From Psychrobacter glacincola (GTDB taxonomy: Bacteria > Pseudomonadota > Gammaproteobacteria > Pseudomonadales > Moraxellaceae): a DNA stretch of 64,000 nucleotides. Below the pieces are notes generated by a model that was given only the letters and a program-made list of their open reading frames with translations, was not told where the DNA came from and did no database searches. Of the stretch, positions 1-64,000 are shown in pieces. The translations under genes were made by a program, and so were the position numbers. Within the stretch, counting starts at the first letter, position 1. The number at the start of each line of letters is the position of its first letter. The DNA lies in contig NZ_CAJGZK010000013.1 of NCBI RefSeq assembly GCF_904846215.1, positions 1-64,000 on the forward strand, in the 5' to 3' direction.

Positions 1-112
1 TGACGACAATAGCACGATGGAACCACCTGATCCCTTCTCGAACTCAGAAGTGAAACATCGTCGCGCCAATGGTAGTGTGGTTCGCCCATGTGAGAGTAGG
101 TCATCGTCAGCT
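1..112 (+). rRNA. rrf: 5S ribosomal RNA, 5' end just cut by window
   Basis: This is nearly all of a 5S rRNA. The central CCACCTGATCCC and GAACTCAGAAGTGAAAC blocks and the 3' GGTAGTGTGG...GTGAGAGTAGGTC block are characteristic. The 5' TGACGA (1-6) pairs with TCGTCA (104-109), closing helix I, so only one to three bases seem to be missing before position 1. It is the last gene of an rRNA operon whose 16S and 23S genes lie outside the window, and a strong terminator follows. The exact 3' end is estimated. Confidence 0.93.
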
Positions 113-123
113 CTCTATTCCTG

Positions 124-160
124 AAAACCCCCTTTGACTTATGTCAAAGGGGGTTTTCTT
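124..160 (+). terminator. rRNA operon terminator
   Basis: A perfect 15-bp stem (124-138 with 143-157) encloses the four-base loop TTAT and ends in a T-rich tail. It begins about 12 bases after the 5S gene, so it should end rRNA transcription. Confidence 0.9.
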
Positions 161-205
161 TCGTGTGCGGTTTTGGATAAGTAATGTAGTAAAACTCAAA
201 ATATG

Positions 206-466
206 CTAAAACAACTTATTATGTTCAAGTACCTCTTCAAAATCAAAGCCCAACTGCTCGCTTTTACGCTGTCTCATTTGCTCAATACGCTGTTTGCGTC
301 CTACTATTAGCCTTAGTACATCACGTCGTTGCTCATTAGTCATGCTGAGCCATAGTTGGCGCTCAGTTCGATTACGCAAGCAACCAAAGCAATAGCCTTT
401 TTTATTGCTCGTGCATACACCAATACATGGATTGGTGATATCGAACAGTTCAAACTGTTGATTCAT
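206..466 (-). CDS. DUF1289 domain small cysteine-rich protein
   Basis: An 86-residue protein with the DUF1289 signature near the N-terminus: NPCIGVC, then a run to CFGCLRN, giving four cysteines that could bind a metal ion. A Trp and a basic helix with many Arg, Gln and Glu residues follow. The family is common in proteobacteria and has no established function. It is transcribed towards the rRNA terminator, divergent from the yqiA-like gene. The ATG at 466 is the natural start because the conserved region begins within ten residues. Confidence 0.85.
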   Translation of the reverse strand: MNQQFELFDITNPCIGVCTSNKKGYCFGCLRNRTERQLWLSMTNEQRRDVLRLIVGRKQRIEQMRQRKSEQLGFDFEEVLEHNKLF

Positions 467-653
467 GGCGGCTCCATCGCGCTTATCGTTATTCCTTTAA
501 CTTGCCTAATCTCATTGTAAAATACTATTATGGCGCAAATAATGAATAATCGTGTGCCGTTTTATTGTTACTGTTTTTATTGACTCAATGCTATGCTGAG
601 TTTTTATTATCCATATATAACAATCATAACAAAATTAATAAGTGAGATTATAC

Positions 654-1301
654 GTGAACATTATTTATATTCATGGATTGGATAGTGACGCCAACTCGAC
701 CAAAGGCATATTATTAGAAAGGTTTTGCCAACAGCATGATGCTGATATTAGTGTATATCGTCCTGACCTTAATAGCACTCCTGAGCAAGTCTTTGAGCAG
801 TTGTTAAAATTGGTAAATAAGCTCAATAGAGAAGATAAAACCGTAATTGTTGGTAGTTCGTTAGGTGGCTATTTTTCAACCTTGATAAGCAATCATACAG
901 GTTGTCCAGCTTTACTATTGAATCCTAGTACTCAGCCACATGTGACATTACAGCGCTTTGCTAATGAGTTGCTGTTAAAGAGTGCTAGTGGTGAAGATGA
1001 AAGCGAATATAAAGTGCCAGAGAATCAAATTCTCCATACAACTGCTGGCGGTTGGAATATTACCCCTGCGGATCTACAATGGTTTGCGAACCATCAATTG
1101 GTATCCATTGATTATCCGCATCAGATTGCGGTCTTGCTCAAAGAGGGTGACGAGCTGCTAAATTCTGAGCTATCAAAAGATTTTTATCAAGCGCATGGAG
1201 TAACAGTGACTGTGCAAACAGGGGGTGATCATAGGTTTACTGATTTTGGTGAGCAGCTACCGATGGTCATTAGTATACTACAGCGTCTGTTATCAATTTA
1301 A
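654..1301 (+). CDS. yqiA: YqiA-like alpha/beta-hydrolase esterase
   Basis: A protein of about 215 residues of the YqiA esterase family. The N-terminus reads NIIYIHGLDS (strand beta-1 and HG motif). The nucleophile elbow is GSSLGGYF, with Ser near residue 70, and the C-terminal GGDHRF supplies the catalytic His. Members hydrolyse short acyl esters in the cytoplasm; the physiological substrate is unknown. I chose GTG 654 because the family begins right before the IIYxHG strand and AGTGAG lies about eight bases upstream. GTG 642 in frame would add four residues. It sits directly before parE, the same order as yqiA-parE in Escherichia coli, which supports the call. Confidence 0.85.
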   Translation: MNIIYIHGLDSDANSTKGILLERFCQQHDADISVYRPDLNSTPEQVFEQLLKLVNKLNREDKTVIVGSSLGGYFSTLISNHTGCPALLLNPSTQPHVTLQRFANELLLKSASGEDESEYKVPENQILHTTAGGWNITPADLQWFANHQLVSIDYPHQIAVLLKEGDELLNSELSKDFYQAHGVTVTVQTGGDHRFTDFGEQLPMVISILQRLLSI

Positions 1302-1338
1302 AGAGACGACACTATCTGACGTGAGCGACCGACAATTA

Positions 1339-1367
1339 ACGTTACCGTCGCTATTTTTGGTTATAAT
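1339..1367 (+). promoter_or_regulatory. Possible parE promoter
   Basis: A perfect -10 hexamer TATAAT (1362-1367) lies about 45 bases before the parE start. The upstream -35 region (ACGTTA or nearby) is weak, so the box is the only real evidence. Confidence 0.35.
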
Positions 1368-1411
1368 GGTTCAATAGAATTAATCAGACATGAATCGTTA
1401 AGGATGCATTT

Positions 1412-3298
1412 GTGAGTGAATATAATGCGCAATCGTTAGAAGTTTTAGAAGGGCTTGAGCCGGTACGTCGTCGCCCAGGCATGTATACGGATACCACGCG
1501 CCCCAATCATTTGGCGCAAGAAGTCATTGATAATTCCGTCGATGAGGCATTGGGCGGTTATGCCAAAATTATTAAGGTTCAGCTGCATAGCGATGGCTCG
1601 TTATCGGTTGAGGATGATGGTCGCGGCATGCCGACAGATATTCATCCTGAGTATGGTCAATCGGGTATTGAGCTGATTTTGACCCGTTTGCATGCAGGTG
1701 GTAAGTTTTCAACCTCTAATTATGAAGTGTCGGGCGGTTTACATGGCGTTGGCATTTCCGTCGTCAACGCCCTGTCGACACGAGTGGAAGTCACGGTTTG
1801 GCGGGATAGTACGCAGTTTGAGATGGCGTTTGAAAATGGTGCACCAGTGACACCTCTGACTGAAACCATTAGTCCCAATAAGCGTAAACGTGGTACCAAA
1901 GTACGCTTTTGGGTGGATGGTAGCTTTTTTGATACCCCTAAATTTAACGTAAAGCAGCTTAAACACAATTTAAAAGCCAAAGCGGTGCTAGCAGCTGGAC
2001 TGACGATTGAATTTGTTGACGATATCAATAATGAAAAAATCGTTTGGCAGTTTACGGATGGGGTCGTTGAGTATTTAAGTGAGCAGCTAGACGGTCTTGA
2101 GACGTTGCCGCCTGAGCCTTTTTATTATCATTACGATGCTAAGAGAGGCGAGCGAGCTGGTATTACTTTTGCATTATCTTGGTTGCCTGATGGTGGCACG
2201 CCGATTCAAGAAAGCTACGTCAACCTTATCCCGACCGCTCAAGGCGGTACTCACGTTAACGGTTTGCGCACTGGTATTTTAGAAGCATTACGCGAGTTTT
2301 GTGATATTCATAACTTATTGCCGCGTAGTGTCAAGCTGACGGCAGAAGATGTGTGGGATGGGGTGAATTATATCTTATCGCTTAAATTTTCTGAGCCGCA
2401 GTTTTCAGGCCAAACCAAAGAGCGTTTATCAAGTCGTGAGGCGGCAGCGGCGGTACAAACACTGGCAAAGGATGCCTTTAGTTTGTGGTTAAATAAGCAT
2501 GCGGATATGGGTACTCAAATTGCCGAGCTGGCAATTAACAAAGCAGGACGCCGTCTCAAATCGGCTAAAAAAGTCGCCCGTAAAAAAATCACCCAAGGCC
2601 CAGCCTTACCCGGTAAGCTTGCTGATTGCCGTGGTGATTTACGTGATGGCGCGGAGCTGTTTTTAGTAGAAGGGGACTCTGCGGGTGGTAGTGCGAAGCA
2701 AGCACGTGACCGTCATTATCAGGCGATATTGCCGCTGCGTGGTAAGATTTTAAATACATGGGAGGTGTCATCAGATACGGTGCTATCTAGTCAAGAGATT
2801 CACGATATTGCGATTGCGATTGGTGTTGATCCGGCGTCTGACGATTTGTCTGAGCTGCGTTATGATAAGGTATGTATCTTAGCGGATGCTGATTCTGATG
2901 GACTGCATATTGCGACTTTGATTTGTGCTTTATTCGTTAAGCACTTTCCTGCCTTGGTAGATGCAGGTCATTTATTCGTGGCAATGCCGCCGTTATATCG
3001 CGTCGATGTGGCTAAAGATGTGCATTACGCGTTGGATGAAACGGAGCTTCAGCATATTTTAGCCAATGTACCAGGTAATAAAAAAGCCCAAATCACTCGC
3101 TTTAAAGGCTTAGGTGAGATGAGTGCAGAGCAACTGCGTGAAACGACCATGAACCGTGATACTCGTCGTCTGGTCCAGTTGGATATGGATGACATGGTAT
3201 TGACCAACAGTGTGATGGACATGCTTTTGGCTAAAAAGCGTGCTGCTGATCGTAAGATGTGGCTGGAAGATAAAGGCAACTTAGCTGATATATCATAG
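1412..3298 (+). CDS. parE: DNA topoisomerase IV subunit B
   Basis: A 628-residue type IIA topoisomerase ATPase subunit. With ParC it decatenates daughter chromosomes and relaxes supercoils. The GHKL ATPase domain comes first (LEPVRRRPGMY; Asn of EVIDNSVDEA; DDGRGMP; GGLHGVG lid). The transducer domain follows, then the Toprim domain with EGDSAGGSA and DADSDG for metal binding. The C-terminal KGLGEM motif completes the family pattern. The length matches ParE (about 630) rather than GyrB (about 800), and LEPVRRRPGMYTDT is the ParE form. The start is GTG 1412, with AAGGA about eight bases upstream. It probably forms one unit with yqiA or has its own promoter at about 1362. Confidence 0.97.
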   Translation: MSEYNAQSLEVLEGLEPVRRRPGMYTDTTRPNHLAQEVIDNSVDEALGGYAKIIKVQLHSDGSLSVEDDGRGMPTDIHPEYGQSGIELILTRLHAGGKFSTSNYEVSGGLHGVGISVVNALSTRVEVTVWRDSTQFEMAFENGAPVTPLTETISPNKRKRGTKVRFWVDGSFFDTPKFNVKQLKHNLKAKAVLAAGLTIEFVDDINNEKIVWQFTDGVVEYLSEQLDGLETLPPEPFYYHYDAKRGERAGITFALSWLPDGGTPIQESYVNLIPTAQGGTHVNGLRTGILEALREFCDIHNLLPRSVKLTAEDVWDGVNYILSLKFSEPQFSGQTKERLSSREAAAAVQTLAKDAFSLWLNKHADMGTQIAELAINKAGRRLKSAKKVARKKITQGPALPGKLADCRGDLRDGAELFLVEGDSAGGSAKQARDRHYQAILPLRGKILNTWEVSSDTVLSSQEIHDIAIAIGVDPASDDLSELRYDKVCILADADSDGLHIATLICALFVKHFPALVDAGHLFVAMPPLYRVDVAKDVHYALDETELQHILANVPGNKKAQITRFKGLGEMSAEQLRETTMNRDTRRLVQLDMDDMVLTNSVMDMLLAKKRAADRKMWLEDKGNLADIS

Positions 3299-3404
3299 CT
3301 ATTTTAAAGGCGATTAGGTTTATTTTAGCATTGCTTATATTTATGATTGAGTAAGCTATAACATAACAAAAGCATCTAAAATCCAGATTAGTGATACAAG
3401 CTTG

Positions 3405-4139
3405 ATGGTATTATATGGATATCTTTTACTGTATGGTGCCGTCATGACATCGAAATTTCTTAATCGCTCTAAAACTGTTGTTTCTCAGTCTGTACGCTCT
3501 AAAATTTTACCAAAACTTGGCAAAAAAGATTTGGGTGATTTAATTCCCAAGCGTGGCGGTACTATTACGCCAGTGATTGGGGCACGTTTGTTGAAAATAT
3601 TAGGCTGGCGTACCGTTGGCGATATCCCAAATGTTTCGCAAGCAGTCGTCTTGGCTTTGCCGCATACTTCTTATTTGGATGGCCTCTATGCATTGCCCGG
3701 TTTGTTCGCTATTGATTTAAAAGTTAGCATTATGGGTAAGCATACTTTATTTAAAATCCCAGTACTTGCACAGATATTACTATGGTTGGGTATTATTCCC
3801 ATCAATCGTGGGAATAAGGGTTCAGTGCTACAAGCGAGTATTGATAAGTTTAAAACAGGTGAGCCACTGTTTTTGGGGTTATCGCCAGAAGGCACTCGTG
3901 ATTATAAAAAAGAGTGGAAAACAGGTTTTTATTATTTAGCCGTGGGTGCGGGTGTGCCTATCTTGCCAGTTGCGCTGGATTACAATACGAAAGAGATACG
4001 CTTTATGCCTTTGGTCTATCCTACCGGAGATATCGAAGCCGACTTACCAAAAATATATGCGCAGTATCAAGGTGTGATACCAAGACATCCTGAGCGCTTA
4101 TCGCAGCCACTACAGGACGTTAATAAAGCAGAAGATTAG
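3405..4139 (+). CDS. 1-acyl-glycerol-3-phosphate acyltransferase-like protein
   Basis: A PlsC/LPLAT-family acyltransferase that probably moves an acyl group onto a lysophospholipid at the inner membrane. Block I is the HX4D motif HTSYLD. Block II is GIIPINRG. Block III is SPEGTRD, matching PEGTR. Block IV follows as VPILPVALDY. The protein is about 244 residues. The start is uncertain: TTG 3402, ATG 3405 and ATG 3444 (MTSKF) are in frame and none has a convincing ribosome binding site. The shorter form would lack the hydrophobic MVLYGYLLLYGAV segment. The specific substrate cannot be told from sequence; this could also be a lipid A or ornithine-lipid type member. Confidence 0.8.
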   Translation: MVLYGYLLLYGAVMTSKFLNRSKTVVSQSVRSKILPKLGKKDLGDLIPKRGGTITPVIGARLLKILGWRTVGDIPNVSQAVVLALPHTSYLDGLYALPGLFAIDLKVSIMGKHTLFKIPVLAQILLWLGIIPINRGNKGSVLQASIDKFKTGEPLFLGLSPEGTRDYKKEWKTGFYYLAVGAGVPILPVALDYNTKEIRFMPLVYPTGDIEADLPKIYAQYQGVIPRHPERLSQPLQDVNKAED

Positions 4140-4148
4140 TTTTTTAAG

Positions 4149-4297
4149 TATGGTCAGTAAAAAGTAATATCGACACATTAGGTACTGCTGGTATCAATTT
4201 TTCTTGCTTGCTGTGCCCATGCAGACAGAGGCTGCAAAAAATTTGTACCAATAGCGCGTTTAAATTTTCATAACATTTTTATTTTTATCTGACTATA
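4149..4297. repeat. MITE-like element, copy 1
   Basis: A 149-bp non-coding element between convergent genes. The left end is TATGGTCAGTAAAAAGTAAT; the right end read on the other strand is TATAGTCAGATAAAAATAAA, giving imperfect terminal inverted repeats. The core contains GCTTGCTGTGCCCATGCAGA followed by AGAGGCTGCAAAAAATT, flanked by GGTATCAATTTTT and AAATTTGTACC, which can pair into a hairpin. The left half resembles copy 3 (26811), and the right arm resembles the left arm of copies 2 and 4. No coding capacity is visible. Confidence 0.75.
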
Positions 4298-4320
4298 TAG
4301 TAGCTCATAATATTTATAAA

Positions 4321-4353
4321 AAAATCCCTGATATTGAGTATCAGGGATTTTTC
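4321..4353. terminator. Bidirectional terminator
   Basis: A perfect 14-bp stem, AAAAATCCCTGATA with its complement, encloses loop TTGAG. It lies between the convergent acyltransferase gene and the SDR gene, with an A-tract on one side and a T-tract on the other, so it can serve both. Confidence 0.85.
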
Positions 4354-4426
4354 ATTTACGCTTATTACTTTTGAGCTGTTATACATAAGGGTTTTATCAA
4401 AATAAAATTGCTTATAATTAAAATGG

Positions 4427-5224
4427 TTATAAAGGTGGCTGACGGTTAGAAGTGCTTACACCGCCATCAACGGGCAAGTTGGTACCAGTAATCATCGCAG
4501 CATCATCGCTCGCTAAGAAAGTAATCACCGCGGCAATATCGCTTGGCATGGCACAGCGTCCTAATGGACTATGATCTGACGATTCATCACTGTTCGCTTG
4601 AAGATCTGTTATATCAGTACTCTGAATAGCATTTGATATATCGGTCTGAGTGACACTTGGATTTACTGCATTGACGCGCACGCCATCTGCACTGTGTGCT
4701 GAAGCCAATGTACGGGTCAAATCGGTGATACCTAAGGTGGCAGCATCATAAGTTGCTGCACTCTGATCGCTACTACCAGCTGCAAATGAAGGGACGTTAA
4801 TAATACTACCTTTACTTTGTATTAAGTAAGGCATCGCCGTTTGACAGACATACAAGGTTTCGCTTAAATAATCATCAACGTCTGGATGCTTTTGTTCAGT
4901 AGATAACCCATCATTGTCGCCTTGCGTCGTTTGGGCTGCATTATTCACCAATACATCGATTTTTTCGAATTTATCGATGACCCTTTTTACCATCTCTTGT
5001 ACTTGACTCTGTACACCAATGTCACAAGCAATGGTCAAAAAATTGTCGCTATGAATCCATGTGCGGTCTTGTGGAAACCCTTCAGTGATTTGGGTTAATG
5101 TATCAGCAGAGCGTCCGACGAGTATGACGTTGGCACCTTCATTTGCAAAACGAATGGCAGTTGCACGACCGATACGTGAGTCCGCACCTGTTACGACGAC
5201 TGTTTTTTCTTTAAAGCGTTTCAT
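4427..5224 (-). CDS. SDR-family oxidoreductase with altered catalytic motif
   Basis: A 265-residue short-chain dehydrogenase/reductase fold. The Rossmann start is VVVTGADSRIGRA, where the usual TGxxxGxG has Arg in place of the middle Gly. LVNNAAQ matches the NNAG motif, INVPSF carries the Ser position, and the C-terminus ends MITGTNLPVDGG as in classical SDRs. The active-site YxxxK reads YDAAT, so the catalytic Lys is Thr. This suggests lost or changed redox chemistry, although the fold is intact and the frame is open. No substrate can be assigned. It is a single gene, convergent with the acyltransferase. Confidence 0.85.
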   Translation of the reverse strand: MKRFKEKTVVVTGADSRIGRATAIRFANEGANVILVGRSADTLTQITEGFPQDRTWIHSDNFLTIACDIGVQSQVQEMVKRVIDKFEKIDVLVNNAAQTTQGDNDGLSTEQKHPDVDDYLSETLYVCQTAMPYLIQSKGSIINVPSFAAGSSDQSAATYDAATLGITDLTRTLASAHSADGVRVNAVNPSVTQTDISNAIQSTDITDLQANSDESSDHSPLGRCAMPSDIAAVITFLASDDAAMITGTNLPVDGGVSTSNRQPPL

Positions 5225-5502
5225 GATGGGCAGTCCTTGTTATCATCAGAGAGTCATTTTATAAATAAATAGACTAATTATATTGTAAGGTAGCATGCGC
5301 ATCAATTCATTCCTGAGTACGCGAGTAATACCGCTTTTATATTCATCATAACAAGTCACTGTGCTGAAAGCGACCGTGTATAATTGCTATTATGTAGTTT
5401 ATTTCTTATCAAATAGTCTTGCAGTAGCAGGTGCATTTATGCGCTGTATATCAATTGCGCCGCTTACAGTAGCCTATTTCTTCAGACAAAAAGGTGGTGA
5501 CT

Positions 5503-6843
5503 GTGCCCAGTAATTCAACGACAGTAATGTCTAATGGAAACTATCTTATGAATGAAATGGCTTGTTATTTGCGAGCAGATACCTTAAAGATAATTTTGAC
5601 GGATATACCAGTGGTTGAGAGCAACCATCAAGCGCAATATTCTCAGTACCAGCTACCACTGGGTCAACTTAACCTAGTAGAGTTGGTGCTATATTTGCCC
5701 GATGACATATTATCCGCTGATATTGAGACACTATGTAGAGCAGCTTTCAACGCTGTAAATATATGGCGCAAGATGCATCTATCTAAACCTATAGACAGCC
5801 AGTCGCCTAGCATTGACGTGCTGGTTTTGGATATCCAATGTCAAAGTAGGATGAATAATGGACATGATATTGATGATAAGTTATACCAAAATAGTCCTGT
5901 TCAGCGGATAGCACATCGTTTTGCGAACAGTGATTTAATAGAGGCTTCGGTCATTGATACGAGTGCCGATACTCAGCCATTGCAAATATTTAGCTGGCAT
6001 GACTGGCATCTTCATTTAAATAAATTACAGACACCTTGCGAGCTATGGCGATTTTTATACCATCGTTTAGGGCAGTTACATCATAGTACTAAGGATTATA
6101 TAACAAATTCTGAAAACGATAGTGTTACTGGGTTTCTAAACGATGCCGACTTCTTTGCACCTGCTATCGCCATAGATAATGCGTTGATAAAATATGGCTT
6201 ACAAAATGAGCCCAACTCGGCATTGATAGCCATGTCGCTGGCGCACAAAACCAATAGCCCAACTAGGTCTATGTATCAACAGCATCTGGCGCAAGCCGCT
6301 GTCTTATGGTCACAACTTAGCGTACAGATGTTAGAGGCAGTTTGTAAAAATTCCGGTCTCATTAAACAAAAAACATCGTCAGATAAGTGTACTGAAGCGG
6401 ACTTTTCTCACTGGCAACGACAAATAGTGGATGAATCTTTGTTTTCACGCCATGAGTTGATTCGTACTTTATATAAGCATCCCAAGCAAGCACAGCAATT
6501 ACAGCAACAAGGCTATGTCGTCCACCAACATTCTTATGAGTGTTTGGGGCGTCATTATGTATTGATATTTTATGGACAGGATGCAGAAGGACAGCATGGT
6601 AAGTCGGCTATACGTCCAAATTTAGCAAATATTGCCTTAGATGTGGCGACACGATTACCAATCGCAGAACTCCACCATGTGATTGTATTGGGTATAGACT
6701 TTATAATAGAGGCTGAAGATGCTTTTATGGATATTGATTTATGGATTCAGCCAGTCAATGCCATGACCCAGCGTGAACGACAACTGACTAAAAAGATTCA
6801 GCAGCTACAGCAAAATAATCAGAGTAGTCCAGCTAAACCATAA
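5503..6843 (+). CDS. Hypothetical protein, unrecognised
   Basis: An open frame of about 447 residues that I cannot assign to a family. It has no signal peptide or obvious membrane segment, so it is probably cytoplasmic. It contains HDWHLHL, a Gln-rich stretch QAQQLQQQGY, a better ordered C-terminal part (CLGRHYVLIFYG; LHHVIVLGIDFIIEAEDAF) and a Gln/Lys-rich tail. GTG 5503 is preferred because AAAGG lies about eight bases upstream; GTG 5494 and 5497 are also in frame. Base composition resembles its neighbours, so recent transfer is not indicated. The gene stands alone between the SDR gene and the channel gene. Confidence 0.65.
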   Translation: MPSNSTTVMSNGNYLMNEMACYLRADTLKIILTDIPVVESNHQAQYSQYQLPLGQLNLVELVLYLPDDILSADIETLCRAAFNAVNIWRKMHLSKPIDSQSPSIDVLVLDIQCQSRMNNGHDIDDKLYQNSPVQRIAHRFANSDLIEASVIDTSADTQPLQIFSWHDWHLHLNKLQTPCELWRFLYHRLGQLHHSTKDYITNSENDSVTGFLNDADFFAPAIAIDNALIKYGLQNEPNSALIAMSLAHKTNSPTRSMYQQHLAQAAVLWSQLSVQMLEAVCKNSGLIKQKTSSDKCTEADFSHWQRQIVDESLFSRHELIRTLYKHPKQAQQLQQQGYVVHQHSYECLGRHYVLIFYGQDAEGQHGKSAIRPNLANIALDVATRLPIAELHHVIVLGIDFIIEAEDAFMDIDLWIQPVNAMTQRERQLTKKIQQLQQNNQSSPAKP

Positions 6844-6952
6844 AAAATAGTAAGGAAATTACGGATTCTAATCAGCTATCATAGATTCACTTAAATATCT
6901 CGGTTCCATCTCGCGCTAATTATTCTAACTAAAATTGCTTATAAGCAAACAC

Positions 6953-6980
6953 AAAAAAGACAGCCTAAGCTGTCTTTTTT
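6953..6980 (-). terminator. Terminator of the CmpX-like gene (bidirectional)
   Basis: AAAAAAGACAGC pairs with GCTGTCTTTTTT around the loop CTAA. It lies 25 bases beyond the minus-strand channel gene, with T-tracts in both directions, so it may also end the orphan gene at 5503. Confidence 0.85.
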
Positions 6981-7005
6981 TATAAAATAAAGTGATAAAG
7001 ATACA

Positions 7006-8754
7006 TTAGTTTAGATTATTAGGACCATTGATATCACTATCGTCAGTTGAAATATGATTGATATCAACCGTAGAAGAATTCACATCACTGGTCGAGCTTA
7101 AATTATTGGGCGTAATGGTATTATTATCTACTTGCGTTATACTTTTACCAAACGTATCAGTCTCTGTGCTGCCGATAGGCGAAGTAGAAGTACGTGGCGC
7201 AACCGGTGTGGTAGCTGTGCTTGGCGTATTTTCGCGTACTGAAGCAGCAACCTTATCTTGAGTTGATGAGTTTGGCGTCAAAGCAGATTTTGCTTTTGCT
7301 TCGTCACGTTCTTTGTCCATTTTGTCCTGCATTTTGCGTAAGAAACGTGCTGCTGCTTCTTGACCACCTAGACCAAACGATAGGGCAAATGCTACGGCAA
7401 CCGCACCTAAGGTTAGACCAAATGCTAGGTTAACAATAGAGTCTGCAATACCCATCGCTTTTAGACCCATGGCAAGGACTAAGCCCATGATCAAAACGCG
7501 CACGATATTTGCTAGGAACTGTGAACCTTGCTCAGAGCGCTCAACAACACCAGCGATGATGTTGGCAAGCCAAAAACCAATAAACAGGATAATCGCGCCC
7601 AAGATGATATTGGCACCGAAAGCAATAAACATCGCGATGATGGCTGAGATAGGCTCAAAACCTAATAAGTCAGCGGCGGCGATAGAGGCAAATAGCATGG
7701 CAAAAAATACAATCGCATAGCCAACTAAGTCAGAAACCTTTTTATTACCCATAGTCTGTTGTAGACCGACTTTGGCAGGTAACTGATTGATTTGTGTATT
7801 CTCAAGCAAGCCTTTGATGATGTTTGCAACCATACGTACAACATAAAAAGTCACAACCAAGATAGCAATCGCCATAAAAATATTTGGCAAGGCTTCCATG
7901 ATTTTGTTAAGCATGTTGGTGGCAGGGCGTGCAATTACATCAATTTTTAGGGCGTTTAAAGCGGCAATGATTGTTGGAATAATGACCACTAAAAATGCTA
8001 AAGAACCTGCAATGTTAGGCAAGCTGTTTTGTTCACTTAAACCCGCTTTGGTCGCAAGCTTTTGTACATCAAAAGTAGAAACAAGATTGGTTACGATGCC
8101 GCGTACCACTTTGGCGATGATGTAACCGACTACGAATACCACAGCAGCAATCAGAATATTAGGGATAAAGCTGAAGATTTTATCAACCATATTGGTCAAT
8201 GGGGCAAACAAACCGTCAAGCTCTAGTTGACCTAAGACCATGGTCAATACTACTAGTAGAATGAACCAATAAACCATGTCAGCAATGGTGCTGCTCATTG
8301 GTTTAACGCCAGCTTTTTCACTTAAACGCTCGTCCATTGAGGTTTTTGAGAGCGCAGCATTGATGGCAGTACGTGCAACCGTTGCAATAACCCAACCGAT
8401 CACACCAACTGCGATTGCAGCAATGAGATTAGGGATAAAGGTCAATACTTGGTTGACCATGTTAGCAAATGGCGCTGAAATAGAGTTTAGGTTTAACTGA
8501 CTTAACGCGCCGGAAATGGCGATGATGAAGATAAACCAAAAGACAATCTTGGATATAATGCCTTCTAAATCATAGCTTTTACCCGTTGAAGAGTTCATAC
8601 GTTGATTGAGATTAATTTTAGACAGCACGCCGCGTACTAGAGCAGCAATGCCCAAGGCGACAAGCCAACCAATGATAAAAATAAGAATAGCGCCGATAAT
8701 GGAGCCGATAGGGCCACCCAGATAACCGTTGAACGATGTAAACATTGGATTCAT
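7006..8754 (-). CDS. CmpX-like mechanosensitive channel-family protein
   Basis: A 582-residue inner-membrane protein built of about five similar membrane modules, each a long hydrophobic helix followed by an amphipathic segment: GAILIFIIGWLVALG, IPNLIAAIAVGVIGWVIA, IPNILIAAVVFVVGYIIA, LPNIFMAIAILVVTFYVV and ANIILGAIILFIGFWLAN. This is the conserved TM-helix repeat (PF05552) of the CmpX group. A short FALSFGLGGQEAAARFL segment, like the start of an MscS pore domain, follows. The last 100 or so residues are a hydrophilic Ser/Thr/Asn-rich tail. The family is linked to osmotic or membrane stress, but channel activity here is inferred. The MscS beta domain appears to be missing. Confidence 0.8.
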   Translation of the reverse strand: MNPMFTSFNGYLGGPIGSIIGAILIFIIGWLVALGIAALVRGVLSKINLNQRMNSSTGKSYDLEGIISKIVFWFIFIIAISGALSQLNLNSISAPFANMVNQVLTFIPNLIAAIAVGVIGWVIATVARTAINAALSKTSMDERLSEKAGVKPMSSTIADMVYWFILLVVLTMVLGQLELDGLFAPLTNMVDKIFSFIPNILIAAVVFVVGYIIAKVVRGIVTNLVSTFDVQKLATKAGLSEQNSLPNIAGSLAFLVVIIPTIIAALNALKIDVIARPATNMLNKIMEALPNIFMAIAILVVTFYVVRMVANIIKGLLENTQINQLPAKVGLQQTMGNKKVSDLVGYAIVFFAMLFASIAAADLLGFEPISAIIAMFIAFGANIILGAIILFIGFWLANIIAGVVERSEQGSQFLANIVRVLIMGLVLAMGLKAMGIADSIVNLAFGLTLGAVAVAFALSFGLGGQEAAARFLRKMQDKMDKERDEAKAKSALTPNSSTQDKVAASVRENTPSTATTPVAPRTSTSPIGSTETDTFGKSITQVDNNTITPNNLSSTSDVNSSTVDINHISTDDSDINGPNNLN

Positions 8755-9181
8755 CCTGTCCTCCTCTAATGATCATGTGTCTGCTATACGATAATAAAAT
8801 CACTTTGAGTGAAGCGTTTTATTTGAGACAAACACACACCTATTTATTAGTATTTTTGATTAAAGTTATTCGAAAATATGATTTTAGTGCTTTTATAAGA
8901 AATGATTACTTAACAATCAGTAGTCATTATTAACAAAACTTACCTTTTGTTATTTCTTTCCTTAACCAAATCAGCTTAACTTATGTAATCATGGATTTAA
9001 AGATAGAAAGCTTAACGTCTTACTATAGTTGTGTGATAAGTTGTTATTTTTGTGGTAAATATTAACATAGACTGTACATTTGACCGATAATTTCAAGTGA
9101 GTCATAGCAGGCAAAACCAAGATTTGCTATTATAGGAAAATGTGACATCTCGCCACTATTATTACAATTTGAGAGCATTTT
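8755..9181. other. Intergenic region between divergent channel and FKBP genes
   Basis: This AT-rich stretch of 427 bases separates divergent genes and should carry both promoters. Apart from the -10-like box at 9125-9133, I see no repeat, RNA gene or convincing open frame in it. Confidence 0.5.
9125..9133 (+). promoter_or_regulatory. Possible extended -10 of the FKBP gene
   Basis: TGCTATTAT is an extended -10 pattern (TGn then TATTAT) about 50 bases before the FKBP start. No clear -35 is present, which extended -10 promoters tolerate. Confidence 0.35.
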
Positions 9182-9913
9182 ATGAAAAAAATCACTACCC
9201 TAAGCATCAGCGCCCTTGCTAGTGCTATGTTATTAATGACAAGCTGTAGCGCAAACAACGGTAATAAAGAAACCGTTGCCAAAAGTGTTTCAGTTACGGA
9301 ACAAAGTCCTGCCAAGGAAAAAGTAGGTTATAGCTTGGGCTATATGATGGCAGAAGGTAATAAAGAAGCGGTTGGGGATCTGAACCTTGATACTTTTGAA
9401 AAAGGTTTCCGTGATGGTTATGAAGGTAAAAAAGCGGCATTGACAGAAGAGCAAATGCAAGAAGTGCTAATGACCTATCAAAAAGAACAGGAAGCGAAGT
9501 TTGTGAAAGACATGGAATCTAAAGCAGGGGCAAACAAAACCAAAGGCGCCGCATTCTTAGTAGAAAATGGTAAGAAAGCTGGCGTAAAAACCACTGCTTC
9601 TGGTCTACAATATAAAGTCGTGACCGCGGGTACTGGTAAATCACCAAAAGCCACGGATGTGGTTGAAGTAAACTACGAAGGCAAATTGATTGACGGTACT
9701 GTATTCGACAGCTCATATGAGCGCGGTGAGCCAATTGAATTCCCACTGAATCAAGTTATCGCTGGCTGGACTGAAGGTCTACAGTTGATGAAAGAGGGCG
9801 GTAAATACGAGTTCTATATCCCATCAGACCTCGCTTATGGCGAAGCCGGTAACCAAGGTATTGATCCAAATAGCACCTTAATCTTTACGGTTGAGCTGTT
9901 AAAAGTAAAATAA
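9182..9913 (+). CDS. FKBP-type peptidyl-prolyl isomerase lipoprotein (FkpA/Mip-like)
   Basis: A 243-residue periplasmic prolyl isomerase and chaperone. A lipoprotein signal peptide ends in the lipobox LMTSC at about residue 22, so the mature protein is probably anchored by lipid. An N-terminal dimerisation domain follows (VGYSLGYMMAEG to about residue 130). The FKBP domain starts near TTASGLQYKVV and carries VEVNYEGKLIDGTVFDSS, the GW of IAGWTEGLQLM, and IPSDLAYGEAG. Length and order match Mip/FkpA proteins, which help fold outer-membrane and secreted proteins. It is a single gene with its own terminator. Confidence 0.93.
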   Translation: MKKITTLSISALASAMLLMTSCSANNGNKETVAKSVSVTEQSPAKEKVGYSLGYMMAEGNKEAVGDLNLDTFEKGFRDGYEGKKAALTEEQMQEVLMTYQKEQEAKFVKDMESKAGANKTKGAAFLVENGKKAGVKTTASGLQYKVVTAGTGKSPKATDVVEVNYEGKLIDGTVFDSSYERGEPIEFPLNQVIAGWTEGLQLMKEGGKYEFYIPSDLAYGEAGNQGIDPNSTLIFTVELLKVK

Positions 9914-9957
9914 TTAGCAGTAAGTAATGATTATTTAGCATTGATATAACAGACGTC

Positions 9958-9993
9958 AAAAAAAAGCCCTCTTACATTAAGAGGGCTTTTTTT
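9958..9993 (+). terminator. Terminator of the FKBP gene (bidirectional)
   Basis: AGCCCTCTTA pairs with TAAGAGGGCT around a three-base loop, with an A-tract before it and a T-tract after it. It lies between the convergent FKBP and argA genes. Confidence 0.88.
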
Positions 9994-10052
9994 GCTAAAG
10001 ATATTAACCTTTGGCTTTTTAACATTGATAAGGTATGAGCCATCGGAATGGG

Positions 10053-11375
10053 TTAAAGGTTCTTTTGGAAAACTTTAGAATTACGACCGTTATTATATTT
10101 TTCACGTCGCGCTTCAGGTAGGGCGCTTGCCTCAACTTCAGCAAACCCTTGTTCGACGAACCAATGTGCTGTACGAGTGGTCAAGACAAACAACTTGTGT
10201 AGACCATGGCTGCGTGCTTGTTGCTCCAAAAATGCCAGTAAATCAGCGCCGCGGCTACCGCTACGATAATCGGGATGTACCGCAACGCAAGCAACCTCGG
10301 CTGAATCTGCCTCTAATGGATATAGTGCTGCACAACCTAAAATCATGCCATCGCGCTCAATGACGCTATAATTATCAATCTCTTGCTCCAAGCGTTCTCG
10401 TGAGCGGCTGACCAAGATACCTTGCTCTTCTAGCGGTGATAATAGCTCTATCAGTCCTACCACATCGTCAATATCAGCGCGGCGAATCTCTTCATAAGGA
10501 TCATGGCTAATGAGCGTACCAGAACCATCACGGGTAAATAGCTCTTCAAGTAGCGCACCATCTTTGGCATAAGAGATAATATGCGTGCGATGAACGCCTT
10601 GGCGACAAGCATTACTAGCACAGCTTAAGAAGTAATTAATCTCACAATTTAAATCACGGTCACGTAAGAAGCGGTCGACCTCATTTGGAATCATCTCACG
10701 TAATAAACGATCATTATGATTGATACCCACTTCTTCGCCTAGGAAAATTAGCTTATCCGCACCAAGTGCTACGGCTGCACTAAGGGCAACATCTTCAGCG
10801 AGCAAGTTGAAAACTTCACCAGTTGCCGAATAGCCCATAGAGCCTAAAATCACGATATGGTCATGTAGTAGATTGTTTTTAATCGCTTCAATATCGATAG
10901 AGCGTACTTCGCCGGTCATCTGGTAATCGACGCCATCACGGATACCATAAGGACGCGCAGTGACAAAATTGCCCGAAACTGCATCAATACGTGAGCCGTA
11001 CATAGGTGAGTTCGCAAGCCCCATCGATAGCTGAGCTTCAATCTGCAAACGAATAGCACCAACGGCTTGCAATATAGAAGGCATCGCGATGCGAGGTGTC
11101 AAACGAATGTCTTGATGCAGGGGCGATTCAATATCAGCATCTTTGAGGTTTTTTTCGATTTGTGGTCGCGCCCCATGCACCAATACTAGCTTAATACCCA
11201 AGCTATGCAATAAAGCAAAGTCATGAATCAGTGTACTGAAATTTGGATGATTGACCGCCTCGCCGCCAAACATAATCACGAACGTTTTGCCGCGATGGGT
11301 GTTGATATAGGGGGCAGAATTACGGAACCAATGGACGTATTCAGGGTTAATCTGGGGCATGGCGCTAGTAGTCAT
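10053..11375 (-). CDS. argA: Amino-acid N-acetyltransferase (N-acetylglutamate synthase)
   Basis: A 440-residue enzyme that makes N-acetylglutamate from glutamate and acetyl-CoA, the first step of arginine synthesis. The amino-acid kinase-like domain spans about residues 1-290 (YVHWFRNSAPYINTHRGKTF, VLVHGARPQIE, VILGSMGYSATGE). The C-terminal GNAT domain contains the acetyl-CoA loop region HPDYRSGSRGADLL and ends with FVEQGFAEVE. The length matches classical two-domain ArgA. Such enzymes are normally inhibited by arginine. It is a single gene, convergent with the FKBP gene. Confidence 0.95.
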   Translation of the reverse strand: MTTSAMPQINPEYVHWFRNSAPYINTHRGKTFVIMFGGEAVNHPNFSTLIHDFALLHSLGIKLVLVHGARPQIEKNLKDADIESPLHQDIRLTPRIAMPSILQAVGAIRLQIEAQLSMGLANSPMYGSRIDAVSGNFVTARPYGIRDGVDYQMTGEVRSIDIEAIKNNLLHDHIVILGSMGYSATGEVFNLLAEDVALSAAVALGADKLIFLGEEVGINHNDRLLREMIPNEVDRFLRDRDLNCEINYFLSCASNACRQGVHRTHIISYAKDGALLEELFTRDGSGTLISHDPYEEIRRADIDDVVGLIELLSPLEEQGILVSRSRERLEQEIDNYSVIERDGMILGCAALYPLEADSAEVACVAVHPDYRSGSRGADLLAFLEQQARSHGLHKLFVLTTRTAHWFVEQGFAEVEASALPEARREKYNNGRNSKVFQKNL

Positions 11376-11765
11376 AATGGGAGCAATAGTCGTTAGAATA
11401 AGAAAAAGGGCGTGACAGAAAATGCCTGTCGCTAAAGGATTGTTAAAGATTTACCATAGCAAAAAACGTCGTTATGAGCTATCTTTTATTTCAGTAGCAT
11501 CAAAGAGTTTTTATGGCAGATTAACGATATACATAACCTCAACACAGGGTTAATGTGCGTATAAATGCTTTTTGTTATGCTAAGCGCTATTGCTTTACCG
11601 GTAGCTTGCGCAGATAATTGATAAAAATAATAACGTTTATGAATTAACATGACTAAGTATGACCATATACGATAATAGATTGCTGACCGTCATATATTTT
11701 TAAAAACCATTAAGTTTTATTAGCTTCGTTTTTACCAGCTTTTACCGATACATTAACTAGGGATA
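11376..11765. other. Intergenic region upstream of argA and the secreted-protein gene
   Basis: These 390 bases lie between divergent genes and should hold both promoters. The region is AT-rich. I see no ARG box I could defend, no RNA gene and no coding frame. Confidence 0.4.
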
Positions 11766-12362
11766 ATGAATGTCATGAAGAAAAGTAACCATTTTGCGAA
11801 TCCATTCAGTGCATGGAGTGGACACCGCTTGTTTCATGTTGTCGCCGGTACGCTCGTTGGCGTAATGGCTGTAACGCAAGCATCAGCGATGTTACCCACA
11901 CCAGAACAAGCCGTTAATGATTCAGTCACTGTTCAGTCAAACTTTAATCAAAACAGCCAGTCAAATGCGCAAGCGGTCAACAGTAGAATCACCGCATCAT
12001 TAATTAGTGTTGATGCCAATGGTAAAGAAGTGCTGGTTCCTGTCGATGCAAATACGCGTTTGCAGTCAGGTAATGTCTTAGAGTATCAAGGCTATTTTAC
12101 CAATACCAATACTGACCGTGTTCGTAAAATGACCGTGACGATGAGCATCCCTGAACAAGTAGAATTGTTGCGAGCCGTCTCTCCTGATTTTCCTTACGGA
12201 AGTACGGATGGCAATACCTTTGCCCGTATGCCGTTACGCGGAAAGGTTGACAATCAGCTGCAAGAGATTCCTTTAAAGTTTTATAGTGCAGTACGCTGGG
12301 ATTTGGAAGGCGTTGGTCTTAATGACACAGTCGCAGTAAAATACCGTGCCCGTGTTAAATAA
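11766..12362 (+). CDS. Secreted protein of unknown function, DUF11-like
   Basis: A 198-residue exported protein. A long basic N-region and the hydrophobic stretch VVAGTLVGVMAV end at TQASA, a good signal peptidase I site near residue 38. The mature part starts Asn/Gln-rich and then forms a beta-sandwich-like domain (GNVLEYQGYFTNTNTD, VTMSIPEQVELL, VAVKYRARVK). This resembles DUF11-type repeats of surface proteins, but a single short copy is weak evidence. ATG 11775 (MKKSNH) is an alternative start nine bases later. No partner gene is evident. Confidence 0.7.
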   Translation: MNVMKKSNHFANPFSAWSGHRLFHVVAGTLVGVMAVTQASAMLPTPEQAVNDSVTVQSNFNQNSQSNAQAVNSRITASLISVDANGKEVLVPVDANTRLQSGNVLEYQGYFTNTNTDRVRKMTVTMSIPEQVELLRAVSPDFPYGSTDGNTFARMPLRGKVDNQLQEIPLKFYSAVRWDLEGVGLNDTVAVKYRARVK

Positions 12363-12406
12363 AGCTAATTTTAATACTTTATTAGCCGATAAGTTTTTAG
12401 CCGATG

Positions 12407-12442
12407 AAAAAGCACTGCAATTTATGATTGTGGTGCTTTTTT
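12407..12442 (+). terminator. Terminator after the secreted-protein gene
   Basis: AAAAAGCACTGCAA can pair with TTGTGGTGCTTTTTT apart from two weak positions, and a T-run follows. It begins about 45 bases after the stop codon. Confidence 0.75.
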
Positions 12443-12582
12443 AGTGGACGTTATTTTGAAAAACCCATAAGTACTCTTGGTTAATACGGTCGGTGTCACA
12501 AGACTTTCATATCCATACGCTACGATAGCGGGTCACGCTATGAATCATAGTGATCAACTATTAATGAATAAGGACACGGCTC

Positions 12583-14376
12583 ATGTATAGCGCCAATCAT
12601 CGCCAAATTACTGTTAATAACAACTCAATTAAAAACGACCACGTCAATAATAAGCGACAGAACAATAGCCTAATGGGTCAAACGTTATTGAATAAAGTAA
12701 GCCGAGCTGGCATGGCGGTGATGATACCAATGGTATTGATAGCGGGATTAACCGGGTGCAATAATGATGACGACAATAAGAATGGTTCAGGCGCCGTTAA
12801 AGATCCCATCGACAGCATATATTCTCAGGTTGCTTTTGTCCCTGCTGGCAGCTACGTTCATGGCGGCTTTGATGAATCAGCAGCCGAAATTACGGCCTTT
12901 CATCCCGCGTCTCAACGTGCTTTTGTGGTCAATGCGCAAAATAAGAAAGTTGATGTGCTTGATTTAAAAGATATCCATAACCCTGTGTTAGTACAGTCGC
13001 TCGATGTCGCAGATATTGGTAGCACTGTGAATAGTGTCGCCGTTCATGGCGATATCGTCGCTTTGGCGGTGCAAGCCAATGTTAAGACCGATAATGGTTA
13101 CGTCGTGTTATATGATGCCAATACTTTAGAGCGCATTAATAGTATTGCGGTGGGTGCCCTACCAGATATGGTGGCTTTTAGTCCAGATGGCAAGACGCTA
13201 TTGGTAGCCAATGAGGGTGAACCTGATGATGAGTATCAAGTTGATCCTGAAGGGTCTGTGAGTATCATTAATATTGTCGATATCAATCGTCCTATCGTCA
13301 AAAAAGCAACATTTGAGGCTTATAATTCACAAAAGCAACGCTTAATAGATTCTGGCGTGCGTATTTTTGGTCAAAAAGCCGATGGCACGATGAGTTCAGT
13401 CAGCGAGGATTTAGAGCCGGAATATATAGCAGTAGCCAAAGACGGTAAGACGGCTTATGTCAGCTTGCAGGAGAATAATGCTATTGCCATCATTGATATT
13501 GCCAGTGCCACCGTAACCGACATCAAGGCGCTCGGTGCTAAGGATCATTCACAAGTCGGTAATGAGCTGGATGTTAGTAATAAGGATAATGCTATTAATA
13601 TCACAACCTGGCCGATTATGGGTATGTATATGCCAGATGCCATTGACACTTATTCTATCGGTGACAAGACTTACATCGTGACTGCCAACGAAGGCGACGT
13701 TCGTGAATGGGGTGACTTTAGTGAGGTGATGAATGTTAAAGACGTCCAAGTTGATACCACCAAATACACTTCTTTTGCTTGTCATGAACTCGACTGTAAC
13801 GATGAAAAAGCACTGGGTAAATCAGACTTCTCATCGGTAATGGGTGACGCTAATAATGATGGTGTCTATGAGACTCTATATAGCTTTGGCGCCCGCTCAT
13901 TTAGTATTTGGGATACTGATAATATGAGTAGGCCTATTTATGACAGTGGCAGCCTAATGGCAAACTACACTGCGGATAAATACGCTGATAACTTTAACGC
14001 CAGTAACGATAAAAACGACTTCGATAATCGTAGTGACAATAAAGGCGTGGAACCGGAAGGCGTCACTATTGGTCAAGTGGGTTCGCAAACCATCGCTTTT
14101 GTAGGGCTTGAGCGTATTTCTAGCGTCATGGCATTTGATGTGACCGACCCTATGAACGTCAAATTGCTCGGAGAGATTAATACGCGTAGCTTTGACGATG
14201 CCAAATTGGAGATGGCCAAAAATGGCACCGCTGCAGCTAATGCCGATGGTGACTTGGGCCCTGAAGGCTTGACCTTTATCTCTGCTACAGATTCGCCATC
14301 AGGAAAACCGCTATTATTGGTTGGGTTTGAAGTCAGCGGCACCTCAAGGGTGTTTGAATTAGACTTTGCGGAATAA
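12583..14376 (+). CDS. Choice-of-anchor I family lipoprotein, beta-propeller-like
   Basis: A 597-residue secreted protein of the choice-of-anchor I group, which includes proteins annotated as alkaline-phosphatase-like or mesenchyme-specific glycoprotein-like. Repeated blades (AFVVNAQNKKVDVLDL, MVAFSPDGKTLLVANEGEP, YIVTANEGDVREWGDF, EPEGVTIGQVGSQ, GPEGLTF) indicate a beta-propeller. The lipobox LTGC sits near residue 59 after an unusually long hydrophilic start. ATG 12673 (MGQTLL) would give a normal lipoprotein signal and may be the true start. Acidic Asp/Asn-rich loops could bind calcium. Enzymatic activity is not shown. Confidence 0.82.
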   Translation: MYSANHRQITVNNNSIKNDHVNNKRQNNSLMGQTLLNKVSRAGMAVMIPMVLIAGLTGCNNDDDNKNGSGAVKDPIDSIYSQVAFVPAGSYVHGGFDESAAEITAFHPASQRAFVVNAQNKKVDVLDLKDIHNPVLVQSLDVADIGSTVNSVAVHGDIVALAVQANVKTDNGYVVLYDANTLERINSIAVGALPDMVAFSPDGKTLLVANEGEPDDEYQVDPEGSVSIINIVDINRPIVKKATFEAYNSQKQRLIDSGVRIFGQKADGTMSSVSEDLEPEYIAVAKDGKTAYVSLQENNAIAIIDIASATVTDIKALGAKDHSQVGNELDVSNKDNAINITTWPIMGMYMPDAIDTYSIGDKTYIVTANEGDVREWGDFSEVMNVKDVQVDTTKYTSFACHELDCNDEKALGKSDFSSVMGDANNDGVYETLYSFGARSFSIWDTDNMSRPIYDSGSLMANYTADKYADNFNASNDKNDFDNRSDNKGVEPEGVTIGQVGSQTIAFVGLERISSVMAFDVTDPMNVKLLGEINTRSFDDAKLEMAKNGTAAANADGDLGPEGLTFISATDSPSGKPLLLVGFEVSGTSRVFELDFAE

Positions 14377-14433
14377 AGCTTTCGCCGTTATCTTTTCGTT
14401 GGGCTGTCAGTCATAAAAAATATCATTTAAACC

Positions 14434-14468
14434 AATCCTCATAAATTAACAATTTATGGGGATTTTTT
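14434..14468. terminator. Terminator between convergent genes
   Basis: AATCCTCATAAATT pairs with AATTTATGGGGATT (one G-T pair) around loop AAC, followed by TTTT. It ends the choice-of-anchor I gene and lies just beyond the patatin gene. Confidence 0.78.
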
Positions 14469-14494
14469 ATGTTAGTAATAATTCAAATATACTT

Positions 14495-15514
14495 TTAAAG
14501 CGTGGCGTATTTATTCTTCGTTTTATCTTTAATTAACTGCTTAATCGCATTGATTTGTGGCGTCGTGGCTTGCGTGCCGGCAGTAATTAAAGCTTGGTGC
14601 TGGCTGGTATCTAATGAGCTGATATGACCGACAGTGGGAATAATCACAATATCAGCACGATCACGCTCATGACGCATTGATGCAGCGTTATGATTAATCG
14701 GAGATGCTTTCGCGTTATAGGCTGCATTAGCGATCAAACTGTTTTCAAGAAAGCCCCAAAAACTGGTTAATGAACTAATGGTCGATTTTTGATTGGGAGT
14801 CGATGTATTAGTGTTAGCCGCAGTCACATCAACGGCAATAATAATATTGGCACCTAAAGCGCGTGCGCTATCCACAGGCACGAGGCTGACCACACCGCCA
14901 TCGATATATTTTTTGCCAACTTTTTCAGGAATACGCGGGGCAATAAAAATATTCGGTATGCTACAAGACGCTTGAACGGCTAGTCCAGCATCGCCAGTGG
15001 TAAAGACCGCTTTTTTTAATGTGTGCTTCTCAGCCGCGACCGCAGCGAAGTGAATGGGAAAGGATTCTGTAGGACGACCACCGACTCTTGCATTAATAAA
15101 GTTTTTAAGTTTAATGCCTTCTATAAAACCTTGGTTTGATAAGGTAAAGTCTGTTAATTCGCTATCGGTGGTTGTCAGAGCCAAGCGCTCGAGCTCTTTT
15201 GCCGTATAGCCGCTGGCGTATAAACTGCCAACCAAGCTGCCGACGCTTGTGCCAACGACCAAGGTTGGTTTGATACCGTTTGCTTCTAATGCTTTAATCA
15301 CGCCGATATGAGCGAAACCTTTAGCACCGCCGCCACCCAATACTAACGCGACTTTTGGCTGATTATTGGCAGGCGTGATTGTCTCGACGATTGGCGTCAG
15401 ACTCTGACAAGCCGTCATGGACAACCCCAATATACTAAGCATACTGAATCGTAGTAATGATAAATGACGATATGAGTAATAGCCAGCAGATGAAAACATA
15501 AAAAACCTTATCAA
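14495..15514 (-). CDS. Patatin-like phospholipase lipoprotein (RssA-like)
   Basis: A patatin-family serine lipase with a Ser-Asp dyad. The oxyanion hole is VLGGGGAKGFAHIG, the nucleophile elbow is GTSVGS, and the catalytic Asp is in YIDGGVVSLVPV. The N-terminus has a hydrophobic segment ending in SMTAC, a lipobox, so it is probably a membrane-anchored lipoprotein. The full frame is 339 residues. ATG codons at 15499 and 15442 are in frame and the latter would give a shorter, more typical signal peptide. The likely role is phospholipid or lysophospholipid hydrolysis; the natural substrate is unknown. Confidence 0.88.
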   Translation of the reverse strand: MIRFFMFSSAGYYSYRHLSLLRFSMLSILGLSMTACQSLTPIVETITPANNQPKVALVLGGGGAKGFAHIGVIKALEANGIKPTLVVGTSVGSLVGSLYASGYTAKELERLALTTTDSELTDFTLSNQGFIEGIKLKNFINARVGGRPTESFPIHFAAVAAEKHTLKKAVFTTGDAGLAVQASCSIPNIFIAPRIPEKVGKKYIDGGVVSLVPVDSARALGANIIIAVDVTAANTNTSTPNQKSTISSLTSFWGFLENSLIANAAYNAKASPINHNAASMRHERDRADIVIIPTVGHISSLDTSQHQALITAGTQATTPQINAIKQLIKDKTKNKYATL

Positions 15515-15710
15515 AAATCATCATATAGAATAAAAGGATGCGTAATAAGCTATTCACTAATGGCTTACGTAGAAATCAGCTAGACGCCGTATTACTAAAT
15601 AGCTTAGCATAAGCAAGACACTTGTCCTTTATAATCATCATGACTGAATGTTTTATAAGAATTTGATGATTATAACGTTTATAAAATGTATAGACGTTGG
15701 AAACTAAGCT

Positions 15711-15748
15711 TTAAAGTAAGTACTATCATTAGATAGTACTTACTTTAA
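15711..15748 (+). promoter_or_regulatory. Perfect 17-bp hairpin or operator upstream of recG
   Basis: TTAAAGTAAGTACTATC (15711-15727) is exactly complementary to 15732-15748, with loop ATTA. It ends 17 bases before the recG ATG. No T-run follows on the plus strand, so it is not a normal terminator for upstream transcription. It could be a 5' UTR hairpin near the ribosome binding site or a dyad bound by a repressor. Confidence 0.7.
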
Positions 15749-15765
15749 TATCATTAGGATTATTG

Positions 15766-18174
15766 ATGCCCATATCGGTTACGCATACGACAGTGAATCC
15801 ATCAGACTATATCAGATCTGATATGCCCGTTTCGGCACTCGATATGCCAGTGACAGCGCTGGCGGGTGTGGGTTCAAAAGTAGCGGAGCAACTAGCCCAG
15901 TTGGGTATTACTCGTATTTTCGATTTGCTGTTGCATCTACCGCGTGATTACGAAGATCGTAGTCGACTGGTATCGATAAGCGATGTGGCTCACGGGCAAG
16001 CCGCTTTAATTACTGGGCGGGTGGTACATGTTGATACCAAGCGCAGTGGTATGTCGGTGATTGTCGATGATGATACTGGTACGATATCGCTGCGTTTTTT
16101 TAAAGTTTACCAAGGTCTTGCCCAAACGATGAGCGTTGGCACCCATCTGCAACTGTTTGGTGAAGTCAAAGTCAGCCGTTATGGTAAGCAGATACATCAT
16201 CCTGAATATCAGGTTATTAGTAGTGATGAAGCTGTCGTTAATACGGGGCTGCAGCCGATTTATCCTAGCGTTAAAGGCTTACATCAAAATAAATTGCGTA
16301 CCTTAATCAAGCTTGCACTACAAACGGTTCGTACTCAAGGCTTGCCGATGACCTTGTTTACGTCTGAGGATTTTTCAGTCGTGGCAGATTTGCCGCTAGC
16401 GCCTTTTAAACCTGCTAAAGTAGAAATGTCAGAAACTGATTTCCCAGATGATATATTCTCAACACTCGCGCGTAGTGTGCCTGACAATAGTTTTAGTGAT
16501 AGCAGTTTTAGTGATAGCAGTTTTGGTAACAGCAGTGTTAGTGATAGCAGTAACAATAGCGTCAATAGAGCTGAGCCATCTGTTTATAATACAAGCAATA
16601 ATGCCAATCTCGATACTACAAATATGGCTAATAATAACGTCTACAATTTAACCATATTTGAAGCGTTAGTGTTACTGCATACGCCGCCCACTTATACTGA
16701 TGCTGGTCGGCAGTATCAGCTGCTGACACAATTAAGCGCTCGTACGCATGCTGCATGTCAGCGTTTAATCATTGAGGAGCTGACCGCGCATCAGCTCAGT
16801 TTATTATATCGCCGTCAGCAATTACACCAGTTTAAAGCACCAAAATGTGCCACTCAAAGCCCACTGGCGGATAAGTTGTTTGGCGCGCTGCCATTTGACT
16901 TAACGGGTGCGCAAAAAAGAGTGATGAAAGATATTACCGCTGATATGGCGACTTCAATCCCAATGCTGAGGTTGGTACAAGGCGATGTTGGTGTCGGTAA
17001 GACATTGGTCGCCGCAGGTGCCGCTGGCTATGCCCTTGATAGTGGCTGGCAAGTGGCGGTTATGGCACCGACTGAGATTTTAGCAGAACAGCATTTGGTT
17101 AATTTTAAACAATGGTTTGAGCCGTTAGGTATTGGTGTTGGTTGGTTGGCTGGTAAACAAACGGCGAAGCAGCGCCGTGAGGCGTTAGAAGCGGTGAGCG
17201 AAAATACGGTGCAAATCGTTGTCGGTACTCATGCATTGTTTCAAGAAACAGTGCAGTTTGCCAAATTGGGCTTGGTCATTATCGATGAGCAGCACCGCTT
17301 TGGCGTTGAGCAACGTATGGCATTGACCAATAAAGGCGTGGCCAATAGCACGCCGCATCAGCTGATTATGACTGCAACGCCCATTCCGCGCACGCTGGCG
17401 ATGAGTGTTTATGGCGATATGGATACCTCTATTATTGATGAATTACCACCGGGACGCACGCCGATTACCACTGTCACCATCGACCGTAATCGCCGTGATG
17501 ACGTGATTGAACGTATTGCGGTTAATTGTGCAGCTGGTAAGCAAGCGTATTGGGTTTGTTCGCTGGTGGAGGAATCAAGCGTGCTGGATGCGCAAGCTGC
17601 CGAGGCGACTTATGAAGATTTAAGTGAGCGCTTAGATATTCGTATTGGGCTGGTGCATGGCAAAATGAAAGGGGCTGACAAACAAGCCATCATGCAAGCG
17701 TTTAAAGCTGGGCAACTTGATTTGTTGATAGCCACCACGGTCATTGAAGTGGGTGTCGATGTGCCAAATGCTTCTCTGATGGTTATTGAAAATGCAGAGC
17801 GATTGGGGCTATCGCAATTGCATCAACTACGCGGACGCGTCGGGCGCGGTTCAACCAAAAGCTATTGTGTGCTGCTGTATCAGAAGCCGTTGTCGGAGAC
17901 AGGTACTGAGCGCTTAAATGTATTGCGTGATAGTACCGATGGCTTTGTCATTGCGCAAAAAGACTTGGAGCTGCGCGGACCTGGTGAGCTGCTTGGTAAA
18001 CGCCAAACGGGTAATGTTGGCTATTATTTGGCAGATCTTATTCGGGATGAGCAATTATTTGCCATTGCTCAGCGGCTCGCAAAACATCTTATTGCCGACT
18101 CTACCCGTAAAGCGGATGTCAGTCAGCTTATCCATCGCTGGATGCCAGAGGCAAGTCGTTATACCAATGCTTGA
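15766..18174 (+). CDS. recG: ATP-dependent DNA helicase RecG
   Basis: An 802-residue SF2 helicase that reverses stalled forks and processes Holliday junctions and R-loops. The N-terminal wedge/OB domain includes LLHLPRDYEDRS. Helicase motifs follow: Walker A GDVGVGKT, DEQH box IIDEQHRFGVEQR, TATPIPRTLAMS, and motif VI LRGRVGRG. The C-terminal ELRGPGELLGKRQTG is the RecG signature. It is about 110 residues longer than the E. coli protein (693), largely because of a Ser/Asn/Asp-rich insert at about residues 225-300. ATG 15766 is preferred, with AGGA about seven bases upstream; TTG 15763 is adjacent. Confidence 0.96.
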   Translation: MPISVTHTTVNPSDYIRSDMPVSALDMPVTALAGVGSKVAEQLAQLGITRIFDLLLHLPRDYEDRSRLVSISDVAHGQAALITGRVVHVDTKRSGMSVIVDDDTGTISLRFFKVYQGLAQTMSVGTHLQLFGEVKVSRYGKQIHHPEYQVISSDEAVVNTGLQPIYPSVKGLHQNKLRTLIKLALQTVRTQGLPMTLFTSEDFSVVADLPLAPFKPAKVEMSETDFPDDIFSTLARSVPDNSFSDSSFSDSSFGNSSVSDSSNNSVNRAEPSVYNTSNNANLDTTNMANNNVYNLTIFEALVLLHTPPTYTDAGRQYQLLTQLSARTHAACQRLIIEELTAHQLSLLYRRQQLHQFKAPKCATQSPLADKLFGALPFDLTGAQKRVMKDITADMATSIPMLRLVQGDVGVGKTLVAAGAAGYALDSGWQVAVMAPTEILAEQHLVNFKQWFEPLGIGVGWLAGKQTAKQRREALEAVSENTVQIVVGTHALFQETVQFAKLGLVIIDEQHRFGVEQRMALTNKGVANSTPHQLIMTATPIPRTLAMSVYGDMDTSIIDELPPGRTPITTVTIDRNRRDDVIERIAVNCAAGKQAYWVCSLVEESSVLDAQAAEATYEDLSERLDIRIGLVHGKMKGADKQAIMQAFKAGQLDLLIATTVIEVGVDVPNASLMVIENAERLGLSQLHQLRGRVGRGSTKSYCVLLYQKPLSETGTERLNVLRDSTDGFVIAQKDLELRGPGELLGKRQTGNVGYYLADLIRDEQLFAIAQRLAKHLIADSTRKADVSQLIHRWMPEASRYTNA
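16489..16560 (+). repeat. In-frame 15-bp tandem repeat inside recG
   Basis: Four copies of a 15-bp unit (AGTTTTAGTGATAGC, exact in the first two and diverged in the next two) and a partial fifth copy encode SFSDS-type repeats in the RecG insert. The unit length keeps the frame whatever the copy number. Confidence 0.9.
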
Positions 18175-18210
18175 TGCGGGTTGGCTGAATCCATTTTCTG
18201 GTACTGATTG

Positions 18211-18257
18211 CCATAAAAAAAGCCATTATTTTTAGGAAATAATGGCTTTTTTTATGG
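18211..18257 (+). terminator. Terminator of recG
   Basis: A perfect 21-bp stem (18211-18231 with 18237-18257) has loop TTAGG and includes GGCTTTTTTT on its descending arm. It starts 37 bases after the recG stop codon. Confidence 0.9.
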
Positions 18258-18623
18258 TTTTATAAGCTATTTGTCAGCCAATAATTAATACCATATTCAA
18301 AATTTAATCAACTAATATTGACTATTTGGTTCGTGAATTGTTATTGATATATCATTATTAGTATGGCACTTTACGGCAATGGATTGCCAAAGCGCCTTCC
18401 ATTTATTTACCAGAATGTCGAATAAAGACATATTTTTTATAATCATATGTCTTTAAAACCAGCGTACTTCTAGTCGCTTTACCGATTCTAACGGGACGTT
18501 AGAATGAGAGCTTGATTGGCTAACTATTGGCAGCTTTATCTGATCTGTTTAACGATTACTATGCCATTACTATGCCATTCATGCTGTTCATCAACGGTCT
18601 GAATTTATTAACAAGGATGTTTC
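18258..18623. other. Intergenic region upstream of the ompW-like gene
   Basis: This 366-base AT-rich region should contain the porin promoter. It holds the inverted repeat at 18485-18505 and a short tandem pair of ATTACTATGCC near 18555. No RNA gene or coding frame is evident. Confidence 0.5.
18485..18505. promoter_or_regulatory. Inverted repeat upstream of ompW-like gene, possible operator
   Basis: ATTCTAAC and GTTAGAAT form a perfect 8-bp dyad around GGGAC, about 118 bases before the porin start. The size and spacing fit a dimeric regulator's site, but no regulator is known. Confidence 0.4.
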
Positions 18624-19745
18624 ATGAAAAAGACGTTAACCTTCGTTTGTGCTATCGCCACACCATTATTATTTAGCCAGTCTGCTTTTGCTGCTTTTGA
18701 TTATTTTAAAACCGATGGTAGCTTCAAACGCTTTTCGGTCTCCGCTGGTTTGTTACATGCTACTCCGCAAGGTGACCCTAATCCATTGCAAAATACGACA
18801 GCCATTAAAGATGTTACTGTCGCTAAAAACGGCAGTGTTAAAGTCAGCACTGTCAGAGAGGTTATTGATCCTAATCAAAGTGAACTCACTAAAGTTAAAG
18901 TAAATACAAATTTAACCCTTATAGGTGCATTACCTCCTTTTAAAGGCGAAAATACTGATTTGACCAACACCGCATTAGGCGACGTATCAGGTACAGTGGA
19001 AATTAACGGCCTGGAGAGTTTCGCGTCCGCTCCCGGTTCTGGGCTTGAAGCTGATGATGCGGATACGGTAGGCTTGTTATTTAACTATTATATTAACGAC
19101 AATTGGTCGGTAGAGTTTAAAGCTGGCATACCACCAACGGTAGATATATTAGGCAAAGGGCAAGTTTTTGCGCCGTTGACTGGCACGGTTACTCCTGGAG
19201 GGCTGGCAAAACCTATAATAGGAGAGTTTGGGATCAAAAAGGATATTCCCATCACCGATTTAGAGCAAGGTAATGGCGTGGCTGCAAGTGCTCGAGCATG
19301 GTTGCCAGCGGCTGAGGTACATTACCAATTCGGTAAGTCTGGGGTAAACAAATTCCGTCCTTATGTCGGAGCTGGGGTGATCTACGCCTACTTTAATGAC
19401 ATCGAACTAAATTCTGGCATCCGTCAAGATTTAGAAGCTGCAGGTCATCAGATTCAAAATATTAAAGATGGTCAAGCTGGTGCTGCGCTAGAAAATGTGC
19501 AATCCAATCGAGAGATGAACGTCGATGTGGAAGCGAGCGACTCATTTGCGCCTATCGTCACCGTTGGCGCGACTTATGACTTTAATGACAGGTGGTTTGG
19601 CGTAGGTTCTGTGTCTTACGCTAAGTTAAATAGCGAAAACACTATTACAGTTAAAAACGATGCAGGCGAAGAGTTAGTCCGTTCGAGCACGACCCTTGAT
19701 ATCGACCCATATATTAGCTATCTTGGTATAGGATATCGCTTCTAA
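18624..19745 (+). CDS. OmpW-family outer membrane protein, enlarged
   Basis: A 373-residue beta-barrel protein. The signal peptide MKKTLTFVCAIATPLLFSQSAFA ends in a good AFA cleavage site. OmpW hallmarks include LLFNYYINDNWSVEFKAGIP, HYQFGKSGVNKFRPYVGAGVIYAYF and the terminal aromatic YLGIGYRF needed for BAM-mediated insertion. Typical OmpW/AlkL proteins have about 210-230 residues, so this one has extra loop sequence, chiefly at about residues 40-125 and 230-330. Relatives admit small hydrophobic compounds across the outer membrane; the cargo here is unknown. It is a single gene. Confidence 0.85.
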   Translation: MKKTLTFVCAIATPLLFSQSAFAAFDYFKTDGSFKRFSVSAGLLHATPQGDPNPLQNTTAIKDVTVAKNGSVKVSTVREVIDPNQSELTKVKVNTNLTLIGALPPFKGENTDLTNTALGDVSGTVEINGLESFASAPGSGLEADDADTVGLLFNYYINDNWSVEFKAGIPPTVDILGKGQVFAPLTGTVTPGGLAKPIIGEFGIKKDIPITDLEQGNGVAASARAWLPAAEVHYQFGKSGVNKFRPYVGAGVIYAYFNDIELNSGIRQDLEAAGHQIQNIKDGQAGAALENVQSNREMNVDVEASDSFAPIVTVGATYDFNDRWFGVGSVSYAKLNSENTITVKNDAGEELVRSSTTLDIDPYISYLGIGYRF

Positions 19746-19786
19746 TAGACGATTTATAATAACTCTAAGATAATGGGGTAAATATA

Positions 19787-19810
19787 GCGCACATTCTTAG
19801 GAGTGTGCGT
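19787..19810 (+). terminator. Weak hairpin after the ompW-like gene
   Basis: GCGCACATTC pairs with GAGTGTGCGT, using two G-T pairs, around loop TTAG. Only a mixed TGTGCTTTCT tail follows, so termination would be inefficient. Confidence 0.35.
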
Positions 19811-20096
19811 TGTGCTTTCTAAGCTATAAACAGACTCTATATCCCGTCAAATTCATTACTGAGCGATATGTATGGTTCATCATTTTTATAATGTTCGTTT
19901 GGAGAATTTTTATACCTGCCTATATTGAGTCAATATTAAACTTACGAAGCTCAGACACTATATATAAATAGATGATGGCTTAATATATGCTATCCTCAAT
20001 AAATTTACAGACTATTGTGGCTACAAACAGTGTTTAACCACATAAAGACGCTGGTTTCACGTAACGCTAGCCTGTTTTTACCTATTATTTTTCAGT

Positions 20097-20241
20097 TATA
20101 GTTAATCCACTTTTAAAAGGTTACAGAACCATTGGGGTTCATTGTTCGCAGACTCTGTCTAGGTAGGCACCGCAAGCAAGAAAAATTAACCCCAGTCGTA
20201 TTTTATAACATTTGTATGTCTTTTATTTAGGATCGACTATA
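20097..20241. repeat. MITE-like element, copy 5 (inverted core)
   Basis: A 145-bp element with left end TATAGTTAATCCACTTTT and right end, read on the other strand, TATAGTCGATCCTAAATA. Its core (CGCAGACTCTGTCTA then GCACCGCAAGCAAGAAAAATT) is the reverse complement of the core in copies 1 and 3. It ends 45 bases before the RND adaptor gene. Confidence 0.72.
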
Positions 20242-20286
20242 TCCTTATACCATTCTTATTATTGCCTGTATTGACAGAGAGTTATC

Positions 20287-21633
20287 ATGAGCGATGTTGA
20301 AGACAACAAGCTGCCAGTTGAATCTGAGCTACCCCTATACCGCCAATCTGAGGCGCGAGCGTCTAAGCTATCATCAAATCAGCCATCATCAAAATTTCCT
20401 TTGTGGTTATTGCCAGTATTGGCTATTGTGCTCGTTATTGGCGTTTTGGTTGGTAAGTACTGGGGTAGCGATAAAGTAGCAACAACTGATGTGTCAGCTT
20501 CTACTAATACGCAAAGCGATAGCGAAAATGCAAGCGACGTCAATACCGAACAAGCCGTGCTGTCGGTCGAAACGGTGATGCCAAGCCAAGATAATATTGG
20601 CAATACGCTCAGTGCTGATGGAACCATCAATGCCAAAGACATCGCTAATGTCAGCGCCAAAGTCAATGGCGTAGCGATTGAGCGGATATTGGTCGAAGAA
20701 GGTCAGCGTGTTAAAGCTGGTCAAATACTGGCTGTATTTGATACCGATGCGATGCAGCAGCAAGTCTTGCAAGCAGAAGCCGATGTTGCCGAAGCAGAAG
20801 CGACCCTTGCTAATGCTACCGCCGATGCTGCACGTGTCCTGCCCCTCATTGATATAGATGCCATCAGTAGACAAGAAGCAGATCGCTATCGCACCTCTAA
20901 ACTGCAAGCGCAGGCATCACTGCAAGCCTCTAAAGCTCGACTGAGTACACAGCGCTTGAGTGTGAGCAATGCCAACGTGGTTGCACCGGTTAGCGGTGTG
21001 ATTAGTGAGAAAATGGCTGAAGTTGGTGTGGTTGCTGGCAGTGATCCACTATTCACCATTATTAAAGGCGGCATCTTAGAGTGGCGCGCGGATATCGATC
21101 CTAAGCTGATCGGTGAGGTTAATGTCGGCACCCCAGTACGCGTCAGCTTACCAGGCGGTGATTCTGTCATGGGGCAAGTCAGTCGCATTGCACCAACTGC
21201 GGATAATAATAGACAAATTACCATTTATGCTAGCCTCGCTGCTAACGCAAAAGCGCGGGCAGGCATGTATCAAACGGGCGAGTTTTTATTGGGCAGTATC
21301 AGTGCTCAAACGGTGCCTAATAGCGCTATCGTCAGCAATGACGGCTATGACTATGTGATGCTAGTGACCAACATAAGTATTAAAGACGGTAAAAACATAG
21401 GTCGTATCAAACAACAGCGCGTGACCTTAGGAGAGCGCTTTGGCGATAATGTTATGCTCACAGAACCCTTGCCTGCAGAGAGCCGACTTGTAAAGCAAGG
21501 CGGTAGTTTCTTAAATGATGGTGACTTGGTACGTGTCGTTGATGCTCTCAGCCAAACTGGCAAGCAAGCGAATGCTAATGGGCAAGCAACTGCTAAGCAG
21601 GCTAGTGGCACTGACACGCAGGCGCGCTCATGA
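20287..21633 (+). CDS. RND efflux periplasmic adaptor (membrane fusion protein)
   Basis: A 448-residue adaptor linking an RND pump to an outer-membrane channel. One N-terminal membrane anchor (WLLPVLAIVLVIGVLVGKYW, about residues 38-57) precedes an acidic linker. The lipoyl-like half-motifs are GVAIERILVEEGQRVKAGQILAVFD and ANVVAPVSGVISEKMAEVGVV. They flank a coiled-coil hairpin (about residues 155-225). Beta-barrel and membrane-proximal domains follow, with a Gln/Ala/Thr-rich tail. The stop overlaps the pump gene by four bases (ATGA), indicating translational coupling. No TolC-type gene is present, so an outer-membrane partner encoded elsewhere is expected. Confidence 0.92.
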   Translation: MSDVEDNKLPVESELPLYRQSEARASKLSSNQPSSKFPLWLLPVLAIVLVIGVLVGKYWGSDKVATTDVSASTNTQSDSENASDVNTEQAVLSVETVMPSQDNIGNTLSADGTINAKDIANVSAKVNGVAIERILVEEGQRVKAGQILAVFDTDAMQQQVLQAEADVAEAEATLANATADAARVLPLIDIDAISRQEADRYRTSKLQAQASLQASKARLSTQRLSVSNANVVAPVSGVISEKMAEVGVVAGSDPLFTIIKGGILEWRADIDPKLIGEVNVGTPVRVSLPGGDSVMGQVSRIAPTADNNRQITIYASLAANAKARAGMYQTGEFLLGSISAQTVPNSAIVSNDGYDYVMLVTNISIKDGKNIGRIKQQRVTLGERFGDNVMLTEPLPAESRLVKQGGSFLNDGDLVRVVDALSQTGKQANANGQATAKQASGTDTQARS

Positions 21634-24600
21634 GTTTAAATGTTTCCGCTTACTCGATTAAAAATCCATTAGTGGCCATCTTGCTGTTTGTGCTGCTGAC
21701 ATTAGGCGGCATCTACGGCTTTATGCAAATGAAGGTGCAGCAGTTTCCTGATATTGACCTGCCAGCGGTGGTGGTCACGGTTACTTTACCGGGTGCCGCA
21801 CCATCGCAGCTCGAAAACGATATTGCAAAAAAGGTGGAAAATAAGCTCACCAGTATTGAGGGCGTCAAACACATTCGTACAACGCTACAGACGGGCGCCG
21901 CTACTATGGTTACTGAGTTCGTCTTAGAAAAAGACATCCAAGAAGCGGTTGACGATGTACGTTCAGCAGTCGGTGAGGTACGTGGTGATTTACCTGCCGC
22001 TGCCAATGACCCTATCATTACCAAAGTCTCAACATCAGGATTCCCAGTCGTCACATACTCTGTCGCTGCTGAAAACATGAATGTAGAAGACTTGTCTTGG
22101 TTCGTCGATGATACCGTCACCAAGCGTTTATCTGATATACCCGGTGTCAGTACTGTCAGCCGTATCGGCGGTCTGCAGCGTGAGATTACGGTTGCCGCTG
22201 ACCCTATTACCTTGAGTGGTCTAAAGCTTTCTATCATACAATTATCCAATCAAATCACCGGTATTCAGCAAGACAGCTCAGGCGGTGAAGCCGAAGTCGG
22301 CAAAACCACGCAGACCATTCGTGTACTTGGTGCTGTTGAGCGCTCAAGCGAGCTGAATAATTTGCAAATAGCCGTCCCTACCGGCGGTACGCAAGCGCTT
22401 GGACGCATGGCACAAATTACGGATGGCGCGGCTGATCCCAGCTCTATTGCCAAGCTCGATGGGCAAACGGTGGTTGCATTCAACATTACGCGCTCGCGTG
22501 GTGCCAGTGAAGTAGAAGTCATGGCTCTGGTTGACGCTGAGCTTGCCAAGCTGTCAGCAGATGTGGGCAATATTAGTATTGAAAAGGTTTATGATCGAGC
22601 AACGCCAGTCGCTGAAGATTATCAAGCGTCATTACGGATGCTGATAGAAGGTGGTCTGCTTGCCGTAGTCGTGGTGTTCTTATTCTTGCGCAATATCCGC
22701 GCGACTTTTGTGGCTGCTGTGGCATTGCCATTGTCCGTCATACCTACTTTTTTGGGTATGTATCTGTTTGGTTTCAGTCTTAATATTATCTCCTTATTGG
22801 CATTGTCGCTGGTCATTGGTGTATTGGTCGACGATGCCATTGTAGAAGTTGAAAATATTATTCGTCACTTGCGTATGGGTAAAACGCCTTATGAGGCGGC
22901 AATGGAAGCAGCGGACGAGATTGGCTTGGCGGTTGTTGCCACTACTTTTACCCTGATTGCCGTGTTTTTACCGACTGCGTTTATGGGCGGAATTGTTGGG
23001 CAGTTTTTCCGGCAGTTCGGCTGGACGGCGGCATTATCAATATTTGCCTCGTTAATGGTCGCGCGCCTCATCACACCGATGATGGCAGCATATATATTGA
23101 AACCAGAAAAAAAGCACGTTGAAAAGCAGAGCGCGCTGATGGATTGGTATCTCAAAGTGGTCTCATGGACGCTAGATCATCGCTGGATTACGATAGGTGC
23201 TACTTTGGTATTGTTTGTGGCTTCGTTGGCTCTGGTAAAATTATTACCCACATCTTTTATACCTGATAATGATATTGACCAAACACGGGTAGCGATTGAG
23301 CTGACACCTGATGTGGCGTTAGCGGACACGGAACGCGTTGCCGCGCTGGCAAGTGAGCGTATATTGGCCATGCCTGAAGTGACCAATATCTTTACGTCGG
23401 TAGGTGAGGCGCAGGCGACAATGGACTCAAGCTCTAGCGGTGGCAAGGCAGAAAATATAGCAGGTCTAGATATTGTACTTGCGCCAAGAGCAGAGCGTGG
23501 CTCTAAGCAAGAGATTGAGCGTAAGATGAGTACTATTTTGGCAGAAGTACCCGGTGCGCGCTTTACGGTTGGGTTATCGAGTGGCGGTGAGACCGGTTAT
23601 AATTTTTCTTTGACCAGCACCGACCCGCAACTGCTTGAGCAAACCGTACAGCAGATGATGTTAGAGATCCGTGAGTTACCAAGTGCCGGTGCTGTCACGA
23701 GTGATCGTAGCCTACCGCGCCAAGAGTTGACCGTCACGCCAAACAGGCTAGCAATGGCGGATAAAGGGGTAACGACGCAAGACATCGCTACGACATTGCG
23801 TGTGGCGACCGTTGGTGACTATGAGCAACGTTTATCCAAGCTGAATTTAGACACGCGGCAGATACCGATAGTGGTACGCTTGCCAGATATCGCTAAGCAG
23901 AACGTCAGTCAACTAGAAGGCTTATATGTACCAAGTGCGCTACCAGCAGGACAGGGCGTACGTGTTGGTGAAGTTGCGACACTCGACTTTGGTACTGGAC
24001 CTGCGCAAATCAGTCGCCTTGATCGTGAGCGTGCGATTAGCATTACTGTTCAGCCTGCCAATGGTGAGCTTGGTGATTTGGTACAAGCGGTCAAGAGTAT
24101 ACCTAGTATGCAACAGCTACCAGCCTCTATTACCATTATCGATCAAGGACAAGCAGAAAACATGGCCGAGTTATTTAGCGGCTTTGTGATTGCGATGTCA
24201 GTCGGCGTGGTCTGTATTTTAGGCGTACTTATATTACTATTTGGGCGTATTTTGCAGCCCTTTACGATTCTGATGGCCTTGCCACTGTCTATCGGCGGTG
24301 CCTTTGTCGGCTTGGTGATTACCAATAGCAGCTTATCGATGCCCTCGATGATTGGTTTTATTATGCTGATGGGCATTGCGACCAAAAACTCTATTCTTTT
24401 GGTCGATTATGCATTGATTGCGCAGCGGCGCGGCCTAACACGTTTTGAGGCGATTATCGATGCTTGTCGTAAGCGTGCACGTCCCATTATCATGACCACC
24501 ATTGCGATGGGCGCTGGCATGTTGCCCTTGGTCTTTGGTTGGGGCGATGCCGATCCGACCTTCCGTCGCCCGATGGCAGCAGCGGTATTGGGTGGTTTGG

Positions 24601-24725
24601 TCACCTCAACCTTATTGAGCCTAGTTGTTATTCCAGTGGTTTATACCTTAATGGATGATTTGTCAGGATGGTTTAGTAAGTGGTTGAAGCCGCAGGGTAA
24701 AGGGCACTCAACGACTAACCAGTAA
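21630..24725 (+). CDS. RND-family efflux pump permease (AcrB/HAE1-like)
   Basis: A 1031-residue inner-membrane proton antiporter that drives export with the adaptor encoded just upstream. The N-terminus has TM1 and the porter motif QQFPDIDLPAVVVTVTLPGA. TM4 holds IGVLVDDAIVEVENI, whose Asp pair is the proton relay. TM5-6 includes TAFMGGIVGQFFRQF. The second half repeats the fold, ending with GGLVTSTLLSLVVIPVVYTL. Length and 12-TM layout are those of HAE1/AcrB-type pumps. The substrate cannot be told: the sequence resembles multidrug pumps and lacks the features of CzcA-type metal pumps. Confidence 0.93.
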   Translation: MSLNVSAYSIKNPLVAILLFVLLTLGGIYGFMQMKVQQFPDIDLPAVVVTVTLPGAAPSQLENDIAKKVENKLTSIEGVKHIRTTLQTGAATMVTEFVLEKDIQEAVDDVRSAVGEVRGDLPAAANDPIITKVSTSGFPVVTYSVAAENMNVEDLSWFVDDTVTKRLSDIPGVSTVSRIGGLQREITVAADPITLSGLKLSIIQLSNQITGIQQDSSGGEAEVGKTTQTIRVLGAVERSSELNNLQIAVPTGGTQALGRMAQITDGAADPSSIAKLDGQTVVAFNITRSRGASEVEVMALVDAELAKLSADVGNISIEKVYDRATPVAEDYQASLRMLIEGGLLAVVVVFLFLRNIRATFVAAVALPLSVIPTFLGMYLFGFSLNIISLLALSLVIGVLVDDAIVEVENIIRHLRMGKTPYEAAMEAADEIGLAVVATTFTLIAVFLPTAFMGGIVGQFFRQFGWTAALSIFASLMVARLITPMMAAYILKPEKKHVEKQSALMDWYLKVVSWTLDHRWITIGATLVLFVASLALVKLLPTSFIPDNDIDQTRVAIELTPDVALADTERVAALASERILAMPEVTNIFTSVGEAQATMDSSSSGGKAENIAGLDIVLAPRAERGSKQEIERKMSTILAEVPGARFTVGLSSGGETGYNFSLTSTDPQLLEQTVQQMMLEIRELPSAGAVTSDRSLPRQELTVTPNRLAMADKGVTTQDIATTLRVATVGDYEQRLSKLNLDTRQIPIVVRLPDIAKQNVSQLEGLYVPSALPAGQGVRVGEVATLDFGTGPAQISRLDRERAISITVQPANGELGDLVQAVKSIPSMQQLPASITIIDQGQAENMAELFSGFVIAMSVGVVCILGVLILLFGRILQPFTILMALPLSIGGAFVGLVITNSSLSMPSMIGFIMLMGIATKNSILLVDYALIAQRRGLTRFEAIIDACRKRARPIIMTTIAMGAGMLPLVFGWGDADPTFRRPMAAAVLGGLVTSTLLSLVVIPVVYTLMDDLSGWFSKWLKPQGKGHSTTNQ

Positions 24726-24859
24726 GTCTAGTATGGCGTTTTTATATAATCATCCAAACCATATTGATTAAGATTGGTTTTGACGTCATTATGTAAAAAC
24801 GTATTAGGTCACAAAGGATGTGACTGAGCAATCATTGACTGTTGCAAAGGAGTGTCATC

Positions 24860-25474
24860 ATGAGTCGAGCTTCACTTTTAAAAATCATAGTCTCTTATCG
24901 CAAGCCTATGGTCGGTTTGCTGCTGAGTACTTTAGCTATCGTTAGTAGTCATGCACAGACTTATAATATCGATCCAACCCATACCAATGTGCGCTTCGCC
25001 ATTGACCATTTTAATACCTCTACCAACACGGGTGGATTTTATAACATCACAGGTCAGTTAGAGTATGACCCAATGACTAAGATGGGTGATATCTCACTCG
25101 TCATTCCTTTAAATAGCTTAAATTCCGGTAATGAGGCATTTGATATTGCCCTTAAAAGTGCTGATTTTTTTGATATTGAGAAATTTCCGTTGGCTGAATT
25201 TAATTCTACTAAGTGGCATTTTTCGACCGATAAAAAAGGCTCAGACATTACTAAAGTAGAGGGCATGTTAACGCTACATGGCAAGACCAATCCAATTACA
25301 TTAACCGCTACAAAATTTAATTGTTACTTTAGTCCGATACTTAAAAAGTCAGTTTGTGGGGGCGATTTTACGACGATTATCGATCGCAGGAAGTGGGGAA
25401 TTAGTAAGTATACTTTGTTAGGGATGACTGAAAAAGTGCAATTGGATATTCAGATTGAAGCGGCAAAGCAGTAG
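24860..25474 (+). CDS. YceI-family periplasmic protein
   Basis: A 204-residue secreted lipocalin-like protein. The signal peptide (VGLLLSTLAIVSSHA) is followed by TYNIDPTHTNVRFAIDHF, the start of the YceI domain. DISLVIPLNSLNSGNEAFD, SADFFDIEKFPLAEFNST and the final WGISKYTLLGMTEKVQLDI are typical. Family members bind isoprenoid-type lipids in a beta-barrel; the physiological role is unclear. ATG 24860 is the start because AAGGAG lies seven bases upstream; the longer frame from TTG 24842 would run through that site. Two Cys residues (NCYF, VCGG) could form a disulfide. Confidence 0.9.
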   Translation: MSRASLLKIIVSYRKPMVGLLLSTLAIVSSHAQTYNIDPTHTNVRFAIDHFNTSTNTGGFYNITGQLEYDPMTKMGDISLVIPLNSLNSGNEAFDIALKSADFFDIEKFPLAEFNSTKWHFSTDKKGSDITKVEGMLTLHGKTNPITLTATKFNCYFSPILKKSVCGGDFTTIIDRRKWGISKYTLLGMTEKVQLDIQIEAAKQ

Positions 25475-25596
25475 TTTTGCTAAGTTTAAAAAAAGCTCTC
25501 TGTATTTTCTACTCAGTTTGGTTGTTGTCTGCGATTTCTTTTTATGTGAGATTCATGTTATATGAGATTCACGATATCTCAACCAATTGATAGATT

Positions 25597-25735
25597 TATA
25601 GTCAGATGAAAATAAAAATGTTATGAAAATTTAGACGTGCTATTGGTATAAATTTTACTGGCGTGCTGCGTTCCCAGAGGCTGCGTAAAATTCATACCAA
25701 TAGCGCTATAACACTTTTGTAGTAAACTCACTATA
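25597..25735. repeat. MITE-like element, copy 2
   Basis: A 139-bp element from TATAGTCAG to CTCACTATA, the ends being inverted repeats. Inside, GCTATTGGTATAAATTTTAC and GTAAAATTCATACCAATAGC are complementary except for one base and flank GTGCTGCGTTCCCAGAGG, making a long hairpin. It differs from copy 4 (30691) at only three or so positions. It ends 28 bases before the EamA gene. Confidence 0.85.
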
Positions 25736-25763
25736 GTAACCAGTCATAATCTAGGCCAACCAT

Positions 25764-26720
25764 ATGACCCCAATCCACATCGCCTTAGCAGTACTAGTTG
25801 CTTTTATTTGGGGTGTAAACTTTACTTTCATTGCATGGGCGCTCGAAAGCTTTCCGCCGCTAATGCTCACTGCGCTACGTTTTTTCTTTACTGCCGTGCC
25901 GCTGGTTTTATTTCTCAAGCCGCCCAAGTTTAACCGTACACTATTTATCTATGCCATTGGTACGTTTGTCATGCAGTATGCTTTTGTATTTACTGCGATG
26001 CATTTGGGCGCATCGGCAGGGTTAACAGCGCTATTGCTACAAGTTCAGATATTTATCACGGTACTACTGGCGTATGTCATCTTAGGTGAGGGCGTGAGTC
26101 GTATGCAGATCATCGGTATGTTGGTTGGTGTACTAGGACTGGGCGTGATCGCGCTAAACCTTGGCGGTGATATGCCCTTAATTGGGTTTGTCTGTATCTT
26201 GATTGCGGCAATAGGCTGGAGCTTTGGCAATATCGCCTCAAAGCAGGCGTCAACGCAGGCTGCTATAAAAACTACTCAGCAGGCATCTGACGTGTCACTT
26301 GCTTCACCTAACACTCAAAAGAATAAAGCATCCGCGCTATCTGCTCTAGCTCTTGTGGTATGGGGCGGTTTGATCGCTTGTGTAATTTTGACGATATCTT
26401 CTCTTATATTTGAGACCGACGCTTGGCAGTTAGCAACGTTTACGCAGGCGTCAAGTAAGTCTTGGCTGTCGCTTGGGTTTATCGTATACATCTCAACATT
26501 GATAGGCTTCGGATTGTGGGCGCATTTGCTCAGTCAAAATACTGCCTCTAAGGTTATGCCATTTGCTCTACTAGTGCCGGTATTCGGTATGACGACTTCA
26601 GTGCTGCTTCTAGGGGAGGTTGTAACGTGGTGGAAGATGCTGGCAATGCTATTGATCTTGTCAGGACTGGTACTGGCAAATGTGAAAATAGGTAGAAGGT
26701 CGCAATTAGCCCACTGCTAG
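25764..26720 (+). CDS. EamA/DMT-family exporter
   Basis: A 318-residue inner-membrane transporter with about ten helices in two EamA repeats. The first starts LVAFIWGVNFTFIAWAL and includes LRFFFTAVPLVLFL. The second includes FIVYISTLIGFGLWAHLL and ends LAMLLILSGLVLANVKIG. The N-terminal WGVNF and FPPLMLTALRF pattern resembles E. coli EamA (YdeD), which exports O-acetylserine and cysteine, but the substrate is inferred. A hydrophilic loop of about 30 residues between the halves (near residues 165-190) is longer than usual. Repeat copy 2 sits just upstream, where its promoter would be expected. Confidence 0.87.
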   Translation: MTPIHIALAVLVAFIWGVNFTFIAWALESFPPLMLTALRFFFTAVPLVLFLKPPKFNRTLFIYAIGTFVMQYAFVFTAMHLGASAGLTALLLQVQIFITVLLAYVILGEGVSRMQIIGMLVGVLGLGVIALNLGGDMPLIGFVCILIAAIGWSFGNIASKQASTQAAIKTTQQASDVSLASPNTQKNKASALSALALVVWGGLIACVILTISSLIFETDAWQLATFTQASSKSWLSLGFIVYISTLIGFGLWAHLLSQNTASKVMPFALLVPVFGMTTSVLLLGEVVTWWKMLAMLLILSGLVLANVKIGRRSQLAHC

Positions 26721-26810
26721 TTGCCAATGTTTCTACAATTGATTTTATGACCGAAAACTCTATGAGAGCGACCTGATGATGATATATCAGAGATTTTTAT
26801 CCACGGTTTA

Positions 26811-26948
26811 TATAGTCAGAAAAAAGTAATATCGGTACATCAAGTACTGCTGATATCAATTTTTCTTGCTTGCTGTGCCTATGCAGACAGAGGCTGCAAA
26901 AAATTTATACCAGCAGCACGGTAGCGTTTTTGAGATATTTTAACTATA
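26811..26948. repeat. MITE-like element, copy 3
   Basis: A 138-bp element with left end TATAGTCAGAAAAAAGTAAT and right end ATATTTTAACTATA. The core CTTGCTTGCTGTGCC with AGACAGAGGCTGCAAAAAAT matches copy 1 closely. The right arm differs from copy 1. It lies between the convergent EamA and glmS genes. A short plus-strand frame crosses it but has no support as a gene. Confidence 0.75.
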
Positions 26949-27011
26949 TAATCGGCAAGCTCACCTTGACCTCTACCTTTCTTAAGCCATTTTTCTTATT
27001 TTTTGAGCGCA

Positions 27012-27049
27012 TAAAAAACCCTGCTAGTATTGAATCAATAATAGCAGGG
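27012..27049 (-). terminator. Terminator of glmS
   Basis: On the minus strand GCCCTGCTATTATTGA pairs with the AATACTAGCAGGG arm and is followed by six T residues. It lies about 100 bases beyond the glmS stop codon. Paired A and T tracts could also let it act on the opposite strand. Confidence 0.75.
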
Positions 27050-27144
27050 CTCATAGTCGAATACTAAAGATAATACTTTATTACTCAGTATGATACTTTA
27101 TTACTCGCTCACGCGTACAAAAAAATAAAATAATTTAGTAAACA

Positions 27145-28989
27145 TTATTCGACTGTAACTGATTTTGCGAGGTTACGTGGCTGATCGACGTCTGTGCCGC
27201 GCATCACCGCCACATGATATGACAGCAGCTGCACTGGCACGCTATAAACAATCGGCGCAAGCGTCTCACAAACATCTGGTACATATACCACGTGCAATCT
27301 ATCTGCTGCGACCATTTGACTGGATTCACTAGCGAATACAAACAACTCACCATGACGGGCATGAACTTCTTGCATATTGGCTTTTAATTTATCAAACATA
27401 CTGTCTTTAGGCGCTAGCACCACGATAGGCATGTCTTTATCAACCAATGCCAATGGTCCATGCTTCAGCTCGCCTGCCGCATAACCTTCGGCATGAATAT
27501 AAGAGATTTCTTTTAGCTTTAGAGCGCCTTCTAGCGCGATTGGGAACTGTAAACCACGACCTAAGAATAAGCAGCTCTTTTTATATTGAAAATGCTCACT
27601 CATGATCTTGATAGGCGCATCAAGGTGTAAGCTGGCATGAAGCTGACCCGGTAGTTGTTGCAGTTGACCAAGCAGTGTGCTCAAGTTTTCAGCAGTCATG
27701 CGCTGTTGGGTCACACCTACCTTTAACAATAATAACATCAATGCTGCAAGCTGAGTGGTAAAGGCTTTGGTAGATGCCACGCCAATCTCGGGACCGGCAA
27801 GCGTTGGTAAAAAGATATCTGTTTCACGTACCAATGATGAGGTTGGTACATTACATAATGCCAAACTAACCAGTCCAATAGGAGACTGTTTTTGAATATC
27901 ACGTAGCGCAGATAAAGTATCAGCAGTCTCGCCCGATTGAGAAATACAAATCACTAAGGAGTTATCAATGACGACTGGATTGCGATAACGGAACTCACTG
28001 GCAACTTCAACCGAACAAGGCACACGAATAAGACTCTCAAACCAGTATTTTGCGACCAGACCTGAATGATAGCTGGTACCGCAAGCGATCACTTGTACGT
28101 GCTTAATGCCTTTTAATTGCGTTTCATGACGTTGCAGAAAATCATCACGCAGTTTAGTTGGCTCATCATTATCTAATGCCATCTCGAGAGTGCGAGCGAC
28201 GGCATCTGGCTGCTCGTAGATTTCTTTGAGCATATAATGCTTAAATTCGCCCTTGTCCGCATTGTGTTGTGCTGCGTCAATTTCATGGATTTGGCGTGTG
28301 ACCTCGACACCATCAGCATAAACCTGAATGCTATGACGCGTTAATTTGGCAATATCGCCTTCTTCTAAATACATAAAGCGATTGGTCACTGGTAGAAGTG
28401 CCAATTGATCGGAGGCGATAAAGTTCTCACCAATACCGACGCCAATCACCAAAGGGGAGCCTAGACGTACGGTAATCAGCTCTTCTGGGCAATCAACATG
28501 GATAACACCAAGAGCAAATGCACCATGTAATAAAGGAATGACAGTGCGAACGGCTTCCAATAAGTCAGGCGTTGCTTTATAGATATCGTTAATCAGATGC
28601 GCGACGACTTCGGTATCGGTTTGCGAGGTAAACTCGTACCCTTTGGCAATCAATTCTTCTTTTAGCTCGGCGTAATTCTCTACGATACCATTATGTACCA
28701 CAGCGATTTTACCTGATACGTGCGGATGCGCGTTACGCTGAGCGGGCTCGCCATGAGTTGCCCAGCGTGTATGGGCAATACCGATATGACCATCGAAAAA
28801 CTCTGGGTTGACTGCGACGGCATCGACTAACGCCTGAACTTTACCCACTTGGCGCTCACGGTGAAGCTCGCCATCCCGAATGACAGTCAGACCAGCAGAA
28901 TCATAGCCTCTATATTCCAGACGCTTAAGTCCCTCAAGTAAGATATTGGCGATATTACGCTCAGCCACTGCTCCAACTATTCCGCACAT
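27145..28989 (-). CDS. glmS: Glutamine--fructose-6-phosphate aminotransferase
   Basis: A 614-residue enzyme making glucosamine-6-phosphate from fructose-6-phosphate and glutamine, the entry step to UDP-GlcNAc. Cys2 in MCGIVGA is the N-terminal glutaminase nucleophile, and HTRWATHG and HNGIVENY are glutaminase motifs. Two SIS sugar-binding domains follow, with CGTSYHSG and SQSGETADT in the first and LGRGLQFPIALEGALKLKE in the second. It ends LAKSVTVE, the conserved C-tail that closes the active site. Length matches E. coli GlmS (609). It lies downstream of glmU on the same strand. No glmS ribozyme was seen, as expected outside Firmicutes. Confidence 0.97.
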   Translation of the reverse strand: MCGIVGAVAERNIANILLEGLKRLEYRGYDSAGLTVIRDGELHRERQVGKVQALVDAVAVNPEFFDGHIGIAHTRWATHGEPAQRNAHPHVSGKIAVVHNGIVENYAELKEELIAKGYEFTSQTDTEVVAHLINDIYKATPDLLEAVRTVIPLLHGAFALGVIHVDCPEELITVRLGSPLVIGVGIGENFIASDQLALLPVTNRFMYLEEGDIAKLTRHSIQVYADGVEVTRQIHEIDAAQHNADKGEFKHYMLKEIYEQPDAVARTLEMALDNDEPTKLRDDFLQRHETQLKGIKHVQVIACGTSYHSGLVAKYWFESLIRVPCSVEVASEFRYRNPVVIDNSLVICISQSGETADTLSALRDIQKQSPIGLVSLALCNVPTSSLVRETDIFLPTLAGPEIGVASTKAFTTQLAALMLLLLKVGVTQQRMTAENLSTLLGQLQQLPGQLHASLHLDAPIKIMSEHFQYKKSCLFLGRGLQFPIALEGALKLKEISYIHAEGYAAGELKHGPLALVDKDMPIVVLAPKDSMFDKLKANMQEVHARHGELFVFASESSQMVAADRLHVVYVPDVCETLAPIVYSVPVQLLSYHVAVMRGTDVDQPRNLAKSVTVE

Positions 28990-29165
28990 AACTATTCCTT
29001 AAATTCGATGTTTAGATGTTTCGATACTTTAATATATGATGGTATTTCGATACATGACAATTTTTGATTAATCTGTAAATATAAATAAGCAGCACCACAA
29101 ATTATTGTCGTACTGCCTAAGTTCGCTGAGATCCGTCTTTATTGAACTAATTGTCAAAGCTGCCG

Positions 29166-30542
29166 TTATTTTTTAGTCGGGCGTTGAAAATTATCTTTTT
29201 GTATTTGGCGCGCGCGGCCAAAGGCTAATGCACTAGCGTCAACGTCTTTGGTAATCACAGAACCGGCAGCAATAGTAGCGGTATCGCCAATGGTCACAGG
29301 TGCAACTAAACTAGAATTTGAGCCAATAAAAGCATTGTCATTAATAATGGTTTGCGATTTATTCACACCATCATAATTGCAAGTAATCACACCAGCGCCG
29401 ACATTGACACCACTACCAATGGTCGCATCACCGATATAACTCAAGTGATTGACCTTGCTACCGTGACCGATCGTTGATTTTTTAATTTCGACAAAATTGC
29501 CAACTTTACTGTTGTTGGAGAGTACCGTCTCAGGACGTAAATGCGCAAAAGGACCCACATCAACGCCTGCACCGACTGTCGCCTCATCAATCACACAATA
29601 AGGTTTGATATGACAAGCATTGCCAATTTGGGCATTTTTGATGATACAGCCGGCTTCGATATAAACGTTGTCCCCCAAGATGCAATCACCTTCAAACACC
29701 ACACCGACATCGACAAAGACGTCTTGACCTGTGCTCAAGGTGCCACGGATATCGACACGAGTAGGGTCCGCAAACTGGACCCCTGCTTCTTGTAAATCAG
29801 CGACCAATTTACCTTGCCATGTACGCTCTAAGCTAGCAAGCTGTTGGCGGTTATTCACGCCTTCAATCTCAAAGGTATGCTCAGGCTCAATCGCCACAAT
29901 ATTAATACCGTCAGCGACTGCCATTTTGACGATATCGGTCAGATAATACTCTTGCTGCGCATTGTCATTTGATAGCTTGGGCAAAAATCTGTGTAGTAGG
30001 GCATTGTCTACGCAGTAAATACCGCTATTGATTTCTTGTATCTGCTGCTCATCGCTACTGGCATCTTTTTGCTCAACAATGGCTTCAATGTTGCCCTCTT
30101 TATCACGTTTGATACGACCAAGACCAAATGGATTGTCTACGGTGAGCGTCAGCATCGACATGCCGTCAGTATTGGCAGCCTGTAGTGTCGCTAACGTTTG
30201 GCAGCTCACCAAGGGTACATCACCATAAAGAATGAGGCTTTGACCCTCTTTTGGTAGCTCAGACAAGGTCACTTTTACCGCATGTCCGGTGCCTAACTGC
30301 TCAGTCTGGGCGACCCAAGTAATGGGCAAATGTGCGTATCGATGGGCAATGTGCGCCTGTACTTGCTCGCCGCCAAAACCATGAACAATGATGGTGTCAT
30401 CAACTGTCAATTGATGGCAGGTGTCCAATACATGACCTAGTAATGACTTGCCAGCCAATGTCTGTAGCACTTTTGGCTTAGCCGACTGCATACGCGTGCC
30501 TTTACCAGCAGCGAGGATGATTACTGAAAGAGGAGATGTCAT
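29166..30542 (-). CDS. glmU: Bifunctional GlcN-1-P acetyltransferase / GlcNAc-1-P uridyltransferase
   Basis: A 458-residue enzyme that acetylates glucosamine-1-phosphate and then adds UMP, giving UDP-GlcNAc for peptidoglycan and lipid A. The uridyltransferase domain begins [28 protein letters not shown] and NSGIYC follow. The C-terminal half is a left-handed beta-helix of hexapeptide repeats ([32 protein letters not shown]). The open frame extends upstream to 30665, but ATG 30542 matches the family start, has TAGGA just upstream and gives the usual length (E. coli 456). It is upstream of glmS, and repeat copy 4 lies before it. Confidence 0.97.
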
Positions 30543-30690
30543 AGTATTCCTAAAAAAGAGCCCTACAAATGTAACAAAATATAATATAGGATTATAGCGT
30601 AAATTATCATTTGACCAAAACGCTATGTCGTGAGCTCTTTGTAATTGAGCTATCGCTAATAGCACTGCTCAATGATGCACGCTGTTTGGT

Positions 30691-30829
30691 TATAGTCAGA
30701 TGAAAATAAAAATGTTATGAAAGTTTAAACGCGCTATTGGTATAAATTTTACTGGCGTGCTGCGTTCCCAGAGGCTGCGTAAAATTCATACCAATAGCGC
30801 TATAACACTTTTGTAGTAAACTCACTATA
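30691..30829. repeat. MITE-like element, copy 4
   Basis: A 139-bp element almost identical to copy 2: the same TATAGTCAG and CTCACTATA ends and the same internal hairpin. It lies between pgpA and glmU, upstream of glmU. An 11-bp direct repeat, CTGTTTGGTTA, flanks it at 30682-30692 and 30833-30843. Confidence 0.85.
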
Positions 30830-30864
30830 TAACTGTTTGGTTAAAAGATAAAATAAATGTGCTA

Positions 30865-31455
30865 CTAATCTGCAAAGTAAAAGATTAAATTATAAATAAT
30901 GACCCAAACCGCCGCCGCCATAATGCCTGCGATAATATCATCCAACATAATACCCAAACCGCCTGCAACTTTTTTGTCCGCCCAGTTAATCGGTGGCGGT
31001 TTAATAATGTCAAAAAAGCGAAACAGTATAAAAGCAATAATCAGAGCAGCGATAGAAAAAGGTTGCAAGATATTATGCCAAAAATTGCCATGAGCAATGC
31101 CCATATAAGACAAAGGCAATAAGGTAATCCACATACCTGCCCACTCATCCCAAACGATATGTGGATCGTCATGACCACCCATCAGATCAGAGGTGCGTCC
31201 ACATATCCAGATGCCAATGATGCAAGATAAAACCGTAATAATCAGAAAAGGCGCGAAACCTAAGCTAAGCAGCGGTATCGCGACAATCAAGCCACCAACC
31301 GACCCCCAAGTACCGGGCGCACGGCGCGGTAAACCACTACCCAAGCCGAGACCCAACCAATAAACTGCGCGGTCAAGCATGGTGGCATTGACTGGCAGAG
31401 GAGGGCAATCATTGGCTTTACGAATATCGGGCTTGACTAGGTCGTGATCGGTCAT
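30865..31455 (-). CDS. pgpA: Phosphatidylglycerophosphatase A
   Basis: A 196-residue membrane phosphatase that converts phosphatidylglycerophosphate to phosphatidylglycerol, the precursor used by cardiolipin synthase. Family motifs include GLGSGLPRRAPGTWGSVGGL, DDPHIVWDEWAGMW and the C-terminal KVAGGLGIMLDDIIAGIMAA, whose Asp residues belong to the active-site region. Three or four hydrophobic helices are visible. The N-terminal 20 or so residues are a hydrophilic extension. Only three bases separate it from thiL, so the genes are co-transcribed. The thiL-pgpA pairing is conserved in gammaproteobacteria. Confidence 0.94.
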   Translation of the reverse strand: MTDHDLVKPDIRKANDCPPLPVNATMLDRAVYWLGLGLGSGLPRRAPGTWGSVGGLIVAIPLLSLGFAPFLIITVLSCIIGIWICGRTSDLMGGHDDPHIVWDEWAGMWITLLPLSYMGIAHGNFWHNILQPFSIAALIIAFILFRFFDIIKPPPINWADKKVAGGLGIMLDDIIAGIMAAAVWVIIYNLIFYFAD

Positions 31456-31458
31456 GGA

Positions 31459-32478
31459 TTAACCTGCAAAATGTTGGTAACCCGTAAGATTGGGCCAAGT
31501 AGTGAATGGTGCGGGATGGGTTGGTGTGACTGGCTGTCCTTCATAATAAAGCTCAGGACGTAAATTCGTAGCAACATCTGTTTTGTTTGTCACTGCTATC
31601 ACATCACCGATATAAGTCACAGTCGTATTACCAATCGGCGGCTCGATATGAGAAGGCAAGGTAAAAGCCAGCTCATAATCATCGCCACCAGCCAGCTGAC
31701 ACAATAGCCGCTCAGATAAATCAACGCTTGCCAAGGGTTTACTAGTAGGCAGCTGCTCAAGATTCAATCGCATAGACACACCGCTTTGCTGACAGATATG
31801 ACCAAGGTCTTGATACAGACCATCAGAGATATCTATCATTGAAGTTGCACCAATTTTTGCTAATGTGGCACCTAAGCTAATACGTGGGGTTGGCATATGA
31901 AGTCGATGCGCCAGTTCAATACCGACAGCATTGTCAAGGTGATGTAGCGCATAACTGGCATCACCAAGTGTGCCTGATACATACACTTTATCACCGACTT
32001 GCGCTCCTGAACGATAAACAGCCGGAATATCTGCAGCTAGTAATCCTTGCGCGCTGACACTTAGTACTAAATTATCACTGCGCGTGGTATCACCGCCTAT
32101 AAGGGTCACGCCAAATAACTGACAGGCATGAAATAAACCTTTGGCAAATTCGGTCAGCCACTGCTCATTGGCAAGGCGCTGAGGTAATGCTAATGCCAGC
32201 AGAATACTATGCGCCGTGGCACCCATCGCCGCAATGTCCGAGACGTTAACAGCTACTGCTTTATAACCAATCGCAAATGCCAGTTTATTCACCTGTTCCC
32301 AATCAGCGCTAAAGTGTCGACCTTGGACCAGCGTATCAATGCAGCTGACCAAGCGCGAGCCTATAGGCAACGCCATCACTGCCGCATCATCACCGATGCC
32401 TTTTTCGACATCATTAGGCAAGGATTGTGCCGCTTGCATCTGTGAAAATATGCGCTCAATCAGCTCAAACTCATTCAT
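31459..32478 (-). CDS. thiL: Thiamine-monophosphate kinase
   Basis: A 339-residue kinase that phosphorylates thiamine monophosphate to the active cofactor thiamine diphosphate. It belongs to the PurM/AIR synthase fold. Motifs visible are the N-terminal FELIERIF, GIGDDAAVM (Mg-ATP binding), DTLVQGRHF, GGDTTRS and the later MIDISDGLYQDLGHI. GGDDYELAFTLP is near the C-terminus. Length fits the family (about 325). It lies between nusB and pgpA with gaps of two or three bases, so translation is probably coupled. No TPP riboswitch is visible, as expected for an internal operon gene. Confidence 0.96.
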   Translation of the reverse strand: MNEFELIERIFSQMQAAQSLPNDVEKGIGDDAAVMALPIGSRLVSCIDTLVQGRHFSADWEQVNKLAFAIGYKAVAVNVSDIAAMGATAHSILLALALPQRLANEQWLTEFAKGLFHACQLFGVTLIGGDTTRSDNLVLSVSAQGLLAADIPAVYRSGAQVGDKVYVSGTLGDASYALHHLDNAVGIELAHRLHMPTPRISLGATLAKIGATSMIDISDGLYQDLGHICQQSGVSMRLNLEQLPTSKPLASVDLSERLLCQLAGGDDYELAFTLPSHIEPPIGNTTVTYIGDVIAVTNKTDVATNLRPELYYEGQPVTPTHPAPFTTWPNLTGYQHFAG

Positions 32479-32480
32479 GG

Positions 32481-33581
32481 CTAGTCTTGGCTTTTTTCAT
32501 CAGTATCGTTTAATTCAACGCTATCTGACTTATCATCTTTTATATCAACATTAACTATCTTAGAATCAACTGATTCAACATCCGCTGCAGTATTGTCATT
32601 GCTGTCATTGCTGTCATTGCTGTCAGTGACGTCTTCTTCTACAGGCTTATCATTGACGATGTTTTCGGCACTAGCTGCAATATCGTTCGCTTTATCAGCG
32701 CTCACTGATTCAATGCTCACTGGTTCAATAATAGTTTCTTCAAGCGTATTTTGAGTATCGTTCTGCTTACTGGCTTTGTAATCAGTAATATTTGCCAAGG
32801 CTTTACTGGTGCTATTGCGTTTAACGCTGGCATTATTGGCACTGATACGCTTTTTGCTTGAAGCCGTTGGTTTTTCTGTAATGGTATTCGTATCGGTGTC
32901 GGTACTGCTATTTGCACTGTTATCAGTTTTGACTACAGGCTTAGCTGCTGCTTTTTGCGACGTACGTAGATTGGCTTTGCTATCGGCTTGTACTTCGAGA
33001 TCGCGTAGCTCAATCGCCATTCTATCTAAGACGGCATTAATCAGTTTATGCGCATCTGTCGCGCCAAAGTGATTATTCAGCTTCATCGCCTCATCAAGCA
33101 CCACTTTATACGGAATCTCTAAGCGATTTTGTAGCTCGTAAGCACCAATTAAAAGAATGGCGTGTTCAACCGTATCAAGTTTATCGATTTCACGATCGAG
33201 ATGCTGACTAATAAGCGCATCTAGCGCCTCAATCTGCTCTGGAATATCGCGCATCATTTCATGGTAATAGCCAATATGTACGGTATGCATGGCATTGGTC
33301 GCGCGTGTACGAGCAGCAATATCATGCGGGGCATTGGCCTTCCAGCCAAGCTTGCCATCGATATCAAAGCGGCGGTCAGTGACGAGCCATTCATATAGAC
33401 CTTGCATGGCAAAGCGCCGCGCCTTACGGATAGCGGTGTGACTGGTCTTATAAGAAGACTCACTCATATCAAAGGTTTGATCGCCCGCACTGCTGCTCGC
33501 GATACGCGTGGCTTCAGCTTGTTGGTCATTAACTTGTGCGGTTTTCGCAGCACTAATAGCGCGCTTGAGTTGGTCAGTCAT
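32481..33581 (-). CDS. nusB: Transcription antitermination factor NusB with long C-terminal extension
   Basis: A 366-residue protein whose residues about 45-200 form a NusB domain: [72 protein letters not shown]. NusB binds boxA RNA with NusE (S10) to prevent early termination in rRNA operons. Typical NusB has about 140-150 residues. Here a hydrophilic N-terminal arm of about 45 residues and a C-terminal tail of about 160 residues are added. The tail is first basic and Ser/Lys-rich, then acidic with [10 protein letters not shown]. It is probably disordered, and its frame is intact. The gene sits between ribH and thiL, the usual context. Confidence 0.93.
32595..32630 (-). repeat. 9-bp tandem repeat in nusB
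   Basis: Three exact GTCATTGCT units and one diverged unit encode the DSN-type repeats of the NusB acidic tail. The unit length preserves the frame. Confidence 0.85.
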
Positions 33582-33815
33582 AAGGGGTCTATACCTAATT
33601 CTAAAGTAATAAGTTTTAAGATAATAAGTTTAAAAATAAAATGTTAAATAGTAGTCGGCTGGCAAATTTTACCAGTCAGTTTTGGAAATGGCTGTTCGAT
33701 AATAATGTCAAATACTAATGCTAATATTGAGTGCTGAGGGCTATCGTTATAACCATAGCCCCATCTCAAACCATAAATAATATTTTTTAATAAGTGCAGC
33801 TAGCCGCGAGAGCAA

Positions 33816-34337
33816 TTAAGCGTCATCACTACTATCATCGATATCTAGCTGTGACAGTACAGCAAGCATCTCTAACACAACCATAGCCGCTTCTGAGCCT
33901 TTATTACCAGCTTTAGTACCCGCACGCTCAATCGCTTGCTCGATACTGTCGGTCGTCAATACACCATTTGCTACAGGAATATTATAATCAATGGCAACAC
34001 TGCTCAAGCCTTTAGCAGATTCACTTGCGACAAAGTCAAAATGCGGCGTGCTACCACGGATAATCGCACCCAAAGCAACAATAGCGTCAAAGCGATCAGA
34101 CTCAGCAGCGCGCTGGGCAACCAATGGCAACTCAAACGCACCAGGTACACGAATGACAGTAATGTTGCTACCCAATACGCCATGACGAAGCAATGCATCA
34201 ATCGCGCCATCAACCAATGACTCAACGACAAAACCGTTAAAACGTCCAACGACGATACCGATACGCACGTCTTCATTCTGATGTAAATTGCCATCAATAT
34301 GGGTCACGTTATTGCGTTGCTGTTGTAAATTTGACAT
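33816..34337 (-). CDS. ribH: 6,7-dimethyl-8-ribityllumazine synthase
   Basis: A 173-residue enzyme for the penultimate step of riboflavin synthesis, condensing the ribityl-aminouracil with dihydroxybutanone phosphate. Motifs include [57 protein letters not shown] and [20 protein letters not shown] with the family Lys/Gly-rich end [12 protein letters not shown]. It is the first gene of the ribH-nusB-thiL-pgpA group, although a gap of 234 bases separates it from nusB. No FMN riboswitch was found upstream. Confidence 0.96.
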
Positions 34338-34561
34338 AAAAGATCCTTTGCCGAATGGGCTTTTAATAGAAATATAGGGATAAATAAGGAGTTAAGTATA
34401 TTGCTAGGTTCAAACCGCCTATTTAACTGGCTAGTGATTAGATAAATTAACTGGTTAGTGACCAGATAAATAGGCAATTAAATGAACGAAAATCAAATGA
34501 TAATAAGCAGTTAGCGCTATGATAACATTTTTTGCAGCTGCATTTGCATTTTACAAAGGCG

Positions 34562-35344
34562 TTATAAGCGCATTTGTATGCCTTGCGCTGCCATATATTC
34601 TTTGGCTTCCTGAACGGTATACTCGCCAAAGTGAAAAATACTGGCGGCAAGTACGGCATCGACGCCACCTTCTAATACCCCTTCGGCTAAATGCTGTAAA
34701 TTACCGACGCCGCCGGAGGCAATAACAGGGATATTTACTTGGCTGGTAATTTGCTTCATCAGTGCCAAGTCATAGCCTTTTTTGGTACCATCGCCGTCCA
34801 TTGAGGTGACCAGTAATTCACCAGCGCCAAGTTCAGCCATTTTGCTTGCCCAAGCAACGGCATCGATACCGGTTGGCTTACGTCCACCGTGAGTAAAAAT
34901 CTCCCAACGTGGCATGATAATACCTTCAACCTCGATATCCGCGACGCGTTTGGCATCGATAGCCACAACGATACATTGATTACCAAACTTCTGAGACGCT
35001 TCACCGACGAACTCAGGGGTAAATACGGCTGCTGAGTTAATCGCCACTTTATCGGCGCCTGCATTGAGCAAATTGCGAATATCGGCGATTTTACGCACAC
35101 CGCCACCGACGGTTAATGGGACAAATACCGTTTCTGCCATACGCTCAACCGTATGATAGGTGGTATCGCGCTCATCGTTGGTGGCGGTAATGTCTAAAAA
35201 AGTAATCTCATCAGCGCCTTGTTCGTTGTAGCGCTTGGCGACTTCGACGGGATCTCCAGCGTCTTTAATATCGACAAACTGTACGCCTTTGACCACGCGA
35301 CCATTATCAACGTCCAAACAAGGAATGATACGCTTTGCTAACAT
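34562..35344 (-). CDS. hisF: Imidazole glycerol phosphate synthase cyclase subunit
   Basis: A 260-residue TIM barrel that, with HisH, forms imidazole glycerol phosphate and AICAR in histidine synthesis. The start is [20 protein letters not shown], with the first catalytic Asp in [31 protein letters not shown] and [19 protein letters not shown] follow, the last with the second catalytic Asp, and then [12 protein letters not shown] 35344 is the standard family start; GTG 35356 would add four residues. No other his gene is present here, so the pathway is split, as often in this family. Confidence 0.96.
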
Positions 35345-35532
35345 AGGGTCTTTCACCTTATAATCAATTCATTCAATGCGCTAGTCTAGCAAAATCACCG
35401 CCATCTCAGGCAGGTTTTCGCAAGATTAATGTGCTTTTCGCTATCGTTTGCTCATGCGCGTTACAATTGTCGCCATTGCTGTTTACATTCAGCCTATTTA
35501 ACTTTTTATTTAATTGCCAAAAGTGAGATGTC

Positions 35533-36702
35533 ATGTCCGTCTATACCCAGTTAACCAATGATCAGTTTGCCGCCTTTTGCCAACGTTTTGGCGTCTCGTT
35601 TGCGCGTGCGATTCCGATTACCCAAGGTATCAAAAACTCTAACTGGTTTATTCAGACGACTGACGATGTGGATGGCGCGCACTCTTATGTGTTTACGCTA
35701 TTTGAGGAGCGTCCACCGGAAGATATCGAAAAAATGGCGATTATCTTAAATCAATTGGATGGTAAATTGCCGGTAGCGGCGCCGTTATCACTCGTTGATA
35801 GTGCAGAAAAATGTTATGTTATTCAGTATGATAATAAAGCCATTACGCTAGTGCCATGTTTGGCAGGCTTGCATCCACAGCAGACCACGCAAGCGATGTG
35901 TCATGAGATTGGCGCCGCTTTAGCGCTGCTTCATGAGACGTTGCAAGCACTACAGCCAAGCGAACAATATGGCGTACCTTTGTATCCGTGGAGTGATGTG
36001 CGCGACCGTGAAAGTCAGTTCATGCCATCTGACGAAGCTAAGCTGATGAGTGATATTTGGCAGTCTTATACAGATTTGCCGCTTGCAACTTTACCAAAAG
36101 GCTTATGTCATCTAGATATGTTTGCTGACAATACTTTATGGGACTTATCGTTAACGAATAGCCAAAAAGACGAAGAGCGTCTGACAGGTCTATTGGACTT
36201 TACCGAAGTCAGCGTTGAGCATTATGTGATGGATATTGCCATTACCATTAATGACTTTTGTACCACGTGGGGCGATGCTGAGCAAGGCGAGTCGGTGAAT
36301 TTTGACCGCAGCAAAATGGCGGCCTTTTTACAAGGCTATGAATCTAAGCGCACACTTGGTGAAGATGAAAAACGCGCCTTGCCAGTGATGCTCGCCAAAG
36401 CAGCAGTTATTTTTTGGTTATTACGCCTAAATGTCATTCATTACAATCGTACCGAAGGGCGTACCGGCGATAATATCATGGTCAAAAACCCTGACTTGAT
36501 GAAGCGATTGGCGGCTTATCATTGGTCACATGTCGTAAAAGCGCAAAATACGGTATTTGCATTGCTAGATAATACGCTCGTGTCTCAGAAAGACACTCAA
36601 ATAGTGGGCATTTTTAGCAATAGCACCCAAGCTGAACAAGCGCGTGATAAATTAAGCAATAGCAGTGAGTTTGTCATTAAAGAATATACGCTCGATCAAT
36701 GA
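35533..36702 (+). CDS. thrB: Homoserine kinase, APH-fold type, with C-terminal extension
   Basis: A 389-residue aminoglycoside-phosphotransferase-fold kinase most like the proteobacterial homoserine kinase (ThrB type II), which phosphorylates homoserine for threonine synthesis. Motifs: GIKNSNWFIQT in the N-lobe, FTLFEERPPEDI, catalytic loop GLCHLDMFADNTLW (HxDxxxxN) and metal-binding LLDFTEVS, then YVMDIAITINDFC. The usual length is about 316, so roughly 60-70 residues are extra at the C-terminus, ending QIVGIFSNSTQAEQARDKL. The DUF2007 and amidotransferase genes follow on the same strand. The substrate is inferred, since other APH kinases are close. Confidence 0.88.
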   Translation: MSVYTQLTNDQFAAFCQRFGVSFARAIPITQGIKNSNWFIQTTDDVDGAHSYVFTLFEERPPEDIEKMAIILNQLDGKLPVAAPLSLVDSAEKCYVIQYDNKAITLVPCLAGLHPQQTTQAMCHEIGAALALLHETLQALQPSEQYGVPLYPWSDVRDRESQFMPSDEAKLMSDIWQSYTDLPLATLPKGLCHLDMFADNTLWDLSLTNSQKDEERLTGLLDFTEVSVEHYVMDIAITINDFCTTWGDAEQGESVNFDRSKMAAFLQGYESKRTLGEDEKRALPVMLAKAAVIFWLLRLNVIHYNRTEGRTGDNIMVKNPDLMKRLAAYHWSHVVKAQNTVFALLDNTLVSQKDTQIVGIFSNSTQAEQARDKLSNSSEFVIKEYTLDQ

Positions 36703-36753
36703 GTATAAGTTGTTTTCGATTAATTTTGTATCAAAAACTATAAAGGCGATCCT

Positions 36754-37086
36754 ATGACCGATCACGTTGATAACTGGCACAAACTGGCACGCTACGATAC
36801 CAATATGCAAGGCGAGCTGCATGCCAATCTGTTGCGTAACAACGGTATCACGGTTTCTCTACAACCGCTAAGCGCCATTCCAGGGATGAATTCTGGTGTC
36901 GTTCTATGGGTAGAAAACACGGACTTAGCACAAGCGCAGCGCATCCTAAATGGTGTTGAAAGCGACGACAATACTGGGGCGGATTTATTGGCTAGTATGA
37001 GTGATGTCGAACTTGGTATTGGGTCAGGCAGTCAGCTCAATCATGGCGCAGCAGACAATCACTATAATAAAGGCGGTAAAGCATAA
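36754..37086 (+). CDS. DUF2007 domain protein
   Basis: A 110-residue protein with a small ferredoxin-like DUF2007 domain in residues about 8-70: WHKLARYDTNMQGELHANLLRNNGI, then VVLWVENTDLAQAQRIL. Family members are called putative signal-transducing proteins and have no proven function. The C-terminal 35 residues are polar. It lies 51 bases after thrB, and its stop codon abuts the next start, so the three genes are probably one transcript. Confidence 0.85.
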   Translation: MTDHVDNWHKLARYDTNMQGELHANLLRNNGITVSLQPLSAIPGMNSGVVLWVENTDLAQAQRILNGVESDDNTGADLLASMSDVELGIGSGSQLNHGAADNHYNKGGKA

Positions 37087-38010
37087 ATGTGTCAACTCTT
37101 AGGTATGAACTGTAATACCCCAACGGATATTGGTTTTAGCTTTGCAGGGTTTCGTCGTCGCGGTGGTATGACGGACAGCCATGAAGATGGCTTTGGTATT
37201 GCGTTTTTTGAACGTAGCGACTGCTCGAATAATGACCGCTTGAATAATAAAAAGTCGGACAATGCCTCGACTGGTCTGCGTTTATTCCATGATAATAAAC
37301 CAAGCCATTTATCGCCTGTTGCCGATTTGGTCAATAACTATCCGATCAAAGCCATAAATGTTATCGCGCATATTCGTAAAGCCACGCAAGGGCAGAATTG
37401 CTTGGCAAATACTCATCCTTTCGTTCGTGAAGTTTGGGGCGAGCAGTGGGTGTTTGCTCATAACGGGCAGATGAACAGCGAGTTTATTAAACGCTGTCAG
37501 CGCTTGCAAGATAATGGTAACGCGACGCATTGCCAGCCAGTCGGCTCAACCGACTCTGAAATGGCGTTTTGTTATTTGGTCAATCGCCTGAAAAGTAGCT
37601 TTAAAACGCGCCCTGATGACCAAACACTGTTTAATTTTTTGACCACCCAATGCCGTTATTTATCGGCTAATGGATTGTTTAATTGTTTGATATCAAACGG
37701 CAGATGGCAATTAGCCTATGCTGGGAGCTTATTGTTTTATCTGACTCGCCAAGCGCCGTTTGGCGAGGCAAAACTGGCTGATGATGATTTGGCGATTAAT
37801 TTTGGCGACGTCACTACAGATAAAGACAAAGTCACGATACTAGTGACTGTGCCATTGACTGAAAATGAGAAATGGCAACAGCTGGCGGTCAATGAATGCT
37901 TGATATTTCAAGATGGTGATATTCTGTTTAAAGACAGCCCAAGTCAGCGTAAGTTTTTGACAATTGAGGAAGGGGTTGCGGTGGCACGGGCGGTTGGAGC
38001 GAGTGTTTAA
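37087..38010 (+). CDS. Class II glutamine amidotransferase (YafJ-like)
   Basis: A 307-residue protein of the YafJ/EGTC class II glutamine amidotransferase family. Cys2 in MCQLLGMNCN is the N-terminal nucleophile exposed after removal of Met. GFGIAFFE, IAHIRKAT, NTHPFVRE, WVFAHNGQM and VGSTDSEMAF are family motifs. No acceptor domain is present, so the product is unknown. E. coli YafJ has 255 residues; the extra length includes an Asn-rich insert near residue 45. The start codon follows the DUF2007 stop codon directly, indicating coupling. Confidence 0.9.
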   Translation: MCQLLGMNCNTPTDIGFSFAGFRRRGGMTDSHEDGFGIAFFERSDCSNNDRLNNKKSDNASTGLRLFHDNKPSHLSPVADLVNNYPIKAINVIAHIRKATQGQNCLANTHPFVREVWGEQWVFAHNGQMNSEFIKRCQRLQDNGNATHCQPVGSTDSEMAFCYLVNRLKSSFKTRPDDQTLFNFLTTQCRYLSANGLFNCLISNGRWQLAYAGSLLFYLTRQAPFGEAKLADDDLAINFGDVTTDKDKVTILVTVPLTENEKWQQLAVNECLIFQDGDILFKDSPSQRKFLTIEEGVAVARAVGASV

Positions 38011-38020
38011 AGTTAGACTA

Positions 38021-38599
38021 CTACCCCAAATAAACCCCACAACAGCGCTTAAACTTCTCTCCAGAGCCGCAAATACACGGCTGTTTCTGACTGATATTCA
38101 TCTCGACCGTTGAGTCTAAAAAATACCAGCGCGCATCATTATTAGCTTTGCTTTTCATTTGTACAAAAGCAGACAGCTCATGATGCGCCTGCAAGCCGTC
38201 AGGTATATTAAAATAAGCCTTAAACTCAACCTGCGCATGGCGTTTGCCTAGCTTTGGCGTATGCGCGACTATTTCTAATCCTGCCCAATCTGTCTCTTTT
38301 GCCCACGACTCAATCGCCTGAATATCCAACAATTTTTGCTGTGCAGGTAGTGTGGTCTGGACAATATATTCTGGCTTGACCAAGACAAAGGCGCTATAAC
38401 GCGACCGCATTAGACGCTCAGCAGAATCCGCTTTTGTACCTTTTGCTTTGTCAGTTTCTTCATTAGCTTCTTCATTAGCTTCTTTGTCACATATGCCATC
38501 ATGATAAGGCTGACAGCAATCGCTATAAAGTAACGGTGCGCTTATAACGTTCGATGACGGATTAATTTGGCAAGGGCAGGTCTGTGTAGAAAGTTGCAT
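38021..38599 (-). CDS. ychJ: YchJ-family SEC-C motif protein
   Basis: A 192-residue UPF0225/YchJ-type protein. The C-terminus has the SEC-C zinc motif CICGSGEKFKRCCG, and the N-terminus has a second Cys-rich segment with YSDCCQPYHDG. Between them, RLMRSRYSAFVLVKPEYIVQTT and FKAYFNIPDGLQAHHELSAF form the NTF2-like YchJ core. An acidic EANEEANEETDKAKGTK insert lies between the first Cys cluster and the core. The function is unknown. It converges on the amidotransferase gene with only ten bases between stops. Confidence 0.9.
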   Translation of the reverse strand: MQLSTQTCPCQINPSSNVISAPLLYSDCCQPYHDGICDKEANEEANEETDKAKGTKADSAERLMRSRYSAFVLVKPEYIVQTTLPAQQKLLDIQAIESWAKETDWAGLEIVAHTPKLGKRHAQVEFKAYFNIPDGLQAHHELSAFVQMKSKANNDARWYFLDSTVEMNISQKQPCICGSGEKFKRCCGVYLG

Positions 38600-38643
38600 G
38601 TTTAACTCTCATTATCGTCTTGAATTTAGCATTTCTATAAGTT

Positions 38644-39360
38644 TTAACGGTACATGTTTTCTATCATTTCTGGTAAAAGACCGACTTTAAGCTGAGCCCA
38701 AGGCATTGGGTCACGCAGCTGCTGCCAAAACGCATCAAACGGTGGCGCAAAAAATACCAGTAGCGCAAGTACTGCATAGAGCAGCAGATACCACCATTTA
38801 TCTTTATGCTGATAAAACTTCATCGCCGTGCCTGATGAGCGCTTCATTTTCATGCCCATCAAATTGACGCTATATAGCTCGTCTAATGCCAAATGCACCA
38901 TCGCCCCACCGAATAAAAACAAGCCGTAGAACCAGCTAGCCGTTAACGGTAAGTTTAAAATACTATAGCTTAAATAAGTTAGCCCAAGCCCCAGTATGGC
39001 CATATATGGCACAGAGTGAATCACGCCGCGATGCACGGTCATATTGGTAAAAATAGAGAACACTACATAACGCATAAAGCCGTAGCCCGCCAGCCATAAC
39101 GCTATCAGTGCCAGTAAACTCAGCTCGCTACGCCAATGCATGACCAAACCAAACGCAAAGATAAACGAGGTAATATTAAAGCCAAGTTTAATCGGTGTTG
39201 AGTTATCAGAATCCAAATCGGGCAATAATCCCCCGATGGTACCGAGCGCCACGCACATCAAAAACCCAGAATCATCAATCAATCCGGCTTTATAAACCGT
39301 CAAACTCAGCGTACCACTGACCATGAATGCGACATTTAAGTGGGTATTAAAATTTGCCAT
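38644..39360 (-). CDS. YdjM-like membrane-bound metal-dependent hydrolase
   Basis: A 238-residue DUF457/YdjM-family membrane protein. The conserved polar residues lie near the membrane: NTHLNVA, GGLLPDLDSDNSTP, TVHRGVIHSVPY and HLALDELYSVNLMG, whose His and Asp residues form the predicted metal site. Four or five hydrophobic helices are visible. Activity has not been established for the family; in E. coli ydjM is LexA-controlled, but I do not see a clear LexA box here. It lies 44 bases upstream of ychJ and may share its transcript. Confidence 0.83.
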   Translation of the reverse strand: MANFNTHLNVAFMVSGTLSLTVYKAGLIDDSGFLMCVALGTIGGLLPDLDSDNSTPIKLGFNITSFIFAFGLVMHWRSELSLLALIALWLAGYGFMRYVVFSIFTNMTVHRGVIHSVPYMAILGLGLTYLSYSILNLPLTASWFYGLFLFGGAMVHLALDELYSVNLMGMKMKRSSGTAMKFYQHKDKWWYLLLYAVLALLVFFAPPFDAFWQQLRDPMPWAQLKVGLLPEMIENMYR

Positions 39361-39474
39361 AAAAACTCATCAATAAATAGCGCGCGAAAACGGTATTTCG
39401 AGCCGCTCGTCTAGCCGTAAAAAAGCGCTCCATGATACCATAGACAAGCCAGTCGTCTAATAGAGATAATAAAT

Positions 39475-40500
39475 ATGACCGCCACTTATTTACCTGTTAA
39501 AACCGATTTCCATGCCTCTTGTGATGCACCTTTTGATACTGATTTTAATAAGCCGTCTGTATTTGATAGTAAACTTGATGACAGCTTTGCAGCCATTGAC
39601 TGGCAAGCGCCATGGCTATGTCATTTAAACCAGTTAAGCTATATTAGTAAAGGCATCACACACCTCAGTGTCTTAAGAGATGATTGTGCTCAGCCAGATA
39701 ACAACAAAAATACGCCCAATATCATCGCCAAGGTTTTAAATGTAGGATTGCAGCAACAGGTTGACAGCTTGCAACAGTCGCTGCCGCAAACCAAACCTGC
39801 GCTGAATAACCACCCCCAAACCTTGAGGTTTGTCTCGCAAGATGCATTGCCAGAAGGCGAGGCGTACGAAAGCTTTATCGCCACGACTGGCAATATTCCA
39901 ACGCGTGATAACTTGCATGACTTATTTAACGGCAGTATTTGGCTGACTTTTCCCAAAACCAAAGCGCTGCTCAACTACTATCATATGCTTGAGATTGATC
40001 GGCAGGGTATTGGGAGCAGTCGCGGGCGTGTCCGCGATACCATCACGGTATTTGATGAAAACGGTGCAGTGTTAGTGACGTCTGAGCCTCGTATTGGTGA
40101 AGCATTGATTGACTTTGATTGGCAGGCAAGTTTGGTAGAGCCGCGTGCGCAGTGGGAAAGTCCAAAACAACTTGATGGAAACGCTCAAGCTGCGGTTTAT
40201 GTTTTTGGTCATGCGCTGCTTGAGAAGCTACTACAACCGCGCAAAGCGTTATGCGCCCATAGTATCGTTATCTATGTGACCCAAGAATTTTTTGCCTTAA
40301 CGCTAGCTGAGCGTATCTGTTATTTAGATCAGAAAGTAGCTGATTATATGGATACCTTATTATCTCAATCGGATGTGACAGCGCGCAAATTGTCTCCATT
40401 ACCTATTTTGGGTGTGCCATACTTTTGGGCTGAAAATGCCACTCCTAGCTTTTATGAGGACAGCCAAGTGTTTCGAAGTGGTCGCCGTAAGAAAATATAA
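39475..40500 (+). CDS. DUF3025 domain protein
   Basis: A 341-residue cytoplasmic protein of the DUF3025 family. The hallmark is IPTRDNLHDLFNGSIWLTFPKTKALLNYYH at about residues 140-170, quoted here in part: IPTRDNLHDLFNGSIW. It is followed by RDTITVFDENGAVL, YVFGHALLEKLLQPRKALCA and LPILGVPYFW. The family is proteobacterial and uncharacterised. The N-terminal 60 residues and a segment near residue 90 are less conserved in appearance. It is divergent from the YdjM-like gene. Confidence 0.85.
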   Translation: MTATYLPVKTDFHASCDAPFDTDFNKPSVFDSKLDDSFAAIDWQAPWLCHLNQLSYISKGITHLSVLRDDCAQPDNNKNTPNIIAKVLNVGLQQQVDSLQQSLPQTKPALNNHPQTLRFVSQDALPEGEAYESFIATTGNIPTRDNLHDLFNGSIWLTFPKTKALLNYYHMLEIDRQGIGSSRGRVRDTITVFDENGAVLVTSEPRIGEALIDFDWQASLVEPRAQWESPKQLDGNAQAAVYVFGHALLEKLLQPRKALCAHSIVIYVTQEFFALTLAERICYLDQKVADYMDTLLSQSDVTARKLSPLPILGVPYFWAENATPSFYEDSQVFRSGRRKKI

Positions 40501-40803
40501 ATGAATTTACTGATTTAAATGCTTAAGCTATTGTCACAGTTACTATTCTGCCACGATTCTCTAACCAGTTGGCGTTAACAAATCTATGCTAATTTGTTAT
40601 GGTTATAGCAAGTTATTGTTAACAGTGCTTGTTATCTACGCCTTATATCCTTGGCGCTACTCATTTAATCAAATATTTCTATTAGCTGTTTTTTAAGAAA
40701 ATACAAATTTACTATGACAAAAAATTTACTGCATTAACGCATTTAGCCACCTGTTATCAATACGGATTTCATAATAGTTCACAACATAGATAAGGAAGCT
40801 ACC
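40501..40803. other. Intergenic region upstream of acnA
   Basis: About 303 AT-rich bases precede acnA. AAGGAAG, a good ribosome binding site, lies just before the ATG. I could not define a convincing -35/-10 pair and see no repeat or RNA gene. Confidence 0.45.
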
Positions 40804-43644
40804 ATGAGTGATATTTTTGATGTAAAAGACACCATTTCGGTCGATGGCAAGGAACATGCCTATTACAGCTTGCCAAAATTAACCGAAACTTACGAAAACA
40901 TTAGCAAGCTGCCGTTTTGCATGAAAGTCGTTTTAGAGAATTTATTGCGTAATGAAGATGACGGTCAGTCGGTCGGCAAGAATCATATTGAAGCGGTTGC
41001 CAACTGGGATGCAGGCGCCGAAGCGTCAAAAGAAATCGCCTTTATGCCAGCCCGTGTCGTCTTGCAAGATTTCACTGGTGTGCCGTCGGTGGTCGATTTG
41101 GCCGCGATGCGCGATGCGGTGGTTGAGCTTGGCGGTAGAGCGGAGCAAATTAACCCCTTTATTCCAAGTGAATTGGTCGTTGATCACTCTGTACAGGTTG
41201 ATGCCTATGGCCGCGAAGATGCGATAGATCTTAACGAGAAGATTGAGTTTAAGCGCAATAATGAACGTTATGAGTTCTTGCATTGGGGTCGTAACGCCTT
41301 TAAAAACTTCGTTGTGGTACCACCAGCCACGGGTATTGTGCATCAGGTGAACCTAGAGTATTTAGCACGCGTCGTAATGGCTGCTGAAGTCGATAATGGC
41401 GATGGGGTTGAGCTGACCGCTTATCCTGATACGGTATTTGGTACGGACAGTCATACCACTATGATTAATGGTATTGGTGTGCTTGGTTGGGGCGTGGGCG
41501 GTATTGAAGCGGAAGCTGCAATGCTTGGGCAACCATCCTCGATGCTGATTCCACAAGTGGTTGGTTTTGAGCTGACGGGTAAGTTAATGGAAGGTGTTAC
41601 TGCAACGGATTTGGTCTTACGCGTGGTTGAGATGCTCCGTGCGCATGGTGTGGTTGGTAAGTTCGTCGAGTTTTACGGCGAAGGTCTACACAGCATGCCG
41701 CTTGCAGATCGTGCCACCATTGCCAATATGGCACCGGAATATGGTGCAACTTGTGGTATTTTCCCGATTGACCAAATGGCGATTGATTATCTACGTCTAT
41801 CAGGTCGTACTGAGGCGCAAATTGAGCTGGTTGAAAAGTATGCCAAGGTGCAAGGCTTGTGGCATGATGCAGACACGCCGGCGGCGACTTATTCAAGCAA
41901 GTTGGAATTGGATTTATCATCAGTACAGCCAGCCCTTGCCGGTCCGAATTTGCCACAGCAGCGTATTAATCTATCTGACATGCACGAAAAATTTGGCGAA
42001 ACGTTAGAAAAAATGAATAAAGATCGCAAATCGGAAGTCGAAGGTAAAGTGCGCTTTGACCAAGAAGGCGGTGAGCAAGAGCAAGCCGAGACCTTAGCCG
42101 CACAGCCAAAAATCGATCACAATCAAAATGATGGATATCAGCCTGCAAATGGCGTGTTCTCTACCGTCAGTATCGAGGAAAAAGACCATAAGCTGCGTGA
42201 TGGTTCCGTCGTTATCGCCGCTATTACGTCTTGTACCAATACCTCAAACCCAGCCGTTATGATTGGTGCAGGGTTAGTTGCCAAAAAAGCTGCGGCAAAA
42301 GGTCTAAAAGCTAAGCCTTGGGTTAAAACGTCATTAGCACCAGGTTCAAAAGTCGTGACCGATTATCTTGAAAAAACCAAACTGATGGATGAGCTGGAAA
42401 AAACGGGCTTTTACTTAGTGGGTTACGGTTGTACCACTTGTATCGGTAACTCAGGACCGCTGCTTGAGAGTATTGAAAAGGGTATTGAAGAAAACGACTT
42501 GGTCGCTGCCGCCGTACTCTCAGGTAACCGTAACTTTGAAGGTCGTATTCACTCGCATGTCAAAGCCAGCTACTTGGCGTCGCCACCATTGGTGGTTGCC
42601 TATGCGCTGGCAGGTACCGTTGATATTGACTTGACCACGCATCCGCTAGGACAAGACCAAGAGGGTAATGATGTTTATCTCAAAGACATTTGGCCGACGT
42701 CAGAAGAAATTAACGAGCTGATTGCCAATAATATTGACGCTGACATGTTCCGCAAAAACTACGGTGAAGTATTTAAAGGTAGTGCAGCATGGAACGCCAT
42801 TAGCTCAGCCGATAGTCAGTTATATCCATGGAGCGAAGCGTCTACTTATATTAAGAACCCACCGTTCTTTGATGGCATGACCATGGAGCCAGAAGGTATC
42901 CCTGATATCCAAGGCGCGCGTATCTTAGGTCTATTCGGTGATTCAATCACCACTGACCATATCTCACCAGCTGGTAATATTGATGCTGACTCTCCTGCGG
43001 GTAAGTACTTGCAAGGGCGCGGTGTAATGGAAGCTGACTTCAACAGTTATGGCTCGCGCCGTGGTAATGATGCAGTCATGACTCGCGGTACTTTTGCCAA
43101 TATCCGTATCAAAAACGCCATGATGGCTGGCAAAGAGGGCGGCTATACCTATTACTTCAACGGCGATAGCGCCACGCTACAAGACGGTGAAGAGATGTCC
43201 ATCTATGATGCGGCTATGAAGTATAAAGAAGAAAAGCGTCCGCTCGTCGTTCTTGGTGGTGCAGAGTACGGTTCGGGCTCTAGTCGTGATTGGGCAGCGA
43301 AGGGTACTATTCTACTTGGGGTAAAAGCGGTATTGACCAGCTCGTTTGAGCGAATTCACCGTTCAAACCTAGTCGGTATGGGTGTGTTGCCATTAACCTT
43401 TAAAGACGGTGAGAATGCAGGGACTTATAATCTAAACGGTTCAGAAGTGCTTAGTATCACTGGTCTAGATAATGGCGAAAGCAAAACAGCAAAAGTCACT
43501 GCCACACGTGCCGATGGCTCAACTGAGAGCTTTGACGTCAATGTCATGTTACAGACGCCAAAAGAGCGCGAATACGTGCGTCACGGCGGTGTATTGCATT
43601 ATGTGCTACGTCAACTGGCAGCTGAGAGCAAAGACGCTGCGTAA
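40804..43644 (+). CDS. acnA: Aconitate hydratase A
   Basis: A 946-residue AcnA/IRP1-type aconitase of the TCA cycle, interconverting citrate and isocitrate through a [4Fe-4S] cluster. The ligands are Cys477 in SCTNTSNPAVM and Cys543 and Cys546 in GCTTCIGNSG; the spacing equals that of E. coli AcnA. FGTDSHTTMINGIGVLGWGVGGIEAEAAMLG and the C-terminal swivel motif GAEYGSGSSRDWAAKG are also typical, the first given here only by its ends FGTDSHTT and EAAMLG. It is about 55 residues longer than E. coli AcnA (891), mainly from a charged Glu/Gln-rich linker at about residues 400-445. It is a single gene with its own terminator. Confidence 0.96.
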   Translation: MSDIFDVKDTISVDGKEHAYYSLPKLTETYENISKLPFCMKVVLENLLRNEDDGQSVGKNHIEAVANWDAGAEASKEIAFMPARVVLQDFTGVPSVVDLAAMRDAVVELGGRAEQINPFIPSELVVDHSVQVDAYGREDAIDLNEKIEFKRNNERYEFLHWGRNAFKNFVVVPPATGIVHQVNLEYLARVVMAAEVDNGDGVELTAYPDTVFGTDSHTTMINGIGVLGWGVGGIEAEAAMLGQPSSMLIPQVVGFELTGKLMEGVTATDLVLRVVEMLRAHGVVGKFVEFYGEGLHSMPLADRATIANMAPEYGATCGIFPIDQMAIDYLRLSGRTEAQIELVEKYAKVQGLWHDADTPAATYSSKLELDLSSVQPALAGPNLPQQRINLSDMHEKFGETLEKMNKDRKSEVEGKVRFDQEGGEQEQAETLAAQPKIDHNQNDGYQPANGVFSTVSIEEKDHKLRDGSVVIAAITSCTNTSNPAVMIGAGLVAKKAAAKGLKAKPWVKTSLAPGSKVVTDYLEKTKLMDELEKTGFYLVGYGCTTCIGNSGPLLESIEKGIEENDLVAAAVLSGNRNFEGRIHSHVKASYLASPPLVVAYALAGTVDIDLTTHPLGQDQEGNDVYLKDIWPTSEEINELIANNIDADMFRKNYGEVFKGSAAWNAISSADSQLYPWSEASTYIKNPPFFDGMTMEPEGIPDIQGARILGLFGDSITTDHISPAGNIDADSPAGKYLQGRGVMEADFNSYGSRRGNDAVMTRGTFANIRIKNAMMAGKEGGYTYYFNGDSATLQDGEEMSIYDAAMKYKEEKRPLVVLGGAEYGSGSSRDWAAKGTILLGVKAVLTSSFERIHRSNLVGMGVLPLTFKDGENAGTYNLNGSEVLSITGLDNGESKTAKVTATRADGSTESFDVNVMLQTPKEREYVRHGGVLHYVLRQLAAESKDAA

Positions 43645-43673
43645 TAATTGATTAGACTTAGTATGGCAAAGAG

Positions 43674-43698
43674 CCCAATCGCAAAGATTGGGTTTTTT
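43674..43698 (+). terminator. Terminator of acnA
   Basis: CCCAATC pairs with GATTGGG around GCAAA and runs into six T residues, 30 bases after the acnA stop. It marks the boundary between the housekeeping block and the AT-rich accessory operon. Confidence 0.88.
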
Positions 43699-43886
43699 CA
43701 TATTTTAAGATAAAAGGAGTGACTATTGTCATCCGCTTATATCTGGCGTTTCTGTTGAAGAGATATTACCTTCAGTTGAGTTCTGGCAACCTTCTCAATC
43801 ATAACGGATATAGCGAGGGTCATATCTAAAATACGTTTAGATGCAATACTAAATAAAGATTGAAAAGTGTCGGAAAAAATTATAAA

Positions 43887-45575
43887 TTACTTATTTATTA
43901 AGCTCAGAATCTTACTAAGATTATTTACATCTTGTGATAATAATATGGAAGATATATCAGGAGTTATTTGTGGCAATTGATTTGACCACTTTGTTAGTGA
44001 ATTGTCCCCAAAGGGATGTATGGCATTAACACATTTAATAGAGTGCTTTTCCAATATATTGTTGAATTGGTCATAGGTAGCCATATTACTAAAATACTTT
44101 TCGTATAAGCTATCTAACACTTTATAATTTCTTAATGTGTTTGAACTGCTGTATTTAGAGTCAAATATATAATAACTTACATCATCTTGCTCTTGTTTTA
44201 CTAGAACGAAGTCAGGATTGTAGTAGTTGTATTTACTTTTTGGATTGTTCTTGTTTAAAGCTACTAAGTCATTATGTTGAGTATTCTCGTTGAATCCGAG
44301 AATTTTTTTCTCGTAATAAAGATTTAACAAAGAATCTTCTTTACGAAAATTAATTTGAGATGGGATAAAACGTTTAAAAAAAGAATGTTCTACCGAACTA
44401 GTAATTTTCCATCCATCATTGTGTAAAACGTCAATCAGCTTATACATTGTAAATAATTCATATATTTTAGATGTCGACCTAATTTTAGCCAAGTCATGAT
44501 CAATTCCAATGTTAGGGTTACCTAATGAGTACCAGTCTTCTAAATAACTATAGACTGTCAAATAGAAACTAGACTTCCTTGCGAATGGTGTTAGCTTAGG
44601 AGGAATAAAACCTTCAAAATTAATTTTTAACTTTCTTTGAAGGAAATATAACAATCCATCAGTATGATTAAGTACAGAATCGATTCTTTTTTGCATTCCA
44701 GAAGTTGTTAGCTGTACATATAAATCATCAATATTAAAATTGTTTAACTTATAAAATGGTTTGATTGTTTCGTATTCTTTATCATATGTTGGTCGATATA
44801 TTTTTTTATCAATAGCATCTGATATAATTAATAGATTTTCTTTAATTGATACTAGCCCACCAAGTAGAATTTTATTCTCTTCTAAATTATAGCTGTCAAT
44901 ATAATTTTCTCTTTGTATATTATCTAATGAATAAATTTTACCGAACAATGTGAGAGAGTTCGGAGAATAACTTTGATAGAGTTGATCTAGATTATTAATC
45001 ACATCATATGGATTGATATTATAAAAATTTTTTTCGTTAGCATTTTCTTTTATTAAATCTAGTCTATTTCTCAATTCTTTATGTAAGTAGGAACTTCTTT
45101 TTTCAAAAACACTAACTATATTTTCAGCTAAACTAATAATTGTATCAAAACTAGCTTCGAAATCACCATCATTTTTAGACTTGTATTTTGTTCTAGAAAA
45201 GCATAAATCCAATATTCTTTCATTATTTTCTAACAAATATGACATCATGCTTTTTATGTTTTTAAATTTTTTCTCATCAGTTGATACATTAAATAATAGT
45301 TCACTAAGTATTTCGTCGTCAATAAATATTCTTACATTACTATACCCAAAGCTTTCACGAAATAGATGATTGGTTTCTGATTTAAAGATTAATCCATTTT
45401 CTAGTGCTATACATGGAACTTCATAGTCCTCTAAAAATATCTTAACTTTTTTTGAAGAAAAGTACTCACTATTTGGTCCAATAACCTCAAACTCAACTGT
45501 GTCCATATCAGATACATTGATAACTGGTGTAACCAAGACTTCTTCACCGCTTAAATGAACTCTTATATCAATCAT
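43887..45575 (-). CDS. DUF2357 / PD-(D/E)XK nuclease, McrC-like partner
   Basis: A 562-residue protein with an N-terminal beta-rich DUF2357-like region (about 1-250), a helical middle and a C-terminal PD-(D/E)XK nuclease. The nuclease core is visible as Glu373 in KIYELFTMYKL, Asp455 in YYNPDFVLV and Asp472-x-Lys474 in YIFDSKYSS. This is the arrangement of McrC-type nucleases that work with McrB-type AAA+ motors. The start is ATG 45575, five bases after the upstream gene's stop; TTG 45590 is also open. The operon is far richer in AT than its neighbours, which suggests transfer. The likely role is cleavage of invading DNA; the target modification is unknown. Confidence 0.82.
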   Translation of the reverse strand: MIDIRVHLSGEEVLVTPVINVSDMDTVEFEVIGPNSEYFSSKKVKIFLEDYEVPCIALENGLIFKSETNHLFRESFGYSNVRIFIDDEILSELLFNVSTDEKKFKNIKSMMSYLLENNERILDLCFSRTKYKSKNDGDFEASFDTIISLAENIVSVFEKRSSYLHKELRNRLDLIKENANEKNFYNINPYDVINNLDQLYQSYSPNSLTLFGKIYSLDNIQRENYIDSYNLEENKILLGGLVSIKENLLIISDAIDKKIYRPTYDKEYETIKPFYKLNNFNIDDLYVQLTTSGMQKRIDSVLNHTDGLLYFLQRKLKINFEGFIPPKLTPFARKSSFYLTVYSYLEDWYSLGNPNIGIDHDLAKIRSTSKIYELFTMYKLIDVLHNDGWKITSSVEHSFFKRFIPSQINFRKEDSLLNLYYEKKILGFNENTQHNDLVALNKNNPKSKYNYYNPDFVLVKQEQDDVSYYIFDSKYSSSNTLRNYKVLDSLYEKYFSNMATYDQFNNILEKHSIKCVNAIHPFGDNSLTKWSNQLPQITPDISSILLSQDVNNLSKILSLINK

Positions 45576-45580
45576 TAAAT

Positions 45581-48115
45581 TTACCAACAAAAGAAGTCAT
45601 AAGTGTGTAAGTCAGCATTTCCATTACTTATAATAGTATCTAAATAATCAACAGAACGATCTAACTCTTCTTCAGATAAAACTTCTCTCAAGCGGCTTAA
45701 TCTTTTACTAAAGTTTTTACCATGTCCTCTCAGCAAAGGTAGAATCATCTGTAAAACTGCATAATCGAGTGCTGATAATTTATCATCTATAGAGAATTCA
45801 CGCATTAGAGGTCTTGCTCTATTACAGTACTGCTTAATAGCTATTTCTTTTCGGCTACTGATAATTATTGGTTTACCTAATTCACCATTCCTTTCTTCGA
45901 GTACTTTCTTAACCTTTCCATAAATTCTATATTCATTTTCAATGAATTCAGGCCTGTTCTTAGTTTTACCAAAGCATTTCTCCATGATTTCATAAGGAAT
46001 CGGCATCTCTAGTGGATGCTCTTCGTCAATGTCTTTACCTATACTTGTTGTAATTGAATTTGGTTCTAGCACTATAATTGGTGATCTATCAATTAAACGA
46101 GGAGACAAGTACTCAGTGGTACTATCATAATTAATAGTAGCAATAAATCTTAAATTCTCTGGAATTTGAATTTGATTATCACCCAAAGTTAGTTTTTTAC
46201 TTTCTTTAGGGTCGGTTAGACCCATAAATGAAGACCAATAATGCTCTAATGGACTTAGGTTTGCTTCGTCGAGTAGAACTAGGGAAATAGGAACTGGTAA
46301 ATCTATCAACTTATCTTCTTCGCTTAATGCATATAAGAACTCATATAGCCCTGTACTACTAGATTGAAACTTATTAGAAATTGGATTAAAAAAACCGATC
46401 AGGTCTTTTTGTCCTGTCCAGCTTCTTGCAACGGGAATCTCAAGGAATCTTTGCTGTTGAATGCCATAAATTTTAGCGACGAGTCTAGCTAAGGTAGTCT
46501 TACCACCACCAGGTAATCCTGCTAGAAAACAAATAAAAGATTGTTGTAGAGTTACTGTTATATTAATAATGTCAAGGATCGAAAAATTTCTATCTTCTTT
46601 CCTCATACTATGATCAATATATTTCAAAATATCTTGTGCAGTACTATTTGACATATCAATAGATGTTACATGTTGACTAACATTTTTTGAAATTTCTTTA
46701 TTTGATAGACCTATATTTCCATTAATAGCTTCTACGAATGGTTTGAGTTCAAGTAGTCTATTACGTAGCTTATCTTCATGCTCATTGAATAAAGCCTTGA
46801 GTGATGATGTTTCTTTCTCAATCTCACCTTGTCTTTTTACTTCTATCTTATATTCATTAGTTGCTTCTTCAATTTTTTTTTCCAATTCATTTAAAGAACT
46901 AAGTTTTTTATACTTTTCTAGTAGAGGCTTAACCTGTTCATTTAGCTCAATTAACTGCTCTTTTTTTTGTGTAACTTTTTGATCTAAATCTTCATTTACC
47001 TTCAGATTATCAATTACATCAGAGTTGACCTTAATGTGATTGGCTTTTTCAATTTCCTTTCCTAGATCAATTAATTCCTGCTTATTAAACTCAATCTTCT
47101 CTTGAAGGTTTTCAAGTTCGCCATTGTTTTTTCTAAATTCATCTTCGAGCTGTCCTCTATAATTATCTCTGATATTAGATAAGTAATTATCTTCATTTTT
47201 ATCAATATATTTTTTAGTAACTTTCTCACCTAATTCAGTGCGTAAGAATTTGCTAAAACCATCTATAACCTCAGATTCAAATAGTAAATGAGTATCAGAA
47301 ATATCTTTTAGCTTGTTGAGCTTTTCAGTAAAGCTTTTATGATTGTATCTCGGAAATTTTTTTATTTTAGCTTCTATAGAAGCTAAATCAACTTTTTTAT
47401 CATTAAAGCCAATATCTTTAGCAATTTTGATAAAATTGTTTACTATATCTTCATCTGAAGAGTAGTCAGTAGTCAATAAATGAGTATCATTGTGTAAATC
47501 AGTTAAGTTTTCAAAATAGAATCTTTCACCCTCCTCTAGAGAGCAATGTAATACATGTTTGTTTAAATCTTCAAATTTTGCCGAATAAATATTACCACCT
47601 GCTAGCTGTCTACCGGGCATAGGTGAGTCGATCTTTCTTAACGTAATATTATTTTCATCGCCCTCATTTTGATCCCATTTGAACGGTCCATAACAGGTGC
47701 CATCATCATTTATATATATGTATGAGGTGCTAGGAACCTTTGAAATTCCAATTGTCATTTCATTAGGGTTAGGCAATGTATTGACAATAATTTCAACCAT
47801 TTCTCTAGGTTTTAAAGTAGAAGCTTCTGAAGCCTTTGTAACATACTTACAGTTTCTTTCAGGCCTAGTGTCTTCAGAGTCATACATTGACTCTATGACA
47901 GTTACTTTAAACAGTTCAAATTCTTTGAATTTATTGTCTATTTCTTCATAATCTCTCGTGACAAAAATTTTCTTTGAAGGACAAAAGTTTAGAGCATCTA
48001 ACTCAATATAAGAGTCACCATCTTTAGCGGCTACAGCTCTTAAATAACCCAAAGTAGGCTTATTCTGTTGAGCCTGAAGCTTATAAACAATTACTTCTTT
48101 TGATAAATTTTCCAT
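45581..48115 (-). CDS. McrB-like AAA+ NTPase with long coiled coil
   Basis: An 844-residue protein. Residues about 1-200 are a beta-rich N-terminal region that may recognise the target (YIYINDDGTCYGPF). Residues about 300-460 are heptad-rich, Lys/Glu/Leu coiled coil. The C-terminal AAA+ domain has Walker A GLPGGGKTT (Lys539), Walker B LVLLDEAN (Asp616-Glu617), sensor ATINYDSTTEYLSPRLIDRS with Asn662, and candidate Arg fingers 673 and 677. AAA+ domains with LLDEAN and LSPRLIDR-type segments occur in the McrB/MoxR area. The nuclease gene follows after five bases. Whether it uses GTP like McrB or ATP is undecided: the McrB MNTAD motif is replaced by INYD. Confidence 0.85.
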   Translation of the reverse strand: MENLSKEVIVYKLQAQQNKPTLGYLRAVAAKDGDSYIELDALNFCPSKKIFVTRDYEEIDNKFKEFELFKVTVIESMYDSEDTRPERNCKYVTKASEASTLKPREMVEIIVNTLPNPNEMTIGISKVPSTSYIYINDDGTCYGPFKWDQNEGDENNITLRKIDSPMPGRQLAGGNIYSAKFEDLNKHVLHCSLEEGERFYFENLTDLHNDTHLLTTDYSSDEDIVNNFIKIAKDIGFNDKKVDLASIEAKIKKFPRYNHKSFTEKLNKLKDISDTHLLFESEVIDGFSKFLRTELGEKVTKKYIDKNEDNYLSNIRDNYRGQLEDEFRKNNGELENLQEKIEFNKQELIDLGKEIEKANHIKVNSDVIDNLKVNEDLDQKVTQKKEQLIELNEQVKPLLEKYKKLSSLNELEKKIEEATNEYKIEVKRQGEIEKETSSLKALFNEHEDKLRNRLLELKPFVEAINGNIGLSNKEISKNVSQHVTSIDMSNSTAQDILKYIDHSMRKEDRNFSILDIINITVTLQQSFICFLAGLPGGGKTTLARLVAKIYGIQQQRFLEIPVARSWTGQKDLIGFFNPISNKFQSSSTGLYEFLYALSEEDKLIDLPVPISLVLLDEANLSPLEHYWSSFMGLTDPKESKKLTLGDNQIQIPENLRFIATINYDSTTEYLSPRLIDRSPIIVLEPNSITTSIGKDIDEEHPLEMPIPYEIMEKCFGKTKNRPEFIENEYRIYGKVKKVLEERNGELGKPIIISSRKEIAIKQYCNRARPLMREFSIDDKLSALDYAVLQMILPLLRGHGKNFSKRLSRLREVLSEEELDRSVDYLDTIISNGNADLHTYDFFCW

Positions 48116-48283
48116 TATTAGACACTTACCATCTATAGTTAGATTTACTTAAAAATTGAACCTAATATATCATAGAAAGGCAAATTGCCTATCCATAATC
48201 AACAAAATTTTGCTATTAGTATTGTATATCTACAATTTTAAAAAAATATGTTATTACTAGCCTGATTTAATCAATATACAATT

Positions 48284-48466
48284 TCAGCTATAACATGGCA
48301 GATTAAGTCTTTTAATAATTTCCTGTGAAAACTTTAAAAGTCTAGCCCATCTTTGCTCTACAGTAGATAGAACGTGCTTCAAGCCAGAGTTAATTGATTC
48401 GTAAAAGAATATGTTTACAGTACACATCAGGGTAAATTTATTTCTAATAAGGTAGTACAGTCTAGA
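48284..48466 (-). pseudogene. Possible decayed gene fragment (transposase-like?)
   Basis: An open minus-strand stretch of about 60 codons between stop codons reads SINSGLKHVLSTVEQRWAR, then LLKFSQEIIKRLNLPCYS and a stop. It has the look of the C-terminal end of a real protein, perhaps a transposase, but I cannot name the family. Upstream it is interrupted by a stop codon and then by repeat copy 7. Evidence is weak. Confidence 0.25.
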
Positions 48467-48471
48467 TTACA

Positions 48472-48618
48472 TATAGTCAGTTCAATATGAAAGAGGTACG
48501 TTAAAAATAGCGTTCTGCTAGTATAAACTTTCCTCGCTTGCTGTGCGCTTCGCACTCCAAAGGCTTCGAAAAATCTATCCTAGAAGCACTGTATTCTTTT
48601 TAAATTGAATCGACTATA
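48472..48618. repeat. MITE-like element, copy 7
   Basis: A 147-bp element with well-matched ends: TATAGTCAGTTCAATATGAAA-type on the left (first 20: TATAGTCAGTTCAATATGAA), and on the right, read from the other strand, TATAGTCGATTCAATTTAAA. The core CTTTCCTCGCTTGCTGTGCG with CAAAGGCTTCGAAAAAT is a diverged form of that in copies 1 and 3. Confidence 0.78.
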
Positions 48619-48702
48619 GTATCTTTTACGCTGCTAGACGCTCGTTATTACTAGCTTAAAAACATTTTTTTTGATATCACATTGCAATGTTAGGTTCCTT
48701 AT

Positions 48703-49356
48703 TCAACCTTTCTCAGTCAGCAGCTTGATCCCCATTCCAATAAATATAACCCCACTTATTCTATTTAAAATCACTTCTATCGTGGGATTTTTGCGCAGGT
48801 TTTCACTGAATTTTGACGCTAATAATGCCAAACACGAGCACCATATAAAACCGGTTGTCGCAAAGGTCAGACCAAGTATCAAAAACGACAGCATACTATT
48901 GGTATAACTGGGGTTAATAAATTGCGGGAAGAATGCGAGGAAAAATAAGGCAACTTTTGGGTTAAAGGTATTGGTGATAACCCCTTGCTTATAGATCTGC
49001 CATCTATCTAAAGATTGAGCAGTTGCCATTTTTTTCTCATCATGTGCATTACTAGCAAGTAAAGGCGTCTGTTTACTAGTCAGCATTTTAAAGCCTAGAT
49101 AGCATAAGTAGCTCGCACCAATATATTTCACTAGCGTAAATGCAAGTGGGGAACTGGCCAATAATACGGACAACCCAAACGCAGCCAATAAAGTATGAAC
49201 TAAAATCCCCGAGGTAATCCCTAGTACCGAATAGAACCCAGCAGTTTGTCCTTGCGACATACTACGAGTGATGATATACATACTATCGGTACCAGGGGTT
49301 ACGTTTAACAAAATGGCAGCAAGTATAAATCCAAGATAGTTCTCAATACCAAACAT
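48703..49356 (-). CDS. LysE/RhtB-family amino-acid exporter
   Basis: A 217-residue inner-membrane exporter of the LysE family. The N-terminal NYLGFILAAILLNVTPGTDSMYI contains the conserved PGxD motif (quoted part: LLNVTPGTDSMYI). It is followed by GQTAGFYSVLGITSGILVH and KYIGASYLCYLGFKML, and six hydrophobic helices can be traced. Relatives export lysine, threonine or homoserine lactones; the substrate here is unknown. ATG 49356 is chosen since AAGGAAG lies about eight bases upstream; the longer TTG start at 49362 would begin inside that spacing. Confidence 0.9.
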   Translation of the reverse strand: MFGIENYLGFILAAILLNVTPGTDSMYIITRSMSQGQTAGFYSVLGITSGILVHTLLAAFGLSVLLASSPLAFTLVKYIGASYLCYLGFKMLTSKQTPLLASNAHDEKKMATAQSLDRWQIYKQGVITNTFNPKVALFFLAFFPQFINPSYTNSMLSFLILGLTFATTGFIWCSCLALLASKFSENLRKNPTIEVILNRISGVIFIGMGIKLLTEKG

Positions 49357-49478
49357 AGCCAATACTTCCTTGTGATAGCAGTTAAGCTCTTTATTTTATA
49401 GAGCACCTTTACCTTGCATTCTATCAATATTTCTAATGGTATATATAGCTTTGCTAGCACTTTACAGAAACGACAAAT

Positions 49479-49520
49479 AATAAAAAGCCCAGTCACCATA
49501 TGATGACTGGGCTTTTTATT
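49479..49520 (-). terminator. Terminator downstream of tRNA-Glu
   Basis: A perfect 17-bp stem (49479-49495 with 49504-49520) has an eight-base loop and T-tracts in both directions. It lies 70 bases beyond the minus-strand tRNA-Glu and upstream of the lysE-like gene. Confidence 0.88.
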
Positions 49521-49589
49521 GTTCGCTTATTAGTCTAACCTGATGCCTAAAGGTGCTGAGCAAAAGCGCTAACAAGTGACGCCGTATAG

Positions 49590-49665
49590 TGGCGTCCCCA
49601 GGGGGATTCGAACCCCCGTTACCGCCGTGAAAGGGCAGTGTCCTAGGCCTCTAGACGATGGGGAC
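49590..49665 (-). tRNA. tRNA-Glu (TTC anticodon)
   Basis: A 76-nt tRNA on the minus strand starting GTCCCC and ending GGGGACGCCA with encoded CCA. The anticodon stem-loop is CCGCCCTTTCACGGCGG-like, with anticodon TTC; the T-loop is GGTTCGAATCC. It matches bacterial tRNA-Glu very closely. gltX, the enzyme that charges it, lies about 1 kb upstream on the same strand. Confidence 0.96.
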
Positions 49666-49822
49666 GCATAGAGTGTTATAACCAGTGGCTACAACGGTAC
49701 TTCACAATATCAGAGAGCTTATCTATGAATAATAGAGCAAACTGTGCCTAGGTGCTGATATCGTCCTACTAGCGAGTATTTATGTTAAAGTTTCAGTAAA
49801 CTGAGCTTTGTCGTAAATAGTA

Positions 49823-49898
49823 TGGTGGAGCTAAACGGAGTCGAACCGTTGACCCCTTGCATGCCATGCAAGTGCTCTACCAACTGAGCTATAGCCCC
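49823..49898 (-). tRNA. tRNA-Ala (GGC anticodon)
   Basis: A 76-nt minus-strand tRNA starting GGGGCTATAGCTCAGTTGG and ending TAGCTCCACCA. The anticodon stem CTTGC/GCAAG holds loop ATGGCAT with anticodon GGC. The T-loop is GGTTCGACTCC. It lies 157 bases upstream of tRNA-Glu, so the two are probably co-transcribed. Confidence 0.96.
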
Positions 49899-50030
49899 TC
49901 GCTAAGAGTGTGCATATTTTAGGTAACAGTAGCAGTCTTGTCAACTGCTATTTTAAAAATAATGCATAAAATTGCTAAAAAACTGTTTAACGCTGTTTTT
50001 CTTGATGAGTTCCTGCTTGATATTTCCAAA

Positions 50031-50396
50031 TCAACGAGGATTTTGCGTGAGAGCAATCTCTTTAATGGCTTTATCGGTAAAGAACGCTTCTTCCTTACCA
50101 TCAGAGAAAATAATAGCACAACATTCTGTGGGGATATATTGCCCACCTTTTTGTTGTACTGTACTGATACCTTTAAAGCCAATAATGTCAGATTCTTTTA
50201 ATCGTTCTAAATTATGATTGGTATGATTACAGTAAGTGGTATATATCCACTTTAAATCTTCAAAATCTTGACCTGTGGTGAGGGTAAGCTTGGCATCATA
50301 AAGCTCTTTTACAATCGCATCATAGTATTTCTGTGCTTCTTTGAGTGTGTTAAAGACATAATCTTTGCTTTCTATGGTGACGGTTTTGGCGGCCAT
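50031..50396 (-). CDS. Small DUF3223-like protein
   Basis: A 121-residue soluble protein. The pattern YVFNTLKEAQKYYDAIVKEL, an EDLKWIYTTYCNHT block, IIGFKGISTVQQKGGQYIP and CCAIIFSDGKEEAFFTDKAI resembles DUF3223, a small alpha/beta domain. I am moderately sure of the family. Family function in bacteria is unknown. ATG 50396 is preferred because GGAA lies seven bases upstream; TTG 50408 is further out. It lies between tRNA-Ala and gltX and may be an accessory gene. Confidence 0.65.
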   Translation of the reverse strand: MAAKTVTIESKDYVFNTLKEAQKYYDAIVKELYDAKLTLTTGQDFEDLKWIYTTYCNHTNHNLERLKESDIIGFKGISTVQQKGGQYIPTECCAIIFSDGKEEAFFTDKAIKEIALTQNPR

Positions 50397-50458
50397 ATTT
50401 ATTTCCAATTAAGATGTTCAGTAAAAAATGATATTTTCAGTGAGTAACTGATAGGAAC

Positions 50459-50495
50459 AAAAGAGGCGTCAGTAATTTTCTGACCCCTCCTTTTT
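50459..50495 (-). terminator. Terminator of gltX
   Basis: On the minus strand GAGGGGTCAG pairs with CTGACGCCTC (one mismatch) around a seven-base loop and runs into TTTTG. It follows the gltX stop codon by about 20 bases. Confidence 0.7.
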
Positions 50496-50515
50496 ATTAA
50501 ATATTAACTAAAGGA

Positions 50516-52045
50516 TTATTCTACTGTCAAAAAGTCTGGCAATTCTGCCGCTTGTTTCTCTAATTTTTTCAGCTTCTTTTTGCCCAAACCACCGAGTACA
50601 TCAATCGCATGACGCAAGCGTGTCAGTGTCATATCAGCACCGATAATTGCCATAGAGTTCATGACTGGCGTCGATGAAGTGCTACCGGCAATAGCGACAA
50701 AGAAAGGCGCCATAAAGTCGCGCATCTTAATATCAAGATGCGCCGCAAGACCTTTTAGCGTGGCGTAGATATTTTCTTCCGACCACGTTGGTAAGGTCTC
50801 TAACTGCCAGAGTGATAGCTGAAGCATCTCTATGATTTGCTCAGCCGTCAGTGATTTATGGGTAAAGCTCTCAGCATTGATATCCGGTAGGTTTTGAAAA
50901 TAAAAACCACTCCAATTGACCGCATCGGACAATAATTCGATACGCGGCTGAATCGCTGCGGCAATAGCCGTTAATTTATCGCTGTTACTTGCCCAGTCTA
51001 AGATTTTATTCTTTAACTCTTCAGGAGTAAGCGCCCGTAGCCATTCGGCATTAAGCCAGTTAAGCTTTTCGATATCGAATATCGGACCGCCAAGCGACAC
51101 GCGCTGAATATCAAAGCTGGCAATCATCTCATCCAAGGTGAATTTCTCAGCATCATTAGGCATTGAGTAGCCCATACGCCCAAGGTAATTTAGCAATGCT
51201 TCCGGTAGCACGCCGGCATCACGATAGTAGGTGATAGAGGTTGGGTTTTTACGCTTAGAGAGTTTTGATTTGTCTGGGTTACGCAGTAATGGCATGTGGC
51301 ACAGTACTGGCATCTCCCAACCAAAATACTCATAAAGCAGCTGATGTTTCGGCGCAGAGTTAAGCCATTCTTCACCGCGCAACACATGGCTGATGTCCAT
51401 CAAGTGATCGTCGACGACGTTGGCTAAATGATACGTTGGCATACCGTCAGTTTTTAGCAGTACTTGCATATCCACTTGCGTCCAAGGAATCTCAACCGTA
51501 CCGCGCAGCATATCTTGTATCTGACAGACGCCTTCGGTTGGCACGCGCATACGGATGACGTGTGGCTTACCTTCAGCGACCAGTTGTTTGGTTTTCTCTA
51601 CGGCTAAGTGTGCGCAGCGACCGTCATAGCGCGGCGTTTCGCCATTGGCCATTTGCTCGGCGCGCATGGCATCTAGCTCTTCGCTGGTACAGAAACAACG
51701 AAACGCATGGTCGTTTTCTATCAGCTGCTCGGCGTGTTTTTTATAGATATCACTACGCTCGCTCTGACGGTAAGGCGCGTGCGGTCCACCGATGTCTGGA
51801 CCTTCCGCCCAATCAAGACCAACCCAACGCAGCGCATCCAAAATCATTTTTTCAGATTGTTCCGTTGAGCGCGTTTGGTCCGTATCTTCAATACGTAAAA
51901 TAAATTCGCCGCCATGGGCTTTGGCAAAGGCTAAATTAAATAGGGCAATATAAGCGGTGCCAACGTGCGGGAAGCCAGTAGGCGAAGGGGCGATACGCGT
52001 ACGGACAGGGCGCGTGCTGTTAGCAGAAGTCGATGGTTGCATCAT
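50516..52045 (-). CDS. gltX: Glutamate--tRNA ligase
   Basis: A 509-residue class I aminoacyl-tRNA synthetase that charges tRNA-Glu with glutamate. The HIGH motif appears as [17 protein letters not shown] and the KMSKS motif as [27 protein letters not shown] and [23 protein letters not shown] (part: [19 protein letters not shown]) are family signatures. The C-terminal helical anticodon-binding domain begins near residue 330. Length fits bacterial GltX (about 470-510). The start is ATG 52045 or the adjacent 52042. It is transcribed away from rsmH; tRNA-Glu lies downstream on the same strand. Confidence 0.97.
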
Positions 52046-52104
52046 AAAAATCTCAGAATGTTATTGTTCATGAATGTGGCAGTGAAAAGTAGTAGTGAAA
52101 AGTG

Positions 52105-52132
52105 AAAATATGGACGAAAGAATGGCAGTCAA
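52105..52132 (-). promoter_or_regulatory. Possible gltX promoter
   Basis: On the minus strand TTGACT and TATTTT are separated by 16 bases, about 60 bases before the gltX start. The -35 is good and the -10 is imperfect. Confidence 0.38.
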
Positions 52133-52209
52133 CATTAAAAAATAGCGTAAAATATAGCGCTAGTATAACAGAGAGATGGGATATTTTTGACGAAATGCCC
52201 TTCTAGCGC

Positions 52210-52237
52210 TTGACTACCTGTGTATCCTTGCGATAAT
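52210..52237 (+). promoter_or_regulatory. Probable promoter of the dcw cluster
   Basis: TTGACT (52210-52215) and GATAAT (52232-52237) are separated by 16 bases, about 85 bases before the rsmH start. It is placed to transcribe rsmH through mraY. No MraZ-binding repeats were recognised. Confidence 0.5.
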
Positions 52238-52322
52238 AATGTTAGAAAAGTCATAACTTGTTTATTTTCATCTGATTTTTTACTATTACCGGTCAATTTG
52301 ACCATCATCTATTGAGTTGTTT

Positions 52323-53489
52323 GTGTCCATATCGAATAGTAAGCCAAAAAAACCGCCAAATGCTAGCACCCATCCTTCTAACCCTGATAATTCTATGTCA
52401 GCGGCGAGTCTGTCTTCTGTAGAAGATAATTCTACTCAAAATCTCACGCAAGAGTCTGCTAAAGAACCAGCAAACCCTGATGAATTAAGTTTTGTGCATG
52501 ATGCGGTGCTATTGCAAGAAGCAGTCGCTGCGGTATTGGGTGTCAAAGCGCTACCGAAGCAAACAGGCAGTGACGAACAAAGTAGTGATCGTCAAAACAG
52601 CTTAAACATGAGTGGCATCTACGTCGATGCGACCTTTGGGCGCGGTGGTCATAGTAGGCTACTATTAAGCCAGCTTGCTGATGATGCCACGTTGATTGTC
52701 TTTGATAAAGACCCGACCGCTATTCGTGTGGCGCAAGAGCTGGCAAGCACAGACAGTCGCGTGCAGGTTGTTCACGATAGCTTTGCGACCTTGACGGACA
52801 GTCTCGCTGCAATGGGTATCACTCAAGTTGATGGATTGATGGCAGATCTGGGTATCTCGTCACCGCAGATTGACGATGGCAGTCGTGGTTTTAGCTTTAT
52901 GCGCGATGGTGCGGTCGATATGCGTATGGACACCAGTCGCGGGCAGTCGGTTGCCGAGTGGCTTGAGACGGTCGATGATGATACCTTAGCCAATGTGCTT
53001 TATGAGTTTGGCGAAGAGCGCCACAGCCGCCGTATTGCGCGTGCGATTAAGCAGATGGACAGTTATAAATCCACGCTTGAGCTGGCAGAAGTAATAAAAG
53101 TTGCGCATCCCAATTGGCAACGTGGCAAACATCCGGCGACCCAAAGCTTTCAGGCGATGCGTATTTTTATTAACAATGAGCTTGGTGATGTCGATAACTT
53201 TTTAGAACAAAGTATTCCGATATTAAAATCAGGCGGACAGCTAGCAGTCATCAGCTTTCACTCGTTGGAAGACCGCCGTATTAAGCAGTTTTTGCAGCGT
53301 CATAGTAAAGGGCAATATCCAGAAGATGAGAATTTGCCAATGCCGCCCAAGCGTCCGCGTTACTTTAGTAAGCCCAAACGCGTCGGTCCAAGTAAAGCAG
53401 AGACAAGCCATAATCCACGCGCGCGTAGTGCATGGTTACGCATGGCGACTCGTACCGATGTTGATTATTTAACAGATATTGAGCCATAA
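52323..53489 (+). CDS. rsmH: 16S rRNA (cytosine1402-N4)-methyltransferase
   Basis: A 388-residue SAM-dependent enzyme that methylates N4 of C1402 in 16S rRNA, in the decoding site. Motifs: DATFGRGGHSRLLL (SAM loop), VFDKDPTAI, LMADLGISSPQIDDGSRGFSF, PATQSFQAMRIFINNELG and AVISFHSLEDRRIKQF. The usual length is about 310. The excess is a hydrophilic N-terminal arm of about 55 residues and an insert near residue 80 (KQTGSDEQSSDRQNSLN). GTG 52323 is the first plausible start; ATG 52395 would remove part of the arm. It opens the dcw cluster. Confidence 0.95.
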   Translation: MSISNSKPKKPPNASTHPSNPDNSMSAASLSSVEDNSTQNLTQESAKEPANPDELSFVHDAVLLQEAVAAVLGVKALPKQTGSDEQSSDRQNSLNMSGIYVDATFGRGGHSRLLLSQLADDATLIVFDKDPTAIRVAQELASTDSRVQVVHDSFATLTDSLAAMGITQVDGLMADLGISSPQIDDGSRGFSFMRDGAVDMRMDTSRGQSVAEWLETVDDDTLANVLYEFGEERHSRRIARAIKQMDSYKSTLELAEVIKVAHPNWQRGKHPATQSFQAMRIFINNELGDVDNFLEQSIPILKSGGQLAVISFHSLEDRRIKQFLQRHSKGQYPEDENLPMPPKRPRYFSKPKRVGPSKAETSHNPRARSAWLRMATRTDVDYLTDIEP

Positions 53490-53701
53490 ATAATAGTATT
53501 AAATTATGTGGCTTAAATATGACTGAATGTTTTAATGATTACGCGGCTGTTAAAAAGCTGTAAACATTATCTGCTAGGCTCAGCAGTTACTTTTTTGCTT
53601 GGTATTGTTTTTGTTGATGGTGCTGATGGCTTATAAGAGTTTTATAACTCGTAAATGGTTATCGCTTTTTCTATTTTGAAGTTCACTTTTTTGAGATTGT
53701 C

Positions 53702-54214
53702 ATGGCAATATCCGACAAACCTGCAAACCGCCGCGCCGCAACGCCCTCGAATACCGATGTTGGCGACTTATTTGTGCGTAAATTTAAAATATCAAATATC
53801 TATGTGGCTATATTGGTACTGCTGGCAGCTGGTATTGTATGGAGTGGCATCAAAACGGCTGAAGGTGTTCAGCAATATCATCAGGATTATAAAACCTTGC
53901 AAGACATGAAAAAACAAGAGCGAAAATTACAAGTTGAGCATCAGCGTCTGCTTATTGAACAGCAGACTTTTAGTGCGACGCCGCAGATTGCCAGTCGTGC
54001 CGTTGCTGAGCTTGGGATGTTTTCGCCAACACTCAAAGATAAGCTGATTATTCAGCCAGGTGCTGCGACAGCAGTTGCGCTGGTTAACCCTGATGCCAGT
54101 ACTTCAGATAGCGTAACGACGAATGATTCTGATGTTTTGGAAGCTGATGCTGTGAGTGATGTACCCGTTAAGGCTGCTGCTACCGATTCTGACCTAGCGG
54201 AGGCAGGACAATGA
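53702..54214 (+). CDS. ftsL: Cell division protein FtsL
   Basis: A 170-residue bitopic division protein. A cytoplasmic segment is followed by one membrane helix (IYVAILVLLAAGIVWSGI, about residues 33-50) and a periplasmic coiled coil (EGVQQYHQDYKTLQDMKKQ to about residue 90). A conserved SRAVAELGMFSP follows. FtsL forms a complex with FtsB and FtsQ that activates FtsWI at the septum. It is longer than E. coli FtsL (121) through an Ala/Asp/Val-rich tail of about 55 residues. It overlaps ftsI by four bases (ATGA). Position and topology support the name more than sequence does. Confidence 0.88.
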   Translation: MAISDKPANRRAATPSNTDVGDLFVRKFKISNIYVAILVLLAAGIVWSGIKTAEGVQQYHQDYKTLQDMKKQERKLQVEHQRLLIEQQTFSATPQIASRAVAELGMFSPTLKDKLIIQPGAATAVALVNPDASTSDSVTTNDSDVLEADAVSDVPVKAAATDSDLAEAGQ

Positions 54215-56286
54215 GTGATAAAAAACCCAATGCTAAAGCGACCAGCAAAAAATCAGCTAGCGGCAAGGTTACTAAGCCATTACGCCGTGCTAGTGCTGCC
54301 AAATCGGGGCAAGCCGACAGCAACGCCTCAGACAGTCGCAAAGCCAAACTTTTTGGTCGCTTAAAAAAGAATGAAGAGCAGGGTGCTTACACCAGTGTTA
54401 AAAATCTAAAAAGCAAAAGAGCATTTTTGGGTAAGGCATCTGGCGCTTCCTCTCGCGGCGGTGTTGAGCAGGATAAGAACCGTTTTCGTCTGATTTGGGG
54501 CATAGCGCTGCTTATTTTAGTGGGGCTTATCGGTCGTGCTTACTATATTCAAGTTGCTCATACTCAGTTTTATCAAGATAAAGGCAATGAGCTGATCACC
54601 AGCGTGCGCACGCAAAAATCCTATCGTGGCATGATTACGGATCGCAACGATCTGCCATTGGCTGTTAGTGCGCCACTTGCGACGGTCTCTTTTAGCCCGC
54701 ATGACTATGCCCGTGAATACTACGAGCTTAAGCGTATTATTATCACCAATCCTGAAAGTCCCCAGCTTATCGCACGTATGCAAAAGCGCTTGGATAATAT
54801 GGATCTGATGACGCTTGCAGCTGCTGCCAATATCTCAGTCGATGAGCTAAAAAGAGTGACGGCTATCGACCCTACTATCGATGTAACGGATGAAGTAGCG
54901 GTCAAAGCAGCACTGCCATCGGGTGCAGGCTCGCATTATTTACCACTATTGAATAAAGTCACGCCAGAGATTGCAGAAAGCGTTAGCTCGCTGGATTTTC
55001 CTGGTGTTAATGAAAAAAACTTCTTTCAGCGCTATTATCCGCAGCCACAGCCCAATTCGCAGCTGTTAGGTTTCATGGGGCAAAATGCCAACGATCCGGA
55101 AGGTGGTTACGAGGGGCGTGCTGGTATCGAACGTCAGTATGAAACTCAGCTGGCGGGCGACGATGGTAAGGTGTTGGTGCTCAAAGATGCCAAACAAAAC
55201 AGCCTTAAAGAAATCAAGCAGGTTGAGCCAGAAGTACCAGGCAAAGATGTGACATTGACCATTGATTCGCGTTTGCAATATTTGCTTTATAAAGAGTTAG
55301 AGAAAGCGGGGCGTTTACAAAAAGCGCGCTGGTCGACGGGCATGGTGGTTGATGTACAAACGGGTGAAGTATTGGCGCTATCGACATGGCCGTCATTTAA
55401 CTCAAATAATCTGAATGAGATGACGGGTGAAAATCAGCGAAACCGTGCGCTCCTTGATGTCTTTGAACCCGGTTCAGTCATGAAGCCGTTCACTGTTGCT
55501 GCGGCTTTAGACTCGGGGAAATATACTGCTACCACCTTGATTGATACCAATCCTGGCTCTATCCGTGTCCGTGGTTATACGATTCGTGACCATAATAATC
55601 TAGGACGGATCACGATGGCAACGTTACTACAGAAATCTAGTAACGTCGCCTCGACCAAGATTGCTTTGTCTCTACCGGCTGACGGCATTACCAACATGCA
55701 AAGGCAGTTTGGCTTTGGGGCAAAAACACCGCTGCAATTCCCAGGTGAAGGCAGTGGGCTTGTAGTTACACCGGAAGAAAAAGAGACCTCAAGACGGGCA
55801 ACGGTCAGTTATGGCTATGGCATACAGGTGACGCTGGCACAGATAGCGCAAGCTTATTCAGCGCTGGCGGCAGGTGGCGTCATGCATCCGCTAACGTTGA
55901 ATAAAAATGACAAAGCGCTACCAAGCAAACGTATTATGGCGCATGAACAAGCGATGGCCATCGTACAGATGATGGAAAGCGTCACTGAAGACGGCGGTAC
56001 GGCTAAAGGGGCGGCTATTGATGGTTACCGCGTTGCTGGTAAAACAGGGACCTCGCGCCGTATCAATCCAAAAGGTGGCTACTATACCGACCAGTATCGT
56101 AACGTCTTTGCGGGTATGGCACCAGCGTCGAATCCACGGCTAGTCGGTGTCATGTTAATCGAAGACCCGCGAGGTCAGATTTATGCTGGTTTAACAGTGG
56201 CACCTGTTTTTCATAACGTCATGAAAGAGGCATTGCGCTTATATAATGTGCCTTTAGATAAGCCGCTCAAAACCGAAGCTCAGTAG
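54211..56286 (+). CDS. ftsI: Peptidoglycan D,D-transpeptidase FtsI (PBP3)
   Basis: A 691-residue class B penicillin-binding protein that cross-links septal peptidoglycan. A basic cytoplasmic arm of about 90 residues is longer than usual. One membrane helix follows (LIWGIALLILVGLIGRAYYI), then the pedestal domain and the transpeptidase. Active-site motifs are SVMK in EPGSVMKPF (nucleophile Ser), SSN in LLQKSSNVASTK and KTGT in VAGKTGTSRR. E. coli FtsI has 588 residues. It is coupled to ftsL by a four-base overlap. It is the target of aztreonam-type beta-lactams in relatives. Confidence 0.95.
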   Translation: MSDKKPNAKATSKKSASGKVTKPLRRASAAKSGQADSNASDSRKAKLFGRLKKNEEQGAYTSVKNLKSKRAFLGKASGASSRGGVEQDKNRFRLIWGIALLILVGLIGRAYYIQVAHTQFYQDKGNELITSVRTQKSYRGMITDRNDLPLAVSAPLATVSFSPHDYAREYYELKRIIITNPESPQLIARMQKRLDNMDLMTLAAAANISVDELKRVTAIDPTIDVTDEVAVKAALPSGAGSHYLPLLNKVTPEIAESVSSLDFPGVNEKNFFQRYYPQPQPNSQLLGFMGQNANDPEGGYEGRAGIERQYETQLAGDDGKVLVLKDAKQNSLKEIKQVEPEVPGKDVTLTIDSRLQYLLYKELEKAGRLQKARWSTGMVVDVQTGEVLALSTWPSFNSNNLNEMTGENQRNRALLDVFEPGSVMKPFTVAAALDSGKYTATTLIDTNPGSIRVRGYTIRDHNNLGRITMATLLQKSSNVASTKIALSLPADGITNMQRQFGFGAKTPLQFPGEGSGLVVTPEEKETSRRATVSYGYGIQVTLAQIAQAYSALAAGGVMHPLTLNKNDKALPSKRIMAHEQAMAIVQMMESVTEDGGTAKGAAIDGYRVAGKTGTSRRINPKGGYYTDQYRNVFAGMAPASNPRLVGVMLIEDPRGQIYAGLTVAPVFHNVMKEALRLYNVPLDKPLKTEAQ

Positions 56287-56357
56287 ATATCAAAGTAAGT
56301 TTTTTTAATATGCAGCTCTTAACCATTTGATGTGTCTTAACCGTTTAGGATTTGCCA

Positions 56358-58079
56358 ATGACCCTGTCACCCTCGTCGCCAAGCAGTATCACAGTCACCT
56401 TACAACAGCTGATTGAAGCTAGCAGCAATAGCAGGCATGGTGTAGGTATAGAGCAGGCATTGCAAAAAATATCGACTCAGATGACATTGATTGGGGCGGA
56501 TTCAAAGCCAATGAATTCGTTTCTTTATATTCCATTCCTGCAGTTTCGTTTAGACAGTCGTCAGCTAGAGCCGAACGATGTGTTTGTCTTATTAAAAAGT
56601 CATATAGCCAACTGCCAAAAAAGTCGTGCCTACCTGTATCAAGCCGCTAACAATGCGGCTTTTATCCTATCAGAAATCGACCCTCTAGCTTTGCTTGCTA
56701 CCGCTCATGTCCCGCCTCATGCTAATCTTGAATTGACTACTGATAATACAAAATCCATCGCACAGCAGCAACTCACAGCGCTACCTTGCCCAGTTTTATA
56801 TGTACCTAATATTCGTAATTTTTTGGGCGATTTGATTCAAGCGCGTTTGCAGTATCAACAGCCTGTGACATTGCCAGCTGTCGTGGCCGTGACGGGCACC
56901 AATGGCAAAACGACTATCAGTCAATTGGTTGCGCAACTTACCCAGCTCACCGGCATGAGCAGCGGGGTTATGGGTACGGCGGGTAATGGCAAGCTAGGTG
57001 CTTTGGTACAAGCCAGCCATACCACGGGTGACGCATTAGCTGTGCAACAGTTCTTGTATCAGATGGGAGTTGAGAATACTGAACTACTAGCATTGGAAGC
57101 CAGCTCACACGGTTTGGATCAGCAGCGTCTGCAAGGTATGCCGGTATCGGTGGCAATTTTTACCAATCTGAGCCGTGATCATCTGGATTATCATGCCGAT
57201 ATGGCAGAGTACGCGGCAGCCAAAGCCAAGCTCTTTGATAAAGCACATTTTGCAGATTTGACCCATGCCATTATCAATATCGATGACGAATATGCGCAGA
57301 TTATGCTTGATACGGCGCACGCCAGCGAATTGATAGTGTGGACATATAGTTTGGATGCATCAAAAAAGGCTACCTTTGTCGCCGCTGATATCAAGCCAAG
57401 TCTGCAAGGTGTTGAGGTTAGCTTGCGTACAGATTTCGATGATGGCAAAGTTAATCATTTAGATATCGTTAGCCCATTACTGGGGCGTTTTAACGTGGCG
57501 AATTTGCTTGCCGCTATTGCGGCAGCCGTAGCACTTGGTAATAAAACAGGGATTAATCTTGAGCGCATTGCAGCCGTTATCCCGCAGCTGCAAGGTGCTG
57601 TGGGACGTATGCAGCGTGTACCGTCTAATGATGGCTGCTTTATCGTTGATTATGCCCATACTCCAGATGCGTTAAGCCAAGTACTCGCCAGTTTAAAAAC
57701 CCATTGTAAGGGTCAGTTATGGGCAGTGTTTGGCTGTGGCGGCGATCGTGACACCGGCAAGCGGCCATTGATGGCACAAGCAGGGCTGGCAGGCGCGGAT
57801 AAAGTTGTTTTGACGGCGGACAATCCACGTACCGAAGACCCAAATATGATTTTGCAAGATATGCAGGCAGGAATGAGTGCTGAGCAATATCAGCGCACCC
57901 ATATTGAGCCTGCGCGCCAAACAGCGATTGAATATGCCGTCAGTCAAGCAGCAGCCGATGATATCGTGGTTATCGCCGGTAAAGGTCATGAGACTTATCA
58001 AGAAATTGATAACGTCCGTTATGATTTTGATGATAGCGTGATTTTGCAACAAGCTTTGGCTCAAGCTGGACGCGTATAA
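56358..58079 (+). CDS. murE: UDP-MurNAc-L-Ala-D-Glu--meso-DAP ligase
   Basis: A 573-residue Mur ligase that adds meso-diaminopimelate to the peptidoglycan precursor. The ATP loop is VTGTNGKTTISQL, EASSHGLDQQR and TNLSRDHLDYH are central-domain motifs, and the DAP-selecting motif is DNPRTEDP. VIAGKGHETYQ lies near the C-terminus. It is about 75 residues longer than the E. coli enzyme (495), with extra sequence in the N-terminal UDP-binding domain. ATG 56358 is chosen because AGGA lies seven bases upstream; TTG 56352 is open but less likely. It follows ftsI by 71 bases. Confidence 0.96.
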   Translation: MTLSPSSPSSITVTLQQLIEASSNSRHGVGIEQALQKISTQMTLIGADSKPMNSFLYIPFLQFRLDSRQLEPNDVFVLLKSHIANCQKSRAYLYQAANNAAFILSEIDPLALLATAHVPPHANLELTTDNTKSIAQQQLTALPCPVLYVPNIRNFLGDLIQARLQYQQPVTLPAVVAVTGTNGKTTISQLVAQLTQLTGMSSGVMGTAGNGKLGALVQASHTTGDALAVQQFLYQMGVENTELLALEASSHGLDQQRLQGMPVSVAIFTNLSRDHLDYHADMAEYAAAKAKLFDKAHFADLTHAIINIDDEYAQIMLDTAHASELIVWTYSLDASKKATFVAADIKPSLQGVEVSLRTDFDDGKVNHLDIVSPLLGRFNVANLLAAIAAAVALGNKTGINLERIAAVIPQLQGAVGRMQRVPSNDGCFIVDYAHTPDALSQVLASLKTHCKGQLWAVFGCGGDRDTGKRPLMAQAGLAGADKVVLTADNPRTEDPNMILQDMQAGMSAEQYQRTHIEPARQTAIEYAVSQAAADDIVVIAGKGHETYQEIDNVRYDFDDSVILQQALAQAGRV

Positions 58080-58182
58080 AACATAACCGTATTAAACCAA
58101 TTCTTTATATTTGCACATATTCATATTTAACGATAAAAATAACTAATTTTATATTAAGTAGTCATCATATAAGGTAATCATT

Positions 58183-59619
58183 ATGACAGCCGAAAACGAT
58201 AATACGATTCAGTCGCAAGGGCTGTATGTTTGGCAAGCAGATAATATGCTTGCGGCGACAGCGGCACTTGATGGGCATTGGCAGCCAGCGACAGGGCAAG
58301 CAGAATCAAGCAATGGCGTTAATAGCACTCGTATCGCCACTGATACCCGCACGATAAAAGCGGGCGATATATTTTTGGCGCTAACGGGTGGCAATTTCGA
58401 TGGTCATGATTATATTGAGCTAGCTGCCTCAAAAGGCGCGGTCGCTGCTATCGTCTCACGTCCTATCTCTACTGATATTCCACAATTGGTTGTCAGTGAT
58501 ACCCGTTTAGCCTTAGGGCAGTTGGCGTCTTATCGTCGTCAGCAGCATAAAGATTTGACTGTGATTGCCATTACAGGCTCAAGTGGAAAAACCACCTGCA
58601 AAGAGATGCTGGGTAGTATCTTTGGCAGACTTGCCCCAACGCTGATTACCCGTGGCAACCTAAATAATGACTTGGGCGTACCAATGATGTTGCTTGAGTT
58701 ATCCGATCATCATCGCTATGCCATTCTGGAATTGGGTGCCAATCATATTGGTGAAATTGCTTATACCACAGAAATTGTGCAGCCGGATGTCGCTTGTATT
58801 TTGAATATTGGAACGGCGCACTTGGGTGAATTTGGTAGCCGTGACGGTATTTGCCAAACCAAGGCTGAGATTTATCATACCTTGAATGATAACCAGTTTG
58901 CGATTGTGCCTGATAAAGACGACTTTACCAATCAGCTACGCCGTATTGCGGAAAATTATACCTCACATGTCATTGGCTTTGGTAATACCGATGTCAGTGC
59001 CAGCCATTTAGATGTCGAGCCTGAACGCAGTGAATTTAAGCTGAATATCGGCAACCAAGTACATGATATTAGTTTGCCGCTAGCGGGTGAGCATAACGTC
59101 AATAATGCGTTAGCTGCTGCTGCTTGTGCGCATGCGTTAAATATTGATGTTAGTGACATTGTTATCGGGCTTGAAAACGCACGTCCTGCCAAAGGACGTT
59201 TGAACAGTCAGTTGCTTGGTATGCATCGCTTGATTGATGATACTTATAATGCCAATCCGCACTCAGTACGGGCGGCTGCCAAAGTATTGGCGGCGCAAAC
59301 CGGCACGCAAGTGATGGTGTTAGGCGATATTGCTGAGCTGGGTGAGGCGGCAGTTAGCGAGCACCAAAGCTTGGGCCGGACTATCGCGACCACGGGTATT
59401 AACGTGCTGCTTTGCGTTGGTGAATATGCACCTTATACTGTGGCAGGTGCGCAAGAGATTTCTGATATCAGTGCCCATGCGTTCACTGATAAAGACAGTT
59501 TATTGCAGTATTTACAGGCGTATTTACAAGCGCAGCAGGCTCAGCCTTGTACGGTGTTGTTCAAAGGCTCTCGTTCCATGGAAATGGAAACACTTATTAA
59601 TGCGCTAGTCGAGGAGTAG
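58183..59619 (+). CDS. murF: UDP-MurNAc-tripeptide--D-Ala-D-Ala ligase
   Basis: A 478-residue Mur ligase that completes the pentapeptide by adding D-Ala-D-Ala. The ATP loop is ITGSSGKTTCKEML. TRGNLNNDLGVPMMLL, ELGANHIGEIAYT, NIGTAHLGEFGS, LAGEHNVNNALAAAA and DDTYNANPHSVRAA are MurF-type motifs. The length is close to the family (about 455). The start ATG 58183 has AAGG about nine bases upstream. It lies between murE and mraY; mraY begins three bases after its stop. Confidence 0.96.
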   Translation: MTAENDNTIQSQGLYVWQADNMLAATAALDGHWQPATGQAESSNGVNSTRIATDTRTIKAGDIFLALTGGNFDGHDYIELAASKGAVAAIVSRPISTDIPQLVVSDTRLALGQLASYRRQQHKDLTVIAITGSSGKTTCKEMLGSIFGRLAPTLITRGNLNNDLGVPMMLLELSDHHRYAILELGANHIGEIAYTTEIVQPDVACILNIGTAHLGEFGSRDGICQTKAEIYHTLNDNQFAIVPDKDDFTNQLRRIAENYTSHVIGFGNTDVSASHLDVEPERSEFKLNIGNQVHDISLPLAGEHNVNNALAAAACAHALNIDVSDIVIGLENARPAKGRLNSQLLGMHRLIDDTYNANPHSVRAAAKVLAAQTGTQVMVLGDIAELGEAAVSEHQSLGRTIATTGINVLLCVGEYAPYTVAGAQEISDISAHAFTDKDSLLQYLQAYLQAQQAQPCTVLFKGSRSMEMETLINALVEE

Positions 59620-59622
59620 GCG

Positions 59623-60741
59623 GTGTTAGTTTGGTTGTTTAGCTGGCTTGGTCATTATTATACCCCGTTTTATGCGGTTTCTTCTTTGACGCTGCGCGCG
59701 TTACTGGCGGTCGTTACCGCCCTTGCCTTTAGCATGATTTTTGGTAGTCGCGTTATTCGGCGCTTGCGGTCGCTGAAGTACGGTCAGGCCATTCGTAATG
59801 ATGGACCACAATCGCATTTGGTCAAAACTGGCACCCCGACCATGGGTGGGGTGTTGATTTTAAGTGCGATTGGGGTATCAACCTTGCTTTGGGCGCGTTT
59901 GAATAATCCGTATGTCTGGATTTTGCTCATCGTCATGATTATTTTTGGCGCGGTTGGCTGGGCGGATGATTGGCTCAAAATTAAATATAAGAATCCAAAA
60001 GGTCTAATCGCTCGCAAAAAATATTTTTGGCTTTCGATGGGCGCATTGTTCGTCGGCATTTCTTTATATTATATTGCCACACTGCAGCCAGATATTGCGA
60101 CGACTCGCGAGATGCAGGATTTATTAATACCTATCTTTAAAGATTGGATGATTCCATTTTCGGCAGTGCCGTTTGGTATTGGCTTTATTATTTTTACTTA
60201 TTTTGTGATTAATGGCGCATCTAACGCCGTCAACTTAACCGATGGCTTGGATGGCTTGGCTATTTTGCCAGTAGTTCTAGTGGCGGCAGGCTTAGGGGCC
60301 ATGGCATATGTCTCCGGTGACGTCCGCTTTGCTGATTACTTGCATGTCCCTTATATTGCCTATAATTCTGAGGTGATTATTGTCTGCGGCGCGATGATTG
60401 GTGCAGGGCTTGGCTTCTTATGGTTCAATGCTCATCCAGCGCAAGTATTTATGGGTGATGTGGGTGCGCTGTCACTGGGCGCGATGCTCGGTACGATTGC
60501 CGTCATGACCCGTCAAGAAATCGCTTTTGCGATTATGGGTGGACTCTTTGTCGCCGAAGCATTGTCGGTAATAGTACAAGTGGGTTCGTATAAGCTACGC
60601 AAAAAACGCGTCTTTCGCATGGCCCCATTGCATCACCACTTTGAAGAGATTGGCTGGAAAGAAACCCAAGTGGTCGCAAGGTTTTGGATTATCGCCATCG
60701 TCCTTGTCATTCTTGGCTTAATGACCTTAAAGCTGCGTTAA
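59623..60741 (+). CDS. mraY: Phospho-N-acetylmuramoyl-pentapeptide-transferase
   Basis: A 372-residue inner-membrane enzyme that transfers the MurNAc-pentapeptide phosphate to undecaprenyl phosphate, forming lipid I. Ten hydrophobic helices are visible. Family motifs are [23 protein letters not shown] (catalytic Asp pair), [23 protein letters not shown] and the C-terminal [12 protein letters not shown]. The start is GTG 59623 with GAGGAG about six bases upstream, overlapping the end of murF. Length matches MraY (about 360). It is the last gene of the cluster here, followed by a terminator. Confidence 0.97.
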
Positions 60742-60761
60742 ATCGTCAACAAGATATGAAT

Positions 60762-60798
60762 AAAAAAGCCATCCCAATCAATTTGAGATGGCTTTTTT
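60762..60798 (+). terminator. Terminator of the dcw cluster
   Basis: AAAAAAGCCATC pairs exactly with GATGGCTTTTTT around a 13-base loop, about 20 bases after the mraY stop. It shows that the cluster ends at mraY rather than continuing to murD and ftsW. Confidence 0.85.
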
Positions 60799-60891
60799 AG
60801 TGTTTATTTTCTATCGATTTTTCTGATACCTTTATATTACTTAGCATGGCTGAATTTTGGTAAAATGGCAGTCATATTGCTATGATTTGAG

Positions 60892-61863
60892 ATGCTTGTG
60901 TCCTTATTTATTTGTCCCCTTTGTCAATCGCCACTACAGCCTGCATTAGATACGTGGCGTTGTGATGGCAGCCTAAATCCTAAGAAAATTAATCATCCGT
61001 TTGATGTGGCGCGTCAAGGCTACGTCAACCTGTTACCTGTGCAACAAAAAAATTCTAAAGATCCCGGAGACAGCCAAGCATCTATTGAGGCGCGAAAGCG
61101 ATTTTTGAATAAAGGACATTATCAGTCATTACAGGCGCTCATTTGTCAAAAGATAACGGAATTACTGGCGCAAAATAAGTTGGTCAATACCCCAATCGCT
61201 AAGACAAATAACAAGCCTATTCCTTGGCTGGATATCGGTTGCGGTGAAGGCTATTACACCCAGACAATGGCACAAACTGGCATGGATATTCTCCTTGCTG
61301 CAGACATTAGTAAACCTGCCGTGGTAGAGCTTGCTAAAGCGAGTAAGGCGAAAGGTAGTCTCTGGTATCAGCAAAATCAGCATGACGGCTCTAAAATAGC
61401 TGACGGCTCTAAAACAGCAGCGATTTATCCACTGGTAACCAGTGCTGCTCATTTACCATTACGCGCGCATAGTGTGACGGGGATAAGCAGCATTTTTAGT
61501 CCTATCTTGCCAGAAGCATTCAATAAAGTGCTAAGCGCTGAGGGTTATCTAATCATTGCTAAGCCAGATGTCGGGCACTTAGCGACGATGCGTGACGCTT
61601 TGTTTGATGACGTCCGTGAGCATGATTCTGATAAGTTTTTACACGAATTAGCACCCTATTTTACGCTGATGAATACGTATCATGTCAGTACTGAGATGAC
61701 ATTAGCAATAAATGATTTGGCTGATTTGATGACCATGACCCCCTATGCTTATCGTGCGCGTAGCGAAAAAAGACAAGCGTTATTAGCAAAAGTGGCAACC
61801 GAAATATTTATAACTGAAGCTAAGTTTGTTGTGTATGTTTTGCAGAAAATAGCGGTTGCATAA
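60892..61863 (+). CDS. rlmA: 23S rRNA (guanine-N1)-methyltransferase
   Basis: A 323-residue SAM-dependent methyltransferase like RlmA, which makes m1G745 in 23S rRNA. The N-terminal zinc site is CPLC, then WRCDG and the His of NHPFD. The signature ARQGYVNLLPVQQKNSKDPG (20 residues) follows, with EARKRFLNKGHYQSL. The SAM loop is LDIGCGEGYYT. It is longer than E. coli RlmA (269), with Asn/Lys inserts around residues 95-110 and 160-180. A single gene, convergent with cardiolipin synthase. Confidence 0.93.
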   Translation: MLVSLFICPLCQSPLQPALDTWRCDGSLNPKKINHPFDVARQGYVNLLPVQQKNSKDPGDSQASIEARKRFLNKGHYQSLQALICQKITELLAQNKLVNTPIAKTNNKPIPWLDIGCGEGYYTQTMAQTGMDILLAADISKPAVVELAKASKAKGSLWYQQNQHDGSKIADGSKTAAIYPLVTSAAHLPLRAHSVTGISSIFSPILPEAFNKVLSAEGYLIIAKPDVGHLATMRDALFDDVREHDSDKFLHELAPYFTLMNTYHVSTEMTLAINDLADLMTMTPYAYRARSEKRQALLAKVATEIFITEAKFVVYVLQKIAVA

Positions 61864-61880
61864 GGCTGATTAACTGAGCT

Positions 61881-62023
61881 TATAGTTGACCCATTTTTAA
61901 AAGAGTACAGCGCCACTGGGATTAATTATTCGCAGACTTTGTTTGCGTAGGCATAGCAAGCAAGAGAAATTAACCCCAGTAGTGCGCTATAATATTTGTA
62001 TTTCTATTATTTATGACTGACTG
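61881..62023. repeat. MITE-like element, copy 6 (decayed right end)
   Basis: An element of about 143 bp with left end TATAGTTGACCCATTTTTAA and core CGCAGACTTTGTTTGCGTAGG then AGCAAGCAAGAGAAATTAACC (first 20 each). The core orientation matches copy 5. The right TIR is degraded to GACTGACTG, so the end is approximate. It lies between the convergent rlmA and cls genes. Confidence 0.65.
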
Positions 62024-62065
62024 TTTATGACTGACTCCATTAAGTTGTAACTTATCAAACATGGT

Positions 62066-63505
62066 CTATAAAACAGGTCCCATCGTAGCAACGATGTTGT
62101 TCCAAATTCTATAAGACAATGGCCAACTTTTGACTTCCTCACGCGTCACTTCATCTGAATCAGCAATATACTGATGTTGGCGCTCCACAATATCAGCAGT
62201 CAGTTTTTTATCACTAAAAACGATGTTATTCTCATAATTCAAATCAAAGCTACGCAAATCCAAATTGGTCGAGCCAATCAAGCCAATCTCACCATCGACC
62301 GTCAGGGTCTTTGCGTGTAGCAATCCTGGTCTGTATTCATAAATTTTTACCCCCGCTTCAAGCAATTGCCAATAATAACTGTGACTGGTCGCGGCGACGA
62401 TAAAAGAGTCGTTGTTTTTTGGAAAAATCATCGTCACGTCAACCCCGCGATAGGCAGTCGCGCATAAGATGCTAACGAGTGAATAATCGGGCACGAAATA
62501 AGGTGTTGAGATAATCAGTGTATCTTGGGCTTGACTAATTAAAGCACCCAGAAACTGCGGCGTGCTGCCATGACGTTGAGTGGGACCATCTGAAAAGACT
62601 TGGGCGGGGAAGCCGTTTGGCTTTGGCGTGCTGTCATAATAGAAACTATCAAGCGGAGTATCAGGGTTTTCAATCAGCCAATCACTGGCGAAGAGCATCT
62701 GGTTTTGTGCAACGACAGGTCCTTCGATACGCAGCATAATATCGACCCACGGAGCATATTTTGGTTTCACCATAAATTCAGGATCGGCGCAGTTTCGACT
62801 GCCAGAGTAGCCAATTTTGCCATCAATGACAGTAATTTTGCGGTGATTACGCAGATCAATACGGCTAAACAGCATGACTTTTACAAAATTGATCAAAGGC
62901 AGAGCGACACTGACTTGTACGCCAGCATCTCTCATTTCTTGCCATATCTTTGAGCTTACCATCTTCCGTGAACCCATGCCATCGACCATCGCCCGACAAA
63001 TGACACCGCGCTTTGCTGCTCGGATGAGGGCTTGCGCGGTATCAATACCCATGCCATCAACGAGCCAAATGTAATACAGTACATGGATATGGTCTGTTGC
63101 AGCATCAAAATCGGCAATCATGCGTCTACGGGTCTCGCTTGCATCTGCCATGAGCTCCGCCTGATTGCCCTCCATGGTATGGAAACCGGTGGCTTTTGCC
63201 GCGTAGGCAAAGGAGGCTTGATAGGCGGGCTTGATAACCTTCTCTAACGTCGCCTCATGACCAAGAACGCTTGGGCTATGAGTATTTAATTGCTTAATAA
63301 TATCGTCGCGTTTTTGCCCAAAGTCATGACCTAAATGTACCTCACCAAACATCCAGTAAATCAGCACGCCAAAATAAGGCAAAATAAATAGGATGACAAT
63401 CCATGCCAATCTGGCAGGCGAGGTCAAATCATGACGAGATAAGACCCGTAGAGAAATCAGTATCAGCAGGATAAAATGTATGGTCAACAAAATATCTACG
63501 ATCAT
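62066..63505 (-). CDS. cls: Cardiolipin synthase (ClsA-type)
   Basis: A 479-residue phospholipase D-superfamily enzyme that joins two phosphatidylglycerol molecules into cardiolipin at the inner membrane. Two N-terminal membrane helices (IVDILLTIHFILLILISL and LAWIVILFILPYFGVLIYWMFG) precede two HKD motifs: HRKITVIDGKIGYSGSRN and HAKTLTVDGEIGLIGSTNLD. The open frame extends to 63643, but ATG 63505 gives the ClsA start and length (E. coli 486). It ends IVATMGPVL, close to the usual LLAPLL-type tail. pgpA at 30865 makes its substrate. Confidence 0.94.
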   Translation of the reverse strand: MIVDILLTIHFILLILISLRVLSRHDLTSPARLAWIVILFILPYFGVLIYWMFGEVHLGHDFGQKRDDIIKQLNTHSPSVLGHEATLEKVIKPAYQASFAYAAKATGFHTMEGNQAELMADASETRRRMIADFDAATDHIHVLYYIWLVDGMGIDTAQALIRAAKRGVICRAMVDGMGSRKMVSSKIWQEMRDAGVQVSVALPLINFVKVMLFSRIDLRNHRKITVIDGKIGYSGSRNCADPEFMVKPKYAPWVDIMLRIEGPVVAQNQMLFASDWLIENPDTPLDSFYYDSTPKPNGFPAQVFSDGPTQRHGSTPQFLGALISQAQDTLIISTPYFVPDYSLVSILCATAYRGVDVTMIFPKNNDSFIVAATSHSYYWQLLEAGVKIYEYRPGLLHAKTLTVDGEIGLIGSTNLDLRSFDLNYENNIVFSDKKLTADIVERQHQYIADSDEVTREEVKSWPLSYRIWNNIVATMGPVL

Positions 63506-63588
63506 AACGGTATCCCTTATTATTGTTTTATATCCAAAAAGTTTCAGTCGCTCTAATTCATCAAGAAGAGAAGTGGCATGCAAACCGT

Positions 63589-64000
63589 CTAGTATTCTCC
63601 AAAAAGCCAGCCACTGACAAAGGCGAAGTACTCTCGAAACCACGCGTTATAGCGAATTGATAACGGAGTAGGACTGGCGAGCATAATGGGCTGCTGATAG
63701 CCTTGATGGCGAGCAATGTTTGCCGCGCGAATAATATGGAAGTCACTGGTCACGATAGCGATGGGTGCTGCGATAGAAATGCCTTTTGCCGCTAATATCT
63801 CTTGGCTATAAATGAGGTTTTCTGCTGTGCTTGTGCTCTGACTTTCTTGAAAAATATGCTTAAGAGGAATGTCATATGAATCGTACAAGTAGGTTGCCAT
63901 AATGTGGGCTTCGCTGCGTGTCTGACCAAAACCCATGCCACCGCTAGTAATGACCAACGCGCTTTTTTGTGAATCGATAAGGGGCGCAGCAGTATCCAAG
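63589..64000 (-). CDS. YdcF-like DUF218 protein, 5' part beyond window
   Basis: The C-terminal 137 residues of a DUF218/YdcF-family protein; the start lies outside the window. Motifs are ITSGGMGFGQTRSEAHIM, the acidic HIFQESQSTSTAENLIYS and IVTSDFHIIRAANIARHQGY, which form the family's Rossmann-like core. E. coli YdcF binds SAM, and the SanA/ElyC relatives affect the cell envelope, but the function here is unknown. It lies 83 bases upstream of cls on the same strand and could share its transcript. Confidence 0.85.
   Translation of the reverse strand, partial: LDTAAPLIDSQKSALVITSGGMGFGQTRSEAHIMATYLYDSYDIPLKHIFQESQSTSTAENLIYSQEILAAKGISIAAPIAIVTSDFHIIRAANIARHQGYQQPIMLASPTPLSIRYNAWFREYFAFVSGWLFGEY

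Follow-up and report, generated by a model that had tools for sequence, protein, structure and literature searches.

A putative two-gene restriction system of the NxD, coiled-coil McrBC branch in a Psychrobacter glacincola genome

RESULTS AND DISCUSSION

Two neighbouring genes of Psychrobacter glacincola, located in a 64-kb stretch of DNA that we refer to as the window (64,000 nucleotides; contig NZ_CAJGZK010000013.1), probably form a mobile restriction (defence) system of two genes, as judged from their sequences and predicted structures. Among McrBC systems it would belong to the NxD coiled-coil branch and most resemble a Type I-C CoCoNuT. The genes encode an McrB-like AAA+ motor and an McrC-like nuclease (Table 1), whose most likely role is NTP-driven restriction of phage or plasmid nucleic acid. 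The pair appears to be an intact representative of a widespread McrBC-related virus-defence family that is known but experimentally uncharacterised.

Table 1. Features of the gene pair and its insertion site (positions are those of the window)
Feature	Position	Strand	Basis
Terminator-like hairpin 3' of aconitase-like gene; empty-site similarity ends there	43668..43698	+	
Inserted segment, about 5.0 kb, between hairpin of aconitase-like gene and LysE-like gene	43699..48702	.	Alignment to empty site in G078
McrC-like nuclease (CnuC-like), 562 aa, ATG start	43887..45575	-	ORF, alignment, fold comparison
Nuclease layout: Ig-like beta sandwich, residues 1-99; DUF2357-like helical part, about 101-353; PD-(D/E)XK, about 363-562			
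PD-(D/E)XK core, D455 to K474	44154..44213	-	D455, D472 and K474 invariant in 75/75; matched in E. coli McrC
AAA+ motor, McrB-like (CnuB-like), 844 aa	45581..48115	-	ORF, alignment, AF2, fold comparison
Motor layout: N-terminal beta region, residues 1-217; helices; coiled coil, about 308-465; NxD AAA+, about 490-834			
NxD motif, N662-Y663-D664	46124..46132	-	N and D invariant in 78/78
Walker B, D616-E617	46265..46270	-	Invariant in 78/78
Walker A GLPGGGKT, residues 533-540, K539	46496..46519	-	K539 invariant in 78/78

Composition and integrity of the gene pair

The initial annotation described two minus-strand genes five bases apart, AT-rich relative to their surroundings and bearing the catalytic residues K539 and D616-E617 (motor) and E373, D455, D472 and K474 (nuclease). 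Each of these points is borne out: the residues are present in the translations, and the spacing holds when ATG at 45575 is taken as the nuclease start. The longest nuclease ORF begins at a TTG (45590), yet we prefer the ATG (MIDIRV) because it agrees with the start of the homologue at locus L015 and gives the five-base gap; relatives L019, L020 and L022 have a motor-nuclease gap of the same length. GC content is 0.301 in the module and 0.438 in the remainder of the window, and the GC-poorest stretch of the same length, with stretches taken every 500 bases, overlaps the module. A promoter scan gave 25 against a shuffle mean of 27.2, which is no excess.

In comparison with the close relative L021, the nuclease has a dN of 0.005 and a dS of 0.038, and on this substitution pattern it is under purifying selection; against L019, dS is undefined. 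The motor reading frame is broken in L021, reflecting either a draft error or decay. Of the earlier proposal that the system is complete and active, what stands is that the genes are intact and under purifying selection, as the nuclease comparison with L021 indicates. Since the catalytic residues are invariant in 78 motors and 75 nucleases, including E373 in all 75 of the latter, their presence in the window is not a matter of chance.

Insertion site and spread in the genus

Alignment to the empty site of G078, where the aligned flanks lie 34 bases apart, delimits the inserted segment. The module is absent at this site in 12 of the 12 other genus genomes examined, a chosen subset of the 60 searched. 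The nuclease is found in 4 of 105 genus genomes, its own included, and a first survey of 57 genomes gave a motor match in seven, at full length only in its own genome and G008. This sparse pattern, together with the clean empty sites, shows how such modules come and go. At the insert ends, the repeat list holds no obvious terminal repeat or target-site duplication; most entries of that list look like AT-rich chance matches. According to the ORF list, the insert contains no ORF of at least 90 aa besides motor and nuclease, and it has no methyltransferase. A Type I set lies 19-31 kb from the module.

Defence context

The flanking genes read as aconitase-like and LysE-like in translation, so that the window copy sits between housekeeping-like neighbours with no defence gene adjoining at its own site. 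At the loci of some relatives, AbiD/Abi_2 is a neighbour, and L010 has an MvaI/BcnI restriction set nearby. Scans of neighbouring genes, from which 14 near-duplicate or same-site loci and neighbours longer than 1500 aa were left out and to which three further loci contributed none, matched Specificity_I, SduA, REase_II, MTase_II, GajA, Old, IetA and other models. With 25 models listed for each scan and no control set, every listed model matched at most 3 of 146 or at most 1 of 128 neighbours, and there is no constant third neighbour among the families listed. The defence context proposed earlier stands in part: the insert is patchily distributed, homologues occur on plasmids and defence genes adjoin some of the relatives, whereas the window copy lies between the housekeeping-like genes named above.

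These neighbourhoods also bear on a reading that we consider very unlikely: a PcaI-like restriction-modification system of which the pair would be the restriction half, the methyltransferase having been lost or dispensed with. PcaIAB, comprising an AAA+ GTPase and a DUF2357 nuclease, operates with a Dcm-type methyltransferase according to the available part of its description (PMC8989522), and a cytosine methyltransferase lies near the pair in L010; however, that enzyme adjoins its own MvaI/BcnI-type nuclease. In one batch of 128 neighbours, individual methyltransferase models had a single match apiece, and the 25 families listed for the other 146 neighbours include no such model. A restriction nuclease lacking its methyltransferase would, moreover, be expected to attack its own genome, and the insert holds none.

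The McrC-like nuclease

Homology of the pair to McrB and McrC, as originally put forward, is supported by fold comparison of the predicted structures. The three best Foldseek matches of the nuclease in the PDB are McrC chains: 6ut7 from T. gammatolerans (E 3.3e-6), 6hz4 (E 4.1e-6) and 6ut6 from E. coli (E 6.9e-5). E. coli McrC aligns the D-D-x-K residues of the nuclease exactly, leaving E373 unmatched. Over whole chains, TM-scores of the McrC matches are low (0.19-0.30) and the rmsd is 16-17; taken with the Foldseek ranking of the motor, in which MCM, Lon and dynein come first and not McrB, this means that homology rests on single domains and motifs. Nuclease residues 1-99 match filamin Ig-like domains (Z 11.1, rmsd 2.2, 92 aligned), and an Ig-like N-terminal domain has been described for CnuC (PMC11090510).

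Searched alone, the window nuclease falls short of every Pfam cut-off, with PDDEXK_7 coming closest at E 0.058, and lacks a Pfam DUF2357 match; none of its PADLOC matches improves on E 0.015, and there is no NCBIfam match of weight. Among the 75 members of the nuclease alignment, 30 match Pfam DUF2357 at 1e-3. This alignment comprises the window and 74 of 92 loci, with L099, L109, L110 and partners that are absent or outside 500-720 aa left out.

The McrB-like motor

Compared with E. coli McrB, the motor fold gives a Z of 16.3 (rmsd 2.8, 181 aligned, 24% identity), a Z that is equalled by two non-McrB chains at 15% identity. Of the 50 matches listed from a viral structure library, most are MoxR-like or other AAA proteins. 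The suggestion that the system is of CoCoNuT type is strengthened by a feature absent from the initial annotation, the NxD motif, described for the CoCoNuT branch of McrBC systems (PMC11090510), which aligns in the window motor with, and takes the place of, the NTAD of E. coli McrB. The residues K539, D616, E617, N662 and D664 never vary in the 78 aligned motors (the window and 77 of 92 loci, with L099, L109, L110 and truncated or short motors left out). A loose NxD text pattern missed L061, L065, L087 and L109, although L061 and L065, both among the aligned motors, keep the N and the D.

The long central coiled coil noted initially is likewise upheld, by AF2 helices at residues 308-362 and 373-465 and by heptad stretches (321-361, 374-407 and 441-478) that exceed the 99% shuffle threshold. 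By itself, however, heptad periodicity is not specific, since it also picks out 477-506 and 525-555, located at or within the AAA domain. By hydropathy only, the three most hydrophobic 19-residue segments (mean up to 1.6) are at 513-534 inside the AAA domain, with none of the three in the N-terminal part.

Relatives and conservation of the pair

A same-strand partner ORF accompanies the motor at 74 of 80 genome loci (median gap 6 bases) and at 11 of 12 loci from the viral collection (median 8). The latter 12 were found with an alignment query; a single-sequence scan of that collection found nothing. One phage record among 50,697 matches the motor, over 22%. In protein searches, 289 plasmid records match the motor versus two matching the nuclease, and either the nucleases diverge faster or the partners differ; plasmid homologues of the motor have DUF2357 or hypothetical partners. 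Near-identical copies of an E. coli relative are present in 7 of 5426 genomes, and an integrase adjoins the one examined. Our DUF2357 family survey of the class matched 3 of 229 genomes at 1e-8 and 0 of 14 controls, and is an undercount because the model misses the window's own nuclease. By record titles, relatives occur on plasmids, islands, chromosomes or contigs of proteobacteria, Bacteroidota and Firmicutes.

The N-terminal region of the motor

In the AF2 model, the first 75 residues of the motor contain five strands, with further strands at about 91-217; structure searches were filled by the AAA domain. The region has no PDB-sequence match up to E 10, and a CspA profile does not match it (probability 0.2%). 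An alignment of the N-terminal 220 residues, which took in 49 of the 78 motors, yielded eight weak Pfam families, each in one of the 49 members (best 0.042) and none convincing. As this beta region has no fold assignment, the CoCoNuT subtype is unproven.

What the aligned motors do share here is a GPF motif (YGPF at residues 142-145 of the window motor), with G143 in 78/78, P144 in 76/78 and F145 in 64/78. The motif and the lack of Pfam or PDB sequence matches, along with the residue after NxD, which is neither D nor E in the window motor, would suit an NxD coiled-coil lineage that has no name, stands apart from the seven CoCoNuT subtypes and possesses its own N-terminal recognition region. 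We regard this as possible but doubtful, since the pair conforms to the published Type I-C description in its architecture, in its gene order and in having the Ig-like domain (PMC11090510). Equally tentative is the idea that in such a broad unnamed NxD McrBC lineage the conserved, beta-rich GPF module might read a novel mark or structure on invading nucleic acid. If true, one family on plasmids, islands and chromosomes or contigs would be a restriction system in its own right, its nuclease core intact in every case.

Proposed mechanism

As a Type I-C-like restriction system, the pair could work as follows. The motor would assemble into rings around the DUF2357-like helical part of the nuclease, hydrolysing an NTP that is probably GTP, as in McrB. 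Its N-terminal beta domains may read some feature that foreign or modified nucleic acid carries, a step that is a guess because this region lacks a family or structure match, and the coiled coil may relay the recognition signal or act as a spacer. NTP-driven movement would then lead the PD-(D/E)XK domain to cut, and incoming phage or plasmid DNA (less likely RNA) would be destroyed. As the insert carries no methyltransferase, the cell would have to be spared in the same way as in Type IV restriction, by a system that recognises a non-self mark or structure.

An alternative that we find rather unlikely is that the module targets RNA, sensing modified or stalled translation RNA on infection, with RNA cleavage by the nuclease leading to abortive infection. 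For the branch, RNA targeting is predicted in the CoCoNuT survey on the basis of CSD-like, YTH-like and HEPN domains, although its authors leave room for DNA too (PMC11090510). The N-terminal region of the window motor, however, has no Pfam, PDB-sequence or CspA profile match for the CSD or YTH folds, and the insert has no third ORF of at least 90 aa. The PD-(D/E)XK core is complete in all 75 aligned relatives, and this fold is generally DNA-specific with some RNase exceptions (PMC11090510).

Being compact, with its nuclease intact and its insert free of accessory genes, the pair makes a convenient test case for three questions: GTP hydrolysis by NxD motors, the choice between DNA and RNA as the substrate cut by the branch, and the nature of what it recognises.

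Comparison with known systems

CoCoPALM systems have a linked signal-peptidase-family gene, whereas the genes adjoining the window pair read in translation as aconitase-like and LysE-like. Their McrB-like protein also bears an FtsB-like transmembrane helix; for the window motor, hydropathy places the most hydrophobic segments in the AAA domain, as given above. The motor resembles the PADLOC candidate PDC-M26A (7.1e-32; best stretch residues 293-635), in contrast to the nuclease with its PADLOC result; the term 'PDC-M26' is absent from the papers searched. PcaIAB, in the available part of its account (PMC8989522), is alike in pairing an AAA+ GTPase subunit with a DUF2357 nuclease subunit and differs in working with a Dcm-like methyltransferase.

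E. coli K-12 McrBC shares the AAA+ motor, the McrC-like nuclease and the conserved D-D-x-K, and is among the best fold matches. It differs in its canonical NxxD motif (NTAD, against NYD in the window) and its shorter genes (1380 and 1047 bases). According to the CoCoNuT survey, the Ig-like domain is missing from E. coli McrC, and in canonical McrB a small DNA-binding domain takes the place of the coiled coil (PMC11090510).

Within the CoCoNuT branch, an operon of McrB and McrC homologues only characterises Types I-A and I-C, and the window insert agrees. Type I-A has a helical insert between Walker B and NxD; the window motor does not, and this spacer is 43-51 residues, with no long insert, across the 78 aligned motors. 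L016, a Type I-A-like pair in another genus genome, resembles the window pair in its NxD motor and DUF2357/PDDEXK_7 partner, but its motor has a long Walker B-NxD insert and a Cys-rich C-terminus, neither of which the window pair has. The Type I-C motor (CnuB-CnuC; Bell et al. 2024, PMC11090510) has a CSD-like OB fold at its N-terminus and often a YTH-like domain between that fold and the coiled coil; the corresponding region of the window motor is predicted to form strands and gave no Pfam, PDB-sequence or CspA profile match, while the structure searches were taken up by the AAA domain. The residue following NxD, usually E or D in the NxD branch (PMC11090510), is S in the window motor. Likeness to Type I-C, whose reference sequences are GFD85286.1 and MBV0932851.1, is judged from the published description. 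It covers the two-gene operon, the McrB-like NxD AAA+ domain preceded by a fused coiled coil, the extra beta-rich N-terminal region of the motor, and an McrC-like partner that combines an Ig-like domain with DUF2357-like helices and a PD-(D/E)XK domain. The NxD motif, coiled coil, McrC-like partner and Ig-like domain thus fit the CoCoNuT branch, and within it are most like Type I-C.

Gene pair and its insertion site

The initial annotation had described two AT-rich genes, five bases apart, encoding a McrB-like AAA+ motor and a McrC-like (DUF2357) nuclease, and our analysis confirms the positions of both on the minus strand. The spacing of five bases holds with the nuclease counted from its ATG, a start favoured by that of a homologue in another Psychrobacter genome (L015) and by gaps of five in three other copies (L019, L020 and L022). 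The GC content of the pair is 0.301, compared with 0.438 for the remaining window, and every catalytic residue named in that annotation is present in the window proteins. The original observation was thus right, and its interpretation as a McrBC-related defence system essentially right.

Features of the window and of related loci (L-numbers)
Feature	Sequence	Coordinates	Strand	Description
Motor gene	Window	48115 to 45581	minus	844 aa
Nuclease gene	Window	45575 to 43887	minus	562 aa, ATG start
AT-rich tract	Window	48116-48702		About 590 bases, module to LysE-like gene, part of insert
Repeat, copy 1	Window	25594-25678		80-odd bases
Repeat, copy 2	Window	30691-30772		80-odd bases
Repeat	L020	12298-12383		Directly downstream of nuclease
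Insertion site	L146	847-1812		321-aa protein
Insertion site	L142	486-1826		AT-rich, 446-aa protein
Type I restriction set	L018	3047-15414		Contig about 67-79 kb, beyond window
NxD motor and DUF2357 pair	L016	9077-13971		Another genus genome

The left neighbour of the module is an aconitase-like gene and the right a LysE-like gene followed by two tRNA genes, the first two being what we take them to be from their translations alone. In 12 of 12 genus genomes examined, the distance between these two genes is about 35 to 1,400 bases and the module is absent; one of these genomes (G008) has a copy elsewhere. Compared with the empty site in genome G078, similarity ends at 43698, the end of a terminator-like hairpin, and resumes at 48703. 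No ORF of 90 aa was found in the AT-rich tract.

At the same site, the L146 protein matches the PADLOC candidate PDC-S64 (4.9e-64), and L143 has an ORF with the same start, the PDC-S64 match coming from the L146 scan only. The L142 protein, from another genus genome, gave no match to Pfam or PADLOC at 0.01 and is possibly a cargo or defence gene of no known family. Since different ORFs occupy the site in these three loci, the cargo varies by strain, and within the genus this interval looks like a small hot spot for cargo. The module is flanked by both genes on the L019 contig and adjoins the aconitase-like gene in Psychrobacter immobilis (L021), where the other side lies beyond the contig; no such flanks were seen for the L020 and L022 copies. 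The L019 contig, catalogued as Candidatus Saccharibacteria, shares about 83-85% identity with the window across the aconitase-like gene. It probably represents Psychrobacter DNA binned in error. An 80-odd-base repeat found twice in the window also occurs a single time in L020.

Conservation and distribution

Relatives were collected using an alignment of seven motor sequences as the query. Of the 80 genome loci (the best 80 of 367 relatives), 74 have a same-strand partner ORF of at least 200 aa after the motor, at a median gap of 6 bases; of the 12 loci from the viral collection, 11 do, at a median of 8. Among the seven partnerless loci, the sequence stops within 276 bases beyond the motor in three. 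K539, D616, E617, N662, D664, R677 and R755 are invariant across 78 aligned motors, as are E373, P454, D455, D472 and K474 across 75 nucleases. Between the window and L021, dN and dS are 0.005 and 0.038 for the nuclease and 0 and 0.032 for the last 357 motor codons; the L021 motor frame is broken inside the coiled coil, and its contig stops before the gene start. For the window and L019 motors, dN is 0.20 and dS 2.1, close to saturation.

Occurrence is patchy, with the nuclease present (E <=1e-10) in 4 of 105 genus genomes including that of the window. In G008 the copy (L015) shares a 10.6 kb contig with Rep3 (replication) and Abi_2/AbiD genes. A plasmid search gave 289 records with motor relatives, none of which reaches 60% identity and 27 of which cover at least 80% of the motor, while nuclease matches were limited to two; in the plasmids opened, the motor is followed by a partner annotated as DUF2357 or hypothetical. 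Of 5426 Escherichia coli genomes, 7 carry near-identical copies of the relative L053 from this species; in the one opened, the copy lies between yfgJ and der with a tyrosine recombinase alongside.

The Acinetobacter baumannii plasmid copy adjoins an MvaI/BcnI-type restriction set. We scanned 274 nearest neighbours from 75 loci in two batches (cut-off 1e-15), and the matches listed (first 25 of 105 and first 25 of 82 families) included Specificity_I, SduA, REase_II, MTase_II, GajA, Old and IetA models as well as SNF2-type defence helicases (3 members). Because these are first-25 lists counted by family and not by distinct neighbour, ATPase models may cross-match and neighbours alone were scanned, this shows a defence association in some loci and not enrichment; the proposed defence context stands to that extent. 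The module's own contig also carries, about 19-31 kb away, MTase_I, Specificity_I and REase_I genes forming a Type I restriction set, accompanied by an argonaute-associated REase-like protein and one of PDC-S20 type.

Predicted structures

The AlphaFold2 models (mean pLDDT 84.1 and pTM 0.68 for the nuclease, 83.3 and 0.50 for the motor) are judged good for single domains and less so for relative domain placement. The nuclease is modeled as an Ig-like sandwich (residues 1-99), a helical part and the anticipated PD-(D/E)XK domain. McrC chains take the top three places in a Foldseek search of the PDB; their E-values are low, but so are the TM-scores, and the whole-chain rmsd is 16-17. In a second structure comparison, residues 141-353 matched Thermococcus gammatolerans McrC (Z 10.9, rmsd 3.1, 136 aligned) and residues 1-99 filamin Ig-like domains (Z 11.1), while further McrC chains matched a larger part (Z at least 10, rmsd 11-16). 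The motor AAA+ domain matched E. coli McrB (Z 16.3, rmsd 2.8, 181 aligned, 24% identity), tied with a YdjA-YdiS model chain (Z 16.4) and the putative ATPase 2r44 (Z 16.3), both at 15% identity; by Foldseek alone, MCM, Lon and dynein took the top ranks. Consistent with the coiled coil proposed earlier, the model has long helices (308-362 and 373-465) and the sequence shows heptad periodicity.

Proposed mechanism and comparison with known systems

Ring-forming motors and licensed cutting are established McrBC biology. By analogy, rings of the motor, driven by NTP, would assemble around the McrC-like protein, and the motor's N-terminal part would recognise the target, whereupon cutting would be licensed; nucleotide use and translocation are likewise predicted, and the mechanism is that summarised in PMC11090510 and PMC8989522. 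What the analysis itself establishes is the folds, the catalytic residues, the pairing of the genes and their patchy occurrence. The CoCoNuT survey (PMC11090510) predicts RNA targeting for the branch, with DNA allowed too, yet we consider DNA the more likely substrate because conservation of the PD-(D/E)XK core is strict and the pair has no additional gene with it. The absence of a methyltransferase gene from the insert speaks against a restriction-modification pair of the classical kind, for which PcaI (PMC8989522) is an example.

The NxD motif defines a major McrBC branch, in which coiled-coil fusions were named CoCoNuTs by Bell and co-workers (PMC11090510). We assign the pair with high confidence to the NxD coiled-coil McrBC systems. 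It belongs to a known, so far experimentally uncharacterised kind of system, and in the open literature searched we found no paper that reports testing a Type I pair of this sort. The NYD of the motor aligns with the NTAD of E. coli McrB and is one residue shorter; the nuclease shares D455, D472 and K474 with E. coli McrC, whereas E373 is unmatched.

As described in PMC11090510, Types I-A and I-C contain McrB and McrC homologues only, and Type I-A is marked by a helical insert from Walker B to NxD. In contrast, the window motor lacks this insert, the spacer being 43-51 residues in the 78 motors. A different pair in another genus genome (L016), whose motor has a long insert and a Cys-rich C-terminus, resembles Type I-A as described. 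For Type I-C, CSD-like and often YTH-like folds are expected at the motor N-terminus (PMC11090510), a region that is beta-rich in our model and gave no convincing match in sequence and profile searches. Since this region is unmatched and the D or E usual after NxD in the branch is missing from the window protein, Type I-C CoCoNuT is held as the likeliest label only. It is the type to which the tested features lead: the NxD motif, the coiled coil, the missing insert and the N-terminal Ig-like domain, which is the mark of Type I CnuC (PMC11090510) and is also present in the window nuclease.
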